NCBI GenBank assembly: GCA_014763545.1
Contig: JACXVD010000016.1
Coordinates: forward strand, 1 to 64,000
Reading direction: 5' to 3'
DNA length: 64,000 nt
Origin: Sphingomonadales bacterium
GTDB taxonomy: Bacteria; Pseudomonadota; Alphaproteobacteria; Sphingomonadales; Sphingomonadaceae
The position numbers and the translations under genes were made by a program. Every line of letters starts with the position of its first letter. Position 1 is the stretch's first letter. The notes beneath the pieces were generated by a model that had not been told where the DNA came from, did no database searches, and saw only the letters and a program-made list of their open reading frames with translations. Below, piece by piece: positions 1 through 64,000 of this stretch.

Positions 1-155
1 GGGTGGGCATGGGGGCGGAAATAATGTGCGAAATGGGTCGCCGCGGCGATGGCATCGCCCGCGGGCATCGCCGCGATATGGGCCGCGCGCAGCCCGGCGT
101 CGACCTGGTGGAGGAAATCCCCGCTCGCGCCCGTCTCGTCTCGCCGCGCGCTCAC
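1..155 (-). CDS. Partial hypothetical protein, runs off the left edge
   Basis: A reading frame opens with GTG at 155 and stays open to the window edge (about 51 codons). The GTG overlaps the TGA stop of the upstream gene (shared bases GTGA), the usual sign of translational coupling. The visible peptide is hydrophilic with an alanine-rich helical stretch and I do not recognise it. The upstream neighbour looks like a small terminase, so a packaging-related gene is possible, but no terminase motif is visible in the part present. Confidence 0.4.
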   Translation of the reverse strand, partial: MSARRDETGASGDFLHQVDAGLRAAHIAAMPAGDAIAAATHFAHYFRPHAH

Positions 156-634
156 TGGATCGTCTGGCCTTCGGCTTCGCGGCGGGCAATGACCTTCTGG
201 CGCAATTCCTCCAGCTTGGCGTCGATGATCTGGCGGGCGCGGTCGGCATCCATGTTGCGCCGCTGGGCATGGTCCTGCGCCATGGTGTCGCGGTGGAGCG
301 CCAGCAGGCGCAGCGCCGCGCCATTATCGTATTTGGGGCCGTCCTTGTCCTCCCCGGCGCGCAGCCGGGCGAGCAACTCCATCTCCAGATGCTGGTACCC
401 TTCGACCAGCGCGGCGTGCCACTGGCGGGCAAAGCCTTCCTCCTCGCGGCGGATCTTGTAGGCACGGCTGGGGTTGATCCCGGCGCGCTTCGCTGCCTCG
501 GTGACGTTGGAGGTTTCGGCGAGGCAATCGAGGAACAGCCCGCGCCAATGGCGGTTCAGGCTTTCCTTCTCGCCCTCCTTCAATTCGGGCTTGATCTTGG
601 TGCGCGCGGAACGGCGCGGCTGGGCAGGTGGCAT
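152..634 (-). CDS. Small terminase-like helix-turn-helix protein (GTA g1-like)
   Basis: A 160-aa protein. Its core, starting near residue 25, reads as a helix-turn-helix of the kind found in phage small terminase subunits (VTEAAKRAGINPSRAYKIRR), followed by a charged helical C-terminus. The family binds DNA at packaging start. In alphaproteobacteria a similar small protein sits just upstream of the gene-transfer-agent packaging gene. I chose the ATG at 634, preceded by GGAG, over the longer frame starting at 802, because the extra part crosses an AT-rich, promoter-like stretch. It is coupled to the next gene by a GTGA overlap. The function is inferred from resemblance only. Confidence 0.55.
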   Translation of the reverse strand: MPPAQPRRSARTKIKPELKEGEKESLNRHWRGLFLDCLAETSNVTEAAKRAGINPSRAYKIRREEEGFARQWHAALVEGYQHLEMELLARLRAGEDKDGPKYDNGAALRLLALHRDTMAQDHAQRRNMDADRARQIIDAKLEELRQKVIARREAEGQTIQ

Positions 635-731
635 GCGGCAGGGCTCCGGCTGGAAGCGCCGACGCAAAACGGGCGGCTGCCCCGCTGGGGAGCGCCGCCC
701 GTTTCGAATCGGTATATCGCGATGTTCCGCT

Positions 732-760
732 TCTCTAACCAAAGAGCGTGACGATGTCAA
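732..760 (-). promoter_or_regulatory. Candidate sigma70-type promoter
   Basis: On the minus strand TTGACA (755-760) is followed after 17 bases by TAGAGA (732-737), in an AT-rich patch about 100 bases upstream of the chosen start at 634. The match to the -35 box is perfect and to the -10 box partial. It could drive the terminase-like gene. Confidence 0.4.
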
Positions 761-868
761 GAGAAAATAACCAAATAGGTTCGCAATGTCGATGCTTGCC
801 ACCGCACGCGCTCTCCCCTAACACCTCGCCGGAGACCGGGCCAAAGCCCCCGAACCAAGGTTTTCCGC

Positions 869-1510
869 ATGCTTCGCCGCCTGTATGAATGGACGATGGA
901 AAAGGCGGCGCATCGCCATGCCGAATGGTGGCTGGCGCTGTTCGCCTTTGTCGAGGCGAGCTTCTTCCCGATCCCGCCGCACCCGCTGTTGGGGCTGATG
1001 TGCCTGGCCGAACCGAAGAAGGCGGTGCGTTTCGCGCTGGTCGCCACGCTGGCCTCGGTCGCCGGGGGATTCCTCGGCTATGGCATCGGCTGGGGGCTGT
1101 ACGATGTGGTGGGCGAGCGGCTGCTGGCAGCGCTCGGCCTGTCGGAAAGCTTCCCGGTCGCCGCCTGCTACCTGCGCGAAACCGGCTTCTGGATCTTCGT
1201 GGCCAAGGGCGCGACGCCGATCCCGTTCAAGCTGCTGACGATCACCGCCGGCTTCATCGGCATGAACCTCGCAACCTTCTTCTTCGCCGCGCTGATCAGC
1301 CGTACGATCAGCTTCATGATCGTGGGTGTGCTGTTCCGCCTGTTCGGCGCATCGATCAAGGCGTTCATCGACAAATATCTCGGCCTCGTCACCGCCGGCT
1401 TCATCGTCGCGGTGATCGGCGGTTTCGTGGCCGTCTCGATGCTCTCGGGCGAAGGCAAGCAGACCACCGAAAAATGCGCCCACGCCACCATGGCGGATCT
1501 CCACGGGTGA
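869..1510 (+). CDS. YqaA-type VTT-domain (DedA-like) membrane protein
   Basis: A 213-aa integral membrane protein. The N-terminus (EASFFPIPPHPLLGLM, residues 29-44) and the later KGATPIPFKLLTITAG motif are typical of the VTT/SNARE-associated family, with paired re-entrant helices containing prolines. About four further hydrophobic segments run to residue 195. Members of the wider DedA superfamily act in membrane homeostasis and lipid translocation; the exact substrate of YqaA-type proteins is not settled. It starts at an ATG and stands alone between a minus-strand gene and a convergent SDR gene. The length is normal for the family. Confidence 0.8.
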   Translation: MLRRLYEWTMEKAAHRHAEWWLALFAFVEASFFPIPPHPLLGLMCLAEPKKAVRFALVATLASVAGGFLGYGIGWGLYDVVGERLLAALGLSESFPVAACYLRETGFWIFVAKGATPIPFKLLTITAGFIGMNLATFFFAALISRTISFMIVGVLFRLFGASIKAFIDKYLGLVTAGFIVAVIGGFVAVSMLSGEGKQTTEKCAHATMADLHG

Positions 1511-1534
1511 GCGGGCAGGCCGTTTGCGCGCAGC

Positions 1535-2293
1535 CTATGCGCGCGAGGTCGGTACCGTATAGTTCAGCCCCAGCCGGCCGCCGTCGGGATAGATCGTCTG
1601 CCCGGTGAGGTAGCTGGCCTCGTCGCTGGCGAGGAACACGGCGATGGCGGCGACTTCTTCGGGCGTGCCGCAGCGGCCGAGCGGGGTGCGCGACAGGATG
1701 CGGTCGCCTGCCGCCGGGTCTTCGTCCACGATCCCTTGCAGCATCTCGGTCATGATCGAGCCGGGTCCGATGGCGTTGACCCTGATCCCGCGCGGGGCGA
1801 GCGCCAGCGCGGTGACATTGGTCAGCTGCTTCATCGCCCCCTTGGACACGACGTAGGGGATCTGGTTGGGGATCGCGAGCACGGCGTTGACCGAGCTCAT
1901 GTTCACCACCGCACCGCCCTCTCCCATGATCCGCGCGGCGGCCTGCGTGCCCCACAGCGCCGATTTGAGGTTGGTGGCGAAGACGCGGTCGAAATCCTCC
2001 TCCGCCAGCTCGTCGAGCGCGGCGGCGTGGGTGATCCCGGCATTGTTGACGAGCACGTCGAGCCCGCCCCACAGCTCAGCCGCGCGCGCGACCATCGCTT
2101 CGACCTCGGCCTTGCGCGCGACATCGGTGAGGATCGCCTGGTGGCCGAGTTCGCCCGCCAGCGCCTCTGCCGCCGGGTCGATATCCGCCAGCAGCAGCTG
2201 CGCGCCTTCGGCGGCAAAGCGCCGCGCGATCGCCTGCCCGATGCCATGCGCCGCCCCGGTCACGATCGCGCGCTTGCCTTCCAGGCGGTTCAT
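1535..2293 (-). CDS. SDR-family oxidoreductase
   Basis: A 252-aa classical short-chain dehydrogenase/reductase. The cofactor-binding TGAAHGIG is at residues 12-19, NNAG near 88, the catalytic serine region around MSSVNAV, and the YxxxK pair (YVVSK) near 150. The C-terminal PDGGRLGLNY is usual for this group. LADID after beta strand 2 suggests NAD(H) preference, because Asp there normally rejects NADP. The substrate cannot be read from sequence. No operon partner is evident. Confidence 0.88.
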   Translation of the reverse strand: MNRLEGKRAIVTGAAHGIGQAIARRFAAEGAQLLLADIDPAAEALAGELGHQAILTDVARKAEVEAMVARAAELWGGLDVLVNNAGITHAAALDELAEEDFDRVFATNLKSALWGTQAAARIMGEGGAVVNMSSVNAVLAIPNQIPYVVSKGAMKQLTNVTALALAPRGIRVNAIGPGSIMTEMLQGIVDEDPAAGDRILSRTPLGRCGTPEEVAAIAVFLASDEASYLTGQTIYPDGGRLGLNYTVPTSRA

Positions 2294-2372
2294 CGAATGC
2301 CTTTCTTCAAAGGAGGGCCATGGTCCGCGGAGCAGAAGCGAACGCGCGTTGCCAATGGACCATAGGGATCGC

Positions 2373-3842
2373 CTAGGTGCCGTCTACCCGGAACAATTCA
2401 CCATCGCTGTCCAGCACATAAAATCGGCCCAGGTCATCGGTCGCAAAACCGACAGGAGCATCGATCGTGCCGACATCGGGCTTGAAATCGGCGGTACGAT
2501 TTTCGAGTTCGGGCGCCTTGTGGAGATAGCCGTCGGTCAGCAGCGAAAGCGGGATCGACCAGATCAGCCCCCTCTGGTCGCCAAAGACATAATGAGCCTT
2601 GAGCTCGTTGGCGGGGCCGTCATAGACAAGGCCCGCGACGATGCCGGTTCCTTGCCGCGCACCGGTGCCAAAGGGATAGACCACGGTGGGGCCGATGATG
2701 GCCGCAGGCGGGGACGAAACCAGCGGCTCGGTTCCTTCGTAGTTTGGCCACCCGAAGCCGAGCGGCCTCGCGTCGGGGGCGAAGAAATCCAGTTCGTGCT
2801 CTTTCGAGCCGCCGCGATCGGCGATCAGCGTCTTCCCGTTGATCGTTCCACCGCCGGCAGGATCGCGCAGCCCGTCACCGACAATTTGCGGAGTGAAATA
2901 ACCCGGACTGAGCGATGCCCCCGCGTAGGGGTCGTATTGCACCAGCTTGTGGAGTTTGCCCAAGGGAGAGGCAGCATCCAGCGCCACGCTGGGGGATGAA
3001 TCGCCCACTGCAGCATAGAATTGCTGGTCCGACCCTTCGAGCAGCTTGATCCCCACCGCAGCACTGCCTGCGGGGAGCAGCACCGAATCCTTCAGTCCCC
3101 CGCGGTCGAAACGCTGGAGGACGACACTGGCGTCTGCGTTGCGCAACACGGCGTAAAGCCCGGCATAATACCCGCTCGCCCCCTGCCGGTAAGTCCGGCA
3201 ATCGAGCAGTTTGTCGGCGCTGCGGCCTGCGAATGCATCGGCCAGCAAGGTCTTGGCTCCGGTTGTCCCGTCGACCGCATAGATATTGCCTCCGGCTTCA
3301 CCCACGGCAATTCGTCCCGGTTGCGACGGAGTGGGCGCGACCACCGTATTCAGGAATGAAACGCAGGCGGGGTTGGTGAAACCCGTTGCAATGCGTGTGA
3401 CGGAAATTCCTTCCTTGTCATTGGTCACCGTCAGGGTGACGGGAAAGTCCCGGCTTACGCCGCCGCCGCTCGCGCGAATGGTGAGTTCGTAGACATTATC
3501 TGCATTGGCATCGCGGGGGCGTTCGAAATCGAGCGCCCCGATGATCCGCAACTCGCCTGTGTTCAAGATCGAGAAGAGGCTCGCATCCGCTCCGCCCGCG
3601 ACAGTGAATCCGACAGCACCACCGTTTGAGAGGGTTGCCGAAGCGGTGTAGATGGTTCCGCTGCTGTTCTCGACGACATTGGCCGCCGAGGATGAAGTAA
3701 CAGAGATCGACGGCGGGCCCGATCCTCCACCCGATCCGCCACCGCAGCTCGCCAGCGCCGCCATTGCCGCAGCGCCCACTGCGAGGCGAAGGTAAAATCG
3801 ATTCCCGGGCTGGCGAAGAATGCAATCAATCGAACGCGACAT
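2373..3842 (-). CDS. Lipoprotein: cadherin-like domain plus glucose/sorbosone-dehydrogenase-like propeller
   Basis: About 489 aa from the ATG at 3842, chosen because it gives a clean lipoprotein signal peptide ending in the lipobox LASC. A Gly/Ser linker is followed by a cadherin-like repeat (about residues 40-145) with the typical DFERPRDANADN calcium-site pattern. The C-terminal part (about 150-489) resembles PQQ-dependent sugar dehydrogenases of the GSDH family: ITRIATGFTNPA-like start, LGFGWPNYEG, GLVYDGPANELKAHYVFGD. Predicted to be anchored in the outer membrane or periplasm. Whether it binds PQQ or has enzyme activity is unknown. A longer start at 3875 is possible but spoils the signal peptide. 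Confidence 0.7.
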   Translation of the reverse strand: MSRSIDCILRQPGNRFYLRLAVGAAAMAALASCGGGSGGGSGPPSISVTSSSAANVVENSSGTIYTASATLSNGGAVGFTVAGGADASLFSILNTGELRIIGALDFERPRDANADNVYELTIRASGGGVSRDFPVTLTVTNDKEGISVTRIATGFTNPACVSFLNTVVAPTPSQPGRIAVGEAGGNIYAVDGTTGAKTLLADAFAGRSADKLLDCRTYRQGASGYYAGLYAVLRNADASVVLQRFDRGGLKDSVLLPAGSAAVGIKLLEGSDQQFYAAVGDSSPSVALDAASPLGKLHKLVQYDPYAGASLSPGYFTPQIVGDGLRDPAGGGTINGKTLIADRGGSKEHELDFFAPDARPLGFGWPNYEGTEPLVSSPPAAIIGPTVVYPFGTGARQGTGIVAGLVYDGPANELKAHYVFGDQRGLIWSIPLSLLTDGYLHKAPELENRTADFKPDVGTIDAPVGFATDDLGRFYVLDSDGELFRVDGT

Positions 3843-3929
3843 GAGGCCCCCAAATAGTCTCCCTATTCGGAACACCTAATCACCGCATCGAAGGCGAACA
3901 AGGCAATTCAGTCGGTTGGCGCCGGAACT

Positions 3930-5180
3930 TCAAATAATACCGACCGCCTTGCCTGCGCGTTCGAACATGCCGAGGATCGTTTCGACCTCCTCTTCGCTGT
4001 GTTCGGCGCAGAGCGAGCAGCGCAGCAGCGTCATGTTCGCGGGCGTTGCCGGCGGGCGGGCAAGGTTCACATAGAGCCCTTCGTGCAGCAGCGCCTCCCA
4101 CATCGCCGCGCCGCGCTCCAGGTCGGGCATGATCACGGCGACGATGGCGCTTTGCGGTTCGGTGGTACCGAGGGTGAAGCCCATGCCGGTCAGCCCGCCA
4201 TGCAGGCGCTTGGAATTCTCCCACAGATGCGCGCGCTTGTTGCCGCCGTGCATCAGCTTGCGGATGCTGGTCGCGGCGGTGGCGACGACGCTGGGCGGCA
4301 GGCTGGCGGTGAAGACATAGGGCCGGCAGACCAGCCGCATGATCTCGAACTTGGGATGGTTGGATACGCAGAAGCCGCCCACCGTGCCCACGCTCTTGGA
4401 GAATGTGCCGATCACGAAATCGACATCCTCCAGGCAGCCCTGCTCTTCGGCCACGCCGCGCCCGTTGGGCCCGATGAAGCCCATCGAATGCGCCTCGTCC
4501 ACCAGCACCATGGCGCCGTATTTCTTCGCGACGGCGATCATTTCCTTGAGCGGGGCGATGTCGCCGAGCATCGAATAGACGCCCTCGAGCACCACCAGCT
4601 TGCCCGCCCCTTCGGGAATGCGGCGCAGGCGCTTTTCCATCGCTTCGATGTCATTGTGCTTGAACGGCACGACTTCGGCATTGCCCATCGCGCAACCGTC
4701 CCAGATGGAGGCGTGGCTGTCGATGTCGAGCACGATGTAATCGCCCTTGCCGGCGATGGTGGAGATGATTCCGAGGTTGGCCTGGTAGCCGGTGGAGAAC
4801 ACCATGGCATGATCCATGGCGTAAAATTCCTTCAGCGCCTCCTCGCACGCCTTGTGGCCCTGGTAGGTGCCGTTGAGCACGCGGCTGCCGGTGGTGCCGC
4901 TGCCGAAATCGGCCAACGCCTGCTTGCCCGCTTCGATCACGTCGGGATCGAAGGTCATGCCCATATAGTTGTAGGTGCCGAGCAGGATGGTGTCGCGCCC
5001 GTTGCACACCGCGCGGGTGGGCGAGAGCACCTTTTCCATCACCAGGTTGAACGGATCCTCCACCCCGCTGGCGAGCAACGCCTCGCGCGTGTGGATGATG
5101 TCGTCGAACTTGGAAAAGAGGTCCTTCCCCTCGCCCGCGACCGCTTCCGGCTGGTCCGGCTGGCTGATGCCTTCGCTCAT
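3930..5180 (-). CDS. spt: Serine palmitoyltransferase (alpha-oxoamine synthase family)
   Basis: A 416-aa PLP enzyme condensing L-serine with a fatty acyl thioester to 3-ketodihydrosphingosine, the first step of sphingolipid synthesis. Visible residues fit the Sphingomonas enzyme with a shift of three: His156 (SHASIWDG), Asp228 and His231 (DEAHSMG), and the PLP lysine Lys262 (GTFSKSVGTVGG). The length is close to the usual 420. The start at 5180 lies six bases past the end of the acyl carrier protein gene, so the two are coupled. 8-amino-7-oxononanoate synthase and 2-amino-3-ketobutyrate CoA ligase are sister families. The dedicated ACP and the taxon favour SPT. Confidence 0.88.
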   Translation of the reverse strand: MSEGISQPDQPEAVAGEGKDLFSKFDDIIHTREALLASGVEDPFNLVMEKVLSPTRAVCNGRDTILLGTYNYMGMTFDPDVIEAGKQALADFGSGTTGSRVLNGTYQGHKACEEALKEFYAMDHAMVFSTGYQANLGIISTIAGKGDYIVLDIDSHASIWDGCAMGNAEVVPFKHNDIEAMEKRLRRIPEGAGKLVVLEGVYSMLGDIAPLKEMIAVAKKYGAMVLVDEAHSMGFIGPNGRGVAEEQGCLEDVDFVIGTFSKSVGTVGGFCVSNHPKFEIMRLVCRPYVFTASLPPSVVATAATSIRKLMHGGNKRAHLWENSKRLHGGLTGMGFTLGTTEPQSAIVAVIMPDLERGAAMWEALLHEGLYVNLARPPATPANMTLLRCSLCAEHSEEEVETILGMFERAGKAVGII

Positions 5181-5185
5181 TGCGG

Positions 5186-5440
5186 TCAGGCCCCGCCCTG
5201 CAGCTTGCACACCGCATCGACCAGCTGGCCGTAATTCTCGATCTCGGCCTGCTGGTTCATCGAAATGATGATGTCGAATTTATCCTCGATCGCGGCGACG
5301 AAATCCATCACCGTCAGGCTGTCGAATTCGAGGTCGCCGGCGAAGCTGGTGGCATCGGTCAGTTCGACGCCCTTCTTGTTGAACGGTTCGATCAGCGAAC
5401 GGATCGTGCTGTCGACTTCGGATCGGTCCATGCGGGTCAT
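5186..5440 (-). CDS. Acyl carrier protein dedicated to sphingolipid synthesis
   Basis: An 84-aa acyl carrier protein with the phosphopantetheine site EFDSL (Ser41) and the usual four-helix pattern. It lies immediately upstream of spt with a 5-base gap, an arrangement known from sphingolipid loci of Caulobacter and sphingomonads, where this ACP delivers the acyl chain to Spt. The reading frame extends upstream without a stop, but the ACP fold begins at the ATG at 5440 (an internal ATG at 5431 is also possible). It should need a 4'-phosphopantetheinyl transferase encoded elsewhere. Confidence 0.87.
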   Translation of the reverse strand: MTRMDRSEVDSTIRSLIEPFNKKGVELTDATSFAGDLEFDSLTVMDFVAAIEDKFDIIISMNQQAEIENYGQLVDAVCKLQGGA

Positions 5441-5590
5441 TCCAATCTGTTTGCGCACCCGCCGCAGCGGTTGCCATTCCAATGCGGCGGAAAAGCGGCT
5501 CCACCCCCCGCTTGTCAAGCGGGATGTCGGCTGGCAAGTCGGTCGGTGCGCGCAATTTCCGCTGGAATGCGGGGCACAGGGGGACAAAAG

Positions 5591-6160
5591 ATGGACCAGC
5601 CGACAGGCTCCCACGCCGAACCTCGGGCCAAGGCCCCGACGATCTACAATGATTACGCCACCGGGTCGGCGATCCATCTGGTGCGCAACACACAGATCAC
5701 CGGGCTGACATTGTCGCGCATGGCGGACCAGAAGGCGTCGATCCTGATGGGCGCGACCTTCGTGGTCTTCTCGCTCTCGGTCAGCCGTGCGACTGCCGGC
5801 GAATTGCCATGGTCGCTGGCGATCCTGGCGGTCTTCGCCTTTCTTTCGTCGATGTGCGCGGTGATGGCGGTGCTGCCGTCGACCAAGAAGGCCGACCCGG
5901 CCAAGATCGTGCCCAATCCGCTGTTCTTCGGCCATTTCGCGGAAATGGACGAGGAGGTCTGGATGCGTGACGTGATCGAGGCGCTGCGCAGCGACGAAAA
6001 AGTGTTCGAGATGATGTTGCACGACATCTACCAGAACGGGGTGGTCCTGCAGCGGCGCAAATACCGCTATCTCGGCATGGCCTATCGCATCTTCGTGACC
6101 GGGCTGGTGATCACCATGGTCAGCTTCGCGCTGGAAATGACGCTCGGCTATTTCGGCTAG
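5591..6160 (+). CDS. Pycsar-effector-like (PycTM/DUF5706) membrane protein
   Basis: A 189-aa protein with two hydrophobic helices (about 50-66 and 75-95) after the motif LSRMADQKASILMG, a cytoplasmic helical stretch, and a third membrane helix near 168-188. The ADQKAS segment leading into a membrane helix is characteristic of the DUF5706/PycTM family, whose studied members are effectors of cyclic-pyrimidine (Pycsar) phage defence. No cyclase gene is adjacent. The gene lies divergent from the sphingolipid pair and its stop overlaps that of divK. A housekeeping membrane role is equally possible. Confidence 0.6.
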   Translation: MDQPTGSHAEPRAKAPTIYNDYATGSAIHLVRNTQITGLTLSRMADQKASILMGATFVVFSLSVSRATAGELPWSLAILAVFAFLSSMCAVMAVLPSTKKADPAKIVPNPLFFGHFAEMDEEVWMRDVIEALRSDEKVFEMMLHDIYQNGVVLQRRKYRYLGMAYRIFVTGLVITMVSFALEMTLGYFG

Positions 6161-6531
6161 GCCGCCTCGCCCAGCAGCTTGCGCACTGCGGCCATGAACG
6201 GCTGGATCGAAACCGGCTTGGCGAGATAGCCCTGCGCGCCCGCGTCGCGGATGCGTTCCTCGTCACCCTTGCCGGCATAGGCCGTGACTGCCAGCACCGG
6301 GACATGCGCCAGCGTCGCATCGCGCTTCATCGCTGCGATCACATCGAGGCCGGAAACATGCGGCAGCTGGATGTCCATGATCACGAGGTTGGGGATGAAA
6401 TTCTTCGCCGCCGGGATCGCACCCTCGCCATCGGCCACAGGCTCGACCACATAGCCATTGGCCCGCAGCACATCGCAGAACAATTTCCGGTTGAGGTCGT
6501 TGTCCTCGACAACCAGTATTCTCTTTGCCAC
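6157..6531 (-). CDS. divK: Single-domain response regulator DivK
   Basis: A 124-aa stand-alone receiver domain with no output domain. Acidic pocket Glu9/Asp10, phosphoacceptor Asp53 (VIMDIQLP), the conserved Thr in AVTAYAG and the lysine in YLAKPVS are all present. In alphaproteobacteria DivK is phosphorylated by PleC/DivJ-type kinases and tunes CtrA activity in the cell cycle. The GTG start at 6531 follows a strong GGAGGG. The divergent neighbour is a DUF3572 gene, a common divK companion. The stop overlaps the convergent stop at 6160. Confidence 0.87.
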   Translation of the reverse strand: MAKRILVVEDNDLNRKLFCDVLRANGYVVEPVADGEGAIPAAKNFIPNLVIMDIQLPHVSGLDVIAAMKRDATLAHVPVLAVTAYAGKGDEERIRDAGAQGYLAKPVSIQPFMAAVRKLLGEAA

Positions 6532-6585
6532 TTGGGGCCCTCCGGGCGGCGCATGTCGCGCAACCCCTAGATCGAAGCCGGAACA

Positions 6586-6888
6586 GTGACAATTCGCGAA
6601 CCCGACAAATCCCCGAACCAGGCCGGAACCCATCATGCGGGCGATCCCGACGTGCTGGCGCTGGAGGCGCTCGGCTGGGTGCTGGCGGACGAGGATCGCG
6701 CATCCCGCCTGCTGTCGCTGACCGGATTGACGCCCGAAGTGCTGCGCGACGGGCTGACCGACCGCGCGGTGCTGGCGGCGGTGCTCGATTTCCTCGCCGG
6801 GCATGAGCCCGATTTGCTGCTGGCCGCCGATGCGCTGTCGGTCAGCCCCGAAACGCTTGCCCAGGCGCGGGAGAAACTGTCGCGATGA
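6586..6888 (+). CDS. DUF3572 family protein
   Basis: A 100-aa small soluble protein matching DUF3572 by its pattern ALEALGWVLADEDRASRLLSLTG and a helical body ending in LSR. The start is GTG at 6586. It is divergent from divK, and its end overlaps the next gene by four bases (ATGA), so it opens a tightly packed run of five genes to 9711. No function is established for the family. Confidence 0.75.
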   Translation: MTIREPDKSPNQAGTHHAGDPDVLALEALGWVLADEDRASRLLSLTGLTPEVLRDGLTDRAVLAAVLDFLAGHEPDLLLAADALSVSPETLAQAREKLSR

Positions 6889-7532
6889 GCCGCCCGCTGA
6901 TCATTTCCGATTGCGACGAGGTGCTGCTGCACATGGTCGCCCATTTCCGCGACTGGCTGGGCGAGAGCGAAGGCGTCGACTTCCGCATGGACAGCGCCGA
7001 TTTTTCGCAGGCGATGCGCTGGCAGGCGAGCGGCGAGCCGGTGGAGGTCAAGGACATCTGGCGGCTGCTGGGCGCCTTCTTCGACACCGAAATGCACCGC
7101 CAGCTGCCGATCGAAGGCGCGGTAGAAGCAATCGTCGCGCTTGGCGACCATGCCGATATCGTGGTGCTGACCAATCTCAACGACGACCGGCGCGAACGCC
7201 GCAGCCAGCAACTCGCCGGGCTGGGGATCGAAGTGCCGGTGTTCACCAACCAGGGGCCCAAGGGGCCGGCACTGGAACGGATCATTGCGCAGCATCGCGC
7301 CGACCACGGCACGGGGCCGGTGATCTTCATCGACGACCTGCCGCAGCATCACCATTCGGCGGCCGAAACCGTGCCGGGCACTACGCGGCTGCATATGTGC
7401 GGCGAACCGATGATCGCGCAGCATATCGACTGCGCACACCGCGCAGGCCACGCGCATGCGCGGATCGACCGCTGGGCAGAGGCGCTGCCCTGGTTGCTGG
7501 ACCAATTGCAGACCGAAGGGGAAGAGGCATGA
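6885..7532 (+). CDS. HAD-family hydrolase
   Basis: A 215-aa haloacid-dehalogenase fold protein. Motif I is ISDCDEVLL (nucleophile Asp9, with Asp11), motif II VVLTNLN (Thr/Asn region), and motif IV FIDDLPQHHHSA near residues 150-160. The cap is small. Probably a phosphatase of unknown substrate. ATGA overlaps join it to DUF3572 upstream and RidA downstream. Confidence 0.75.
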   Translation: MSRPLIISDCDEVLLHMVAHFRDWLGESEGVDFRMDSADFSQAMRWQASGEPVEVKDIWRLLGAFFDTEMHRQLPIEGAVEAIVALGDHADIVVLTNLNDDRRERRSQQLAGLGIEVPVFTNQGPKGPALERIIAQHRADHGTGPVIFIDDLPQHHHSAAETVPGTTRLHMCGEPMIAQHIDCAHRAGHAHARIDRWAEALPWLLDQLQTEGEEA

Positions 7533-7987
7533 GCATCGAGGCACGGCTGGAAGAACTGGGGATCGAACTGCCCGTCGCAGCGGCGCCGGTCGCGGCCTAT
7601 GTCCCCGTGGTGCTCGCAGGCGGGCTGGCGCATGTGTCGGGCCAGCTGCCCTTTGTCGGGGGCCAGCTGGTGACCGGACGATTGGGCGAGGATGTCACGC
7701 TCGAGGATGGGACGGCGGCAGCGCGGGCCTGCGGATTGATGATCCTCGCGCAATTGAAAGCCGCGCTGGGTTCGCTCGACCGGGTGGAGCGGATCGTCAA
7801 GCTGGGCGCTTTCATCAATTCGACCGGCGCTTTCACCGACCAGCCGAAAGTTGCCAATGGCGCGTCGGAGCTGATGGCGGAGGTGTTCGGCGACGCCGGC
7901 AAACATGCCCGCAGCGCGGTGGGCGTGCCGGTCCTGCCGCTGGGCGCCGCGGTGGAAGTGGATGCGATCGTCGCTGTGCGGGCATGA
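7529..7987 (+). CDS. RidA-family protein
   Basis: A 152-aa member of the YjgF/YER057c/UK114 (RidA) family, recognisable from LAHVSGQLPFVGG and the C-terminal ARSAVGVPVLPLGAAVEVDAI, which carries the arginine that positions the substrate carboxylate. Family members hydrolyse reactive enamine/imine intermediates made by PLP enzymes. It is the longer subgroup often called endoribonuclease L-PSP-like. The start at 7529 overlaps the stop of the HAD gene. Confidence 0.82.
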   Translation: MSIEARLEELGIELPVAAAPVAAYVPVVLAGGLAHVSGQLPFVGGQLVTGRLGEDVTLEDGTAAARACGLMILAQLKAALGSLDRVERIVKLGAFINSTGAFTDQPKVANGASELMAEVFGDAGKHARSAVGVPVLPLGAAVEVDAIVAVRA

Positions 7988-8748
7988 TCCTTACCCTGCT
8001 TGACCGCTGGCGCGCACCCGCAGCGGATGCGGGCCGGGTCGGCTGGATGCGCGAATACCGCTACGCCCATCGCGGGCTGCACGGCGCAGGGGTGCCGGAA
8101 AATTCGCCCTCCGCCTTCGCTCTGGCGATCGAGGCGGGCACAGGGATCGAATGCGACATCCAGCGCAGCTCGGACGGGCGGGCGATGGTGTTCCACGATT
8201 GGGAGCTTGACCGGCTGACCGGCGAAAGCGGCCCGGTGGCACAGCGGCCAGCCTCCGCACTCGCGCAAATCCAACTCACTGGCAGTGCGGATCGTATGCT
8301 GACGCTGGAGGCCTTGCTCGATCAGGTCGCCGGGCGCGTGCCGTTGCTGATCGAGGTCAAGTCGCGGCGCGACTATCGCATCGTGCCCAGCTGCCTGGCG
8401 GTGCGGCGCGCGCTGGAGGGCTATCGCGGGCAGCATGCGGTGATGAGTTTCGATCCGCGCGTATCGCGCTGGTTCGCTGTGCATTCGCCGCATACCATCC
8501 GCGGGTTGGTGGTGACCGAGGAACATGGCAAATCGCTTGCCGGGAGCATCAGGCGACATGCCGCGCTGTGGCATGCGCGGCCCGATTTCCTCGCCTACGA
8601 CATTCGCGACCTGCCCAGCCGGTTTGCCGCCAGCCAGCGCGCCCGCGGCCTGCCCGTGCTCAGCTGGACGGTGCGCGATGAGGAACTGCTCGCCCGCGCC
8701 GCCGAACATGCCGATGCGCCGATTGCCGAAGGGACGGGGCTGGTGTGA
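7984..8748 (+). CDS. Glycerophosphodiester phosphodiesterase
   Basis: A 254-aa GDPD-family protein with the expected TIM-barrel motifs: AHRGLHG (catalytic His), ENSPSAFALAIEAG, IECDIQRSSDG (metal ligands) and VFHDWELDRLTG (second His), then LLIEVKS. It hydrolyses deacylated phospholipids to glycerol-3-phosphate and an alcohol. It lacks a signal peptide, so it is cytoplasmic. It overlaps RidA upstream and the acyltransferase-like pseudogene downstream by four bases each. Confidence 0.85.
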   Translation: MILTLLDRWRAPAADAGRVGWMREYRYAHRGLHGAGVPENSPSAFALAIEAGTGIECDIQRSSDGRAMVFHDWELDRLTGESGPVAQRPASALAQIQLTGSADRMLTLEALLDQVAGRVPLLIEVKSRRDYRIVPSCLAVRRALEGYRGQHAVMSFDPRVSRWFAVHSPHTIRGLVVTEEHGKSLAGSIRRHAALWHARPDFLAYDIRDLPSRFAASQRARGLPVLSWTVRDEELLARAAEHADAPIAEGTGLV

Positions 8749-9711
8749 GCGATAGCGGCCTGACAGCGCGGGTTGCCGGGTCGGTCGGCGAATTGCCGCG
8801 CGGCCAATGGGATGCGCTGGCCGGCGGCGACAACCCCTTCGTCAGCCACGATTTCCTGTCGATCCTCGAAGAATCGGGCAGTGTCGGGCCGGGAACGGGC
8901 TGGACCCCGGCACCGATCGTAATCGAGAATCCGGCGGGCGAGCTGCTCGCGGCCCTGCCTGCCTATGCCAAGGGGCACAGCCAGGGCGAATATGTCTTCG
9001 ACCACAGCTGGGCGGACGCATGGGAACGGGCAGGGGGTGATTATTACCCGAAACTGCAAATTGCCGTGCCCTTCACCCCGGCGACCGGCCCCCGGTTGCT
9101 GTTGTCCGACCCGGCCTATGCGCTGCCGTTGTTGCGCGCGGCGGAGCGCGCGTGCCTCGGCAACGGTTTTTCCTCTGCCCACGCGACCTTCATCGAGCCG
9201 GGGCAGCAGGATTATTTCGAACAGGCGGGCTGGCTGCTGCGCAGCGATCTCCAGTTCCACTGGGAATACCGGCGCGCGCAAATGGGGCCAGCCCTACCTC
9301 ACCCGCAGCACCTTCGACCTGCTGGGCGAACGGATGGCGGGCCGGATCATGCTGGTGCTGGCGTTGCGCGACGGGACGCCCATCGCAGGGGCGCTGAACT
9401 TCATCGGGGGAACGGCACTTTACGGCCGCTATTGGGGCTGTGTGGAGGAGCGCAGGTTCCTCCATTTCGAGCTGTGCTATTACCAGGCGATCGACGCCGC
9501 GATCGAACTGGGGCTGGCGCGGGTCGAGGCCGGCGCGCAGGGCGGGCACAAGCTGGCGCGGGGTTACGAACCGGTAGAAACGCGATCGGCGCACTGGATT
9601 GCCGATGCCGGCTTTCGTGCGGCGGTGGCCGAATTCCTCGAACGCGAACGGCAAGGCATCGCGGTCGATCGCATGTGGCTCGACCGGCGGACGCCCTTCA
9701 GGAAGGGCTGA
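8745..9711 (+). pseudogene. FemAB-like/COG3146 N-acyltransferase, broken by internal deletion and frameshift
   Basis: The first part (8745 to about 9266) encodes the N-terminal half of a COG3146 (DUF482) acyltransferase up to FHWE. The second half resumes in another frame at about 9265 (NTGARKWGQPYLTR) and runs to 9711, with the family's GALNFIGG, HFELCYYQAID and VEAGAQGGHKLARGY. From memory of the family, about 60 residues including the SRKRKxIRKER stretch normally lie between these points. They are missing, and the halves are out of frame. The total is about 322 codons against a usual 380-390. No functional protein is expected unless this is an assembly error. Confidence 0.75.
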
Positions 9712-9728
9712 GCCGGTCGGCGGACCGA

Positions 9729-10046
9729 TCAGGCGGCCCGGCGTTCCTCGCTCAGCCACTGGCGCGCGCGGCGCTGGGCTTCGGCAACTTCGCGGGCGGA
9801 CATTTCCTCGGCAATGTCGGCGCGGCACCAGGCGGCTTCCTCGTGGCCCTTGGTGGCGGCGAGGTTGAACCATTTATGCGCTTCGACAAGGTCGCAATGT
9901 GCGCCGTGGCTGCCGGTCGAGAAAGCGACGCCCAGATCGTAATAGGCGGCGATGTCGCCTTGGGCGGCAGCGGCCAGGCAATGCGCGACCAGCAGGTCGG
10001 CCGGATTGGCTGTGTCGGCGTAGGCTTCGATGCGGGTGAACTTCAT
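9729..10046 (-). CDS. Sel1-repeat protein
   Basis: A 105-aa protein with two Sel1/TPR-like helical repeats: AAAQGDIAAYYDLGVAFSTG (about 27-46) and DLVEAHKWFNLAATKGHEEAAWCRADIA (about 52-79). Such repeats mediate protein-protein contacts. There is no signal peptide, so it is cytoplasmic. It is small compared with most Sel1 proteins, but similar short forms are common in this order. It faces the pseudogene convergently. Confidence 0.75.
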   Translation of the reverse strand: MKFTRIEAYADTANPADLLVAHCLAAAAQGDIAAYYDLGVAFSTGSHGAHCDLVEAHKWFNLAATKGHEEAAWCRADIAEEMSAREVAEAQRRARQWLSEERRAA

Positions 10047-10344
10047 GTGATTGCCCCCGTGTCCCGACGACCCCCTGCCGACGGTAGGGACATCTACAAC
10101 CGAACATGGTCAACAAATGGTTAACGCGATTCGTCGATTTTTCATGCGCATGACGATTATGCGCAGCCGCACCCGTTCGGCTGCGCTTAATCCGGGGATG
10201 GCTAGGGGACAGCTTCCGATTGGCGCTTGTGCCGGTGGGGGTGCAATCCTATAGGCCCGCCCACGGGCAGGTACGCGCGACCGGAAATTTCCGGCGGGGC
10301 AGGGACAGCCGGCCGGCAGGAACTACTCTTGGTGCGAGGACCAT
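10047..10344. other. Intergenic region with a 9-bp perfect hairpin
   Basis: About 300 bases between divergent genes. It holds an AT-rich segment (10105-10145) that probably contains promoters, and a perfect inverted repeat GCGCAGCCG (10161-10169) / CGGCTGCGC (10178-10186) with an 8-base loop. No T-run follows on either strand, so a rho-independent terminator is unlikely. No gene seen. Confidence 0.5.
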
Positions 10345-10803
10345 ATGGCCACTGCGGCGTCTGACGAAATCGACATTCTCGAGAAGGCGAAGCGCGCCCT
10401 CGGGCCGGACTATGTGCCGTCCGAGGACGAAGACTATATGAATGAAAAACAGCAGGAATATTTCCGGAACCTGCTGCTCGAATGGAAACGGTCGATCCAC
10501 AATGCCGCCAGCGCGACGCTGCAGTCGCTGCAGGATGGCCCGATCCGCGAACCCGACCTCAACGATCGCGCTTCGAGCGAGACCGACTGGGGCATCGAAC
10601 TGCGCACCCGCGACCGCCAGCGCAAGCTGATTTCCAAGATCGATTCCGCCCTGCGCCGGATCGACAAGGGCGAATATGGCTATTGCGAAGTGACCGGCGA
10701 TCCCATCGGAATCCGTCGCCTGATCGCCCGCCCCGTGGCCACGATGACGGTCGAGGCGCAGGAAGCCCACGAACGCCGCGAAAAAATTTCCCGCGACGAT
10801 TGA
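10345..10803 (+). CDS. dksA: RNA polymerase-binding transcription factor DksA
   Basis: A 152-aa DksA. It has an N-terminal helical region, a coiled coil with NDRASSETDWGIELRTRDRQ (the tip region includes the Asp/Ala pair), and a C-terminal zinc-finger-like globule, YGYCEVTGDPIGIRRL. Only one of the four canonical zinc cysteines is kept, as in many alphaproteobacterial DksA proteins that fold without zinc. It works with ppGpp at the RNA polymerase secondary channel to adjust rRNA and amino acid promoters. It starts at the ATG at 10345 and is monocistronic. Confidence 0.9.
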   Translation: MATAASDEIDILEKAKRALGPDYVPSEDEDYMNEKQQEYFRNLLLEWKRSIHNAASATLQSLQDGPIREPDLNDRASSETDWGIELRTRDRQRKLISKIDSALRRIDKGEYGYCEVTGDPIGIRRLIARPVATMTVEAQEAHERREKISRDD

Positions 10804-10944
10804 TAGGGTTGCAGCCTGCGGAGGTTAAAATTTTGGCCCGCAGATTAAAGCTTCGTTAGCCAGCAAGGTGCTAAGCAATCGCCGAAAGCCGCATTTCTGG
10901 GATGCGGCGGGTTTAACCATCTGGCGAAGGGATCTGCGCAGGAA

Positions 10945-11319
10945 ATGTCCGCTGTCGATACCCGTAATATCAACCGCGACAGCCTGTTCCTGCTCGCAGA
11001 AGTGCGTCTGGAAGGCGCGGAAGCCGTGGCTCGCGTCAAGGTACGCAACCTGTCGGCCGGCGGAATGATGGCCGAAGGCGACGTGGCAGTGATGCGCGGA
11101 ACGCGGCTGTGCGTGAACCTGCGCAATGTCGGCTGCGTGGATGGCACGGTCGCCTGGGTGCAGGATAGCCGATTCGGCATCGCCTTTGCCCGGGAAGTCG
11201 ATCCCAAGGTCGTGCGCGCTCCCGTTGGCGGTGGCGACCTCGCAACGCCGCGCTATTTGCGCTCGGCAGCGCTCGTCGCGGGCAATGCCCAGGATCAGCA
11301 GAGCCTGCGCAAGATCTGA
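10945..11319 (+). CDS. PilZ-domain protein
   Basis: A 124-aa PilZ-fold protein. VRNLSAGGMMAEG (about 33-45) matches the D/NxSxxG loop, and GTVAWVQDSRFGIAF (about 72-86) is the typical C-terminal strand pair. The family often binds cyclic di-GMP, but the upstream RxxxR motif is not clearly present, so binding is uncertain. ATG at 10945 follows AGGAA. Confidence 0.75.
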   Translation: MSAVDTRNINRDSLFLLAEVRLEGAEAVARVKVRNLSAGGMMAEGDVAVMRGTRLCVNLRNVGCVDGTVAWVQDSRFGIAFAREVDPKVVRAPVGGGDLATPRYLRSAALVAGNAQDQQSLRKI

Positions 11320-11372
11320 TTGCCCGCACAGGGCGGCTTCCAGTTTTCCCGATCAGGCTCTACTCCCTCGCG

Positions 11373-12863
11373 GTGATGAACCTCACCCTGCGAATCCCGC
11401 GCGCGCGCCTCGCTGCCAGCCTGCTGGCCTGTCTGGCGCTGACCGGATGCTGGGGCGGCGGCGATGGAACCGCGAATATCGCCTATATCGGGCAGCCGGA
11501 GGACATGTTCAGCACCGGGCTGCGGCTTTCCGGCGCGGGTCAGCAGGTTCGGTCCGCCACCTCGGAAGGGCTGGTGGCGCTCGACGAGCATGGCGAGATC
11601 GTGCCCGCGCTGGCCGAACGCTGGATCGTCACCGACGACGGGCTGAGCTATATCTTCCGCCTGCGGGATATTTCGCTTCCCGGTGGCAAGCCCATGACCG
11701 CGAAGACCGTGCGCGATGCCCTGCTGCGGAGCCGCCGCCAGCTCGCCGGCACCTCGCTGGCGCTCGACCTCGCCAAGGTCACGGACATCAGGGCGATGAC
11801 CGGGCGGGTGATCGAAGTGCGCCTCGCCAGCCCCATGCCCGATTTGCTGCAGGTGCTCGCCCAGCCTGAAATGGGCTTGCGTATCGACGGCAAGGGCACC
11901 GGCCCGATGGCGCTGCGGCGCGATGGCAATGTTGCAGTGTTGACCCCGATCCCGCCCGAACGGCGCGGCCTGCCCGAAGAACCGGACTGGGCGGATCGCA
12001 CGCGCGAGGTGCATCTTCGCGCGCTGGGGCCCAAGGCTGCCGTGGCTGCCTTCAACGCGGGCGAGGTCGACACGGTGCTGGGCGGTACCATCGCCAATCT
12101 GCCGCTTGCCGATGCCGGACCGCTTTCGCGCGGGACGCTGCGGCTCGATGCCGTGCTTGGCCTGTTCGGGCTGCGGGTGACGACCAACCAGGGCTTCCTC
12201 GAAACGTCCGCCAATCGCGAAGCGCTGGCCATGGCGATCGACCGCGATGCGCTGGTCAAGCCGTTCAATATCGGCGGCTGGGTGCCGACGACGCGGATCG
12301 TGCCCGCCAACATGCCCGAGGAATCCGAAACCATCGGCGAGCGCTGGAGCGACCTGTCGATGGACCAGCGGATCGCCATCGCGTCCGGGCGCGTGGCCGA
12401 CTGGCAAAGGGCGCGCGGCCAGCAGGTCACCTTGCGCGTGGGCCTGCCGTCCGGCCCCGGATCGGACCTGCTCTATGCGCGGCTCGCCGCCGATTTCAAG
12501 GCAATCGGGGTGACCCTGCGCAAAGCCGGCATGGGCGAAGGCGCCGAGCTCGAACTGGTCGACCGGCCCGCCCGCTTTGCCGGGCCGCGCTGGTTCCTCA
12601 ACCAGCTCAATTGTTCGGTGGGCATGGTGATCTGTTCGCGCATTGCCGATGGCAAGGTCGCCCAGGCGGTAGCCACGAACGATCCCGCAGAGCGCAAGGC
12701 GCTGCTGGCCGAGGCGGAGACCGAACTGACCCTGCTGAACGGCTATATCCCGTTCGGTGCGCCGATCCGCTGGTCGATGGTGCGCGGCGATGTGACGGGG
12801 TTCGCGGACAATCGCTGGGCGATCCATCCCTTGTATCCCTTCGCGGTCGACCCCATTTCCTGA
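11373..12863 (+). CDS. Extracellular solute-binding protein, family 5 (peptide/nickel ABC type), lipoprotein
   Basis: A 496-aa lipoprotein: hydrophobic signal (ARLAASLLACLALTGC) with lipobox LTGC, then a family-5 binding domain with YIGQPEDMFSTGL, GLVALDEHGEIVPALAERW and ISLPGGKPMTAKTVRDALLRSR. Family members capture oligopeptides, opines or metal chelates for ABC importers. No permease or ATPase gene is next to it, so it may be an orphan or serve a transporter elsewhere. The frame starts GTG-ATG at 11373/11376; either may be used. Confidence 0.82.
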   Translation: MMNLTLRIPRARLAASLLACLALTGCWGGGDGTANIAYIGQPEDMFSTGLRLSGAGQQVRSATSEGLVALDEHGEIVPALAERWIVTDDGLSYIFRLRDISLPGGKPMTAKTVRDALLRSRRQLAGTSLALDLAKVTDIRAMTGRVIEVRLASPMPDLLQVLAQPEMGLRIDGKGTGPMALRRDGNVAVLTPIPPERRGLPEEPDWADRTREVHLRALGPKAAVAAFNAGEVDTVLGGTIANLPLADAGPLSRGTLRLDAVLGLFGLRVTTNQGFLETSANREALAMAIDRDALVKPFNIGGWVPTTRIVPANMPEESETIGERWSDLSMDQRIAIASGRVADWQRARGQQVTLRVGLPSGPGSDLLYARLAADFKAIGVTLRKAGMGEGAELELVDRPARFAGPRWFLNQLNCSVGMVICSRIADGKVAQAVATNDPAERKALLAEAETELTLLNGYIPFGAPIRWSMVRGDVTGFADNRWAIHPLYPFAVDPIS

Positions 12864-12889
12864 GTGGTTCCGGCGCTTTCGGAGCTGAA

Positions 12890-13318
12890 ATGGAGACGGC
12901 GATGGCTGAGGCGAGCAAGCCGCAGGTCATGGGTTACGAACTTCCGGTCGGCAATGATCCGGCCTCCATCCGCGCGCGGATCGAGGCGATGGAAATGCTG
13001 CTCGAACGCAGCATCCGCATCCCCGGGGTGAACTATGCCATCGGGCTCGACGCGATCGTCGGCCTGATCCCGGTCGTCGGCGATGTCATCACCGCCGCGA
13101 TGGGTGCATGGATCGTGTGGGAAGCGCGCAATCTCGGCCTGCCGAGGTGGAAGCTGTGGCGCATGGGTGGGAATATCGCCTTCGACACGCTGCTGGGTGC
13201 GGTGCCGGTCGCGGGCGATGCCTTCGACCTGCTGTACCGGTCGAACAGCAAGAATCTCAAGATCGTCAAGCGCCATCTCGACAAGCACCACCCCGCCACG
13301 CGCGTGATCGAGGGATAG
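12890..13318 (+). CDS. DUF4112 membrane protein
   Basis: A 142-aa protein with a helical N-terminus (RIEAMEMLLERSIRIPG) and two hydrophobic segments, DAIVGLIPVVGDVITAAMGA and DTLLGAVPVAGDAFDLLY. These repeated P-V-x-G-D motifs are the hallmark of DUF4112. The function is unknown. Start ATG at 12890 has GGAG five bases upstream; ATG 12902 also has a GGAG and cannot be ruled out. The neighbours give no functional hint. Confidence 0.78.
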   Translation: METAMAEASKPQVMGYELPVGNDPASIRARIEAMEMLLERSIRIPGVNYAIGLDAIVGLIPVVGDVITAAMGAWIVWEARNLGLPRWKLWRMGGNIAFDTLLGAVPVAGDAFDLLYRSNSKNLKIVKRHLDKHHPATRVIEG

Positions 13319-13353
13319 TTTCATTCGCGATCGGTGGGGCCTATAGCCGCGCC

Positions 13354-14145
13354 ATGGCGAACGATACGACCTATTCCTCCTATCTCGACCTTACCCGCAT
13401 CCTGTCGGCGCAGCATCCCGCTTCGGATGCGCATGACGAGATGCTGTTCATCATCGTCCACCAAGCCAGCGAGCTGTGGCTCAAACTGTGCCTGCACGAG
13501 CTGGAGGAGGCGCGCGGCCGCATTGCGCGAGACGATCTGCGCCCGGCCTTCAAGATGCTCGCCCGGGTGGCGCGGGCGCAGGGCCAGCTGATCCTCAGCT
13601 GGGATACGCTGGCGACGATGACGCCGCATGATTACTCGACCATCCGCCCCTATCTCGGCTCCAGTTCGGGCTTCCAGTCGGCGCAATACCGGCTGATGGA
13701 ATTCATGCTCGGCGGGCGCAAGGCGGACATGATCAAGGTCCATGAAGCGACCCCCGAAGTGGCCGCGAAACTGCGCGCCGAATTCGCCCGGCCAAGCATC
13801 TACGACGAGACGGTGCGGCTGCTCGCGCGGCGCGGCTTCGACCTGCCGCAGAGCGTGCTTGAACGGGACACAAGCGCACCTTGGGAGCACTCAGGCGATG
13901 TCGAGGCGGCGTGGGCCGCGATCTACCGCGATCCCGATGCGCATTGGGATCTCTACGAGCTGGCCGAGAAGCTGGTCGACCTCGAATACCACTTCCAGCG
14001 CTGGCGCTTCGGCCATCTCAAGACCGTCGAGCGGATCATCGGCTTCAAAAGCGGCACCGGCGGCACCCCCGGCGTGCCCTATCTCGCTGCCGTGCTCAAA
14101 CAGGGCTTCTTTCCCGAACTGCTGAGCGTGAGAACGGCGCTGTGA
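13354..14145 (+). CDS. kynA: Tryptophan 2,3-dioxygenase
   Basis: A 263-aa heme enzyme opening the indole ring of L-tryptophan to N-formylkynurenine. Family signatures are YSSYLDLTRILSAQHP, DEMLFIIVHQASELW (substrate and heme pocket), LGSSSGFQSAQYR and the C-terminal GTGGTPGVPYL. It overlaps kynU (shared GTGA), so the two form a catabolic operon. Kynurenine formamidase (kynB), needed between these steps, is not in the operon and must be elsewhere or non-specific. Confidence 0.93.
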   Translation: MANDTTYSSYLDLTRILSAQHPASDAHDEMLFIIVHQASELWLKLCLHELEEARGRIARDDLRPAFKMLARVARAQGQLILSWDTLATMTPHDYSTIRPYLGSSSGFQSAQYRLMEFMLGGRKADMIKVHEATPEVAAKLRAEFARPSIYDETVRLLARRGFDLPQSVLERDTSAPWEHSGDVEAAWAAIYRDPDAHWDLYELAEKLVDLEYHFQRWRFGHLKTVERIIGFKSGTGGTPGVPYLAAVLKQGFFPELLSVRTAL

Positions 14146-15365
14146 TCACCCTTGCCGAAGCGCGCGACCGCGATGATGCCGATCCGCTGCGCGAACACCG
14201 CAGCTGCTTCGACCTCCCCGATGGGGTGATCTATCTCGACGGCAATTCGCTGGGCGCACTGCCGCGGGCAACGCCCGGGCGCATGGAAGCGGTGTTGCGC
14301 GGCGAATGGGGCAGCGGACTGATCCGCAGCTGGAACGATGCGGGCTGGATCGATGCGCCCGTGCGGGTGGGCGACAGGATCGCCCCGCTGGTCGGCGCTG
14401 CGCCGGGCGAGGTGATCGCCTGCGATTCGACCAGCGTGAACATTTTCAAGCTGGTCGCCGCGGCGCTGGCGATGCGCCCCGGCAGGAAAGTGGTGCTGAG
14501 CGAGCCGGGCAACTTCCCGACCGACCTCTACATGATCGCCGGGCTCGAGGCGCAGGGGCTGGCCGAACGGCGACTGGCCCCGGTCGAGCACATCGCGGCG
14601 GCGCTCGACCAGGATGTCGCGCTGCTGCTGTTGACCCATGTGCATTACAAGACCGGCCGAATGCTCGACATGGCGGCGCTGACCCATGCGGCGCATGAGG
14701 CGGGTGCGCTGGTGCTGTGGGATCTGTCGCACAGCGCAGGTGCGGTGCCGGTGGACCTCGCCGCCGCCAATGCCGATTTCGCGGTGGGCTGCGGGTATAA
14801 ATATCTCAACGGCGGACCCGGCGCGCCGGCCTTCGCCTATGTCGCCGCGCGCCACCACGCTGCGCTGGCGCAGCCGCTCACCGGGTGGATGGGCCATGTC
14901 GCGCCCTTCGCTTTCACCGACGATTATGCGCCCGCACCGGGAGTGAAGCGCCTGCTTGCCGGAACCCCGCCGATCCTCGGCCTCGCCGCGCTGGAAGTCG
15001 GCGTGGAGCAAATCGCGAGGATCGGGATCGCCGCGCTGGTCGAGAAATCGCGCGTGCTGACCGAATTCTTCCGCGCCTGCGTTGCCGAACGCTGCCCCGG
15101 CCTCGAATTGGTGAGCCCCGATGACCCCGCGCAGCGCGGCAGCCAGCTATCCTATCGCCATGCCGAAGCGCATGCGATCTGCCAGGCGCTGATCGCGCGC
15201 GGGGTGATCGGCGATTTCCGCGACCCCGACATCCTGCGCTTCGGCTTCGCGCCCGCCTATATCGGCTATGAAGACGCGTGGAATGCGGCGCAGGCGCTGG
15301 GCGAAGTGCTGGCCAGCGGCGAGTGGGACCGTGCCGAATTCAAGGCGCGGGCAGCGGTAACCTGA
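14142..15365 (+). CDS. kynU: Kynureninase
   Basis: A 407-aa PLP enzyme cleaving kynurenine to anthranilate and alanine. Motifs: YLDGNSLGALP, GEVIACDSTSVNIFKL (phosphate binding), LVLWDLSHSAGAVPVDL (PLP-contacting Asp) and GCGYKYLNGGPGAP with the Schiff-base lysine. The GTG start at 14142 overlaps the kynA stop, indicating coupling. The product suggests the anthranilate branch of tryptophan degradation, or supply of anthranilate for signalling. Normal length. Confidence 0.93.
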   Translation: MITLAEARDRDDADPLREHRSCFDLPDGVIYLDGNSLGALPRATPGRMEAVLRGEWGSGLIRSWNDAGWIDAPVRVGDRIAPLVGAAPGEVIACDSTSVNIFKLVAAALAMRPGRKVVLSEPGNFPTDLYMIAGLEAQGLAERRLAPVEHIAAALDQDVALLLLTHVHYKTGRMLDMAALTHAAHEAGALVLWDLSHSAGAVPVDLAAANADFAVGCGYKYLNGGPGAPAFAYVAARHHAALAQPLTGWMGHVAPFAFTDDYAPAPGVKRLLAGTPPILGLAALEVGVEQIARIGIAALVEKSRVLTEFFRACVAERCPGLELVSPDDPAQRGSQLSYRHAEAHAICQALIARGVIGDFRDPDILRFGFAPAYIGYEDAWNAAQALGEVLASGEWDRAEFKARAAVT

Positions 15366-15369
15366 GGGG

Positions 15370-15978
15370 TCAGCTTTCCAGCTCGATATCCCAGTAAAGC
15401 CAGTCGCGCCATGTTTCGTGGAGGTAATTCGGCGGGAAGCTCTTGCCGTGTTGCTGCAATTGCCAGCTGGTCGGGCGGATCGGGTCGAGCGCGATCTGCA
15501 TCTGCGCCTGTTTCGGCGTGCGCCCGCCCTTCTTCAGATTGCAGGGCGCACAGGCGGTGGTGATGTTTTCCCACGTCGTCTTGCCGCCCAGCCGGCGGGG
15601 GATCACGTGGTCGAAGGTCAGGTCCTTCTCGCTGCCGCAATACTGGCAGGCGAACCGGTCGCGCAGGAACAGGTTGAAGCGGGTGAAGGCGGGGAATTCG
15701 CTGGGCTTCACATATTGCCGCAGCGCGATCACGCTGGGGATCTTCATGTCGAGATTGGGCGAATGGACCTGCCGGTCGTAGCTTTCGACGATGGTCACCC
15801 GGTCGAGGAACACCGCCTTGATCGCGGTCTGCCATGGCCACAGGCTGAGCGGGTAATAGGACAGCGGCGTGTAGTCCGCGTTGAGCACCAGCGCGGGGCA
15901 GGCCGACAGATTGCGTGTCGGATCGTCCCCCGCGCTGCGAAAGCGCGCCACCTGTTCGATCAGTTCGGCCTTGAACAC
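15370..15978 (-). CDS. HNH endonuclease
   Basis: A 202-aa protein with a complete HNH site: CQYCGSEKDLTFDHVIPRR, then GGKTTWENITTACAPCNLKKGGRTP. Two CxxC pairs hold a structural zinc, and the DH...N...C-x2-C-N order is the classic fold. The N-terminal 75 residues (VLNADYTPLSYYPLSLWPWQTA) are shared by a very widespread single-copy bacterial group, which argues for a cellular role rather than a selfish one. It is convergent with kynU, four bases apart. Confidence 0.87.
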   Translation of the reverse strand: MFKAELIEQVARFRSAGDDPTRNLSACPALVLNADYTPLSYYPLSLWPWQTAIKAVFLDRVTIVESYDRQVHSPNLDMKIPSVIALRQYVKPSEFPAFTRFNLFLRDRFACQYCGSEKDLTFDHVIPRRLGGKTTWENITTACAPCNLKKGGRTPKQAQMQIALDPIRPTSWQLQQHGKSFPPNYLHETWRDWLYWDIELES

Positions 15979-16115
15979 GTCCCTGTGCCCTCCCTGATTG
16001 ATGCAAGGGGAGCATTTGCCGATTCGCGCGTCAAGACTGTTACAGCATGCCCATCCACAAGGATTTTAGGCGGGTCGGGCATGTAACCCCCGGCAAAAGG
16101 GGCTAGGGTGCCCGC

Positions 16116-16955
16116 GTGGTCATCACCCGCTTCGCCCCCAGCCCCAACGGGCCGCTGCATCTTGGCCATGGCTTTTCCGCCATCCTCGCGCATGATCTGG
16201 CGCAGGCGCGCGGCGGGCGCTTCCTGCTGCGGATCGAGGATATCGACGGGCCGCGCAGCCGGGCGGAACTGGCGGAGGAATTCCGCGCCGACCTGGCCTG
16301 GCTGGGGCTGGCGTGGGATGAAGTCCCCGCCCAGTCCACCCGGCTGGCGAGCTATGCCGCTGCGGCGGAGAAGCTGCGGGCAATGGGCCTGCTTTACCCC
16401 TGCCGCTGCACCCGCGCGCAGATCGCCGCTGCGGCAAGCGGCACCGACCCGGACGGGGCGCCGCTCTATCCCGGCACCTGCCGCGACGTTGCAATGGATG
16501 GGGGCGGCCCTGTCGCCTGGCGGCTCGACATGGCGCGCGCGCTGGCAATGGCGGGGCCGCTCGAATGGGTGGACGCGCTGGCCGGGCCGCAGCGCGCCCG
16601 GCCCGAGTTGTTCGGGGATGTGGTGCTGGTGCGCAAAGACCTGCCCGCCAGCTACCACCTCGCTGCGACGCTCGACGATGCGGCGGACGGGGTCACCTTG
16701 GTGACGCGCGGGCGCGACCTGTTTGCATCGACCCATGTCCACCGGTTGTTGCAGGCATTGCTCGGCCTGCCGGTGCCGCGCTGGCACCACCACGCGCTGC
16801 TGCTGGACGAGAGCGGCCAGAAACTCGCCAAGCGGCGCGGCAGCGGCGAGGCGCTGCTGGGGCTCGCCCGGCGCAGGCTCGCGGGCGAGGATGGGGCGGC
16901 GCTGGCGGCAGCGCTGCGGGCGGGCATCTTCCCGGCTGGAATTTCGGCCGGATAG
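16116..16955 (+). CDS. gluQ: Glutamyl-Q tRNA(Asp) synthetase
   Basis: A 279-aa truncated glutamyl-tRNA synthetase paralogue that loads glutamate onto queuosine of tRNA(Asp). RFAPSPNGPLHLGHGFSA carries the HIGH-type motif. A zinc site CRC...Y-P-G-T-C lies near residues 92-120. The KMSKS equivalent is KLAKRRGS. The anticodon-binding domain of full GluRS is absent, as expected. The GTG at 16116 is the first start, directly in front of the catalytic core. Confidence 0.9.
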   Translation: MVITRFAPSPNGPLHLGHGFSAILAHDLAQARGGRFLLRIEDIDGPRSRAELAEEFRADLAWLGLAWDEVPAQSTRLASYAAAAEKLRAMGLLYPCRCTRAQIAAAASGTDPDGAPLYPGTCRDVAMDGGGPVAWRLDMARALAMAGPLEWVDALAGPQRARPELFGDVVLVRKDLPASYHLAATLDDAADGVTLVTRGRDLFASTHVHRLLQALLGLPVPRWHHHALLLDESGQKLAKRRGSGEALLGLARRRLAGEDGAALAAALRAGIFPAGISAG

Positions 16956-16971
16956 GGCCTAGATAGCGGGC

Positions 16972-17208
16972 ATGAAGATCTTCCTCTCCATCGTCCTCGT
17001 CGGCATCATGGCCATGGTCGTCTATTCGCTGGTGCGCGGCATCGTCGCCTTCCTGCACAGCACCAAGGTCGATCTCGAACGCGAGGACAATGGGCAGGCG
17101 ACCGAAATGCAGTTGCTGCAGAACAAGATGATGTTCGCGCGGATCAAGTGGCAGGCGCTGGCCATCGTGGTGGTTGCCGTGATCCTCGCTGTTTCCGGCA
17201 GCGCCTGA
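16972..17208 (+). CDS. Twin-transmembrane (HIG1-like) protein
   Basis: A 78-aa inner-membrane protein with two hydrophobic helices (about 3-27 and 60-76) joined by a charged loop containing LQNKMMFARIKWQ, the pattern of bacterial HIG1-like twin-TM proteins. In alphaproteobacteria such proteins have been linked to respiratory supercomplexes. It starts 17 bases after gluQ and precedes the adenosyltransferase by 26 bases, so a shared transcript is likely. Confidence 0.72.
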   Translation: MKIFLSIVLVGIMAMVVYSLVRGIVAFLHSTKVDLEREDNGQATEMQLLQNKMMFARIKWQALAIVVVAVILAVSGSA

Positions 17209-17233
17209 CCCGGAAGGGCGGGCGCGCGCGGCG

Positions 17234-17818
17234 ATGGTCAAGCTCAACAAGATCTACACCCGCACCGGTGACGACGGGACCAGCGGCCTGGTCGACGGTT
17301 CGCGGCGGCCCAAGGCGGATGCCCGGTTCGAAGCGATCGGCGCGGTGGACGAAGCCAACAGCGCGATCGGCCTGCTGGTCGCCGGGCTGGGCGGGGGCGA
17401 GCATGTCGCCCCGCTGCGCCGGGTGCAGAACGATATGTTCGACCTCGGCGCCGACCTTGCCACGCCGCTGGGCGATGTCGGGGGCGCGGACTTCACCCCG
17501 TCGGACATGGTGCTGCGGATGGTCCCCGCGCAGGCCGCGTGGCTCGAACAGGGGATCGACGCGATGAACGAAGGGCTCGATCCGCTGACCAGCTTCATCC
17601 TGCCCGGCGGCAGCGAGGAAGCGGCCCGGGCGCATATCGCGCGGGCATCCGTCCGCCGCGCGGAACGGGCGATGGCGGCGCTGGCGGCGGTGGAGCCGGT
17701 CAATCCGGCGGCGCTCGCCTATATCAACCGCCTGTCGGACTGGCTGTTCGTCTTCGCCCGCACGCTCAACGGCCATGGCAAGGGCGACATCAAGTGGACG
17801 CCGGGCGCGAATCGCTAG
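17234..17818 (+). CDS. Cob(I)alamin adenosyltransferase, PduO type
   Basis: A 194-aa trimeric-type ATP:cob(I)alamin adenosyltransferase making adenosylcobalamin. TRTGDDGTSGLVDGSRRPK is the N-terminal ATP site, FEAIGAVDEANSAIG is conserved, and the C-terminal RRAERAMAAL and INRLSDWLFVFAR motifs close the active site. In related genomes the same gene pair (adenosyltransferase then 3-hydroxyacyl-CoA dehydrogenase) is common. Full family length. Confidence 0.9.
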   Translation: MVKLNKIYTRTGDDGTSGLVDGSRRPKADARFEAIGAVDEANSAIGLLVAGLGGGEHVAPLRRVQNDMFDLGADLATPLGDVGGADFTPSDMVLRMVPAQAAWLEQGIDAMNEGLDPLTSFILPGGSEEAARAHIARASVRRAERAMAALAAVEPVNPAALAYINRLSDWLFVFARTLNGHGKGDIKWTPGANR

Positions 17819-17896
17819 GGTCAGGGCCCTAGGCAAGCGCGCTTCCAGTCGCTAATTCGGCGGCGATTGCTGCAATTGCGAAGGTTGATCGGACAG

Positions 17897-18766
17897 ATGG
17901 CGAAAATCGGTATCGTTGGCGCGGGGCAGATGGGCTCGGGCATCGCGCAGACTGCGGCGCAGGCAGGGCACGATGTGCTGTTGTCCGATGTCGAGCTGGC
18001 GCTGGCCGCTGCGGCGAAGGATCGCATCGGCAAGGGCCTGGCCCGGCTGGTGGCCAAGGAAAAGATCGCCCAGGCCGATGCCGATGCCACGCTGGCGCGG
18101 ATCACCCCGGTGGGCGATTATGCGCCGATGGCCGAGGCCGCCTTCGTGATCGAGGCCGCGACCGAGCGCGAGGACATCAAGTTCCGCATCTTCGAAACCG
18201 TGGGCAAGGTGCTGTCGGGCGAGGCGATCCTCGCCAGCAACACCAGCTCGATCCCGATCACCCGCATGGCCAACCACGCGCCCGACGCCGGGCGCTTCAT
18301 CGGCATCCATTTCTTCAATCCCGTGCCGGTGATGAAGCTGGTGGAGATCATCCCCGGCCTCGCCACCGCCCCGGCGACGCTGGCTGCCACCCGCAGCTTT
18401 GTCGAAGGGCTGGGCAAGGAAGTGGTGCAGAGCGAGGACGAACCCGGCTTCGTCGTCAACCGCATCCTCGTGCCGATGATCAACGAGGCGATCTTCGTGC
18501 TGGGCGCCGGAACCGCCAGCATCGCGGATATCGACAAGGGTTGCCGGCTGGGTCTCAACCACCCGATGGGGCCGCTCGAACTGGCCGATTTCGTGGGGCT
18601 GGATACGGTGCTCGAAATCGTCCGCGTGCTCCATTCGACCACCGGCGACAGCAAGTATCGCCCCGCGCCGCTGCTGCTGAAATATGTCGAGGCAGGCTGG
18701 TACGGCCGCAAGAGCGGGCGCGGCTTCTACGATTATTCGGGCGACGAACCGGTCCCTACGCGCTGA
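17897..18766 (+). CDS. 3-hydroxybutyryl-CoA dehydrogenase
   Basis: A 289-aa NAD-dependent 3-hydroxyacyl-CoA dehydrogenase. The Rossmann motif GAGQMG sits at residues 8-13. The catalytic His is in [19 protein letters not shown] and its partners are in [15 protein letters not shown]. The C-terminal domain has [20 protein letters not shown]. It acts in butanoate/PHB metabolism or beta-oxidation. The ATG at 17897 begins at the conserved [10 protein letters not shown]; an in-frame extension upstream is not expected to be translated. Confidence 0.9.
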
Positions 18767-18822
18767 CGGGGCGCGGAACCGCCGCCGGGGTCGGCTCGTT
18801 GGATTGGCATAGGAGATATGCC

Positions 18823-19119
18823 ATGAACTATGACGAAAGCGCCCCCGAAAACGTCAACCGCGAACAGGTCGACCGCGTGTCGCAGGCGCAGGAAATCGCC
18901 GAGCAGGCGAAGAATCACGCCAATTTCGTCGCCGGAGCGACCGAGAGCCGCCATGGCCCGCATTCTAGCGGGATCATGGGCGATTCGACGCAGGATACGG
19001 TCGATCACATGCGCGACATGGAAAGCTCGGGCCGGATCGACATGGACGCCTATCGCGGCGAACCGAACCACGACGATTTCACCGGGAAATTCGGCGCCGA
19101 AAGCGAAGACGACAGCTGA
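18823..19119 (+). CDS. Hypothetical acidic hydrophilic protein
   Basis: A 98-aa, highly hydrophilic, likely disordered protein rich in Asp, Glu, Asn and His with no hydrophobic segment. A clear AGGAG lies seven bases before the ATG. I do not recognise a family. The composition resembles small stress-related proteins, but that is only an impression. It is convergent with the membrane-anchored hypothetical gene that follows. Confidence 0.65.
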   Translation: MNYDESAPENVNREQVDRVSQAQEIAEQAKNHANFVAGATESRHGPHSSGIMGDSTQDTVDHMRDMESSGRIDMDAYRGEPNHDDFTGKFGAESEDDS

Positions 19120-19128
19120 TCTGACCGA

Positions 19129-19539
19129 TCAGATTCCGCCAGTGCTCTCCCGCGTGCCCTGCGATGGGCCGCCGGGAGGGGCTGGCGAAGTATTTGCCTG
19201 ATCGGCGGTCGGACCCGGCAGGATCGCGACCTCGCCTTCTTGTGCGCTTCCCGCGTCGGCATCGATCATGGGGTTGGGTTCGAAGCCCGACGTATCGTCC
19301 CCGCCTGCCTCATCGACCAGATCTTCGTCGGAAGAAAAATTCGTCGCCGAGTTGTCGCTCTGGACCGCCGGTCGGGGCGCAGGCGCAGCGGCCTGACGCG
19401 CCGTTTGGGGCTTGGCTGCCTGCTGCTCGGCTGCCTCATCGGTCGCGGCGCGATTGTCCACGAACAATGCGGCGCCGATCAGCACCATCGCGCCGAACGC
19501 CAGCGCAAACAGCTTCATATGTCGGCCCATGCCATCCAT
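19129..19539 (-). CDS. Membrane-anchored hypothetical protein
   Basis: About 136 aa (129 if ATG 19518 is used). One N-terminal hydrophobic helix (MKLFALAFGAMVLIGAALFV) is followed by a low-complexity, Ala/Gln/Pro/acidic-rich region predicted to be disordered in the periplasm. No cysteine lipobox and no domain is recognised. It lies 26 bases downstream of mutS on the same strand and might be co-transcribed. Confidence 0.6.
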   Translation of the reverse strand: MDGMGRHMKLFALAFGAMVLIGAALFVDNRAATDEAAEQQAAKPQTARQAAAPAPRPAVQSDNSATNFSSDEDLVDEAGGDDTSGFEPNPMIDADAGSAQEGEVAILPGPTADQANTSPAPPGGPSQGTRESTGGI

Positions 19540-19565
19540 GGTGGGCGGACATAGCGCGGAACCGG

Positions 19566-22190
19566 TTAAGGATCGGTAGAAGCGGCGATTTGCTTGAGTT
19601 CGTAGAGCACGTCGAGCGCCTCGCGCGGGGTCAGCGCGTCGGCGTCGATCGCGGCGAGCCGGTCGCGCAGTGCATCGCGTGCCTCCGGCTCGGGCTGGGC
19701 CGCGGCGGCAAATAGCGGCAGGTCGCCCAGCCCGGCGGCGATCCCGCCGGTTTCCTGCCGCCCTTTCTCCAGCCGATCGAGCACCGATCTGGCGCGCGCC
19801 ACCACCTGCGGCGATACGCCTGCCAGCTTGGCGACGGCGAGGCCGTAGCTGCGATCCGCCGGGCCTTCCGCCAGTTCGTGCAGCAATACCAGGTCGCCCT
19901 TCCATTCCCGCGCGCGGACGTGGTGGAGGCTGAGCGCGTCGCAGCTTTCGGCGAGGCGCGAGAGTTCGTGATAATGGGTCGCGAACAGGCAGCGGCAGCG
20001 ATTGACGCCATGCACCGCCTCGACCACCGCCCAGGCCAGCGCCAACCCGTCATAGGTCGAGGTGCCGCGCCCGACCTCGTCGAGAATCACGAAACTGCGC
20101 TCACCCGCCTGCGCCAGGATGGCGGCGGTTTCGACCATCTCGACCATGAAGGTGGACCGGCCCCGGGCGAGGTTGTCGCTTGCGCCCACGCGGCTGAACA
20201 GCCGGTCGACCAGCCCGATCCGCGCCGCCTGCGCCGGGACATAGCCGCCCGCCTGGGCGAGCAACACGATCAGCGCATTCTGCCGCAGGAAGGTCGACTT
20301 GCCGCCCATGTTCGGCCCGCCGACCAGCCACAGGCGCGCTTGCGGCGAAAGGATGCAGTCATTGGCGACGAAGCGTTCGCCCGCCTTGGCCAGCGCGGCT
20401 TCGACCACCGGGTGGCGCCCGCCGGAAATCTCCAGCACCGCGTCCTCGACCATGGCGGGGCGGCACCAGCCACCTTCTGCCGCCCGCTCGGCCTGCCCGG
20501 CGGCGACGTCGATCCGCGCCAGCGCGGCGGCGGTGGCGGCGATCGCCTCGCGCGCGGCGACGGCTTCTGCCACCAGTCCCTCGAAATGCGCCTCTTCGGC
20601 GGCGAGGGCATGGCCACCCGCTTCGCTGATCTTGCTCGCTTCCTCGTGCAGGGTCAGCGAATTGAACCGCACCGCGCCGGCCATCGTCTGGCGATGGGTA
20701 AAGCCACTGTCGGGCGCCATCAGCCGGTCGGCGTGTCTGGCCGGGACTTCGATGAAATAGCCGAGCACACCATTGTGGCGGATCTTGAGCGCCGCGATCC
20801 CCGTTTCGTCGCGGTAGCGCGCCTCCAGCGCGGCGATCGCCCGGCGGGCATTGCCTGAAACGCGGCGCAATTCGTCCAGCCCGGCGTCATAGCCTTCGGC
20901 GATGAAGCCGCCCTGTCCGCGCTCGGTCGGCGGGGTCGGGACCAGCGCGCGTTCGAAGTGATCCACCAGCGCGCCATGCCCGCCGAGCTGCGGCAGCAAT
21001 GCGTCGAGCAGCGATGGGCGGTCTGCCTGCGCGGCGAGGAAATCGCGAATCCGGCGCGCTTCACCCAGCCCGTCGCGCAACTGGCCGAGGTCGCGCGGGC
21101 TGCCGCGCCCGGCGACCACGCGGCCCAGCGCGCGGCCGATGTCGGGCAAGGCGCGCAGCACCTCGCGCAAATCGGCGCGCAGCACGGGATCGTCGTGCAG
21201 GCGCTGCACCAGCGCCAGCCGCTGCTCGATCGCCGCGCGGTCCATCAGCGGGGCGGAAAGGTCTTCGGCCAGCTGCCGCGCCCCGGCACCGGTCACGCAG
21301 CGGTCCACCGCCGCCACCAGGCTGCCCGTGCGCCCGCCGCCCTGCGCCTCCAGCACCTCGAGGCTGGCCCGGGTGGCTTCGTCCATCGCCATATGGGCCG
21401 CTCCGCTGCGCGCCACCGGTGGCAGCAGCAGCGGCAGCTTGCCACGTCCGACATGGTCGAGATAGGTGACCAGCCCCCCGGCGGCGGCCAGCATCGCGCG
21501 CGAGAATTGCCCGAATCCGTCGAGCGTCGAGACGCCGTGGATTGCCTTCAGCCGCGCCTCGCCCTCGGCACTGGCAAAGCCGTGGTCGGGGCGCGGGATC
21601 GCCTGGCCGGGCGCGGCGTCCCAGCCGTCCGGGGCCACGATCTCGCTCGCACCGATCCGCGCCAGCGCCGCGCCGGTTGCGGCAGCGACGCATTCCTCCA
21701 GCTCCATCCGCCCGGTCGAGATATCGACGCTGGCGATGCCGATCGCCCCGCGCACTTCGCATACTGCGGCCAGCACATTGGCCCGGCGCGGTTCGAGCAG
21801 CGCCTCCTCGGTCAGCGTTCCCGCAGTGACGAAGCGCACGATATCGCGCTTCACCAGCGCCTTGGAGCTGGGCGTGCCTTCGCGCTTTGCCCGCGCTTTC
21901 GCTTCCTCGGGCGTTTCCACCTGTTCGGCGATCGCCACCCGGCAGCCCGCCTTGATCAGCCGGGCGAGGTATCCTTCCGCCGCATGTACCGGCACGCCGC
22001 ACATCGGCACCGGATCGCCGCTGTCCTTGCCGCGCGCGGTCAGCGCGATGTCGAGAATGGCGGAGGCCTGTTTCGCATCGTCGAAGAACAGCTCGAAAAA
22101 GTCGCCCATGCGATAGAACAGCAGGCAGCCTTCCGCCTCGCGCTTGAGCGCGTGATATTGTTCCATCATCGGGGTGGACTGGCCCGCCAT
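19566..22190 (-). CDS. mutS: DNA mismatch repair protein MutS
   Basis: An 874-aa MutS. The N-terminal mismatch-binding domain contains GDFFELFFDDAKQAS (the Phe-x-Glu motif; Phe wedges into the mismatch). Connector, lever and clamp follow, then the ABC ATPase with Walker A GGPNMGGKSTFLRQ, the STFMVEM signature region and Walker B FVILDEVGRGTST. The C-terminus carries LYELKQI. The start at 22190 matches the family N-terminus (STPMMEQYHALK); an upstream in-frame extension to 22352 is not expected to be translated. It starts mismatch repair with MutL. Confidence 0.94.
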   Translation of the reverse strand: MAGQSTPMMEQYHALKREAEGCLLFYRMGDFFELFFDDAKQASAILDIALTARGKDSGDPVPMCGVPVHAAEGYLARLIKAGCRVAIAEQVETPEEAKARAKREGTPSSKALVKRDIVRFVTAGTLTEEALLEPRRANVLAAVCEVRGAIGIASVDISTGRMELEECVAAATGAALARIGASEIVAPDGWDAAPGQAIPRPDHGFASAEGEARLKAIHGVSTLDGFGQFSRAMLAAAGGLVTYLDHVGRGKLPLLLPPVARSGAAHMAMDEATRASLEVLEAQGGGRTGSLVAAVDRCVTGAGARQLAEDLSAPLMDRAAIEQRLALVQRLHDDPVLRADLREVLRALPDIGRALGRVVAGRGSPRDLGQLRDGLGEARRIRDFLAAQADRPSLLDALLPQLGGHGALVDHFERALVPTPPTERGQGGFIAEGYDAGLDELRRVSGNARRAIAALEARYRDETGIAALKIRHNGVLGYFIEVPARHADRLMAPDSGFTHRQTMAGAVRFNSLTLHEEASKISEAGGHALAAEEAHFEGLVAEAVAAREAIAATAAALARIDVAAGQAERAAEGGWCRPAMVEDAVLEISGGRHPVVEAALAKAGERFVANDCILSPQARLWLVGGPNMGGKSTFLRQNALIVLLAQAGGYVPAQAARIGLVDRLFSRVGASDNLARGRSTFMVEMVETAAILAQAGERSFVILDEVGRGTSTYDGLALAWAVVEAVHGVNRCRCLFATHYHELSRLAESCDALSLHHVRAREWKGDLVLLHELAEGPADRSYGLAVAKLAGVSPQVVARARSVLDRLEKGRQETGGIAAGLGDLPLFAAAAQPEPEARDALRDRLAAIDADALTPREALDVLYELKQIAASTDP

Positions 22191-22323
22191 TGCCAAGGCA
22201 CCTAGCGCGTCCGGCGACGATTCGGGAGGCCGCGAGGCCACGCTTTCCCCTATCGCATGGGCGACGCCTCGTTTAGGGGTGGCGCGGCTGGCAATGACAT
22301 CAGGCAAGTAAAGGGGGACCCAC

Positions 22324-24588
22324 GTGTCCGAAGAAAGCACCGTCTCTTTCACCGACCGCGAGGCCCTGTTCTACCACGAGACGATCCGCCCGGGTAAGGT
22401 CGAGATTATCGCTTCCAAGCCGATGGCGACCCAGCGCGACCTCTCGCTTGCCTATTCGCCCGGCGTCGCCGCGCCGGTGAAGGCCATCGCGGAAGATCCC
22501 GCGCTCGCCGCGCGTTACACTGCGCGGTCCAATCTGGTCGCGGTGATTTCCAACGGCACGGCGATCCTCGGCCTCGGCAATCTCGGCGCGCTGGCATCGA
22601 AGCCGGTGATGGAAGGCAAGGCGGTGCTGTTCAAGCGGTTCGCCGACGTCGATTCGATCGACATCGAGCTCAACACCGAAGACCCGGAAAAGTTCATCGA
22701 AGCGGTCGCGCTGATGGAGCCCAGCTTCGGCGGCATCAACCTCGAAGACATCAAGGCGCCCGAATGCTTCATCATCGAAGCGGCGCTGCGCGAGCGGATG
22801 AATATCCCGATCATGCACGACGACCAGCACGGCACGGCGATCATCTCCGCCGCGGGGCTGGTCAATGCCTGTTACCTGACCAAGCGCGAGCTCAAGGATG
22901 TGAAGGTGGTGGTCAACGGCGCCGGTGCGGCGGCGATCGCCTGCACCGCGCTGATCAAGGCGATGGGCGTGCCGCACGACAATGTCATCATGTGCGACCG
23001 CAGCGGCGTGATCTATCGCGGCCGCGAGAGCGGCATGGACCAGTGGAAGAGCGCGCATGCGGTGGATACCGACGCCCGCACGCTGGAAGAAGCGCTGGTC
23101 GGGGCGGACATCTTCCTCGGCCTGTCGGCCAAGGATGCGCTGAAGCCTGACTGGGTGAAGCAGATGGCGCCGCAGCCGATCATCTTCGCGATGGCCAATC
23201 CCGACCCGGAAATCACCCCGCCCGATGCCAAGGCGGCGCGGCCTGACGCGATTGTCGCTACCGGGCGCAGCGACTATCCCAACCAGGTCAACAATGTGCT
23301 CGGCTTCCCCTTCATCTTCCGCGGCGCGCTCGATGTGCAGGCGACCGCGATCAACGAAGAAATGAAGATCGCCGCCGCCGTCGCCATCGCCGAGCTCGCG
23401 CGCGAGCCGGTGCCGGAGGAAGTGGCCGCCGCCTATGGCAAGAGCCACAAGTTCGGCACCGATTACATCATCCCCGCGCCGTTCGATCCGCGGCTGATGG
23501 AAGTCGTCTCCTCCGCCGTCGCCCAGGCGGCGATGGATACCGGTGTCGCGCTGGCGCCGATCACCGACATGGATGCCTATCGCACCAAGCTGAAGGCGCG
23601 GCTCAACCCCACGACCGCGGCGCTGACCAATATCTACGGCATCGCCCGGGCCAATCCCAAGCGGGTGGTGTTCGCCGAAGCGGAAGAGGATGTGGTGCTG
23701 CGCGCGGCGATCCAGTTCCGCGATTTCGGCTATGGCACCCCGGTGCTGGTCGGGCGGACCAAGGCGGTGGCCGACAAATTGCACATGCTGGGGGTCGACC
23801 GGCCAGGCGATTTCGAGATCCAGAATTCGGCCGATTGCGAATTCGTGCCCAAGATGGTCGACTATCTCTACAAGCGGCTGCAGCGCAAGGGCTTCACCGA
23901 ACGCGACGTGCGCCGCATGGTCAACCAGGAACGCAACGTCTTCGCCGCGCTGCTGGTCGCGCTGGGCCACGGCGATGCGCTGATCACCGGCCTCACCCGC
24001 ACCTTTGCGCAGTCGAAGCGCGAAGTGAGCATGGTGCTCGATGCCAAGGAAGGCGCGGTGCCCTTCGGCATCCACACGATGATCGGCAAGAATTACACCG
24101 TGTTCCTGGCCGACACGACGATCAACGAGCGCCCGACGGCGGCCGACCTTGCCCATATCGCGAAGGAAACCGCCGCAGTCGCGCGCCGGATGGGCCACGA
24201 ACCGCGGGTCGCCTTCCTGTCCTATTCCACCTTCGGCAATCCGTCGGGCCGCTGGCTGGAAAACATCCGCGATGCAGTGGCGATCCTCGATAGCGAGGAT
24301 CCGGGCTTCGAATATGAAGGCGAAATGGCGCCCGATGCCGCGCTGAACCCGCGCGTCGCCAGCTTCTATCCCTTCAGCCGCCTGTCGGGCCCGGCCAATG
24401 TGCTGGTGATGCCGGGGCTGCAATCGGCCAATCTCTCGGCCAAGCTGTTGCGCGAACTGGCGGGCGCCACCACCATCGGGCCGATGCTGATCGGCATGGA
24501 AAAGCCGGTGCAGATCGCCCCGATGACCGCGATTGCGCCCGATGTGCTGACGCTGGCCGTGCTGGCATCGGCCGGTATCGTCGGCTGA
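22324..24588 (+). CDS. maeB: NADP-dependent malic enzyme with C-terminal phosphotransacetylase-like domain
   Basis: A 754-aa two-domain protein. Residues 1-430 are malic enzyme ([58 protein letters not shown] as the NADP site). Residues about 435-754 resemble phosphate acetyltransferase but serve as a regulatory domain in MaeB enzymes, which sense acetyl-CoA. It converts malate to pyruvate, CO2 and NADPH. The GTG start at 22324 is preceded by GGGGGAC. It is divergent from mutS. Confidence 0.93.
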
Positions 24589-24595
24589 CCGGGCC

Positions 24596-25114
24596 ATGGG
24601 TGAGATCGCACGCATCGTCCTGTCCGTCACCGGCAGCGACCGACCGGGCCTGACCGCGGCGCTTTCGCAAGCGGTGCTGGCAGCGGGCGGCAACTGGCAG
24701 GCGGGGCACCTCAGCCGGCTGGGCGGGCTCTATGTCGGCTCGGTGCTGGTCGAACTCGACCCGGCGCGCGTCGCCGAACTCGAAAGCGCGGTGCGCGCAA
24801 TCGACGCGCAGGGGCTGAGCGTCGTGGCGACGCCTGCGGGTGACGATCCGGCAAGCGGGCAGGGCGCGCTGCTGTTCGAACTGATCGGGCAGGACCGGCC
24901 CGGCATCATCCGCCAGGTCACCGCCATCCTGGCGCATCTGGGGGCCAATATCGAAAGCCTTGCCAGCGGCGAGCAGACCGGCGCCTGGGGCGGCGAACGC
25001 CTGTTCTGGGCCAAGGTTGCCGTGACGCTGCCCGCCGGTGTTTCGCCCGAGGCAGTGCAAACCGCGCTGGAGGACATCTCCGGCGAGATCATGGTCGATT
25101 TCAGCTTTTCCTGA
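24596..25114 (+). CDS. Tandem ACT-domain protein (GcvR-like)
   Basis: A 172-aa protein made of two ACT domains: residues 5-80 (VLSVTGSDRPGLTAALSQAV) and about 92-172 (LFELIGQDRPGIIRQVTAIL). The DRPG turns are the amino-acid-binding loops. It resembles GcvR, the repressor partner of the glycine cleavage system, though small-molecule sensing in another pathway is possible. It follows maeB by seven bases, so co-transcription is likely. It is the last gene of the ordinary chromosomal stretch. Confidence 0.8.
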   Translation: MGEIARIVLSVTGSDRPGLTAALSQAVLAAGGNWQAGHLSRLGGLYVGSVLVELDPARVAELESAVRAIDAQGLSVVATPAGDDPASGQGALLFELIGQDRPGIIRQVTAILAHLGANIESLASGEQTGAWGGERLFWAKVAVTLPAGVSPEAVQTALEDISGEIMVDFSFS

Positions 25115-25198
25115 CCGGTTTCCGGCGGGCCGAGTAACGCCCTCTTGGCCGCGCAAGGGCTACGCCTCGATGCGCCCGGATTTACAAAACCGGCTTCG

Positions 25199-25999
25199 CT
25201 ATTGCTTTGCGAGGCAGCGGGCGAGCGCATCGCGCGCCTTCAATCCGTCATGCCATTTGCCCGAGAAATACACTTTCCCCTTTTCGTCGGCCAAAGTGTA
25301 GTCCTGGACATCCTCGATCGAATTGACCAGCGCACTCCCGCTTGGAACGGCGAAGGTGATGCTCCCCATCTTCCGCTTGGGATTGCCCGTACGTGACACC
25401 AGCGCCGTGACGGTTTGTGTCTCACCCGATTGGGTAAGGGCAATTCTCTTCTTTGCAGGCTTGTCGGGGGCGGGAATTCCATATCCCTGATAGACGATAA
25501 CGGCCGCACCCTCGCGCCCGTTCAGTGTCGTCATGATCACCGCGCCATTCGTGGTCCAGTAGCTGGCCGAACAGCCTGCGCTGCCGATATTCGTCTGCCC
25601 GCCGGTGGAGCCGCCCGGCCCGGTCGCCCACCCGGCAAACGGCTCCTCACCCGGCAGGAACCACATGCCTGCCTCGAGCTGCCGAAGCCGCTGGCCCATC
25701 AATGCCCGTTCGCGCGAATTTTCAGCGTCCACATCGGCGAGATGATCGCCGAACGCCTGCCACTGTTCCGGGGAGAAATATTGCATCTGCGGCGATCCGT
25801 CGCTGCCGCCATCGTCCCATTCGCACCAATATTCCACGACATTACCCGTCTGATCGTAGACTTCGCTCACCGTGTATTCGTTATATCTTCCGGCGCACAA
25901 ATGATCCGCCTTCGCCGCCTGCGGCCAAAGGAAAGAGGCGAGCGAAACCAGCGCGATCCCCGCCAGAATTCTGCACGAGGCCGGGACGGCACGATCCAT
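25199..25999 (-). CDS. Secreted hypothetical protein
   Basis: About 266 aa from ATG 25999, which gives a good Sec signal peptide ending AAKA-DHLC. The mature part has several cysteines, a charged helix with SRERALMGQRLRQLEAG, and a Gly-rich WATGPGGSTGG segment. It ends in a strand-rich region resembling invasion-associated locus B proteins in general pattern (SITFAVPSGSALVNSIEDVQDY), but I cannot assign it firmly. The frame extends upstream to 26119, a less likely start. Confidence 0.6.
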   Translation of the reverse strand: MDRAVPASCRILAGIALVSLASFLWPQAAKADHLCAGRYNEYTVSEVYDQTGNVVEYWCEWDDGGSDGSPQMQYFSPEQWQAFGDHLADVDAENSRERALMGQRLRQLEAGMWFLPGEEPFAGWATGPGGSTGGQTNIGSAGCSASYWTTNGAVIMTTLNGREGAAVIVYQGYGIPAPDKPAKKRIALTQSGETQTVTALVSRTGNPKRKMGSITFAVPSGSALVNSIEDVQDYTLADEKGKVYFSGKWHDGLKARDALARCLAKQ

Positions 26000-26109
26000 G
26001 CGTACCCGCAGCGATGAGAAAGGAACGACCAAACTGGACATGATGAAAATGCTCTGCACGAGATAAGCCAGCCTGATCCGTGGCATGGCATTGAGCGGAA
26101 AGAAATGGC

Positions 26110-27621
26110 TCAAGTGCACCAGTACGTCGATGTGGACCCGCGCGACCAGGCCGTCAAAGGGCGGCCACTCAAATACGACGGAACCGGAAATAGGCCCAGC
26201 ACATGTTCCCGGCGAACGGATGGATAAAACGCCGGACTGTTGCCCGCTGTCGCGGCGATGATCTTCCAGTTGGCTTCGATCTGGCCGCGCGTTGAACGCG
26301 CAATGGCCTCAATCATCTTCCTGGGTTCGAAGCGGTCCTCATCGAATGCAACGTTCTGCGCGTAGAGTGCTTCCACGAACGTGTCAGCATTACGCTTTGG
26401 GACAGCGCTGAAAGAGGCGGCCTTTATCAAAGTCAGGATCAGACCACCTTCGGCGGCGGCACCGTCCCAGCCATCGGCACGATAATGATCCAGCGCCGCC
26501 TCTTCGACGCTGGACACAGCTGAAGAACCATCAAAGCGCCATTGTTTGGCCCCGTCCTGCTCCAGTTCGACGACTTCGTGGCGGATACCCAAGCGTTCCG
26601 CCTGTTTCTGGTAGCGACTTACTTTTGCCGGCTTGGCCCCTTTGTCGGCGGGTCGCGTAGATCGCTGCAACTTGCCGAGGCGCCTCGCGACGCCGACCTG
26701 TGGATCGATCGCCAAAGCTTGCTCATAGGCATCAATCGCGAGAGCCACCTCACCTGCCTGCTCTTGCATCTCTCCACGTATCCGCAAGGCCTTTGCCTGG
26801 GTCCAGATATCGTCACCCTTGGCGGCAACATCGAGCCCTGCGAAAAGGGCATCGCGCAACTCTGTGGACGGATCTTGGCCTGCATCCTCAAGGGCCGTGC
26901 GGATGACTGACAAGTCTCCGGCCGCTATACGCCTCGCCTGCCAACCTTCGCGATCGACCATCTTGCCCACAAAGTCGTAAGCGACCCGGGCCTCCCCACT
27001 CTTGCCCAGGAATACGCGCCGGGCTTCGGTGTCGAACTCGTATCCATCGGCCCAACCGGTCTCCTGTTCCCAGCTGGCAATCTCTTTGCCCTGTTCGACA
27101 TCGAACAGGAAATAGCGGCAACTGTCGGGGCTGCCGGGAGCGTTGGCAGTCTGACAGATCGCAAACCGGCCATCTTCGGAAAGCCCGGAACTCGCCATAT
27201 TGGCAACGAACTCCCGTTCGAAGAGACTGCCGCCGTCGGCTCGAAATCCATGCAGGCGCCCCTTTAGTCCGTCACCAAACATCCAATCGCTGAGGATGAA
27301 GTTGCCATTGTCGGCGACATGACCGTCCTGTGGCCGCTCAAGGCGGCCCTCCAGAATGATCCGATCGCTTTCGAGCAATGCCCAGGTGCCGTGACCTTCT
27401 TCGCGGTATCCTCCCCGCGTTCCATCCGGATGGCGATCAGCCCAGATCAAACGATATCGACCCTTGGGAGAAACGGAGGAATGACCGATGAAGTCTAGTG
27501 AATCAATGGACACAAGGCCATGCCCGAACTCGTGGATGTCCAGTTTCGCCCTAGACGAAGCTACTGGCTGAGGGGCAGGCTGCGGCTCGCCTGAGAAAAT
27601 TCGCCGCAGAAAGTCCTTCAT
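26110..27621 (-). CDS. Hypothetical protein: propeller-like N-terminus plus TPR segment
   Basis: A 503-aa soluble protein. Residues 30-230 show repeated strand patterns (SPKGRYRLIWADRHPDG, DGRFAICQTANAPG) like a beta-propeller. A TPR helix pair is near 280-310 (GEVALAIDAYEQALAIDPQVG). A later segment, SVEEAALDHYRADGWDG and EGGLILTL, recalls the region before the nuclease core in FAN1/VRR-NUC proteins, but no E-x-K nuclease residues are visible before the end. It lies 17 bases downstream of hipA on the same strand. I do not assign a function. Confidence 0.5.
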   Translation of the reverse strand: MKDFLRRIFSGEPQPAPQPVASSRAKLDIHEFGHGLVSIDSLDFIGHSSVSPKGRYRLIWADRHPDGTRGGYREEGHGTWALLESDRIILEGRLERPQDGHVADNGNFILSDWMFGDGLKGRLHGFRADGGSLFEREFVANMASSGLSEDGRFAICQTANAPGSPDSCRYFLFDVEQGKEIASWEQETGWADGYEFDTEARRVFLGKSGEARVAYDFVGKMVDREGWQARRIAAGDLSVIRTALEDAGQDPSTELRDALFAGLDVAAKGDDIWTQAKALRIRGEMQEQAGEVALAIDAYEQALAIDPQVGVARRLGKLQRSTRPADKGAKPAKVSRYQKQAERLGIRHEVVELEQDGAKQWRFDGSSAVSSVEEAALDHYRADGWDGAAAEGGLILTLIKAASFSAVPKRNADTFVEALYAQNVAFDEDRFEPRKMIEAIARSTRGQIEANWKIIAATAGNSPAFYPSVRREHVLGLFPVPSYLSGRPLTAWSRGSTSTYWCT

Positions 27622-27638
27622 GCCTCACCCCTCCAGCA

Positions 27639-28871
27639 TCATGGCGTCAGCGCTGCTTCTGACTGCTCATGAACAAAGGCAGGCTCGTATTCCTTGGCCA
27701 GATTGCCCGAAACGCCCACCTCGCGCAGCACTTCGCACCAGTTGTCTGAAACCTTCTGCGCCATCTCTCGGATCATCCGGCGAGCGTCATCTTCGGCGAT
27801 CTCGAAAAACTGCGAAGCTTCTAGCGCGAGCATGATCGACCGGTCGTGCGAACCGCCTTCCATGATCGCGGTTTCGAGATGCGGATTGCGATCGGGGGCC
27901 GGATTGACGTCAAAGACTGGCGACAAGCGCCATTGTCCGTTGCCGACATAGAGGAAGCCGTGGTTCTTGAGATGATCGTCCTTGTTCGAGACCAGGATCG
28001 TGAAGATGAGCCGCCGGAACAGTTCTTCGAAATCGGCCTGCGGGTCGGCAGAATGCCCGCGCATGAAATCGACGATCTCGGTGTAGGATCCGTAGTCTCT
28101 CCCGGTCTTGCCCAACGCCGTCCGGGCCGAGATATAGGGAATGCGCGCACCTCCGCGCCGGTCGAAGCGTTCGATCAGCGCGACCGGAAAGGGGGAATCG
28201 GGCAGTTCCAGCCGGACGTTCGGCGTGCGAATGCCGCACATGCGCGCGAGCCGCAGCGTCGCGACTTCGACGCGTTCGATCGGCCGCTGGTCGTGAACTG
28301 AGGTGAACTTCGCGAGCCATAGCGCGTCACCGTCGCGGACATTGGCCTTCGGGCGGGCACCGCCCGAGCCGCCCGCCCCGGCAAGCGCCTGCATCTCTTC
28401 GGCAGAGATTTCCTTGCCCTGTTCGTAGGCGCGGGCGATGGCCGTGATGTTCTCCAGTTCGACAAGCCGCGGAACGGCATCGGCGGCATTGCCCCTGATG
28501 ATCGCTCCGTCAGCATCGAGAAATCGCAAAGCGCCCTGGCGGCACATGTCGTCGGACAGCGTGAGATATTCGAATTCGGAAAGGCCGTTGCCATACGCCC
28601 GTTCGAGCAGGCGGCGGCCCCAGTCATCTGGCGCAGCATCCGAGAATGCGCCCGGCAAGGAATCTCGCATGTGACCCGGCTTGCCTGATGTGTGAAACGG
28701 CCCCCCTTCGAGGGACAGCGCCGGATCAATTGCAAAGGCTTGCGGATTGTCGCTCCATTCCTGGTCATAGGTAAAGGTCGAGAACTGGCGCGGCCCGGTT
28801 TGCGTGAATCGCAATTGTCCGACCGGCGTCAGGCTTTCGCCAAGTGCGACCTGTGCGGAAAAATCGGCCAT
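27639..28871 (-). CDS. hipA: HipA-family serine/threonine kinase toxin
   Basis: A 410-aa HipA homologue. The N-terminal subdomain contains LPGAFSDAAPDDWGRRLLER. A Gly-rich loop, GAGGSGGARPKANV, carries the region of autophosphorylation and ATP binding in the family. The catalytic loop is SNKDDHLKNHGFL and the metal-binding motif is VFDVNPAPDRNPH. E. coli HipA phosphorylates GltX and induces persistence; the target here is unknown. The start overlaps the hipB stop (TGATG). Confidence 0.88.
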   Translation of the reverse strand: MADFSAQVALGESLTPVGQLRFTQTGPRQFSTFTYDQEWSDNPQAFAIDPALSLEGGPFHTSGKPGHMRDSLPGAFSDAAPDDWGRRLLERAYGNGLSEFEYLTLSDDMCRQGALRFLDADGAIIRGNAADAVPRLVELENITAIARAYEQGKEISAEEMQALAGAGGSGGARPKANVRDGDALWLAKFTSVHDQRPIERVEVATLRLARMCGIRTPNVRLELPDSPFPVALIERFDRRGGARIPYISARTALGKTGRDYGSYTEIVDFMRGHSADPQADFEELFRRLIFTILVSNKDDHLKNHGFLYVGNGQWRLSPVFDVNPAPDRNPHLETAIMEGGSHDRSIMLALEASQFFEIAEDDARRMIREMAQKVSDNWCEVLREVGVSGNLAKEYEPAFVHEQSEAALTP

Positions 28872-29248
28872 CAGAATGCCACGCCGTCCTGATCGGTGTC
28901 ATCACCCTCACTGCCATGCGACTGGCTTTGCCGCGAGCCGGCGCGACGGGTGCCGGCGGACGATCTGCCCCTTCGGGGCAAGCGCTCGGCATCGAGAGCC
29001 ATTCCCAGCTCGTCCTTGCGGGCGTCGATGAGGTCGGCCAGCCGTTCAATGAGCCCAAACACCACGAGGACATCGCTCAGCGTTCCAATTCCGACGCCTG
29101 AATCGCCCTTTTCAAGTCGTGTTATGGTGCTCGCCGATGTTCCTGCGCGCACTGCCAGATCGGCGACAGAAATGCCTCTGCGCAGGCGTGCGCTGCGCAG
29201 GTCATTGCCCAGCTGTTTCAGGGCGCTTCTGGACTTGGGCGAACTCAT
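28871..29248 (-). CDS. hipB: HipB-like XRE antitoxin/repressor
   Basis: A 125-aa protein: XRE helix-turn-helix at residues 12-70 (LRSARLRRGISVADLAVRAG, TSASTITRLEKGDSGVG), then a basic, probably disordered tail. HipB proteins neutralise HipA and repress their own operon by binding palindromes upstream. ATG 29248 lies just inside two earlier in-frame TTG codons. Its stop overlaps the hipA start by one base. Confidence 0.83.
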   Translation of the reverse strand: MSSPKSRSALKQLGNDLRSARLRRGISVADLAVRAGTSASTITRLEKGDSGVGIGTLSDVLVVFGLIERLADLIDARKDELGMALDAERLPRRGRSSAGTRRAGSRQSQSHGSEGDDTDQDGVAF

Positions 29249-29259
29249 CAACAATCATC

Positions 29260-29298
29260 CATATATGACGCGAATTAGCATTCAATCGTTCATATATG
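29260..29298. promoter_or_regulatory. Putative hipBA operator: two CATATATG boxes
   Basis: The palindrome CATATATG occurs at 29260-29267 and again at 29291-29298, both followed by AC. The starts are 31 bases apart, about three helical turns, in the AT-rich region directly upstream of hipB. HipB of E. coli binds spaced short palindromes, so these are plausible operators. Confidence 0.55.
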
Positions 29299-29331
29299 AC
29301 TAATTGCGCGACAGAGCAAGCTTGAGTGGAA

Positions 29332-29592
29332 TTAGCCATGCACGTTATCGATGGCGGTCAGCACATCAACCAGTTGCGCCCGCAGCCCGGATAGGCCGAC
29401 CGCAAGCATCAGATAGCGCCGGTCGGCGAGTTCGAGCAGGTCAGTCGCCAATGGACTGACTGCATGCCGCTCGCGGCAAGTCTGGGGATGAGGGTGCCCC
29501 CTTCTGTGGTCAGGATTGACTTGCCGAATTCGTTGCACCAGTTTCGTAAATGGCCTGACGCAGAGGCCAGCCGCCTGCAGTAGCGAAGCCAT
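29332..29592 (-). CDS. Doubtful 86-aa reading frame between hipBA and the element backbone
   Basis: The 29,255-29,686 gap has one open frame of note. Its C-terminal half (PLATDLLELADRRYLMLAVGLSGLRAQLVDVL) looks protein-like, but I recognise no family, see no convincing ribosome-binding site, and frames in both directions are open here. It may be a gene remnant at the edge of the mobile region. Confidence 0.25.
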   Translation of the reverse strand: MASLLQAAGLCVRPFTKLVQRIRQVNPDHRRGHPHPQTCRERHAVSPLATDLLELADRRYLMLAVGLSGLRAQLVDVLTAIDNVHG

Positions 29593-29686
29593 AATGGCGC
29601 TGTGAATTCAATCGTTTCCCATTGCGTTTTCGTGGCTTGGGGGGTGGTAGCAGGCGACGCCGGTCCGGAGCCCACGGAGAACTGCG

Positions 29687-30484
29687 ATGAATTTCGAATA
29701 TTCCACGCTTGCAGGCCTGAAGTCACTCGCCAAGGAAATCCAGCGCCGACGTGGTATTCCACATCATCAGGCCCTCGACCTTGCTGCCGAACAGGGAGGC
29801 TATGCCTGTTTCAGTGACGCGAGGAGAAAACTTCCCACCGGCCAAGCCGCCCACTTTCCTGTCAATGTTCGCCAGAATTGGTGGGGATATGAATCCCGCG
29901 AGGGCGGCACAGCTGAAATCAGTCTGCGCTTGCACTCCCCGCTCGCTGAGCTTGTCCGACCCCACCATCTTGTCGGCTATCTGGGTGCTTGTAGGATAAA
30001 GTCCGACAACGTCGTTGAAAGATCCGGCCAGCAGCGCCATGCCAGTGAAACACAGTGGTACGTTGGCCGTATCGCCCGGGCTCTTCAGTTCATGGATGCA
30101 ACTGGGCTGAAGCCTTCGCGCGCACGAAAAGGATATCCGACCCACGATTTCGATAGCCGTCCACCCGTGGCCGACCATGACCACTTCTGGTACGATCCTG
30201 TCGCACAGGTTCACCTGCTTTCTACCGAGCCCTATCCCGGCAAGAGAGAGCGGAATGCTGCTGCGCAGTCCGATTGGGAACACCGGCATGGCTGGACAAC
30301 CGTTTATCCTGACTGGGGCGGCATTTACGGTAATCGCACCGATTTCATACTTTGTTGTCCCAACGCCTACGCAGAAACTCTCGCCGACAAGATTGAGGCA
30401 CTGGAGCGATCAGGTGCTGCCCTCCGCGACGAAGAGGTGGTCATTTCGGTTTGGGGCGAAACCAAAGCGAAAGAGGACGCATGA
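29687..30484 (+). CDS. DUF5623-like protein
   Basis: A 265-aa soluble protein starting MNFEYSTLAGLKSLAKEIQRR, with a helical N-terminus resembling plasmid-encoded DUF5623 proteins (HHQALDLAAEQGGYACFSDARR), then a strand-rich part with DWGGIYGNRTDFILCCPNAYAE. The family is found at the start of conjugative-element operons in sphingomonads; function unknown. GGAG lies eight bases before the ATG. It overlaps the following gene by four bases. Confidence 0.6.
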   Translation: MNFEYSTLAGLKSLAKEIQRRRGIPHHQALDLAAEQGGYACFSDARRKLPTGQAAHFPVNVRQNWWGYESREGGTAEISLRLHSPLAELVRPHHLVGYLGACRIKSDNVVERSGQQRHASETQWYVGRIARALQFMDATGLKPSRARKGYPTHDFDSRPPVADHDHFWYDPVAQVHLLSTEPYPGKRERNAAAQSDWEHRHGWTTVYPDWGGIYGNRTDFILCCPNAYAETLADKIEALERSGAALRDEEVVISVWGETKAKEDA

Positions 30485-30924
30485 AGACAGTCCGAACGGC
30501 ATTGTGGCCGATGCTGGAGAAGGCGCGGAAGGCGGTCACCCCCGAGATGGAACATGCGCTGCGTACCGAACTCGCTCCGTTAAAGCCTTCGATTGTCGCC
30601 TACACCTTGCAGGCGTGGCGGCCCTTGGCAGTCGAACTGGCCGAGGCGAAGGCCGCGCGGGAACGGAGAGACTTGATTGATCGCCATGCAGCGACCAAGC
30701 CACAATGGGCACTGTACGCGCAGGCCGCCTGGATTGCCCGGGCATTGGCGTTGGCTGAATACATGGAGCGTACGGACCTCGCGATCCAGCCGAAGAAGTG
30801 GGCAGGTCATGCCGCCTTGAACTTTCTGGATGAATTCGAAGGCGATCTTGCCTGGCTTTGGCCATTTGAATCCGTCTCACCTTGGCCGGATGATGACGAG
30901 TGGATTGAGGACGCGCAGGCTTAG
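30481..30924 (+). CDS. Hypothetical helical protein
   Basis: A 147-aa, mostly helical, soluble protein (AVELAEAKAARERRDLIDRH, WIARALALAEYMER) with an acidic, tryptophan-rich C-terminus. Translationally coupled to the DUF5623-like gene through ATGA, so the two probably work together. No family recognised. Confidence 0.6.
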   Translation: MKTVRTALWPMLEKARKAVTPEMEHALRTELAPLKPSIVAYTLQAWRPLAVELAEAKAARERRDLIDRHAATKPQWALYAQAAWIARALALAEYMERTDLAIQPKKWAGHAALNFLDEFEGDLAWLWPFESVSPWPDDDEWIEDAQA

Positions 30925-31349
30925 CCAGTCTTAGGCCGATCGGGGCGAGGTTGATATGCCAATTCGCTTGAAGGTTGGCAGTTCGGGGAAAGCCTTCCCC
31001 TGAGCCGGAGCCGCTGCGCTGTCTCCGCCTACCCCTTCATGCGGGGACACCCCGCAACGCCCCGGGAAGCGGAGCGGGGCTGATGACGCGCTCGGTCCCG
31101 TGCGCCGTGCCGACGCACTCCTGCGGGCGCGGCGTTTGATGTGGGGCCCCGCACGCACTCTGCCTTCGGCGGTCATGGTGGCATGTGCAGGCCTGGAAAG
31201 CCGACAGACCCCGCCTTTCCGCCTGCACGGGCAACTTCAATAACTCCCGCCTCCCTCAGGGTGCGGTTTTCTGTTTGGGCGATCTCGCTGGCCGCTCGCG
31301 CGACTTCGAGCATGAGCAGGTGAGAGTGAGAGGGTAGCGGGATCCGCCG
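30925..31349. other. GC-rich non-coding stretch with hairpins
   Basis: No convincing gene. It contains a perfect hairpin, TGCGGGG (31040-31046) / CCCCGCA (31050-31056) with a 3-base loop, and nearby imperfect GC stems. It probably holds the terminator of the preceding pair and the promoter for the DUF932 gene. Confidence 0.45.
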
Positions 31350-31398
31350 TGACGGGATGAGGGTCTGGAGAAAGGCTCCGGGCCGCCCGTCATGGAGG
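31350..31398 (+). promoter_or_regulatory. Hairpin leader abutting the ribosome-binding site (copy 1)
   Basis: Outer stem TGACGGG (31350-31356) pairs with CCCGTCA (31386-31392). Inner stem CTGGAG (31365-31370) pairs with CTCCGG (31376-31381). The Shine-Dalgarno GGAGG (31394-31398) follows directly and the start codon is at 31406. A closely similar leader precedes the ParB-like gene at 32684-32730. Confidence 0.55.
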
Positions 31399-31405
31399 TT
31401 TTCCC

Positions 31406-32611
31406 ATGAACATGCAGGTTCTCGATGCGCGCCGCGATGTCAGCGGCGGCTACAAAGTCGATGTCTCGCGCGGCTCGCACAATGGCCGCGTCTCCTCGGA
31501 ATGGTTCTCGCGGCCCGATGACCAGCGATATCTCTCGCTGGACGATCTGGCCCGCTCGGTGCGCGGCCGGTCCGAACGCAGCCGCACCCGAGTGATCGAA
31601 AGTGCCCTGATCCATGTCGAGGCGAACCGTAACGATCCCGAGCGCCTGGCGCTGATGCTGCCCGGTGCTGATGAGCCGGTTACACCAACACACTGGAGCT
31701 TCGGCCAGCTCGCCAGCCAGGTCGGTGCCCCGGCTGCCTATCTGCGCCAGCTTCCTGCCCCGCTGGCCGCGATCAATCTGCAATACGGCCTGACCTCGAA
31801 CCGGACCGAGCAGGTCAAGACGCTCGAGACCGACGACCCCGTCGCCGGGCGCCGTGTCGAGCTGCGCGCGGTCACCGGTCCCGACTATGGCCGCATCTAC
31901 GATCACGAACTGGTCGATGCGGTGCAGAAGATCGCAGGTAATGGCACGGGTGACACACGCTGGAAGGTGCCCGGCGTGCTCGACTGGTCGACCGGGATCT
32001 ACAACCCCAACGTCGACATCTCGAAGGACACGACCACGCTCTACGCCTCGGACCGCGACGTGTTCCTGTTCCTGGTCGATGATCTCAACCCGATCGAAGC
32101 AGGCCGCCTGCCCGACGGTTCGCCCGATCTGTTCTTCCGCGGATTCTACTGCTGGAACTCCGAGGTCGGGGCGAAGACACTGGGTATGGCGAGCTTCTAC
32201 CTGCGAGCTGTGTGCCAGAACCGCAACCTGTGGGGTGTCGAAGACTTCGAGGAAATCTCCATCCGGCACAGCAAATACGCTGCCAACCGCTTCGCCCACG
32301 AAGCCGCACCCGCGCTCGACAATTTTGCGAACTCGTCTCCCCAGCCCTTCATCAACGGGATCAGGGCGGCCCGCGAACGGATCGTCGCCCGCACCGACGA
32401 GGATCGCAGCGACTTCCTGCGGGCGCGCGGCTTCTCCAAGGCCGAGACGGGCAAGATCATCGAAACCGTGCTCGCCGAGGAAGGTCGTCCGCCTGAATCG
32501 ATCTTCGACTTCGTGCAGGGGATCACCGCACTTGCGCGCGACAAGGCGCACCAGGACGCCCGGCTGGATATGGAGGGCAAGGCCAAGAAGCTGCTCGACC
32601 GGGTACACTGA
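31406..32611 (+). CDS. DUF932 (plasmid/phage-like) protein
   Basis: A 401-aa DUF932 protein, recognisable from SYLRQLPAPLAAINLQYGL-type spacing, the central DRDVFLFLVDDLNPIEAG and FYCWNSEVGAKTLGMASFYL. Such proteins are common on plasmids, phages and ICEs and often lie near recombination genes; no activity is firmly known. Its strong SD follows a hairpin leader. It is the first gene of the long plus-strand backbone. Confidence 0.82.
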   Translation: MNMQVLDARRDVSGGYKVDVSRGSHNGRVSSEWFSRPDDQRYLSLDDLARSVRGRSERSRTRVIESALIHVEANRNDPERLALMLPGADEPVTPTHWSFGQLASQVGAPAAYLRQLPAPLAAINLQYGLTSNRTEQVKTLETDDPVAGRRVELRAVTGPDYGRIYDHELVDAVQKIAGNGTGDTRWKVPGVLDWSTGIYNPNVDISKDTTTLYASDRDVFLFLVDDLNPIEAGRLPDGSPDLFFRGFYCWNSEVGAKTLGMASFYLRAVCQNRNLWGVEDFEEISIRHSKYAANRFAHEAAPALDNFANSSPQPFINGIRAARERIVARTDEDRSDFLRARGFSKAETGKIIETVLAEEGRPPESIFDFVQGITALARDKAHQDARLDMEGKAKKLLDRVH

Positions 32612-32683
32612 CCTCGGACCATCCCGCCAGTTCTCCGGCGTGGCGCTGCTCTCTCCAGAGTGAGGGGGCGGCGCTTCGCTTCG

Positions 32684-32730
32684 TGACGGGTCGAGGCCGA
32701 GAGAGAGGCTCCCGGCAGCCCGTCATGGAG
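32684..32730 (+). promoter_or_regulatory. Hairpin leader abutting the ribosome-binding site (copy 2)
   Basis: The same outer stem as copy 1: TGACGGG (32684-32690) with CCCGTCA (32719-32725), then GGAG (32727-32730) and the start at 32738. The loop shares AGGCTCC with copy 1, but the inner stem is weaker. Conservation of stem, loop core and SD spacing suggests a functional RNA element. Confidence 0.5.
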
Positions 32731-32737
32731 AATTGCC

Positions 32738-34801
32738 ATGACCAAGTCCAAATCAGTCCCCAAGCTCGTGCTCAGCTCCTCGCGCGACATCCCGTTCTCG
32801 CAGCTGGTGCTGAGCCAGAAGAATGTGCGCCGCCTCAAGGCCGGTCTCTCGATCGAGGACCTGGCCGAAGACATCTACCGCCGCACCCTGCTCCAGAGCC
32901 TCAATGTCCGCGCCATGCTGGACGAGGATGGCAAGGAGACCGGCTTCTACGAAGTCCCCGCCGGTGGCCGCCGCTTCCGCGCGCTCGAACTGCTGGTCAA
33001 GAACAGGCGGATGGCGAAGGACCAGCCCGTCCCCTGCGTGGTTCGCGAGGCGGGCATCGCCGAAGAAGACTCGCTCGCTGAGAACGTGATGCGCGAAGGG
33101 CTGCATCCGCTCGACCAGTTCCGCGCGTTCAGCACGCTGATCGAGGCGGGCCTTTCCGAAGACGATATCGCGGCGCGGTTCTTCGTCTCGGTCTCGACGG
33201 TGCGCCAGCGCCTGCGGCTTGCATCGGTCGCCCCCAGCCTGCTTGAGGTCTACGGCGAAGACGACATGACGCTCGAACAGCTCATGGCGTTCACAGTCAA
33301 CGGCGACCATGCCCGCCAGGAACAGGTCTGGGAGCAGGTCAAGGACACACCCTACATTTCCGCGCATCAGATCCGGCGGATGCTGACCGAGGATGCCATC
33401 CCGGCGGGTGACCGCCGCGTGCGCTTCATCGGAATTGACGCCTATGTCGAGGCTGGCGGCTACGTCATGCGCGATCTGTTCTCGGCCAACGACGATGGCT
33501 GGCTGCAGGACCCGGTGCTGGTCGAGCAGCTGGTCAATGCCAAGCTGGCGACGGCAGCAGAGGAGATCAGCGCCGAAGGCTGGAAATGGGTCGAGGCGGC
33601 GATCGATCTGCCCTATGGCTGCGAGAGCGGGAAGCGCCGCATCACCGGCACGACCGTTCCATTGACCGACGAGGAGCAGGCCCGTCTGGATGCCCTGGTT
33701 GAGGAATACGATGCCATCGGCGAGGAGTATCAGGACGGGTCCGACCTGCCCGACGAAATCGATGCCCGCCTGACCGAGATCGATGAGGAACTCACCGCAC
33801 TCAACATCCGTCCGGTCACCTATGATCCTGACGAACAGGCACGCGCAGGGGTGTTCATCTCGCTCACCCATGATGGGCGGCTGCGGATCGATCGTGGTTA
33901 TGTCCGGCCCGAGGACGAGCCTGCCGCTGATGGCGAGGATGCTCCGGTCGACCGCGAAGGTGCGGAACCGCCTGCCGGCCCGGCGATCAGTGTTGGCGGC
34001 CATGCGTCCGATGAATTTGCCACGGACGAGGAAGACGACGCCATCCGGCCGCTTCCCGACCGGCTCGTCTCCGAACTGACTGCCGTCCGCACCGTCGCGC
34101 TGCGCAATGCGCTGGCGGGCAACCCGCAGGTGGCCTTCATTGCCGTTCTTCATGCGCTGTGCCTTTCGGTGTTTCGTTCGCATGGGACGTACGGCTGCGT
34201 GCAGATCGAGGTGAGTCAGGCATGGCTCGGCAATGTCGCCCCGGACCTGCGCGAGACCCCGTGGAGCGTGGCGATCCAGGCACGGCACGAGCAATGGGCC
34301 GAGCGTCTGCCCGACGAGTCCGCTGCGCTGTGGGATGCCTTGGTCGAACTTCCGCAGGACGAGCAGATGGCACTGCTCGCCCACTGCGTGTCGCTGGGCG
34401 TCAACGCCCTGTTCGAACCGGTCAGGGGCTACGACGGGCGCACCTCGGCGCATGGTATTCAGCAGCGGATCGCCGCCGCCGATGCGCTTGCCGCTGTCGT
34501 CGGGCTCGACATGGCCGAAGCGGGCTGGACGCCGACGGCCGACAACTACCTCGGCCGTGTCACCAAGCCCCGGATCATCAAGGCCGTACGCGAAGCCAAG
34601 GGCGATGCGACCGCCGTGCTGATCGAGCACCTCAAGAAAGGCGACATGGCGCGCGAAGCCGAACGCCTGCTCGAAGGAACGGGCTGGCTGCCCGAACCGC
34701 TGCGGCTCCCGGTGACCGAGCCGGATGAGAGTGAAATCGCCGAGCTGCCTGCCTTCCTCGACGAGGACGAGCAGAACCCGATGGCGATTGCCGCCAAGTG
34801 A
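32738..34801 (+). CDS. ParB/RepB/Spo0J-family protein, long form
   Basis: A 687-aa protein. The ParB N-terminal nuclease/CTPase-like domain spans about 10-120 (PFSQLVLSQKNVRR, YEVPAGGRRFRALELL, ENVMREGLHPLDQF, with the GGRR box). A helix-turn-helix follows at about 125-170 (LSEDDIAARFFVSVSTVRQRLRL). A long C-terminal extension with acidic linkers and a helical end is typical of ICE-type ParB-like proteins. No parA lies nearby, so classical partition is unlikely from this window alone. Confidence 0.85.
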   Translation: MTKSKSVPKLVLSSSRDIPFSQLVLSQKNVRRLKAGLSIEDLAEDIYRRTLLQSLNVRAMLDEDGKETGFYEVPAGGRRFRALELLVKNRRMAKDQPVPCVVREAGIAEEDSLAENVMREGLHPLDQFRAFSTLIEAGLSEDDIAARFFVSVSTVRQRLRLASVAPSLLEVYGEDDMTLEQLMAFTVNGDHARQEQVWEQVKDTPYISAHQIRRMLTEDAIPAGDRRVRFIGIDAYVEAGGYVMRDLFSANDDGWLQDPVLVEQLVNAKLATAAEEISAEGWKWVEAAIDLPYGCESGKRRITGTTVPLTDEEQARLDALVEEYDAIGEEYQDGSDLPDEIDARLTEIDEELTALNIRPVTYDPDEQARAGVFISLTHDGRLRIDRGYVRPEDEPAADGEDAPVDREGAEPPAGPAISVGGHASDEFATDEEDDAIRPLPDRLVSELTAVRTVALRNALAGNPQVAFIAVLHALCLSVFRSHGTYGCVQIEVSQAWLGNVAPDLRETPWSVAIQARHEQWAERLPDESAALWDALVELPQDEQMALLAHCVSLGVNALFEPVRGYDGRTSAHGIQQRIAAADALAAVVGLDMAEAGWTPTADNYLGRVTKPRIIKAVREAKGDATAVLIEHLKKGDMAREAERLLEGTGWLPEPLRLPVTEPDESEIAELPAFLDEDEQNPMAIAAK

Positions 34802-34810
34802 GCTGTCGCA

Positions 34811-34832
34811 CGGGGCGACTTCGGTCGCCCCG
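34811..34832 (+). terminator. UUCG-capped hairpin after the ParB-like gene
   Basis: Perfect 9-bp stem CGGGGCGAC / GTCGCCCCG closed by TTCG, starting ten bases after the stop codon. It is followed by a pyrimidine-rich but not pure T tract. It may be an intrinsic terminator or mRNA stabiliser separating the gene from the next one. Confidence 0.6.
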
Positions 34833-34869
34833 CGCGCTTCTTTCCCCATTCTCACAAAGGAGCCATCCA

Positions 34870-35085
34870 ATGGCCATCCCTGACTATGCCCGCACCAATT
34901 TCGAGACTTTGCTCAAGGCCGCCGAGGCAGGCGATCTCGCGCTGATGGAATGCACCGAGGTTGCGAGCGGCGAGACCCGTTATGTGCTCTGCGCCGTCGG
35001 CCGTGACGACGATGATTACGTGATGACCCCGTTCGGCCATCTCGCGCCCGGCAATCCCTACGAGGCCTATATTCCGCCCGCCTGA
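34870..35085 (+). CDS. Small conserved element protein (DUF6117-like)
   Basis: A 71-aa acidic protein (MAIPDYARTNFETLLKAAE; then EVASGETRYVLCAVGRDDDD). AAAGGAG lies six bases before the ATG. Short proteins of this pattern sit between ParB-like and giant helicase genes in sphingomonad conjugative elements; the family name is from memory and the role is unknown. Confidence 0.6.
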   Translation: MAIPDYARTNFETLLKAAEAGDLALMECTEVASGETRYVLCAVGRDDDDYVMTPFGHLAPGNPYEAYIPPA

Positions 35086-35127
35086 GCGCGGCACGCCTCG
35101 CACTCTCTCAAATCGAAGGAAATCACC

Positions 35128-38100
35128 ATGTCCAACTCGTCACTGGCGGGCGCTGCCGCGCGTCTGCTCGCTTCGACCTCCGCCGAGCAAACTGCCGCAT
35201 GCATCATCGCTGCCGCCCAGGATCTCCTCGGGCATCTCGCCGCCGGCCGCCGGATCGACACCCCCGCCATTCGCACCGCCATGCAATCCGCCTTCGGGGC
35301 GAGCGATGCGAGCGGCGCTTGGGACTGGAAGACCGCCTATGAAGCGGTCGAAGTCGCGCAGTTGCTGTTCATGCGGCGCTATGGTCCTGCGATTTACCGC
35401 AAGACCAGCGACCCGTTCGAGCGGCTCAAGCTGGTCGAACGGATTGCCCGCCTCGCGCCCAGCCAGACCCGGCGCAGCGAGGTGATGGTGCAATTCCAGC
35501 AGTTCTCGACCCCGCTGGGATTGGCATGGGTCGCGGGCTTCGCTGCGCAGTTCCAGCCCGGTGAACTGGTGCTGGAACCTTCGGCGGGGACAGGTCTGCT
35601 GGCGATGCAGGCCGAACTTGCGGGTGCTGGCCTCGCACTCAACGAAGTCGCCGATGTCCGGCTCGGACTGCTACGGCAATTGTTCGACGGTGCGAGTGTG
35701 ACAGCGCACGACGCGGCGCAGATCCACGACCGGCTCGATGCCAGCGTGGTTCCGAATTGTATCGTGATGAACCCGCCCTTCTCGACCGCACTGAATGTTG
35801 AGACCCGGGTTGCAGATGCTGCGTTCCGGCACATTGCCTCTGCGGTCGCGCGGCTTGCCGAGGGTGGCAGGCTGGTTGCGATCACGGGCAGCACCTGCGC
35901 GCCCGACCATCCGTCATGGCGGGACGGCTTCGTCCGGTTGCAGGAGGCGGCCCGCGTTCTGTTCACCGCGCCGATCGCGGGCAAAGTCTTCGCCAGCCAA
36001 GGCACCGCTGTCGAAACCCGGCTGACGGTGATCGAAAAGCTGCCCGCCGACGATTCTGGCGTCTTCCAGAACTCGCACCCAATGGCATGCGACCTGCAGG
36101 GGCTGCTGCAGATGCTGGTTGATGCCCTACCGCCGCGCGCGCGGGTTCCGGCTTCGACGACGCCCCTTCCGTCGATCCGATCGGCCGCTTCCGCTCGCCG
36201 CCCGCTCGCGACCTGGCCTCGCCCGATAGCTGTGCCGCCGGTTGAACCTACCGGCATCCCGCTCGGCTATGACACTGTCGATTGGGCAGCAACCAATGAC
36301 GGCAAGCTGACCGATGCACTCTACGAGCCCTATGCGCTGCAATCGATCCGGATCGCGGGCGCACAGCCGCACCCGACCCGGCTAGTTCAGTCCGCCGCCA
36401 TGGCCTCGGTCGCGCCGCCAAGACCGAGCTATCGCCCGCATCTGCCCGAAGGTCTGGTCGAACAGGCGCTGCTCTCTGACGCCCAGCTCGAATCCGTGAT
36501 CTATGCGGGTGAGGCCCATTCAGCGCATCTGGCCGGGAACTGGACCGTCGATGCCACCTTCGACAAGGTCGAGGCTGCTCCCGACGATTGCGAGACGGCG
36601 GTCCGGTTCCGCAAGGGCTGGTTCCTCGGCGATGGCACCGGCGCGGGCAAGGGGCGGCAGGTCGCCGGGGTTCTGCTCGACAACTGGCTCAAAGGCCGTA
36701 GGCGAGCGGTGTGGATCTCCAAATCGGACAAGCTGCTCGAAGATGCGCAGCGAGACTGGCGCGCGCTCGGACAGGAGCCCTTGCTGATCCAGACGCTCGC
36801 CCGCTTCCGCCAAGGCACACCCATCCGGCTCGAGCAGGGCATCCTTTTTACGACCTATGCCACGCTACGCTCCGATGCGCGCGAGGGAAGGGTTTCCCGG
36901 GTGCAGCAGATCGTTGATTGGCTGGGCATCGACTTCGACGGGGTCATTGTCTTCGACGAGAGCCATGCCATGCAGAATGCCGGTGGCGGCAAGTCCGAAC
37001 GGGGCGACAGCGCTCCCTCGCAGCAGGGACGCGCCGGGCTTCGCCTGCAGCACGCGCTACCTGACGCACGGGTGCTTTATGTCTCGGCTACCGGGGCAAC
37101 CACGGTCGAGAACCTTGCCTATGCCCAGCGGCTCGGCCTGTGGGGCGGCGCAGACTTCCCGTTTGACAAGCGCGCCGACTTCGTCGCGGCGATCGAGGCG
37201 GGCGGTGTCGCGGCGATGGAAGTGCTGGCGCGCGACCTGAAAGCGCTCGGCCTCTATGCAGCCCGTTCGCTTTCCTACGAAGGCATCGAATACGAACTGC
37301 TCGAGCACCAGCTGACGGCGGACCAGGTGCGCATCTACGATGCCTATGCCGGGGCGTTCCAGGTCATCCATAACAACCTCGATGCCGCGCTCGAAGCTGC
37401 GGGTGTTACGAGCAGCAGCGAGGGCACCTTGAACCGGCAGGCGAAGTCGGCGGCGCGCTCGGCCTTCGAGTCTGCCAAGCAGCGCTTCTTCAACCATCTT
37501 ATCACCGCGATGAAGACACCGACGCTGATCGCGGCGATCGAGCAGGGGCTTGCCGATGGCCATGCCGCCGTTGTGCAGATCGTCTCGACCGGGGAAGCGC
37601 TGCTCTCCCGCCGTCTGGCGGAGATCGATCCGGGCGAATGGAACGACATCCAGTGCGATGTCACCCCTCGTGAATACGTTCTCGACTATCTCTCGCACAG
37701 CTTCCCGACCCAGCTCCACGAGACCTACACCGATGGCGACGGCAACCTCGCCTCGCGTCCCGCCTATGACGGTGATGGCAATGTCATCCAGTGCCGCGAG
37801 GCTTGTCAGCAGCGCGACCGTCTGATCGAGCAATTGGCCTCAATGGAGCCGGTGCAAGGCGCGCTCGACCAGATCGTCCAGCGGTTCGGCACCGACATGG
37901 TTGCCGAGGTCACCGGGCGTTCGCGCCGGATCGTGCGCAAGCAGGATGAAACTGGCGAACGTTTCGCGGTCGAGAACCGGCCCGCCCATGCCAATCTCGC
38001 CGAGGCGCAGGCGTTCATGGAGGACAAGAAGCACATCCTCGTCTTCTCCGACGCGGGCGGCACGGGGCGTAGCTACCATGCCGATCTTGGCAGTCGGAAC

Positions 38101-39477
38101 CAGCGGCTGCGCCACCACTATCTGCTCGAAGCCGGATGGAAGGCTGACACTGCGATCCAGGGGCTGGGGCGTACCAACCGCACCAACCAGGCACAGCCGC
38201 CGCTGTTCCGTCCGGTCGCGACCGACGTTCAGGCCGAGAAACGCTTCCTGTCGACCATCGCCCGGCGGCTCGACACGCTCGGTGCGATCACCCGCGGCCA
38301 GCGCCAGACTGGCGGGCAGGGGCTGTTTCGCCCCGAGGACAATCTCGAAAGCCAATATGCACGCGACGCGCTGCGCCAGTTCTACCTGCTGATCTACGCA
38401 GGCAAGGTCGAGCAGTGTTCGCTCGCGACGTTCGAAGAAATGACTGGCCTGTCGCTGACCGACGGCAGTGGATGCCTCAAGGACGACCTTCCGCCCATCA
38501 CGACCTTCCTCAACCGGCTGCTGGCGCTGACGATATCGATGCAGAACGTGCTGTTCACGGTGTTCGAGCAACTGCTTGCCGCCAATGTCGAAAGCGCGAT
38601 GGCCGCTGGCACCTATGACGTGGGTCTGGAAACGCTGGTCGCCGACAGGTTTACAGTGACGGAAAGCAAGCCGATCTACACCCACCCTGCCACCGGTGCC
38701 GAAACCCGTCTGCTCACGATCGCCATGCGCGAGCGCAACCAGCCGCTGACGTTGGAGAAGGCACTTGATCTGCTGCGCGAGGCGGGTGCGCGGCTGCTGG
38801 TCAATGCCCGCTCGAAACGAGCCGCCGTCCAGCTTCCAGCCCGCAGCCTGATGCTTGATGATGGCGAAGTCGAACGGCGGGTGCGGTTGATCCGACCGAT
38901 GGAACGCCTGAACTTTGCGCTGGCTCACCTCGCCGAAACCAATTGGGAGCAGGCGGACGAAGCCAGCTTTGCCGCTGCCTGGACCGACGAGATCACCCAG
39001 GTGCCGGAATTTACGACCAGCGAATTGCATATCGTCACCGGGCTGCTGCTGTCGATCTGGAAGCGACTCCCCGAGGAAACGACCCGCGTTTACCGGCTCC
39101 AGACCGACGACGGCACGAGCATCGTCGGGCGCCGGGTCTCACCGGCTTGGGCTGCAAGCGTCACTGCCAGCACCGACGCGCCAGACCTCACGCCACCACA
39201 GGCACTAGCCTTGCTGCGCGAGGGTCACGCCATGCTCGACCTTGCCGATGGGCTGCAATTGCGCCGCTCGCGGCTCATGCAGGTCAACCGCATCGAACTG
39301 ACCGGCTTTGGACCCAATGCGGTCGACCGGCTGAAGGCGATGGGGCTGTTCTCCGAGATCATCAGCTGGAAGCTGCGGCTGTTCGTCCCCGACGATCTTG
39401 CGACGGGCAGCCAAGTGCTCGAACGGCTGTTCGCCCGCCAACCGCTCACGCGGATTATCGACCGTCAGGCCGCTTGA
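35128..39477 (+). CDS. Giant methyltransferase/strawberry-notch helicase
   Basis: A 1449-aa fusion. Residues about 100-300 form a class I SAM-dependent methyltransferase: LVLEPSAGTGLLAMQ near 150 and the catalytic NPPF of N6-adenine methylases near 214. Residues about 470-1100 form a strawberry-notch-type SF2 ATPase: GDGTGAGKGRQVAGVLLDNW near 501, DESHAM near 610, then the SBNO-specific VFSDAGGTGRSYHADLG and GLGRTNRTNQAQPP. Known on ICEs and plasmids and proposed, but not proven, to protect or remodel incoming DNA. The SD AAGGA precedes the ATG. Confidence 0.87.
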   Translation: MSNSSLAGAAARLLASTSAEQTAACIIAAAQDLLGHLAAGRRIDTPAIRTAMQSAFGASDASGAWDWKTAYEAVEVAQLLFMRRYGPAIYRKTSDPFERLKLVERIARLAPSQTRRSEVMVQFQQFSTPLGLAWVAGFAAQFQPGELVLEPSAGTGLLAMQAELAGAGLALNEVADVRLGLLRQLFDGASVTAHDAAQIHDRLDASVVPNCIVMNPPFSTALNVETRVADAAFRHIASAVARLAEGGRLVAITGSTCAPDHPSWRDGFVRLQEAARVLFTAPIAGKVFASQGTAVETRLTVIEKLPADDSGVFQNSHPMACDLQGLLQMLVDALPPRARVPASTTPLPSIRSAASARRPLATWPRPIAVPPVEPTGIPLGYDTVDWAATNDGKLTDALYEPYALQSIRIAGAQPHPTRLVQSAAMASVAPPRPSYRPHLPEGLVEQALLSDAQLESVIYAGEAHSAHLAGNWTVDATFDKVEAAPDDCETAVRFRKGWFLGDGTGAGKGRQVAGVLLDNWLKGRRRAVWISKSDKLLEDAQRDWRALGQEPLLIQTLARFRQGTPIRLEQGILFTTYATLRSDAREGRVSRVQQIVDWLGIDFDGVIVFDESHAMQNAGGGKSERGDSAPSQQGRAGLRLQHALPDARVLYVSATGATTVENLAYAQRLGLWGGADFPFDKRADFVAAIEAGGVAAMEVLARDLKALGLYAARSLSYEGIEYELLEHQLTADQVRIYDAYAGAFQVIHNNLDAALEAAGVTSSSEGTLNRQAKSAARSAFESAKQRFFNHLITAMKTPTLIAAIEQGLADGHAAVVQIVSTGEALLSRRLAEIDPGEWNDIQCDVTPREYVLDYLSHSFPTQLHETYTDGDGNLASRPAYDGDGNVIQCREACQQRDRLIEQLASMEPVQGALDQIVQRFGTDMVAEVTGRSRRIVRKQDETGERFAVENRPAHANLAEAQAFMEDKKHILVFSDAGGTGRSYHADLGSRNQRLRHHYLLEAGWKADTAIQGLGRTNRTNQAQPPLFRPVATDVQAEKRFLSTIARRLDTLGAITRGQRQTGGQGLFRPEDNLESQYARDALRQFYLLIYAGKVEQCSLATFEEMTGLSLTDGSGCLKDDLPPITTFLNRLLALTISMQNVLFTVFEQLLAANVESAMAAGTYDVGLETLVADRFTVTESKPIYTHPATGAETRLLTIAMRERNQPLTLEKALDLLREAGARLLVNARSKRAAVQLPARSLMLDDGEVERRVRLIRPMERLNFALAHLAETNWEQADEASFAAAWTDEITQVPEFTTSELHIVTGLLLSIWKRLPEETTRVYRLQTDDGTSIVGRRVSPAWAASVTASTDAPDLTPPQALALLREGHAMLDLADGLQLRRSRLMQVNRIELTGFGPNAVDRLKAMGLFSEIISWKLRLFVPDDLATGSQVLERLFARQPLTRIIDRQAA

Positions 39478-39478
39478 G

Positions 39479-40525
39479 ATGGGAGGGATTTCCACTCGTG
39501 CGGCGGAGCTGTCGGAACGCCTCGCGCAAAATGCCCACGCCGTTTGTCGCCATTACCTTCCCGCCGGAAGGCGTGAGGGACGCTACTGGATGGTGGGCGA
39601 CGTCGCCGGAACACCCGGGCGTAGTCTCTATGTCCGTCTGTTCGAGACCGGGCGTGGCGCGATCGGCAACTGGGTCGATGCCGCGACTGGGGAACATGGC
39701 GATCTTGTCGACCTCATCCGGCTCAACCAGCGGCATGGATCGCTTGCCGAGACCATCGAGGAGGCCGAGCGCTTCCTGTCGCTGCCGCCATCTGAAGACG
39801 ACGAGCGTGGGCGCTTGCCCGGTCCACCCGCACGTGCAGGGTCACCGACTGCTGCACGGCGGCTGTTTGCAGCCTCGAAGCCGATCATCGGCACGCCCGC
39901 TGCAACCTACCTGCAATCGCGTGGTATCATGCATCTCGCTGACCTGCCCGCCCTGCGGTTCCACCCGCGTTGCTATTGCCGCCCCAATGACGACGACGTG
40001 CCGGGTACACCCGGAGCATTTCCGGCGCTGATCGCCTCGGTCACCGATGACGACGGCGTGCAAACAGGGGCGCACCGCACATGGCTTGATCTCTCGGGCC
40101 GTAGGAAGGCAGCCGTCGCATCTCCGCGACGGGCGATGGGCAATATCCTCGGGGCTGCGATCCGGTTCGGGCAGTGCGGGGACGTCATGGCCGCTGGCGA
40201 GGGCGTCGAGACCATGCTCTCTATGCGCGAAGCCTTGCCGACATTGCCACTGGCGGCTGCCACCTCGTCTTCGCACCTGGCCGCCATCCTATTCCCGCCG
40301 ACACTGCGTCGCCTCTATGTTGCGCGCGACCGCGATGCGGCAGGCGACGCTGCCTATGGCATCCTGACCGAGCGGGCACAGGCCGCAGGGATCGACCTGC
40401 TCCCGCTCATGCCGCAGCTCGGCGACTTCAACGACGACTTGCAGCGCGATGGCGTTGAAGGGCTGGGCCAGTGCCTGATCGCCCAATTGCACGACGCCGA
40501 CCGGTCCAGATTTCTTCGTCGCTGA
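39479..40525 (+). CDS. Toprim-domain (primase-like) protein
   Basis: A 348-aa protein starting one base past the helicase stop. The N-terminal part carries a primase-like region (GNWVDAATGEHGDLVDLIRL). The C-terminal Toprim domain (about 220-330) shows VMAAGEGVETMLSM (the conserved Glu) and LYVARDRDAAGDAAY (the DxD pair). Such proteins resemble DnaG/TraC-type primases in conjugative DNA processing. No zinc-binding cluster typical of full DnaG is evident. Confidence 0.78.
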   Translation: MGGISTRAAELSERLAQNAHAVCRHYLPAGRREGRYWMVGDVAGTPGRSLYVRLFETGRGAIGNWVDAATGEHGDLVDLIRLNQRHGSLAETIEEAERFLSLPPSEDDERGRLPGPPARAGSPTAARRLFAASKPIIGTPAATYLQSRGIMHLADLPALRFHPRCYCRPNDDDVPGTPGAFPALIASVTDDDGVQTGAHRTWLDLSGRRKAAVASPRRAMGNILGAAIRFGQCGDVMAAGEGVETMLSMREALPTLPLAAATSSSHLAAILFPPTLRRLYVARDRDAAGDAAYGILTERAQAAGIDLLPLMPQLGDFNDDLQRDGVEGLGQCLIAQLHDADRSRFLRR

Positions 40526-40617
40526 GTTTGGCCGGGACGGGATTGGGTGAGGGTCGGAGGCATGGGCCAGTCCACGCGTCACGCCGGGCGCCCGGCCTTC
40601 TTTGGGGGCGATCCGAA

Positions 40618-40700
40618 GACCGGCGGCGGGGCGGCCGCAATGGCTGCGCCATGCTCCACTTCGTTGCGACCACAAGGGTGCAGCCACCCCGCCGCCGGTC
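40618..40700. repeat. 14-bp perfect inverted repeat enclosing a second 7-bp stem
   Basis: GACCGGCGGCGGGG (40618-40631) is the exact reverse complement of CCCCGCCGCCGGTC (40687-40700). Inside, TGGCTGC (40641-40647) pairs with GCAGCCA (40680-40686). The structure lies in the 235-base gap before the DUF2493 gene. It would be a very stable RNA leader or a DNA cruciform. Confidence 0.7.
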
Positions 40701-40760
40701 AGGGGGGATCGCCGGAAGGCCGGACGAGGTGCCCGGCTCAGACGTTCAAGGACCACAATC

Positions 40761-41672
40761 ATGGCCTACCAGCAAGAACCCGATCACGAAGTCTCCCCCA
40801 CCGCTCATCTCCTGGATGAAATCGCCCTCTACGGCTATCGCCCCTTCTCCGACGAAGCCGATCCGCGGCCACTTCCCGACGAACGCATCGCCAGTGGCGC
40901 TGTCGCCGACATGTTCGACGCCCTTATCGCCACCATGGTCGACACAAGGCTGGAACCCGACCTTGAAGACCTGTGCTGGTCGCTCACCAATCTATTCTAC
41001 CGCGCCGAAGGCCGCATCCAGCGTGAGCTCGACGACAACGAACACGCCCAGAGGCGCGGACAGCGCGAACAGGATGGCTCTGAGGTCAAATCGGTCGAGC
41101 TCGAACGCCTCGTCAACGAAGGCATAGGCCTGATCGAACGGCGCAACGCGATGGAGTTCATGCGCGAGGCCGCTTCCGATCAGTTCGAAGCCCACTTCCG
41201 CAAGGCCTGGACCCCGCGCACTGGATCACTGGTCAATCACCGCACCCTGACCGCCGCGATGATCGACAGCCGTGATTTCCTCGCCGCCAAGCGCCGCTCC
41301 GAAACCGAACCGCTGTTGCCCACCGGCACGCGGATCGCGTTCACGTCTGGGCCTGCCTATCAGGATCATAGCCGTATCTGGGCGGTGCTCGACAAGGTTC
41401 TCGCCAAATATCCGGACATGGTCCTGTTCCACGGTGGCAATCCGACCGGCGGCGAGCATATCGCATCGCTCTGGGCGCGGAACCGCAAGATCGTCCACAT
41501 CCCGTTCCGGCCCGACTGGGACCGGTTCAAGAAGGCGGCGCCCTTCCGCCGCAACGATCAGATGCTCGAAGCATTGCCCAAGGCTGTGGTTGCCTGCCCG
41601 GGTAATGGTATCAACGCCAACCTGGTCGACAAGGCCCGCAAACTGGGGATCTCTGTGTGGGCGATCGAGTGA
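40761..41672 (+). CDS. DUF2493 (SLOG-like) protein
   Basis: A 303-aa protein. The C-terminal part (about 190-303) is DUF2493, a SLOG-fold nucleotide-binding module: RIAFTSGPAYQDHSRIWAVL, VLFHGGNPTGGEHIASLWA and AVVACPGNGINANLVDKA. The N-terminal half is helical. SLOG proteins bind nucleotides or their derivatives, some in defence signalling, but DUF2493 genes are also standard cargo of conjugative elements. It follows a strongly structured leader. Confidence 0.8.
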   Translation: MAYQQEPDHEVSPTAHLLDEIALYGYRPFSDEADPRPLPDERIASGAVADMFDALIATMVDTRLEPDLEDLCWSLTNLFYRAEGRIQRELDDNEHAQRRGQREQDGSEVKSVELERLVNEGIGLIERRNAMEFMREAASDQFEAHFRKAWTPRTGSLVNHRTLTAAMIDSRDFLAAKRRSETEPLLPTGTRIAFTSGPAYQDHSRIWAVLDKVLAKYPDMVLFHGGNPTGGEHIASLWARNRKIVHIPFRPDWDRFKKAAPFRRNDQMLEALPKAVVACPGNGINANLVDKARKLGISVWAIE

Positions 41673-41714
41673 TCGCCCACCTTCTTTCGCCACAATTGGT
41701 TGAAGTGGATCTTA

Positions 41715-42146
41715 TCAGCGCATGCTTTGCCGAGGCAATGTCGGATCGTCAGCATCGGACCGTCGCCAATACTCCCGGCACAGTCTTACGCCACTTTCCG
41801 TCAATTCATACCGAACATCGTTGTCTGGCAAAGGACGGATGAGACCAAGTTTGAGCAACGGTGAGACACTGCCGTCGGCAACCGAACGGTCACTGCGGAC
41901 ATTTTGACGAACGAAGGCCCAGCGCTTCCGTCCCGACACCTCGAATACCTCGAGTTCATTTGTGGCTAGCTGTTCGTGTGAGTCACTGAGCGCGGTTCGG
42001 AAACGGGTAGAGAATGAAAACGTCATATGGGCGAGCGTCTCACGTGAGCGCGGCGGAACATCTAACCAATCGAGGGCTTCGGGCATTCGTTCGCCCTCTT
42101 CGCCGGAAATCAATGTCTCCTGCCCGATGACAAACGCCTTGATCAT
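41715..42146 (-). CDS. Hypothetical protein with winged-helix-like C-terminus
   Basis: A 143-aa protein. The C-terminal third (LLKLGLIRPLPDNDVRYELTESGVRLCREYW) has the helix, wing and recognition-like pattern of winged-helix proteins. The N-terminal part is unrecognised. Base composition is less GC-rich than the backbone, suggesting a later acquisition. It is on the opposite strand to the backbone genes. Confidence 0.5.
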   Translation of the reverse strand: MIKAFVIGQETLISGEEGERMPEALDWLDVPPRSRETLAHMTFSFSTRFRTALSDSHEQLATNELEVFEVSGRKRWAFVRQNVRSDRSVADGSVSPLLKLGLIRPLPDNDVRYELTESGVRLCREYWRRSDADDPTLPRQSMR

Positions 42147-42199
42147 CGCACGTTCGATCTCACCGATAGTGTTTCCCGTTTATCCCCTTGACGCATGTG

Positions 42200-42373
42200 C
42201 TAATTAACTAGCTCAGCGTCCTTGCTAGGGAAGCCGACAACTGGACGGTCATCCCCTGCTTTAGCTTGCGCGTATGACTTAGGAGCGCAGGCATAGGTCA
42301 CGTCGCCTTCAGTGCGAACCAAGGCCAGCAAGGCCACGCTCCCATCTGCCCCGCGAACACGAATCTTCTGCAT
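42200..42373 (-). CDS. Small hypothetical protein
   Basis: A 57-aa protein from ATG 42373 (MQKIRVRGADGSVALLALVR), chosen because AAGGGA precedes it. The frame remains open upstream to 42478, where it overlaps the divergent DUF5343 gene. Strand-rich with a lysine-rich end; no family recognised. Confidence 0.45.
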   Translation of the reverse strand: MQKIRVRGADGSVALLALVRTEGDVTYACAPKSYAQAKAGDDRPVVGFPSKDAELVN

Positions 42374-42461
42374 TTCAACAATCCCTTTCGAATCTCTGTT
42401 GCGTTCTGTGTGGCCCATGTTAATGAAAGAGCCACGCAGAGAATTGCAGAGGACCGAAGCC

Positions 42462-43142
42462 ATGTCCGATAAAGCCAAATTGCCGTGCCCGCCCTACGCC
42501 ACCTTTTCGTCTTTTATGACGTTTATCAATAAGTTGAGGGACACGCAGATTCCTTCGCGGATTGACAACTCGGTGTTCGGAAACGCCTCCGGTAGCCTCA
42601 TTTACAGTATACTCTCCGCGCTCAAATCACTCAACCTTGTTGACGCAGACGGGGTGCCTTCCGAACTTTTTGTGGATTTCGTGAAGGCGAGCGATGAGAA
42701 CCGCCCGGCCAAGATGGCGGCGATCATGAGGTCCGCATACGCGCCGTTGTTCAGTGCCTCGTTTGACCTGACCTCGGCAACTGCTGGTCAGTTCGATGAG
42801 CTGATCCGCAATGAGTATGAGGCGAAGGGCTCCACGGTCGATAAGGTGGCCACCTTCTTCATTGCCGCTGCAAAGTTCGCGGAAGTCGAAATCTCTCCCC
42901 ATTTGGCAGCGCGCAAGCCTACCGCTTCCTCCGCAAGTGCTGGCAAGAGCAAGCGGCAGCGCAAGGCGAACAACAGCGACAATCCGCCACCGCCACCGCC
43001 GCCACCTCCGCAGATTTCTGACAAGGCGCTCGAATACAAGCTTATCGACTTGATGAAAGAGGCCGACATCGGCGACGAAGAACGGTCTGCGATCTGGACG
43101 CTCGTTCAGTATCTCACCAAGAAAAAGGCGACTGACGAATGA
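42462..43142 (+). CDS. DUF5343-family protein
   Basis: A 226-aa protein. Residues 10-145 match DUF5343 in pattern (YATFSSFMTFINKLRD, IPSRIDNSVFGNASGSLIYSILSALKSLNLVD), which is likely a helical DNA- or protein-binding module. A linker with nine consecutive prolines (about residues 182-190) then joins a short C-terminal helical tail. The nonaproline run should require elongation factor P for efficient translation. It is divergent from the 57-aa gene. Confidence 0.68.
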   Translation: MSDKAKLPCPPYATFSSFMTFINKLRDTQIPSRIDNSVFGNASGSLIYSILSALKSLNLVDADGVPSELFVDFVKASDENRPAKMAAIMRSAYAPLFSASFDLTSATAGQFDELIRNEYEAKGSTVDKVATFFIAAAKFAEVEISPHLAARKPTASSASAGKSKRQRKANNSDNPPPPPPPPPQISDKALEYKLIDLMKEADIGDEERSAIWTLVQYLTKKKATDE

Positions 43143-43316
43143 ACGTCAGTCGCCTCTCTATCCCCGCCCCACGCAAAGCTTCCAACGGCCAGCGCGCGAG
43201 GCTCAACCCAAGTGAAAGGAGGTAAAAGCGTGATCTGGCATATCGCCCGGAGATTACCGGGCAACAGCCGCTAGGCTGCCAAACCCAACCTGGCCCCTTC
43301 CATAAGGGCATGTGAG

Positions 43317-43354
43317 CAACGGCGCGCTTCGGTTCCACCCCGGACGCGCCGTTG
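43317..43354 (+). terminator. 10-bp perfect hairpin downstream of the DUF5343 gene
   Basis: CAACGGCGCG (43317-43326) pairs exactly with CGCGCCGTTG (43345-43354) around an 18-base loop. It lies about 175 bases after the DUF5343 stop and 50 bases before the small ORF at 43403. No T-run follows, so it may be an attenuator or part of the insertion sequence end. Confidence 0.4.
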
Positions 43355-43402
43355 TGCTTCCATAGCTAGCGAAATCTTACGATTCCGTCTATAGGCGCAG
43401 CC

Positions 43403-43594
43403 ATGACACGCTTAACGCTTGCGGAAGCTATCGAGGCTGGTCGCTTAGACGACTTCGCCTTGCAGGCAGAGGCCGATGGGATCGGCCCCGCTGATCGCGC
43501 TCAATTCGAGGCCCTGATCGGGACGCTCACAGCGCCCCAACGAGCAGGTCAAACATCCCGTTCACCCGGTGGCGGTTCGAAGCGCGGAAAGTGA
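43403..43594 (+). CDS. 63-aa IS-associated small protein
   Basis: A short protein (MTRLTLAEAIEAGRLDDFAL, ending QTSRSPGGGSKRGK). Similar short proteins with this N-terminus and TSRSP tail occur repeatedly in sphingomonads and rhizobia beside IS1595-type genes, as far as I recall. Its last 22 codons are antisense to the last codons of the transposase. Function unknown. Confidence 0.55.
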   Translation: MTRLTLAEAIEAGRLDDFALQAEADGIGPADRAQFEALIGTLTAPQRAGQTSRSPGGGSKRGK

Positions 43595-44432
43595 ACTCGT
43601 CCAGATAGCGCTGCATGTGCTTACCGCTGATCTGGACATGGGTTGACCGAACCGACGCCTTGAACAGCTTCCAGAAGCCTTCCACCGTGTTGACATGGAA
43701 AGTCTCGCCGCTGCGATAGTCGTAGTGCGCATATTCCTTCGCACCGTGCTTCACGCGGCCATGCTTGAAGCCATCGCCGGTCAGTAAACCGTAGCTGTAG
43801 AGTTCGTCGGTCGAGACGGTTGCGCCCGGCTCCACATTGTCCAGCACAACGCCACGTAGCGTCTCGCTCTTGACGTTGGGGATGACCACCGCCTTCATGC
43901 GCCCGCCGCGCTGGGCGAGACCCATGACGATGGTCTTGCCCGGAGCGCCCCGGCCACGCTTACCGCCAGACCGGCGACCGCCAACATAGGCTTCGTCCAG
44001 TTCGATGTGACCGGCCAGCAGCGCGTCAAAACCCTGCGCCTTGCTCATTAGGTCGCGGATTTGCTGCCCGATGCGATAGGCGGTCTTATATGTCACGCCG
44101 AGCTGGCGCTGGAGTTCTTTTCCACTCACGCCGTGGCGCGTCGTGCAGAACAGATACATCGCGTAGAACCACGAAACGAGCGGGGTGCGCGTGTTCTCAA
44201 GGATGGTGCCAGCGGTGGGGTTCACATGATGCCCGCAAGCGGCGCAAACAAACGTGCGGCGCTTCGCCAGCTTGTGGTGAGTGCTTTCCTTACCGCACGA
44301 CGTGCACTTGAAACGGGTGCCGCCAAACCGAACGGCCATGATGTGGTCAAGGCAGGCGTCGTCCGTAGGGAAGCGGGCGAAGAACTCGCGGACGCTGAAC
44401 TCGGGGCTAGCAGAGGGGCTTTTGTTCGTCAT
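43527..44432 (-). CDS. IS1595-family transposase
   Basis: A 301-aa transposase. The N-terminal zinc ribbon has C-x2-C pairs (CTSCGKE, CAACGHH), followed by a helix-turn-helix (GVSGKELQRQLGVTYKTAYRIGQQI). The ISXO2-like catalytic domain has HIELDEAYVGGRR (first Asp), VSTDELYSYG (second Asp) and HVNTVEGFWKLFKASVR. It looks intact. I could not define terminal inverted repeats with confidence, so the element ends are left open. Confidence 0.88.
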   Translation of the reverse strand: MTNKSPSASPEFSVREFFARFPTDDACLDHIMAVRFGGTRFKCTSCGKESTHHKLAKRRTFVCAACGHHVNPTAGTILENTRTPLVSWFYAMYLFCTTRHGVSGKELQRQLGVTYKTAYRIGQQIRDLMSKAQGFDALLAGHIELDEAYVGGRRSGGKRGRGAPGKTIVMGLAQRGGRMKAVVIPNVKSETLRGVVLDNVEPGATVSTDELYSYGLLTGDGFKHGRVKHGAKEYAHYDYRSGETFHVNTVEGFWKLFKASVRSTHVQISGKHMQRYLDEFTFRASNRHRVNGMFDLLVGAL

Positions 44433-44848
44433 GCCAGTTTAATGGCACAACTCCATACATGCGTCAATGGGATACTCGGGTAGTGTTTTGGCTCAGTCCG
44501 TTTTTTCGAGCCCGTCGATCCCTCGCAATAATGTCCCGGGCGACTTCCCGAAATTATGCGCGGACTCGCGGCGAAGGCTTTAATGCCTTCGGAGCTTGGC
44601 TATTCTTCTGCATGCGTGCGGTTGTAGTTTCGCCCACGTGCGACGACCAGTGCAATCATGCTCTGACTGCAAATGTTCGCTAGAACTCCGGTCGACCGTT
44701 GTTGACCAACTCACTCTCAAAGGCCAATCCGTTGGCCGACCCCAAGCCTCCTTCAATCAACCCGTGAAGGGTCCGCTACGCGTTCGCGTGCGGCCACTGC
44801 GGCCTGCTGCCTACGTGGTGATTGCGGCTTTGTGCCGTCTGTCCGGGG
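44433..44848. other. Non-coding stretch upstream of the transposase
   Basis: No credible gene; the open frame at 44459 has no coding character. Small perfect hairpins are present, for example GGCCAA (44722-44727) / TTGGCC (44732-44737). It probably holds the right end of the insertion sequence and the promoter of the following small gene. Confidence 0.4.
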
Positions 44849-44886
44849 CCTGTCGAGCGGGGATGGTCCCTGCTCCGAGACAGGAG
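44849..44886 (+). promoter_or_regulatory. Hairpin leader overlapping the ribosome-binding site (copy 3, different sequence)
   Basis: CCTGTC (44849-44854) pairs with GACAGG (44879-44884), and inside it GAGC (44855-44858) pairs with GCTC (44872-44875). The SD AGGAG (44882-44886) overlaps the 3' arm; the start is at 44894. Same design as the two leaders at 31.4 and 32.7 kb, but unrelated in sequence. Confidence 0.5.
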
Positions 44887-44893
44887 CTCGAAC

Positions 44894-45058
44894 ATGTCAC
44901 TCAAGACCGCACAGCGTCACGCCTGGAGCCTCGCCCGCACCCTGATGGTCTGCGTCACCCTGTTCCAGGCCGGTAACGGTTACGCCGCCGTTCCCACTTC
45001 CGAGTTCGATGGCGATCCCGGCAGCGTGATCCACGAATATGACCCGTTCAATCCCTGA
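44894..45058 (+). CDS. 54-aa exported peptide
   Basis: A short protein with a complete signal peptide (basic N-terminus, SLARTLMVCVTLFQAG, cleavage after GYA) leaving a mature acidic peptide of about 24 residues (VPTSEFDGDPGSVIHEYDPF). A good SD inside a hairpin leader supports translation. Role unknown; a periplasmic helper in conjugation is possible. Confidence 0.55.
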   Translation: MSLKTAQRHAWSLARTLMVCVTLFQAGNGYAAVPTSEFDGDPGSVIHEYDPFNP

Positions 45059-45202
45059 ACGCGTGACATCGCGTTGCGCAATCAGGCCGGATGCCCATCG
45101 GGTATTCCAGCTTGCGACCATGTCTGCTATTAAATCCGCGCACAATGCGCTGCGGTGGAGGTGGAGAGCGCGTCCCTTGCCCTTGGTTTCAAGGAGGACG
45201 CC

Positions 45203-45607
45203 ATGCTAATCGGCCTAGCCCTGATAATTGTCGCAGTCTTCATGATCTGCGCACTGCTTTTCCGCCTTTCGATCTACGCCCTGCCGCTGTTCGTAGCCTT
45301 TCTTGCCGGTTCGGTGACCTATCGTAGCGATAACGGCATCATGGCCGCGTTTGCTGCCGCCGCCATTGCCGTGATCGTCCTGCTCGCCGCCGCCCAACTC
45401 GCACTCACATTCGTCAGGTCCGACCTGACCCGGGCGGTGATCGGCATCGCTTTCGCTGCGCCCGCAGCCGTTGCAGGCTATCACGCAGTCCACGGGATCG
45501 CTGCTGCGACGATGCCGCAGAGCGCATGGCAGTTTGTCCTTTCGTTGATCGGCGCAGCCATCATTGCCACAGCCTCATTTACGCAATGGAGTCGCGCCCG
45601 CCATTAG
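45203..45607 (+). CDS. Small polytopic membrane protein
   Basis: A 134-aa protein with about four membrane helices (residues 2-35, 45-68, 78-100, 108-126) and a short basic C-terminus. AAGGAGG precedes the ATG at 45203. Similar small membrane proteins lie between DUF2493 and DUF736 genes in related elements; no function known. Confidence 0.62.
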   Translation: MLIGLALIIVAVFMICALLFRLSIYALPLFVAFLAGSVTYRSDNGIMAAFAAAAIAVIVLLAAAQLALTFVRSDLTRAVIGIAFAAPAAVAGYHAVHGIAAATMPQSAWQFVLSLIGAAIIATASFTQWSRARH

Positions 45608-46217
45608 CTTCGATGTTCCGCAAAGCCCCGCCCGGCAGGCGCCGGACGGAAGCTGGCACGGTCAGATTGGCCGTGACGGGTATGGTGCAGGGATCAGAGA
45701 AAGTCTGCCTCCACCGTTCCGGTTGGCGGCAGCCCGGGCGGGTGCTGGGTCGAGCCTGGGAGAGATGGTGCGGCCTGTCGGGGACAGGTCCGGAGCGAGC
45801 CGATTGCGGGACCGCCTAGGGACGGGTGTCAGTTCGTCCCCTATGGCCTGACTGCGGGTTACGGAAACGATCAGCGGGCACACGATAGTAGAAATCACCC
45901 TGTTCGCCGCTCACTCTGGCGAGTCCGGGAAGGGGCATGTCATCCCGCTCAAGTGCGACCCGAGCCCAATGCCGCCTCTTCAATGGCTTTGGTTGGCAGG
46001 GGATGGCTTCGCCGCTTGATCCCTTGCTGCAACGCCGTCTCAGCCAACTTTCTTCCCCTGCGTGTGCCACGCATTCCTCGCGAGGCAAGAAAGCCGTCTG
46101 GCCGTCGTCCTCCACTCGCGTTCCGGTCCTACGGATGCAGCGGGCGCAAGCCCCTGCCTTGAACCAGCCATCGAGGCCGCGATGGGCGCGGGTTCGACCA
46201 ACTTGAAGGAAATCATC
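45608..46217. other. 610-base non-coding gap
   Basis: Frames here lack coding character and overlap in all directions. The gap holds a CCTGTC-GGG-GACAGG hairpin near 45775 similar in stem to the leader at 44849, and ends in the upstream region of the DUF736 gene. A structured leader or small RNA is possible but not shown. Confidence 0.35.
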
Positions 46218-46538
46218 ATGGCCAACATCGGAACTTTCACCAAGACCGGCAACGAATACAAGGGCGAGATCGTCACCATGTCGGTGCAGCAGAAGAACGT
46301 CCGCATCGTCCCCGAAGCCAGCGATAACGAGAACGCACCGTCGCACCGGATCTTCGTCGGCCGCGCGGAAATCGGCGCCGCCTGGACCAAGACCTCGACC
46401 GAAGGCCGCGAATACCTCTCGGTCAAGCTCGACGATCCCAGCTTCACCGCCCCGATCTTCGCCAACCTGTTCGACGACGAAGACGGCAAGAGCTACAACC
46501 TGATCTGGTCGCGCGCTCGCCGCAACAACGGCGACTGA
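46218..46538 (+). CDS. DUF736 family protein (copy 1)
   Basis: A 106-aa protein with the DUF736 pattern: IGTFTKTGNEYKGEIVTM, NAPSHRIFVGRAEIGAAW and EYLSVKLDDPSFTAPIFANL. A compact beta-rich fold, nearly always found on conjugative elements; function unknown. GAAGGAA precedes the ATG. A second, diverged copy is at 52587. Confidence 0.85.
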   Translation: MANIGTFTKTGNEYKGEIVTMSVQQKNVRIVPEASDNENAPSHRIFVGRAEIGAAWTKTSTEGREYLSVKLDDPSFTAPIFANLFDDEDGKSYNLIWSRARRNNGD

Positions 46539-46587
46539 CCGCCAGGCCAGCCCCGCCCGGCACCTGCCGGGCGGGGCTTCGGCCTGT

Positions 46588-46815
46588 TCAGGCCTCGCTG
46601 CCGGCGGGCGGATCGGCGAGGAGGTCCGCAGGCTTCACCTGCAGCGCCTGCGCTGTTTCGTGGAGAGTGAGAAGTGTCGCGTTCTGCTCACCGCGCTCAA
46701 TCAGGCTGACATAAGCGCGATCGACACCCATGCGTTCGGCGACTGCTTCCTGGCTGAGCCCGGCTGCAACGCGGTAATGACGCACGTTGGCGCCGAACAA
46801 CTTACGGATATCCAT
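46588..46815 (-). CDS. XRE-family transcriptional regulator
   Basis: A 75-aa single-domain helix-turn-helix protein: LFGANVRHYRVAAGLSQEAV, AERMGVDRAYVSLIERGEQN. Small Cro/C-type repressor, probably controlling element genes. It is divergent from the gene at 47037, with a 14-bp palindrome upstream of its start. Confidence 0.82.
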   Translation of the reverse strand: MDIRKLFGANVRHYRVAAGLSQEAVAERMGVDRAYVSLIERGEQNATLLTLHETAQALQVKPADLLADPPAGSEA

Positions 46816-46851
46816 CCGTAGCTTAGAAACCGTTCGCGTATCTCCGTGCTA

Positions 46852-46865
46852 CGTATTATAATACG
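46852..46865. promoter_or_regulatory. 14-bp palindrome CGTATTATAATACG, putative XRE operator
   Basis: A perfect palindrome 37 bases upstream of the XRE start. It contains TATAAT on both strands, so a bound repressor would cover a -10 element. It is the only strongly AT-rich palindrome in this divergent gap. Confidence 0.5.
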
Positions 46866-47036
46866 CGGGCGGAGCGTCGGGCCCTCATTCTGATCATGGC
46901 CAAGGACTACTTTGCTTATGCCTCAAATTGAATGTCGCCCTACCGCGAATGGCACAGGCCAAGTTTTCACCAATCTGGTGCGGCTTAGTGCTAAACGCGT
47001 GTCCACGAACAACGAGTCGAGGCAAAGGCTCGTCCC

Positions 47037-47303
47037 ATGACGACACCACAGTTCGAAGATCGCGCGCCATCCGATGATCACATCACGGAGTATGACGAGC
47101 GCCATTTTGTGACGTATTTACGGATACTTGACGCTGATGCCGAGGGCGCCGACTGGCGCGAAGTCGCCAAGATCCTCTTCGGCCTGGATACTCGGGTCGA
47201 AGAAGAACGCGCGCGCGCTGTGCATGACAGCCATCTCGAGCGAGCGCGCTGGATGACGACGCATGGCTATCGCCACCTGCTTGATAAATCACGAAAAGGT
47301 TGA
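47037..47303 (+). CDS. Small DUF2285-type companion protein
   Basis: An 88-aa helical protein (ITEYDERHFVTYLRILDADAEGADWREVAKILFGLD, then ERARAVHDSHLERARWMTTHGYRHLL). The same small gene regularly precedes the DUF6499/DUF2285 gene in conjugative elements of sphingomonads and others. Its precise role is unknown; DNA binding is a guess. Confidence 0.68.
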   Translation: MTTPQFEDRAPSDDHITEYDERHFVTYLRILDADAEGADWREVAKILFGLDTRVEEERARAVHDSHLERARWMTTHGYRHLLDKSRKG

Positions 47304-47321
47304 TTTCAGGCCTAAGTATTG

Positions 47322-47334
47322 AGGGTTTAACCCT
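47322..47334. promoter_or_regulatory. AGGGTT-T-AACCCT palindrome
   Basis: A 13-base palindrome in the 157-base gap before the DUF2285-type gene, followed by a near-palindrome AAGTTGCGCAAACTT about 40 bases on. Either may be an operator. Confidence 0.3.
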
Positions 47335-47460
47335 AGTAATAGTCCCCGATGACCTTCGAAGCGCCGGACAAAGTTGCGCAAACTTGGTTACTTCCGACTT
47401 ATCTATACCGATCAGACAGTTGACGCTTGGCCTTTCCGCCTGTGCCATTCGGGGGTTGCC

Positions 47461-48235
47461 ATGTCCGGTGGTTCGTCTTGGCGGTCACCATCGACCGCAG
47501 ATCAGTATTGCGATCACGACTACGCGGATTTCGCGCAGGAATTCCTGAATCGCAATCGCGACTACCGGCAGGACTATGCCGATACCCAGGCCCGCATTGC
47601 CGAGCATCCTGCGAAACTACGAGAAGAACAGGAGGGCCTGGCCGGGCGGTGGGGCCTGTGCTTTCCCCACCGATCCTGAAGCCAATGTGCGCGAATGTCC
47701 GGCGCTGTGGTCGCCCGAGATTGCGCCGGATGTCGTCACCATTGAGGCTGCAAACCCGGCAGGTGCGATCCCGCTGCCGAAAGGATCTGAACCGCTGGCC
47801 GAGTATGCGAGCGGCACTGACCGCCATTACGTGATTGCCATCGCTTCCGCACGGCTGCGCCTGTGCGTGCGTAGTATGCCGGACCTGGCCATCCCCACCC
47901 TGACGATTCCCTGTGATCCCGCTTGTGCCTTGCGGCTTGCCGCTGCTGCCCGCTTTCAGCGGGTGACGCAGGGCAAACAACCGAACATCGACCGCGCGGT
48001 AGTGCCAACCGCCTACCAGCGATCCCGGTGGGTCCAGTTCCTCGCATTGCATGACGCGCTGGAGGCCGGGGCCTCCTCGCGCACACTCGCTTTCGACCTC
48101 GTCTTTCCTCGCCACCGTCCGCTCAGGGGCGCTGAATGGAAGGGCTCCGGGGAACGGCGTCACGTTCTGCGCCTGACAGCCGCTGCGCGCCGTCTCGTCG
48201 CTGGCGGATATCGCAGCCTGCTCCTCCACCATTGA
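47461..48235 (+). pseudogene. DUF6499/DUF2285 protein interrupted by a single-base frameshift
   Basis: From ATG 47461 the frame encodes a DUF6499-like start (WRSPSTADQYCDHDYADFAQEFLNRNRDYR) to GRWGLCFP and then stops at 47679. The next frame continues the protein (TDPEANVRECPALWSPEI) to 48235 with the DUF2285 C-terminus (WKGSGERRHVLRLTAAARRL). Removing one C from the CCCC run at 47665-47668 restores a single frame. It is therefore a recent inactivation, a sequencing error or a slippery site. The intact homologues are about 255 aa. Confidence 0.72.
48168..48230 (+). repeat. 63-bp imperfect direct repeat, left copy (end of the DUF2285 gene)
   Basis: Compared without gaps with 49964-50026, 48 of 63 bases match (about 76 percent). 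This copy encodes the last residues of the DUF2285-type protein (LRLTAAARRLVAGGYRSLL). Confidence 0.7.
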
Positions 48236-48257
48236 AAGCGGGAGGTGGCTTTCAATA

Positions 48258-49901
48258 TCAGCTCTCTGTCGGCGCCTTGATCGACCAGCGTGATCTGGCT
48301 TCCAGGAATGCCTGCACTACCCCACGCAGCAATATCAGACTCATCCGTTCCAGCCGGAGCTGATTCTCTTCCGATATCTGGTGATGGGCATTTCCGCGAA
48401 TGGCCTGGCAGATTGCGAGGTCGCTGGCGATTTGGGCGTCCAATGTTCCACCTTGCTTTGAATTGAACCAGTCGAGATCAATCGCTGCGGATAGCTGCGA
48501 AATTCTCCGATATTCGTCGCTCTTCAGCAGCTTGCCGACGGATGTCGCGGCCGGCCATATCTGTTTGAACTTCTCGTAAAGCTGGGTTTTCGGGAACTGA
48601 ACATTTCCGACCAACATTGCATGAACGATGTGCTCAACGCTCAATGCCATACCCTGGAGATCACTTTTGAGCCCGGCCAGATGTCGAGAATCCCCCGAGA
48701 ATGCCCGTTCATTCAACGAACGCCAGCGCCAATAGAATTCGTACAGGTCGTTTCCTTCGACAAAATCCAGGAAGTCGTTCGCATCTTCCTTGGTAAAGTC
48801 GGCCTTCAGAAGCGCGTCAGGTCGTGAAAAGCTGACGATCAAACGTTCGGCGTCTTCGCGCCATTCGGTTGACCAGTCCTGGAAAATCACTCGCAAGGTC
48901 GGTTTGAAATGCCCGGTCACACGGCCGACATCATCGAAAAGTCGTTGTGGTGGAACGTCCTTCAGGTAGCGGGCAAAAACCACTGCCTTCCCAATGAACG
49001 CCTTATAGGCCTTTGTGTGGTGCTGATATCCAATTCGTTCCCAGTCTCCCCAGCGTCTGCAGAGGAATCTGACTACCTCGATGACTTTCGGATAGCTGAC
49101 CCGGAAGCGCTCCCGACATCGTTTCGCAAGCTCAACCGACCTTGCTTCCATTTCAGCATGTTCATGGTCATCGATCTGACGGCGCCCCTTCCACCCCCTT
49201 CGCGTCAAAACGTATTGATCGTTCCTTGCGTCCTCCTCTGTGAACCAGACGATGGCGTCCAGAACCTTTTCAAAACTCCGGAATGACCGCAGGGAGCGGA
49301 TCGGTTCGAAGCTGATACCGCCACCAGTCCAGGATTCCGGGATCACGCCGGATTGCCAATCCCAATCCTCGGTATTGCCAAAATAGCTCGTCCCCATATC
49401 GTGGCACTCAAGGAAAAGGAGCAGTTGCCACGAACTGTAATACGTTACCGCTGTCTGGCTGTGCCAGAGGGGACCGCTTCGCTTTCCATCCACGCGGACA
49501 CGAAAATCAGCCCACGGCACGAATTTTCGCTTGGCCGGGTACTGAATGAATTGACGCCATTCTTTGTTCGGGCTGTCCAGCGGGTAGGCTTCGGTCAGTG
49601 GGTCAGCGTCCCACTTTCGACCTTGGCTTTGGCGAGCACGTTCCAAGGCGCAAGCCGCCTTCCAGCGCGGACCATTGGGTTCTTTCGGCCCCATTGGCCT
49701 TGGGCGTGGATAGCCAGGGCGCTCCATGGCGTACCACCGTCGTTCTATAGGATCGGGATACCGCAATCGTAGTCGCGGCACCAGTATCCGTTGCCGCTCA
49801 AGTCGTTCGAGAAGCCCTTCATTTGGCGGAAAAAGCAAGACTCTCAAGTCTTTGAGCTCGGACAGGAATTGACGAATTTCTAGATGACGAGAGAACCGCA
49901 T
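48258..49901 (-). CDS. Cargo protein of unknown function with possible C-terminal HEPN motif
   Basis: A 547-aa soluble protein, less GC-rich than the backbone and on the opposite strand. No ATPase or nuclease motif is seen in residues 1-450, which are rich in Trp, Tyr and charged helices. The C-terminal 90 residues are helical and contain AICQAIRGNAHHQISEENQ. Arg followed three and four residues later by His fits the RxxxxH motif of HEPN RNases. It lies between direct repeats that derive from the end of the DUF2285 gene, so it is an insertion in the backbone. A defence role is inference only. Confidence 0.6.
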   Translation of the reverse strand: MRFSRHLEIRQFLSELKDLRVLLFPPNEGLLERLERQRILVPRLRLRYPDPIERRWYAMERPGYPRPRPMGPKEPNGPRWKAACALERARQSQGRKWDADPLTEAYPLDSPNKEWRQFIQYPAKRKFVPWADFRVRVDGKRSGPLWHSQTAVTYYSSWQLLLFLECHDMGTSYFGNTEDWDWQSGVIPESWTGGGISFEPIRSLRSFRSFEKVLDAIVWFTEEDARNDQYVLTRRGWKGRRQIDDHEHAEMEARSVELAKRCRERFRVSYPKVIEVVRFLCRRWGDWERIGYQHHTKAYKAFIGKAVVFARYLKDVPPQRLFDDVGRVTGHFKPTLRVIFQDWSTEWREDAERLIVSFSRPDALLKADFTKEDANDFLDFVEGNDLYEFYWRWRSLNERAFSGDSRHLAGLKSDLQGMALSVEHIVHAMLVGNVQFPKTQLYEKFKQIWPAATSVGKLLKSDEYRRISQLSAAIDLDWFNSKQGGTLDAQIASDLAICQAIRGNAHHQISEENQLRLERMSLILLRGVVQAFLEARSRWSIKAPTES

Positions 49902-50160
49902 TGGCGGTTCTTATCGCACCGCAAAGCGCGTCACAAAGACTTCAAACGGACCGTGCAACGTCTTGCGCCTGACGGCCACTTAACGCCGTCTCGTCTCCAG
50001 CGGATATCGATCATTGCTCCATCACCGCTAACGCGACCCATGGGGTGACATTCGTGTCGCCGCCCACTCTGTCACTCCCTCAAGGTACCGCTGCCACGCC
50101 AAAGCTCGCGAACCCCAGCGACAGCCCGCTGTCGCATCCCATCTTCGCCGGAGCCTTGCC
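49902..50160. other. Gap with a decayed second copy of the DUF2285 gene end
   Basis: 49964-50026 is the right copy of the 63-bp direct repeat. In frame it still reads like the DUF2285 C-terminus (VLRLTAT, stop, RRLVSSGYRSLLHH) but carries an internal TAA. The rest of the gap holds the upstream region of the HTH gene and no other gene. Confidence 0.65.
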
Positions 50161-50433
50161 ATGGACGCCAGACCCACGCCTGTAACCGCCCGTTTCCTGC
50201 GGACGCCCGATGCCGCCGTGCATCTTGGCCTCTCGGCCCGCACCCTAGAAAAGCACCGCTGCTTCGGAACCGGCCCGGTCTACCGCAAGCTTGGCGGGCG
50301 GATCGTCTATGCCCTCGCCGATCTCGATGCCTGGGCCGAACAGGGCCTGCGCCGCTCAACCAGCGATCCGGGCAAGGGCGTAGTCCACCCGGCCAAGCGG
50401 CTTGACGGCTACACCCCGCCAGTACGGCGCTGA
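50161..50433 (+). CDS. MerR/AlpA-type helix-turn-helix protein
   Basis: A 90-aa DNA-binding protein: RFLRTPDAAVHLGLSARTLEKHRCFGTGPVYRKLGGRIVYALADLDAW is the excisionase/AlpA-like helix-turn-helix. This gene always precedes repA in this element family and probably regulates it or helps excision. Ten bases separate its stop from the repA start. Confidence 0.78.
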   Translation: MDARPTPVTARFLRTPDAAVHLGLSARTLEKHRCFGTGPVYRKLGGRIVYALADLDAWAEQGLRRSTSDPGKGVVHPAKRLDGYTPPVRR

Positions 50434-50443
50434 GGGACGATCC

Positions 50444-51325
50444 ATGCCCCGCATGTCCGCCCTTGCTGCGAGCCCGGCCCAGCTCGACCTGTTCGTCAGC
50501 GCAGGGGGCGATATCGCCACCCGGGATGCGCAGGATTTGATGGCCTGGCCCTTTTTCAGTCTCGCCAAGTCGAAACGGGTCAAGCCCATCGACTTCCGGA
50601 TGGGCGAGGTCTCGATCCTGGTCGAGGCGACCGCTGAGCACGGAATGGCGACCATCTGGGACGCCGACGTGCTGATCTGGGTTGCCAGCCAGATTGTCGA
50701 AGCGCGCGACATGGGCCGACCGACTTCGCGGCTGATCGCCGCCACTCCGCACGAGATCCTCGCCTTCACCCGGCGCGGGACCGGCAAGGCGAGCTACGAG
50801 CGGCTGAAAGCCGGGCTCGACCGGCTGCAATCGACCACGATTGCGACCTCAATCCGCCAGCGCGACGCGCGGCGGCGGCACCGCTTCTCCTGGATCAACG
50901 AATGGAAAGAGCGCCTCGACGGCTCTGGCCGCGCGCTCGGGATCGAGATGATCATTCCCGACTGGTTCTACGAGGGTGTGATCGACCAGGCGCTCGTGCT
51001 GACCATCGACCCGGACTATTTCGCGCTGACCGGCGGCCTCGAACGCTGGCTCTACCGGCTCGTGCGCAAGCATGGCGGAAAGCAGAAGAATGGCTGGAGC
51101 TTCGATTTCCAGCATCTGCATGTGAAGTCCGGCGCCCTGTCACCGCTCAAGCGCTTCGCCTTCGAGCTGCGCGACATCGTGCGCCGACAAGCGCTCCCCG
51201 GCTACCAGCTCACCATCGAACACACACTCGGCCGCGAGCGGCTGATGTTCGCAGCGCTGCCCGCCGATCCCTTCGACGTCGCCATGCGGCGCGTCGGTCT
51301 GCGCCCTGTGGATATGTCATCATGA
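50444..51325 (+). CDS. repA: Replication initiator protein RepA
   Basis: A 293-aa initiator of the RepA type found on IncP-like plasmids and Tn4371-like elements: LDLFVSAGGDIATRDAQDLM, WPFFSLAKSKRVKPIDFRMG, FTRRGTGKASYERLKAGLDRL, and the C-terminal winged-helix part GGKQKNGWSFDFQHLHVKSG. Three iteron-like repeats begin three bases after the stop, fitting a function in origin binding. ATG 50444 was chosen for agreement with family N-termini. Autonomous replication may let the element persist after excision. Confidence 0.83.
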   Translation: MPRMSALAASPAQLDLFVSAGGDIATRDAQDLMAWPFFSLAKSKRVKPIDFRMGEVSILVEATAEHGMATIWDADVLIWVASQIVEARDMGRPTSRLIAATPHEILAFTRRGTGKASYERLKAGLDRLQSTTIATSIRQRDARRRHRFSWINEWKERLDGSGRALGIEMIIPDWFYEGVIDQALVLTIDPDYFALTGGLERWLYRLVRKHGGKQKNGWSFDFQHLHVKSGALSPLKRFAFELRDIVRRQALPGYQLTIEHTLGRERLMFAALPADPFDVAMRRVGLRPVDMSS

Positions 51326-51327
51326 CG

Positions 51328-51392
51328 TTCGGACTATCAGGAACCGCCAGACTCGGACGATCAGGAACCCAAACTTCGGACTATCGGGAACC
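51328..51392 (+). repeat. Three 18-bp iterons: candidate oriV
   Basis: TTCGGACTATCAGGAACC (51328-51345), CTCGGACGATCAGGAACC (51352-51369) and TTCGGACTATCGGGAACC (51375-51392). They are spaced 24 and 23 bases start to start, about two helical turns, directly downstream of repA. A more AT-rich stretch follows at 51435-51475. Likely RepA-binding sites. Confidence 0.78.
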
Positions 51393-51451
51393 GAAATGGC
51401 CCCTAAGCCCGCAGATTCCCTCGCGTTCCGGCTCCCTTAACTATGCTAACA

Positions 51452-51470
51452 AAGAATCCTTCGGATTCTT
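51452..51470 (+). terminator. Short hairpin next to the iterons
   Basis: AAGAATCC (51452-51459) pairs with GGATTCTT (51463-51470) around a small loop, flanked on both sides by GCTAAC. It may end repA transcription or form part of the origin. Confidence 0.4.
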
Positions 51471-51534
51471 GCTAACGTCAGAACGCCTGTGGACGGACGA
51501 CGTAGCACCGCCGCGCAGGCCTGCCGAGACGAAG

Positions 51535-52008
51535 GTGAGTGACGGCGGTCCGCTGACCCATGTGACGCTGGTCTGGCGCGAAGGCGAGCGCGAGGACTGG
51601 CTCAAGTTCGGCAAGCCGGTGGCAGAGCGGATCATCGACCGCAGGCAGCGCGTCGAAAGCTACGCGGCAGGTCAGGTGTTCGCCCTGGTGCGCTGGGCTT
51701 CCAATGAATATGGCACGGTCCGATCAACGCTCGACATCGTGCGCGCGGTCGCGGCGGACGAACCTTGTGTCCGGATTGTGCAGGTCGACCCTGGCGGTGA
51801 TCTCCTCCTGTCGGTCAAAGGCTGGTCCAAGGTCGCGCAGGTCTTCCGCCTGATCGATGCGATCGAGGCGTCGGGCATCGACCCTTGCGAGGTTGCTCCC
51901 GATCATTGGCGGCACGTCCACAACCGCATGGCAGGGCGTGAACGCCCGCGTGGCTATACCTCCGCGCGCCATCGCGCATGGCTCCGGCGCAAGGCGCTCC
52001 TGCCATGA
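51535..52008 (+). CDS. DUF2840 family protein
   Basis: A 157-aa protein of the DUF2840 type: LTHVTLVWREGEREDWLKFG, FALVRWASNEYGTVRSTLDI and APDHWRHVHNRMAG are characteristic. The GTG at 51535 begins the conserved region. It overlaps the S26 peptidase start (ATGA). In the related elements a ParA ATPase gene normally lies between repA and this gene; it is absent here. Confidence 0.8.
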   Translation: MSDGGPLTHVTLVWREGEREDWLKFGKPVAERIIDRRQRVESYAAGQVFALVRWASNEYGTVRSTLDIVRAVAADEPCVRIVQVDPGGDLLLSVKGWSKVAQVFRLIDAIEASGIDPCEVAPDHWRHVHNRMAGRERPRGYTSARHRAWLRRKALLP

Positions 52009-52583
52009 TCCGACGCCGCTTCGTCCCCGCCGGTGTCGTCGCTGCCGCCACCCTCGCGACGCTGACCGTGCCGGTCTCGCGTTACGCGGTGTGGAATGCC
52101 ACGGCTTCCGTGCCCACAGGCCTCTACCTCATTCGCGGTACGGCCAGCCTGCATGTTGGCGAGCGAGTGGCTATCGAGCCGCCGCCAGCCATGCGCCGCC
52201 TGCTCGCTGAGCGGAACTATCTGCCGCGCGGCGTTCCACTCATTAAGCGCGTCGCTGCACTGCGCGGACAGCGTGTCTGCCGCTTCGCCCACGGCGTGAC
52301 CATCGACGGTGAATATGTCGGCGCGGCGCGTGCTCGCGACAGTCTGGGAAGGCCGCTCCCCGTCTGGGCAGGCTGCATCACGCTGCAATCGGGCGAGCTG
52401 TTCGTGATGAGCCCCGCCACACCCGACAGTTTCGATGGCCGCTATTTCGGCGTGCTGCAGATCAGCGACGTTATCGGCCGCGCCAAGCCCGTCTGGACCG
52501 ACGAAGCAGGCGATGGCGACCATCAGCTGCTCGCCGATCCTCGTGCCAATGATCCTTTCATCCCCCAAGCAGAAGGAAACTGA
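52005..52583 (+). CDS. traF: S26-family signal peptidase (TraF-like)
   Basis: A 192-aa membrane-anchored serine peptidase. One N-terminal membrane helix is followed by the catalytic serine in SVPTGLYLI (Ser35) and lysine in LIKRVAALRG (Lys81), then a periplasmic beta domain. In RP4, TraF cyclises the TrbC pilin, so a mating-pore gene set is expected but not visible here. The start overlaps the DUF2840 stop. Confidence 0.83.
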   Translation: MIRRRFVPAGVVAAATLATLTVPVSRYAVWNATASVPTGLYLIRGTASLHVGERVAIEPPPAMRRLLAERNYLPRGVPLIKRVAALRGQRVCRFAHGVTIDGEYVGAARARDSLGRPLPVWAGCITLQSGELFVMSPATPDSFDGRYFGVLQISDVIGRAKPVWTDEAGDGDHQLLADPRANDPFIPQAEGN

Positions 52584-52586
52584 CCC

Positions 52587-52916
52587 ATGAAGATCGGAAC
52601 ATTTGTTGCCGCCGATAGCGGCTATACTGGGCACCTGCACACGCTGACGCTCGACATTGATCTCACCCTCGTTCCGGCCGATCCGTCGGACAGCGATAAC
52701 GCGCCCGACTACCGCGTGATGGCAGGCGAAGGCGACGAAGCGCGCGAAGTCGGTGCGGCCTGGAAGCATGTCGGCGAGAAGGCGGGCGACTATCTTTCGC
52801 TGCAAATCGACGATCCCGCCTTCGTCCAGCCGTTGCGCGCAAACCTGTTCCAGGACAACGGCAACGCCCATGTTCTGGTCTGGTCGCGCCCCTCGCGCCG
52901 CGATAAGGCGGACTGA
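52587..52916 (+). CDS. DUF736 family protein (copy 2)
   Basis: A 109-aa DUF736 paralogue (IGTFVAADSGYTGHLHTLTL, NAPDYRVMAG, DYLSLQIDDPAFVQPLRANL). It differs clearly from copy 1 at 46218, so the two were not duplicated recently. It starts four bases after the peptidase gene and ends four bases before the transglycosylase gene, in a compact operon. Confidence 0.84.
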   Translation: MKIGTFVAADSGYTGHLHTLTLDIDLTLVPADPSDSDNAPDYRVMAGEGDEAREVGAAWKHVGEKAGDYLSLQIDDPAFVQPLRANLFQDNGNAHVLVWSRPSRRDKAD

Positions 52917-52919
52917 CCG

Positions 52920-53621
52920 GTGCGCTTCGTTGGCTCGCTCCGCATCGCCTGCGTCGCGCTCGCCCTGTTCAGTACCGCACCTGCGCTTGCGCAGGTCGCT
53001 GCCGAACGGGTGCAGCCCCGCATCGTCGACATTGCGGCGCATGTCGCCGAAGCCTCGCGACGCTTCGGCATTCCCGAGGCGTGGATCTATGCGGTCATGC
53101 GCACCGAGAGCGCGGGCCGGATCGGTGCGGTATCGTCAGCGGGTGCGATGGGCCTGATGCAGCTCATGCCCGGAACCTGGGCACGTCAGCGCGCCAGGTT
53201 CGGTCTGGGCGCTGATCCTTTCGACCCGCGTGACAACATCATGGCAGGCACGTCCTATCTGCGGGAAATGTACGATCGCTACGGTGCCTACGGCATGCTC
53301 GCGGCCTACAATGCAGGACCGGGCCGCTACGAGGCTTGGCGGGACCGCGGCAAGCCGCTGCCCGCCGAAACCCGCGCCTATATCTCCCGGATCGCACCGA
53401 TGCTGCAGACCGGACGCAGTGCAACTGTCTTTGCCAGTGCATCGCCCGTGCAGGCAGTTCGCCGGAGTTGGACACAGGCTGAGCTGTTCGCCGCGCGCCA
53501 GGATACACCGGCGGATGCATCCGGCAGCTTCGCCGCCGCCGCGCCGCCCTCATCATTTCCCACTCAGCCTGTCCATCCCGACGGCCTCTTCGCGCCCGTT
53601 TCGGGGAGCATACCGCAGTGA
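52920..53621 (+). CDS. Lytic transglycosylase (SLT domain)
   Basis: A 233-aa exported protein: signal peptide to about residue 22 (ALFSTAPALAQ), then an SLT domain with the catalytic glutamate in RTESAGRIGAVSSAGAMGLM (about residue 62), QLMPGTWARQRARFG, and AAYNAGPGRYEAW. The last 70 residues are low-complexity. It opens peptidoglycan for the conjugation channel. GTG start at 52920. Confidence 0.85.
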   Translation: MRFVGSLRIACVALALFSTAPALAQVAAERVQPRIVDIAAHVAEASRRFGIPEAWIYAVMRTESAGRIGAVSSAGAMGLMQLMPGTWARQRARFGLGADPFDPRDNIMAGTSYLREMYDRYGAYGMLAAYNAGPGRYEAWRDRGKPLPAETRAYISRIAPMLQTGRSATVFASASPVQAVRRSWTQAELFAARQDTPADASGSFAAAAPPSSFPTQPVHPDGLFAPVSGSIPQ

Positions 53622-53868
53622 TCGCCCCCTTTGATCTCTGGCGCGTCATGGCGTGGATTGGCGCAGGTTTGTGCGGAAGGTTGGTTGCAGGAAGGCAGGC
53701 GGAAGGAGGATGGCAAGATAAAAGCAGCGCCGTCGGGTGGGGTGGAGGTCCTTGGAATTACTCGCCTTTCAGCGCCATTGCTCCTGCACCCCTGCTGGCA
53801 GCTTTGCCGAAAACTGGCGCAATTCTGCCATTTTCAGCGCCGTCGCCCGAATTCCGCCTGCCAATCCG
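53622..53868. other. Gap before the relaxase; possible oriT location
   Basis: No gene with coding character. It contains repeated CAGCGCCGTCG units (near 53728 and 53840) and a related CAGCGCC near 53770. Relaxase genes of this kind often have oriT just upstream, but no nick-site motif can be named from the sequence. Confidence 0.3.
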
Positions 53869-55608
53869 GTGAACGACGACGACTTCAATGTCAGGCCGGG
53901 ACGGGTCAGGGATCGAGGCAGGCGTTCAGCCAAGCCCCGCTCTTTGGTCGCCCAGGTCCGGGCGCTGACGAACAAGGCCGGGCGGGTTGGCATCGCCGGG
54001 CGCGGCCGACGCGGCACGGGTCGCAATGCCCGGGGCCGCAGCGCTGTTCTGCGCATCCGCGCACGGCAGGGTCAGCGCCGTGTGCTGGTCAAAGCGCGGG
54101 TAGTCCGGCACGCGGGCACCCGCTTTTCAGCTGCTCCGCTGGCGCGCCACGTCAGCTATTTGAAGCGCGAGGGTGTCACCCGTGACGGCAAGGATGCCGA
54201 ACTGTTCGGGAGTGACGGCGCTTGTGCGGATGGGACGGCCTTTGCAGAACGCTGCGCCGACGACCGGCATCATTTCCGCTTCATCGTCTCGCCTGAGGAT
54301 GCTGGCGAGCTAGCCGACGTCCGCGCCTTCACCCGCGAACTTATGACTGACATGGCACAGGATCTTGGCACCAAGCTCGACTGGGTCGCAGTCGATCACT
54401 GGAACACCGACAACCCGCACATCCACATCCTGCTGCGCGGCAAGGCCGACGATGGCCGCGATCTGGTGATCGACAAGGACTACATCCGCCAGGGGATGCG
54501 GGGTCGCGCGGAAGAGCGGGTCACCATGGAACTTGGGCCTCGTAGCGAGCGCGAGATTGATCGGGCGCTTGCTCGCGAGGTCGAGGCCGATCGCTGGACC
54601 AGTCTTGACCGGCGGCTCCATCGGATGGCCGATCAGCTGGGCGGCGTCATCGACCTGCGCCCCGACCCTCAACGTACCCAATCGGCGATGGACCGGCACT
54701 TGATCGGGCGAGCGTGCAAGCTCGAACGCCTCGGACTTGCCACCAGTATCGCGCCTGGTTGCTGGTCATTGAAACCCCACATCGAACCAACACTGCGCCA
54801 GCTCGGCGTGCGCGGCGACATTATCAAGACAATGCACCTAGCGATTTCCGGTCTGGGTGTTGAAGCAGATCCGGGGCGCTTTGCCATGCACCAAAGCGTG
54901 GGCGACGATCGGATCATCGGCCGCCTGGTCGAACGTGGTTTGCATGATGAACTGAGCGGGCAGGCTTACGCCATAATCGATGGTGCTGACGGGCGCGTCC
55001 ATCACCTCCGCTTCTCCGATCTCGAACAGACCGGTGATGCGGCACCCGGCGCAATCGTCGAGCTGCGAACCTGGACCGACCGGCGCGGTCGGCAGGGGCA
55101 GTCGCTCTGGGTTCAATCCGACCTAGCGCTGGCCGAGCAGGTCACTGCTCGTGGGAGCACTTGGCTCGACCGGCAGCTGCTGTCTTTAGAGCCAGTTCAG
55201 TCGGGCGGCGGGTTTGGCGAAATGATCGAACAGGCCAAGCGCGATCGGGCAGAGCATCTGGTCTCGAAAGGTCTTGCGACCAAACACGGCGGTCGGATCA
55301 ACATGGCCCGCAATGTCCTCTACACTCTGCGCGATCGTGACCTCGCTGCCGCAAGTGAGGCCCTCACTGAACGGACTGGTTTGCCACATCGGCCTAGTGC
55401 TGAAGGTGAAACCGTGTCCGGCACCTATCGCCAGCGCCTACAACTTGCATCGGGCCGGTTCGCGATGATCGACAACGGGTTGGGGTTTGAACTTGTTCCC
55501 TGGCGGCCGCAACTCGACAAGCACCTTGGTCAGCATGTTACCGGCATCGTCAAACCGGGCGGCGGGATCGACTGGGCTCTGGGCCGCTCGCGGGGGATTG
55601 GGATATAG
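53869..55608 (+). CDS. rlxS: DUF3363 relaxase (VirD2/RlxS-like)
   Basis: A 579-aa relaxase. A basic N-terminus (VRPGRVRDRGRRSAKP) precedes the relaxase core with the tandem-histidine metal site NPHIHILLRG near residue 182 and RHHFRFIVSPEDAGEL before it. The C-terminal DUF3363 region spans about 260-579. It nicks oriT and pilots the strand to the secretion channel. The start GTG 53869 fits the conserved N-terminus; the frame is open further upstream without similarity. Confidence 0.84.
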   Translation: MNDDDFNVRPGRVRDRGRRSAKPRSLVAQVRALTNKAGRVGIAGRGRRGTGRNARGRSAVLRIRARQGQRRVLVKARVVRHAGTRFSAAPLARHVSYLKREGVTRDGKDAELFGSDGACADGTAFAERCADDRHHFRFIVSPEDAGELADVRAFTRELMTDMAQDLGTKLDWVAVDHWNTDNPHIHILLRGKADDGRDLVIDKDYIRQGMRGRAEERVTMELGPRSEREIDRALAREVEADRWTSLDRRLHRMADQLGGVIDLRPDPQRTQSAMDRHLIGRACKLERLGLATSIAPGCWSLKPHIEPTLRQLGVRGDIIKTMHLAISGLGVEADPGRFAMHQSVGDDRIIGRLVERGLHDELSGQAYAIIDGADGRVHHLRFSDLEQTGDAAPGAIVELRTWTDRRGRQGQSLWVQSDLALAEQVTARGSTWLDRQLLSLEPVQSGGGFGEMIEQAKRDRAEHLVSKGLATKHGGRINMARNVLYTLRDRDLAAASEALTERTGLPHRPSAEGETVSGTYRQRLQLASGRFAMIDNGLGFELVPWRPQLDKHLGQHVTGIVKPGGGIDWALGRSRGIGI

Positions 55609-55795
55609 GGAGCAAGGTTACGGCCACAATGCCGAAAACAGAAACCGCAAGCTTGTGCCCGCTTTGCGCTCCGTCTCAGACATTCGAGCTGCAATTCAGA
55701 TCGCCTAAAAGCGGACATTCATCCATGATCGTGATTGCGACCGCTAAGCGCGAGCAATTGGGCTCCAAGAGCATCTGAGTAGGCTCGGGTTCGCT

Positions 55796-58288
55796 CTATT
55801 TTTTATCGAGGCGTCGGTAGTAGATTCGTTGACCGGGATTGGCGGGATCGATCTGTCGGAAATTTTCTGCATATTGATCGATATCCTGCAACACTCCCAG
55901 CAGCATATGTGCGGTGAAGGGTTGGCCGACCGAGGTCTCGTAGTGTGCGATGCAATTGGCGATAATGGACGTTGCGTGGGTTTGCTTGACCGCTGTCTTC
56001 TGCGCTGCGTCTAGGACACACTCGCCTGCCTTATCGTAAAGGTCGACCGCCCGCGTAATCGCGTCGAAATAAGTGGAAAGGGTGCGATTGTCGGGCCGTG
56101 TCGCATAGTCCGGCGGTACAGGAATCTGCAGCCGTGCGATGATGTAGCCGAGCTTGTACTCAAGATATTGGCGGACGAGCGGACCCGCGAGGTCGACACT
56201 GCCTTGGTTGAGCAGCGCGGTCGCCCGCTGCTTCAGTCGGTCGGCACCTTGGCGGCTGCTCTGCACGGCACCTGTCGGCGGCATGCCTTGAAGCTTCTGG
56301 TGGTGCCAGTCCTTGGTGTTGCCTAGCCGATCGAAGAATTTCTCTAACGCACTGTCGTGGCTTAGTAGGATAAACTGGACGCCGTCGGGTTTCGCGCCGT
56401 AGCGAAGCTCCTTCACCAGCACTTCCATCAGATTGAATTGATGGCCGCCATCAAAGCTTGACGTGATGTCGTCGAGCACCATGAAGCGTGGAGGACGAGT
56501 ATGCTTCACCGCAGCCGATAGGAAGATGGAGGCGGCTACCGCATTACGATAGCTCTCCGACAACACGGCGCGGGCGTTCACATTCTCTTCGCCATGGAAA
56601 TCTGAGAGCGTCAGGTCGATATTCTCGCTCTTTGCGGCGCGGGCGAGATGCGGCTTCAAATCAGGCGCGCCGCGCATGATTAACGGGAACAGTGCTTTGT
56701 AGGCCGTCTCTATGTCCTTGAGACGCTCGGTCGACAGCTTGGTCTCCGCATCAGCAAAGACTTTATCGGCTTTGCCAATGAACGCCAGCCAGCGATCGAT
56801 TTTCGCCATGGAGGCTTCGGCCGCAGCGAGTTTCGAAGTGGCGCTATCCAAGCCAGCAAACTCGTCGCGGAATTTTTTGGCATTCTCAATCGCCCGCGCC
56901 GCCGCCGCGACAGACGGCGGCAGACTCTTCTCCAGCTCGAGAATTTCGCTCTCGAGAGCCGTGATCTTTTCGTCGCGGGCCTTGGTCAACGTGTCGAGCC
57001 GAGCCTTTACCTGCCCGATCTCCGCGGTCTTAACCGAACCCTCCTTCGCCCCCTTGAACAGCCCGTCCGCAATCTGCTCCTCGAGCGGCACGTCGAGCAC
57101 GGCCGCTTTCTCGAGCTTGCTAAGCAGTGCTATAGCCGGACAGCCCATACATAATTTGGCGAGTTCGGCATCTAGCTCCTTAACGGCGTCATAGGCAGCG
57201 ATCTTTTCTTCGAGCCGCGCTTTCAGGGGCGTCTCCTGCGGCAGATCGCAGACCGGGCAGCTTTCGTCGTCAGGCCATGCCGGCGCTCCGATCACAGTGG
57301 CGGCGCTCTTGAGCAGCGAGAGCAAGTCGGCATGGCCGACCTTCGCGAGCGCCTCGTCACGTTCTTTGGCGGTAACCTCAAGCGCATCGAGCTGACCGAC
57401 ATGCTCTTCAGAGATGGTCAGTTCGCGCACCGCTTCGCGGTCCTGCTGCATCTTCTGCAGCTTGAGCCGGTTCGCGCTGTCGGAGCCTTCTTCTAAGGCG
57501 GCGACTGCCGCCTTGTGGTCGAAATCCTTGACGGTCTTCCCGGCCATGACCTCTTCCAACGCGCCAATATCAGTCAGCACCTTGGTGACAGTTTTCTCTA
57601 GCGTGGCGCGATCGTCAATCTGGTCGAGGGACTGCCCAGTCAGTTCCGTATAGGCTTCGATAATCTTGCGCTTTGCCTCCGCAACACTGGCCTTGTGCGC
57701 GCCGATGTTCGCACTCAGCACCTTAATCCCAAGATCGTTGCGCAGCGTGGCGGTGTTGTTCGCGCCCTGGATCGCTTGGCGGAGGTTCGAATATTGGCTG
57801 AGGCCGATCAGGGCCGAAAAGGAACGGCCGCGCAGTAGAGCGGTGTTGTCGATGAAGCCGGCAAACGTCTTGTAATCGACGAGTACGAAATCCTCGCGGA
57901 GTGCATATAGGAGGTCCTCCGGCGTCGCGTAGCCGGACGGCGAGGTGACGACGCGGTTGCCATTGGCATCGCGTACGATGCGGATGGTCACATCGGCGCT
58001 GCCGTCGTCGGGTGAGAGCTTAAGTTCGATCGTCGCCGTCTTGGCTGGATGGAAGCGGTTGGCGATGTAGCTTTCGCCCTGCTCGGCACCCTGCAAGGCG
58101 GCAAGGCGAGGGATTTCCCCGTGGATCGCGAATTGGAGCGCCTCGAAGATCGAGGTCTTCCCGACGCCGTTGTTTGCGTAGATCGAGTTCACGCACTCCG
58201 GCTTGAACGAAAGTGTCAGCGGATCGCTGTCATTGTTGATGCCGCGAAAGCCTTCGATCGCAATTTGCGTAAGGAAGTAACGACTCAT
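55796..58288 (-). CDS. Rad50/SMC-like ATPase with zinc-hook-like cysteines and C-terminal helical domain
   Basis: An 830-aa ABC-type ATPase. Walker A is ANNGVGKTSIFEAL (about 38-51), the signature LSESYRNAVA (576-585), Walker B RFMVLDDI (601-608) and the H-loop LSHD (642-645). Between them are helical arms and two cysteine pairs, CPVC (344-347) and CMGC (380-383), resembling a zinc hook or an internal zinc ribbon. Residues about 690-830 form an extra helical domain containing IIANCIAHYETS, reminiscent of HEPN folds but without the catalytic Arg. It overlaps the 72-aa gene upstream. Similar architectures occur in phage defence ATPases; the exact family is not known to me. Confidence 0.7.
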   Translation of the reverse strand: MSRYFLTQIAIEGFRGINNDSDPLTLSFKPECVNSIYANNGVGKTSIFEALQFAIHGEIPRLAALQGAEQGESYIANRFHPAKTATIELKLSPDDGSADVTIRIVRDANGNRVVTSPSGYATPEDLLYALREDFVLVDYKTFAGFIDNTALLRGRSFSALIGLSQYSNLRQAIQGANNTATLRNDLGIKVLSANIGAHKASVAEAKRKIIEAYTELTGQSLDQIDDRATLEKTVTKVLTDIGALEEVMAGKTVKDFDHKAAVAALEEGSDSANRLKLQKMQQDREAVRELTISEEHVGQLDALEVTAKERDEALAKVGHADLLSLLKSAATVIGAPAWPDDESCPVCDLPQETPLKARLEEKIAAYDAVKELDAELAKLCMGCPAIALLSKLEKAAVLDVPLEEQIADGLFKGAKEGSVKTAEIGQVKARLDTLTKARDEKITALESEILELEKSLPPSVAAAARAIENAKKFRDEFAGLDSATSKLAAAEASMAKIDRWLAFIGKADKVFADAETKLSTERLKDIETAYKALFPLIMRGAPDLKPHLARAAKSENIDLTLSDFHGEENVNARAVLSESYRNAVAASIFLSAAVKHTRPPRFMVLDDITSSFDGGHQFNLMEVLVKELRYGAKPDGVQFILLSHDSALEKFFDRLGNTKDWHHQKLQGMPPTGAVQSSRQGADRLKQRATALLNQGSVDLAGPLVRQYLEYKLGYIIARLQIPVPPDYATRPDNRTLSTYFDAITRAVDLYDKAGECVLDAAQKTAVKQTHATSIIANCIAHYETSVGQPFTAHMLLGVLQDIDQYAENFRQIDPANPGQRIYYRRLDKK

Positions 58289-58503
58289 TTTGCCTTCTCT
58301 GCCGTGGGTAGGGCGTCGAGAGCCGCGTTCACTTTCGCGTTAAATTGAGATCGCGCGTCGCGATCTGCGCCGTGCGTGATCAAAATATCGATATTGTCGA
58401 AGAGAATCTTGGCGCATTCGGCATCAAGCTCTTCGCACGCCGCCTTAAAGATGGCGAGATTTTCATCGAAAGACTTTTGAGCGTCGAACACAAATTCCCC
58501 CAA
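58285..58503 (-). CDS. 72-aa helical partner of the SMC-like ATPase
   Basis: A short, all-helical acidic protein (FDAQKSFDENLAIFKAACEE, AKILFDNIDILITHGADRD). Its stop overlaps the ATPase start by four bases (ATGA), which indicates obligate co-expression. It may be the small subunit of the ATPase. No family recognised; the size and position recall small middle components of ATPase-based defence systems. Confidence 0.6.
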   Translation of the reverse strand: MGEFVFDAQKSFDENLAIFKAACEELDAECAKILFDNIDILITHGADRDARSQFNAKVNAALDALPTAEKAK

Positions 58504-58727
58504 CAGCTGACATTTTGAACTGCATATAGATCATTTCCGTGAAGACAATATCGTCCCGCTGCTCGAGATATTGAATGGTGGAGCGCAGAACTCAAGCATC
58601 AAATAGGGGCGACTTTTTCGGTTCAATCGCAGCCCGTTTCGCCATGAAGGAGATGCGTTACCTCGGCCGTCCGCTTCGGCACAATTCTACCGGGCAGCCG
58701 CCATTCCCCTATCGGCCCCAATTGTGG

Positions 58728-59480
58728 TCAGGGAGTAGTCTTCTTCCCAGCGGCGAGCAGCCGCTTGGGTTTTGCGGGAATACTTTTCTTGATGCCTAAT
58801 GCCTTCTGGCCGACGATAAAAGCGCGATGGAGGAACACCTCTAGCGATGAGAGCAGTTCGGAAACCTCCTGACTGTCGGGCTCCCAGCCGCGATGCGCAG
58901 CCGCATTACCCGCATCCGTAACAACGCCGAGGATGTCCCGCTCAGTTTGCCCGATCCACCCTCCGTCGCGCAGCTCGTTCAGTTTCTCATCGAATGTCTT
59001 GGCCGGGTCGATGCCGAGGACTTCGGTTGCACGGTCCAGTGCCGTTCTGAGTCCTATCGCCGTGAGGATGTGTGCCTCGTTGTCGTGCGCTACGTACATC
59101 TGGCTCAGGATATTGCGCAGCTGGGGGTCAGCCTTTTGCATGGCGTCGAACCATACCGGCTTCGTCTTGGCCTCTGGCTTCGGATAAGTTTGTATCTCCC
59201 TCGGATGCTCATACTGCTCCTGCCCCGTCGCATCGTAGTAGTGATCGATGTCTTCGCTGTTCCAGCTGGAAGTTTCGTAGAAGACCGTCTCGCACCCTCG
59301 ACATTCGAGCAGAGAGTGGTCGACACCGCCGTTGACCGAATGGCCATATTGCCTGTCCTCCCAGTCCCAAGCCTTGTAGATCGAGCCGTGGATTTCGCAG
59401 GTGCGCTCGCCATCGCAGGTGGGACAGTGCCCCTTCTTCGTTGCGTTTGTTGTTGTCGGTGTCGTGGCCATAGAGCCCAA
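58728..59480 (-). CDS. Zinc-ribbon DUF4145 (HEPN-like) protein
   Basis: A 250-aa protein. An N-terminal zinc ribbon uses CPTC (19-22) and CRGC (60-63). The C-terminal DUF4145 domain (about 130-225) has ALDRATEVLGIDPAKTFDEKL and VTDAGNAAAHRGWEP. DUF4145 is a HEPN-like fold, but the RxxxxH pair is incomplete here, so RNase activity is doubtful. It lies 224 bases upstream of the 72-aa gene on the same strand and looks like the first gene of the module. ATG 59471 is an alternative start. Confidence 0.68.
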   Translation of the reverse strand: MGSMATTPTTTNATKKGHCPTCDGERTCEIHGSIYKAWDWEDRQYGHSVNGGVDHSLLECRGCETVFYETSSWNSEDIDHYYDATGQEQYEHPREIQTYPKPEAKTKPVWFDAMQKADPQLRNILSQMYVAHDNEAHILTAIGLRTALDRATEVLGIDPAKTFDEKLNELRDGGWIGQTERDILGVVTDAGNAAAHRGWEPDSQEVSELLSSLEVFLHRAFIVGQKALGIKKSIPAKPKRLLAAGKKTTP

Positions 59481-59713
59481 TAGCGAGCACTGACGAACTT
59501 TTCCAACAGTGTGCGTGTAAGTCGGCGCATCCTAAGTCCGCTTTTTGGGTTTGGCCGCTCTAGAGCCGCCATTCTGCTTCCGGCCCACTGTTGGCCGTAG
59601 TCACGCGCCAAATTCCCCGTCACATTGCGCCAACCTAACATAATCAACGCTAGGCCACGACGACCAGCAACATCGGGTTGAATGGCGCTGCAAGAAGCTG
59701 ACACGCTCGTGCG

Positions 59714-61699
59714 ATGTCAGCTGCAAAAATCCTCTGGGGCCAGGTGCTGGCCGTCTTCGTGATCATCCTGACGAGCGTTTGGGCCGCTACCCAGTGGACC
59801 GCGTCGGCGCTCGGTTTCCAGCGTGAACTTGGCACGCCCTGGTTGGTTCTTTTCGGCCATCCGGTCTATCGACCCTATGACTTCTTCTGGTGGTGGTTCT
59901 CATACGAGGCCTATGCACCGACAATCTTCGAGCGGGGAGGGATGATTGCGGCTTCAGGCGGGGTCGTCGCCATCGTCGTCGCGATTGCTCTGTCGGTCTG
60001 GCGCGGCCGCGAGAACCGCAACTCCAACACTTACGGTTCGGCCCATTGGGCAACCCGCAGCGACATAACCAAAGCTGGGCTTTTTGGCGAGAAAGGGGTC
60101 GTGCTCGGCAAGTTCAACAACAGCTACTTGCGCCACGATGGGCCCGAACATGTGCTGTGCTTCGCGCCGACACGCTCGGGCAAGGGCGTCGGCCTCGTCA
60201 TCCCGACCCTGCTGACCTGGTCCGGTTCGGCGATCGTCCATGACATCAAGGGCGAAAACTGGGGGCTGACCGCGGGCTTTCGTTGCGGCTTCAGCCGCGT
60301 CCTGTTGTTTGACCCGACCAACCTGAAGTCCGCCGCCTACAATCCGTTGCTCGAAGTGCGCCGCGGCATGTGGGAAGTGCGCGACGTCCAGAACGTCGCC
60401 GACGTGCTGGTCGATCCCGAAGGCAGCCTCGAGAAGCGCAACCATTGGGAGAAGACAAGCCACGCACTATTGGTCGGCGCGATCCTCCATGTCCTTTACG
60501 CCGAGCCAGACAAGACGCTCGCCGGTGTTGCCGCCTTCCTTTCCGATCCGAGCCGAACAATCGAAACCACGCTGAAGGCCATGATGACCACGCCGCATCT
60601 GGGTGAGGCAGGGCCTCACCCGGTCGTTGCCAGCGCGGCGCGCGAACTGCTCAATAAATCCGAGAACGAGCGGTCTGGCGTGCTCTCGACCGCCATGTCA
60701 TTCCTCGGTCTTTACCGTGACCCAGTGATTGTCGAAGTCACAAGGCGGTCCGAATGGCGAATCGCCGATCTCGTCGACGGCAAGAAGCCGGCCACGCTCT
60801 ACCTGGTCGTGCCGCCTTCCGACATCAGCCGGACCAAACCGCTGATCCGACTGATCCTTAATCAGATTGGGCGCCGCCTGACAGAGGAACTCGAAGCAGG
60901 CAAGGACCGGCACCGGATGCTGCTAATGCTCGACGAATTCCCGGCGCTGGGCCGGCTCGATTTCTTCGAGAGCGCACTGGCATTCATGGCGGGGTATGGC
61001 CTCAAGGCGTTCCTGATCGCGCAGTCGCTCAACCAGATCGAGCGCGCATACGGTGCCAACAACTCAATCCTCGACAACTGCCATGTCCGTGTCGCCTTCG
61101 CGACCAATGACGAGCGTACCGCCAAGCGCGTTTCGGAATCCCTCGGCACGGCGACCGAGCAGCGCTCGATGCGGAACTACGCTGGCCACAGGCTCTCTCC
61201 CTGGCTTGGACACTTGATGATTTCCCGTTCCGAAACGTCGCGGCCATTGTTGACCCAGGGGGAGATCCTGCAACTTCCGGAGACCGACGAGATCGTCATG
61301 TTGTCGGGCGCACCGCCCGTGCGGGCGAAGAAGGCGCGCTATTATGCCGATCCGCGTCTTCAAGGTCGTATCCAGAAGCCGCCGCAGCACGGGCACGACC
61401 GAACCGCTCGCTTGCCGGTCGATGACTGGAGCAACTTGCCTGCAGTAAAGCCGGTCCGTTCGGTGACCCAACAGGGTTCGGTGGATGAGGATCAAGCCAA
61501 CGGTGGTGTCCGCCGCGAACCCGAACTGCCACTCCATGTCGAAATCGCACCCCCGCCTACGCCTCAGGTCAATGAGTTCGACTTTGGCAGTGATAGCAAC
61601 AACGACGACGACGCTGCGCGCTCAGAGCGCTTGCGCGCCCGGATGGTCGCGAATTCCCGGCAAGCAGCGCTCGACCCCGGCGATGGAATCGAACTGTGA
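59714..61699 (+). CDS. traG: Type IV secretion coupling protein TraG/VirD4
   Basis: A 661-aa inner-membrane ATPase. Two N-terminal membrane helices lie in about 10-95, Walker A APTRSGKGVGLVIPT near residue 153, and Walker B LLMLDEFPALG near 405. AQSLNQIERAYG and the C-terminal acidic tail are typical. It links the relaxase-DNA complex to the mating channel. The 2.5-kb plus ATPase module and the DUF4145 gene separate it from the relaxase gene it normally follows directly. Confidence 0.92.
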   Translation: MSAAKILWGQVLAVFVIILTSVWAATQWTASALGFQRELGTPWLVLFGHPVYRPYDFFWWWFSYEAYAPTIFERGGMIAASGGVVAIVVAIALSVWRGRENRNSNTYGSAHWATRSDITKAGLFGEKGVVLGKFNNSYLRHDGPEHVLCFAPTRSGKGVGLVIPTLLTWSGSAIVHDIKGENWGLTAGFRCGFSRVLLFDPTNLKSAAYNPLLEVRRGMWEVRDVQNVADVLVDPEGSLEKRNHWEKTSHALLVGAILHVLYAEPDKTLAGVAAFLSDPSRTIETTLKAMMTTPHLGEAGPHPVVASAARELLNKSENERSGVLSTAMSFLGLYRDPVIVEVTRRSEWRIADLVDGKKPATLYLVVPPSDISRTKPLIRLILNQIGRRLTEELEAGKDRHRMLLMLDEFPALGRLDFFESALAFMAGYGLKAFLIAQSLNQIERAYGANNSILDNCHVRVAFATNDERTAKRVSESLGTATEQRSMRNYAGHRLSPWLGHLMISRSETSRPLLTQGEILQLPETDEIVMLSGAPPVRAKKARYYADPRLQGRIQKPPQHGHDRTARLPVDDWSNLPAVKPVRSVTQQGSVDEDQANGGVRREPELPLHVEIAPPPTPQVNEFDFGSDSNNDDDAARSERLRARMVANSRQAALDPGDGIEL

Positions 61700-62076
61700 A
61701 GTCGAAGCACACGTTTCGATTATCGCCTGCGGTCGCCAGCCAACTCGCGGAACTGGCGATCCGGAAGCGGGTTTCGCAAGCTGAAATTGTCGAGACGGCG
61801 TTGACCTCGTTCTTATCACCAGATCGATCGGAACGAATGGAGGCGGCTTTCAGTCGACGGATTGATCGAGTCGTTCGCCAAATGGAAAACCTGGAGCATG
61901 TCGTCGAGGTCGGAAATGAAGCGTTGGCGCTGTTCGTGCGGTTTTGGCTCACTGCGAGTCCCTCACTCCCTGAAGCTGGTAGCGCAGCTGCGCAAGCCAA
62001 GGGCAAGGACCGTTACGAGAGCTTTGTTCGGGCGTTGGCCCGAAGGCTGGATAGCAACGAGCGCTTGGGCAGGTAA
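61696..62076 (+). CDS. CopG-like ribbon-helix-helix protein
   Basis: A 126-aa protein with an N-terminal ribbon-helix-helix (KHTFRLSPAVASQLAELAIRKR, VSQAEIVETALTSFL) and a helical C-terminus. It overlaps the traG stop (GTGA). In Tn4371-like elements this gene sits between traG and trbB and probably regulates transfer genes. No trbB follows in this window. Confidence 0.78.
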   Translation: MKSKHTFRLSPAVASQLAELAIRKRVSQAEIVETALTSFLSPDRSERMEAAFSRRIDRVVRQMENLEHVVEVGNEALALFVRFWLTASPSLPEAGSAAAQAKGKDRYESFVRALARRLDSNERLGR

Positions 62077-62670
62077 CGCCGACTGAGCCGTCATTCCCGA
62101 CTCCAGAGTAGCTCGCCAAAAGCTGCCTTTCGTCAAGGCTCGAGCCGACGACGGCAAATGAACCGATGTGGTTAGTCTGCTTTCGGGGGTCAAAACCGCG
62201 ATAGCCGATATTCCGCAGCCGATCCTAGTAGAGGACGCTAGCGCTTGCCCGCCAAAAGCAGAAGTGAAGACCAAAAGGCCTCCAGTACGGGCGGGCCGAA
62301 CGAGTAAGGACGCCAACGCGAGACAGAAAATCCCCAGTATGGTTAATTACGCCAACGCCAAAGCAGGTGACGTATACGCCCAAGGAGGTCCGTGTGTGCA
62401 AGACGCCATGCCAATCTGCTAGCTCGCTTCTTGACCGCTTTCCGGTTCTCTGAAATGAATCCGGGCAGTCGGCCCCCTACCCAAAGCTGGTCGACCTTCG
62501 CGCATACGGATGAAACTCCAAGCGGTAGATCAGAGCTGCTGAACGACCGCTCCTTTCGTCACATTCCAGTTCTCTTCGCCAGCAGCAAAGCACCTTCGAC
62601 ATCTACGTCAGCCGGTTATTGGTGTCATCCTCGCAGCCACGTGACTGGACGGGACCGTGCGACGCGCGGC
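62077..62670. other. 594-base gap where trbB would be expected
   Basis: No credible gene or trb remnant is recognisable. The frames are short and of unlike composition, and the stretch is somewhat richer in A and T than the backbone. This looks like the end of the conserved element module or a deletion junction. Confidence 0.45.
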
Positions 62671-63894
62671 TCAAATCCTTGGCAGTCGCTCGTTGAGAAA
62701 GGCCTTAGCCGGAATCCAAGTCTCACTGGCAATCATCTGGTCGGTGTAGAGCCCCAGCTCTGCAACGAAACGGTCCTCGTCCGGAAAGTGATGCACAAAG
62801 GTGCTGAGTGCCGGAAAGTCGAGGATTGCCAGCTTTCGCCCCGCAGACCGAGACCTCTCAATTGCTGAGAAGATATCTTCCGCTTGCGTGGGAAAGATCT
62901 CCTTGATGACGGCGAGGCCGAGCAGTGCACGGCCGTTGACGTAGAGATCGATATCGTCTCCTTTGCAGGTGAGCGGAACCGGTTCGCCCCTGTCCGTGTA
63001 GCGGAATGCGCCGGTGATCTGCCCAAGGGCGGCCTTGAGCTGCGCCTGCGAGGCGCGTCGTTTTCGCCCGAGCGACCGCGCCATGGCGCGTGCATCGGTC
63101 GGGCTGTCCTTGGCCTGAATCACGATGACCGTGCTCTGGGTTGCACAGACCAGATCAGCATACTCGCGGTCGCTGCCACGCCGGAAGGGATTGAGAATGA
63201 CCTGTTCCGGGGAGAGGAAACGCCGGAACAAGGCGGCGATGTCGCGTTCCTGGTGGAAGCCGGGCCGCGTTTCGTCACGCTCCAGCGCGCTCATGACGAA
63301 GCCATCGGAGCCCAGATACTTGTTTGGCGGTTCGCGCAAGTCGAGGATTGCCTGGTCGCTGGGCCAGAGTTCCTCCGATAGGCGGACCCTGATCGCCTGG
63401 CTGTCGTCGAGCGGCGTGCGCAACCCGAACCATTCGGCGAGGAAGCTCAGGATCACGCGCGAATTTTCGCGCGTGAACGGAGCGAGCCGGATGTCCGGGC
63501 CTGTCCGGAAATAGCTACCTGGGTCTTCGATCCTGCAGCGATAGCTCATGCGCTCCCATCCCAAGTCATCGAACAGGTAGATGTCCAGCTCTTCGCCGGT
63601 CAGCAGCGCGACGGTCTCGATGGACGGGGTCTCGTCGCCGAACAGCGGCGTGCGGATGACCAGAGGTTCGTCGGCATCGTCGAAGAAGGCCGTGACGAGG
63701 CTAATGGCAACGCCGTCGCGCGCCGGGACCGGGACAACATAGACTGCAAAGCCGCCGTGTTCACGAATCGCGATAAGCGCTTCTTTCGATGCCTTGATCG
63801 CCAGCGACAGTTTGCCATCGGGCCTGATCGGGAAAAGTCCGCTCGGAAGCGCGGTCATCCGTGCGGCGATATCGGGATGGGTAAGGGCCAGCAT
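62671..63894 (-). CDS. Putative PD-(D/E)XK nuclease-like protein
   Basis: About 407 aa from ATG 63894; the frame is open to 63981 and the start is uncertain. No domain is recognised in the first 250 residues. The segment FRRGSDREYADLVCATQSTVIVIQAKDSP carries an Asp followed by a strand and Q-x-K, the layout of restriction-endonuclease-like (PD-(D/E)XK) sites, as in NERD or Mrr-type nucleases. It may be a defence or DNA-repair gene in the accessory region. Convergent with the CopG-like gene across a 594-base gap. Confidence 0.5.
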   Translation of the reverse strand: MLALTHPDIAARMTALPSGLFPIRPDGKLSLAIKASKEALIAIREHGGFAVYVVPVPARDGVAISLVTAFFDDADEPLVIRTPLFGDETPSIETVALLTGEELDIYLFDDLGWERMSYRCRIEDPGSYFRTGPDIRLAPFTRENSRVILSFLAEWFGLRTPLDDSQAIRVRLSEELWPSDQAILDLREPPNKYLGSDGFVMSALERDETRPGFHQERDIAALFRRFLSPEQVILNPFRRGSDREYADLVCATQSTVIVIQAKDSPTDARAMARSLGRKRRASQAQLKAALGQITGAFRYTDRGEPVPLTCKGDDIDLYVNGRALLGLAVIKEIFPTQAEDIFSAIERSRSAGRKLAILDFPALSTFVHHFPDEDRFVAELGLYTDQMIASETWIPAKAFLNERLPRI

Positions 63895-64000
63895 AGCGCC
63901 ACCCATACATTGCGAAAGTGCCGCAACAAGCTGGCCAGACGATGAAAGCCCTGTTTGCAACGACCAGATTAGCGATGACAAGTTGCGGCTTGGCGGTTAT

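Follow-up and report, generated by a model that had tools for sequence, protein, structure and literature searches.

A probable HEPN-type effector gene as cargo within the predicted FseA/RdfS excision switch of a Tn4371/ICEMlSym-type conjugative element

A single gene for a 547-residue protein separates the FseA-like activator gene from the RdfS-like gene of what appears, from its gene content, to be a Tn4371/ICEMlSym-type conjugative element, in the 64,000-nucleotide stretch of Sphingomonadales contig JACXVD010000016.1 that is here called the window. The preferred reading, to which a probability of roughly 0.6 is given, is that this single gene of the slot encodes a HEPN-type effector lodged in a cargo site of the element's excision switch. 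As modelled, the protein is probably a single-gene, HEPN-type abortive-infection effector and putative RNase carried as ICE cargo; the cargo site is real and its occupant probably a HEPN-type defence protein of an unrecognised family. The protein represents a candidate defence family that lies outside the annotation libraries searched and is open to test. Its position points out a site for cargo within the excision switch of conjugative elements of a widespread type, and the FseA-box/rdfS signature could serve in a systematic search for further defence cargo. That the flanking genes form an FseA/RdfS excision switch had been missed in the first-pass annotation of this DNA.

The excision switch and its cargo site

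The features around the cargo gene, in order along the window, are the following.

47037..47303, plus strand: QseM-like short DUF2285 gene, putative anti-activator (PF10074, E 4e-11; a lone DUF2285 gene before the DUF6499-DUF2285 pair)
47461..47679, plus strand: DUF6499 half of the FseA-like activator (PF20109, E 1.1e-19)
47576..48235, plus strand: DUF2285 half of the FseA-like activator, intact, its 3' end forming the left repeat copy (PF10074, E 2e-24)
48162..48230, plus strand: left repeat copy, 3' end of the DUF2285 gene (repeat comparison)
48258..49901, minus strand: 547-residue cargo gene, with a predicted C-terminal HEPN-like domain at residues 368-547 (48261-48800) (open reading frame, relatives, domain model)
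49958..50026, plus strand: right repeat copy, decayed DUF2285/FseA 3' end with an in-frame TAA (repeat, blastn, tail alignment)
50042..50078, no strand assigned: FseA-box-like dyad GGGGTGACA-N19-TGTCACTCC, intact (place, and co-varying arms in most relatives)
50161..50433, plus strand: RdfS-like excision factor, HTH_17 (PF12728, E 4.5e-8; between the FseA-like and RepA genes)
50444..51325, plus strand: replication initiator protein A of the element backbone (PF10134, E 6e-88)

The roles of the flanking genes as FseA-like activator and RdfS-like factor are assigned by homology and position. QseM is a lone DUF2285 protein and FseA a DUF6499-DUF2285 protein that binds an inverted repeat, the FseA box, and in FseA a WGL motif adjoins a +1 frameshift (PMC10359603). 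The DUF6499 and DUF2285 reading frames of the window overlap and are one base apart, and the DUF6499 half carries a WGL just ahead of where they overlap, which points to a +1 frameshift from the one into the other. The ICEMlSymR7A FseA/QseM/RdfS switch (PMC10359603, PMC11963761) shares with the window the DUF6499-DUF2285 pair, the lone DUF2285 gene, the HTH_17 gene and an inverted-repeat box before the latter. It differs in that the window has a defence-like gene between fseA and the box, and in that the second arm of the box stands ~90 bp before the rdfS-like start here vs 62-67 there.

The dyad at 50042-50078 is a candidate FseA box. Its second TGTC lies 91 bp ahead of the rdfS-like start, and a dyad at like distance with co-varying arms is found in 14/17 of the rdfS upstream regions compared, 91-92 bp before rdfS in most related elements, with arm pairs TGACA/TGTCA, CGACA/TGTCG and GGACA/TGTCC. 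The arms change together, as expected for a protein-binding site. The fseA-like gene, the box-like dyad and the rdfS-like gene are all intact, and the cargo sits between an activator gene and the predicted site of that activator's product without loss of either. As a side observation, the arms vary among the window and the L031-L053 rdfS upstream regions (TGACA, CGACA, GGACA) and fseA is the least conserved gene, a possible sign of co-evolving specificities.

The first-pass annotation had proposed a cargo slot in this interval, and comparison of related elements bears the proposal out. A search with RepA as bait gave matches in 40 of 246 genomes, a small sample chosen by best match, and the slot was counted over the 22 elements having both a DUF2285 gene and rdfS, fetched plasmids and regions included. 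The interval is empty (~115-175 bp) in 20 of these 22, measures 1.9 kb in the window and 4.9 kb in one other element (L069), so that the 547-residue gene is not fixed there. The insert of the latter (2013-6478, G080) runs opposite to the backbone and holds a type VI retron reverse transcriptase (6.6e-61) with an HTH gene (1.5e-27), as well as a PtuA/PDC-M01A-like ATPase (2.3e-100) with its HNH-type partner PDC-M01B (2.7e-37). This cargo and the gene of the window occupy the same slot in the same orientation. Because another element holds different defence cargo there, similarly oriented, the comparison supports the interval between the FseA-like activator gene and the FseA box/rdfS as a cargo site. 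In other elements that have no fseA at this place a DUF736 or HU-like gene precedes rdfS.

The right junction and the second fseA tail

The right junction of the cargo is marked by a decayed copy of an fseA tail. Direct repeats previously placed at 48168-48230 and 49964-50026, matching at 48 of 63 bases, are real and prove slightly longer, extending ungapped over 69 nt (48162-48230 and 49958-50026) at 75% match; between them there is, as had been described, one opposite-strand gene. The pair is not due to chance, because the end of the DUF2285 gene recovers the right copy by blastn as its sole other match in its own 3.07-Mb genome (E = 2.2e-6). The right copy translates as NVLRLTAT*RRLVSSGYRSLLHHR* vs HVLRLTAAARRLVAGGYRSLLLHH* for the intact tail; its decay by a stop codon, noted earlier, is seen as an in-frame TAA that breaks a coding relic of the DUF2285/FseA 3' end. 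When gaps are allowed, the right copy can be aligned with a related element's tail from as early as ~49925. A short tail-like relic before rdfS in another element (L068; 32/47 bases) is suggestive at most.

The cargo was most likely acquired by recombination at the fseA 3' end, which would have left the second tail to decay. Arrival of the gene together with a foreign DUF2285 end, as proposed earlier, is one of two possible origins of the second tail. The last residues of the relic are HR*, as in the backbone of two relatives (L030 and L031) and not HH* as in the intact gene, but the third codon positions of the relic are closest to the intact gene, and a duplicate of the same lineage is therefore equally possible. 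In that alternative, the tail would have been doubled by an insertion at the fseA 3' end, with later decay of the outer of the two and no foreign fseA involved. Att-like junctions do duplicate a sequence end on insertion. The relic is indeed nearest to the intact tail (54/75; third codon positions 17/25), and the mismatches between the two are spread without bias over the codon positions (37/50 vs 17/25), as in a pseudogene. The HR* ending and the lack of a recombinase in the insert speak against duplication, and distance alone is indecisive: the relic matches the intact tail no better than the intact tails of separate elements match one another (53-60/75), and the fseA genes of other element pairs are equally different (70-77% in nucleotides). 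Duplication is a serious contender, put at somewhat under even odds; it concerns the origin of the two tails alone and is compatible with the reading of the gene as a HEPN effector. A mosaic origin of the window's fseA, considered on the basis of a jump in identity, was dropped: in every element pair compared, no gene varies more than fseA, and its divergence is consequently no proof of import.

The predicted C-terminal domain and the relatives of the protein

The 547-residue protein has no match in Pfam, NCBIfam, PADLOC or the PDB, and none of weight in PHROGs; in particular, no sequence-level match to any HEPN family is found in Pfam, NCBIfam, PADLOC or the PDB, the PDB profile searches returning nothing HEPN, and there is no Rfam match. 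The missing HEPN profile match is indecisive because HEPN families diverge beyond the reach of profiles. A profile match to a described HEPN family is the usual sign of membership and is not strictly required of divergent members (PMC3710099).

Relatives are rare. One full-length protein (65%) and one fragment (73%) come from the same family of bacteria, two others are on Bradyrhizobium plasmids (32%), one is a truncated copy in R. etli, and one more lies on a prophage-like contig. A first scan of the genome collection with the single protein gave zero relatives; an alignment query reached four, in Bradyrhizobium, a Hyphomicrobiales MAG and two Caulobacter. Among 385 genomes drawn from the class there is no relative besides the window's own. 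The start codon of the cargo gene is covered by a hairpin (49893-49912) with a perfect 8-bp stem, AGAACCGC-CAAU-GCGGUUCU, and z -3.2; this hairpin was set aside and is given no weight because it is unseen in the start regions of the relatives.

The full-length AF2 model is poor (pLDDT 57.7), the first 207 residues being nearly all below 50 and the Foldseek matches meaningless, and the N-terminal 200 residues yield no confident model. Its VIA list nevertheless carries the HepT toxin chain 5yep_C at rank 3, and the C-terminal domain was therefore folded alone. The AF2 model of residues 368-547 (the C-terminal 180, from six sequences) has a mean pLDDT of 83.8 and a pTM of 0.83. HepT toxins head its VIA matches: 6m6u_G (Z 8.2, rmsd 3.6, 116 of 130 aligned), 7bxo_D (Z 8.1, rmsd 4.0, 118 aligned) and 7ae2_A (Z 7.8, rmsd 4.4, 125 aligned), with YutE 1ylm at Z 7.4 (rmsd 4.3, 124 aligned). 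HEPN proteins account for 10 of the 11 best VIA matches and the first clearly unrelated one has Z 6.9, although helical bundles without any relation can also score a Z of ~8, which alone is no proof. Foldseek places the HEPN toxins 7ae2 and 7ae6 at ranks 1 and 2 (probability 0.96 and 0.94, with weak E values of 0.26 and 0.27).

HEPN proteins are four-helix bundles in which an insert separates helix 2 from helix 3; an Rx4-6H motif ends helix 3, a second conserved acidic residue, often as Ex3[KR], lies in helix 2, and the motif has been lost in many families (PMC3710099). The structure prediction that had been put forward as a check of the HEPN assignment gives a HEPN-like four-helix bundle. E423, H424, R502 and H506 are common to 10 aligned sequences, that of the window included. 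In the model R502 is the final residue of the helix 487-502 and H506 comes after it, ahead of the last long helix (514-539); E423 is in the second long helix of the domain, the residue four on being neither K nor R. The invariant E423, R502 and H506 are thus placed, in the model, where HEPN active-site residues lie. The C-terminus does carry the RGNAHH pointed out earlier (the translation ends ...AIRGNAHH...), and the motif was right in kind; the letters were imprecise, for the conserved pair is R502-x3-H506, and H507, which would make R-x4-H, is S or T in near relatives. This spacing lacks one residue relative to Rx4-6H, and R is followed by G in place of the usual polar residue. The window's subgroup reads R-G-[NG]-[AV]-H, and another, distant subgroup R-N-x3-H, i.e. 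x4. The model accordingly predicts a HEPN bundle for the C-terminal 180 residues, in which helix 2 bears a conserved acidic residue and helix 3 ends in an R...H pair; HEPN membership is strongly suggested, short of proof.

Proposed function, neighbourhoods and other cargo

RNase action and abortive infection are inferred. The HEPN domain would be an RNase kept inactive in the uninfected cell. Its release would come with a phage or foreign-DNA cue, for which the N-terminal part of ~360 residues would be the sensor; cleavage of RNA would then halt growth and abort infection, protecting the host and hence the resident element. Comparable single-gene phage-defence cargo of mobile elements with a HEPN-like domain is known in Tha of S. 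aureus prophages (PMC11087260) and in HepS of Gifsy-1 (PDB 9oij), the latter a weak structural match to the domain (Z 5.3, rmsd 3.9, 115 aligned); unlike these, to which no sequence relation is detected, the 547-residue gene is carried on an ICE-type element.

At least seven relatives have, no more than 10 kb away, genes that match known defence systems, a count made without a matched control. These include a Gabija-like GajB helicase with an AAA ATPase ahead of it (L006), a GajB/RTasHel-like helicase (L005), Upx (L009), a PbeA-like helicase adjoining an HATPase (L010), an LmuB-like gene (L011), SIR2 (L012) and, near a truncated copy, a type I methyltransferase (L008). Another relative is beside phage structural genes and DUF4238 (L014), and the nearest relative (L007) is found instead among metal and arsenic resistance genes, named from translations alone. 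Such defence-rich neighbourhoods fit mobile defence cargo, with no formal control for the counts.

The same evidence bears on other roles for the gene. It could be cargo with a task apart from killing infected cells, for example in regulation or maintenance of the element, its HEPN-like domain lacking catalytic activity or serving to bind RNA or protein, and the non-canonical R-x3-H with G after R, together with the many HEPN families that lack the motif, would agree with this. Yet R and H are invariant in 10/10 aligned sequences, the distant R-N-x3-H subgroup included, and are therefore taken to be under selection; as the neighbourhoods too are rich in defence genes, such a role is judged unlikely. 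Still less probable is a HepT-like toxin of a toxin-antitoxin pair maintaining the element. The MntA-HepT toxins (PDB 6m6u/7bxo/5yep/7ae2) are the best structural matches, the predicted bundle spanning 116-125 residues of the 130-141-residue toxin with R and H closing helix 3 in both, but identity is 6-10% and R-x3-H here replaces R-x4-H. HepT has ~140 residues vs 547 here, of which 360 make up an N-terminal part; no antitoxin or partner gene is visible beside the gene, and neither MNT nor another small partner adjoins it in the window or is common to its relatives. A functional use of the slot, in which a defence gene divergent from rdfS shares the FseA-box intergenic region and is induced with excision, so that the element arms protection on leaving or entering a cell, is most improbable of all.

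The element backbone follows the rdfS-like gene in the order RepA, S26 peptidase, DUF736, transglycosylase-like gene, DUF3363 relaxase and TraG. RepA, relaxase and TraG (PF10134, PF11843, PF02534) represent a Tn4371-like backbone, on a contig of 73 kb that may cut the element. The interval between relaxase and TraG (55796-59480) contains an SMC/RecF-like ATPase (LmuB-like, E 2.5e-22) and a protein with DUF4145, a HEPN family. This pair is possibly a second defence cassette and occupies the traI-traG position, where Tn4371 ICEs are known to carry cargo. Tn4371-family ICEs have in common with the window the RepA, RlxS-type relaxase (DUF3363) and TraG backbone and cargo between core genes, their cargo lying between traI and traG whereas here it lies between fseA and rdfS (PMC11448139).

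Elsewhere in the window (26110-29254) a HipA-like gene adjoins an XRE-like gene, the latter identified by its translation, and a TPR protein is encoded further on. In another element of the group (L068, 4600-10830) a 2076-residue Avs3a-like protein (E 2e-167) is encoded upstream of DUF736, and in a further one (L074, 1718-5567) arsenic-resistance-like genes, recognized from translations alone, lie between DUF736 and the QseM-like gene, which would constitute a second variable slot.
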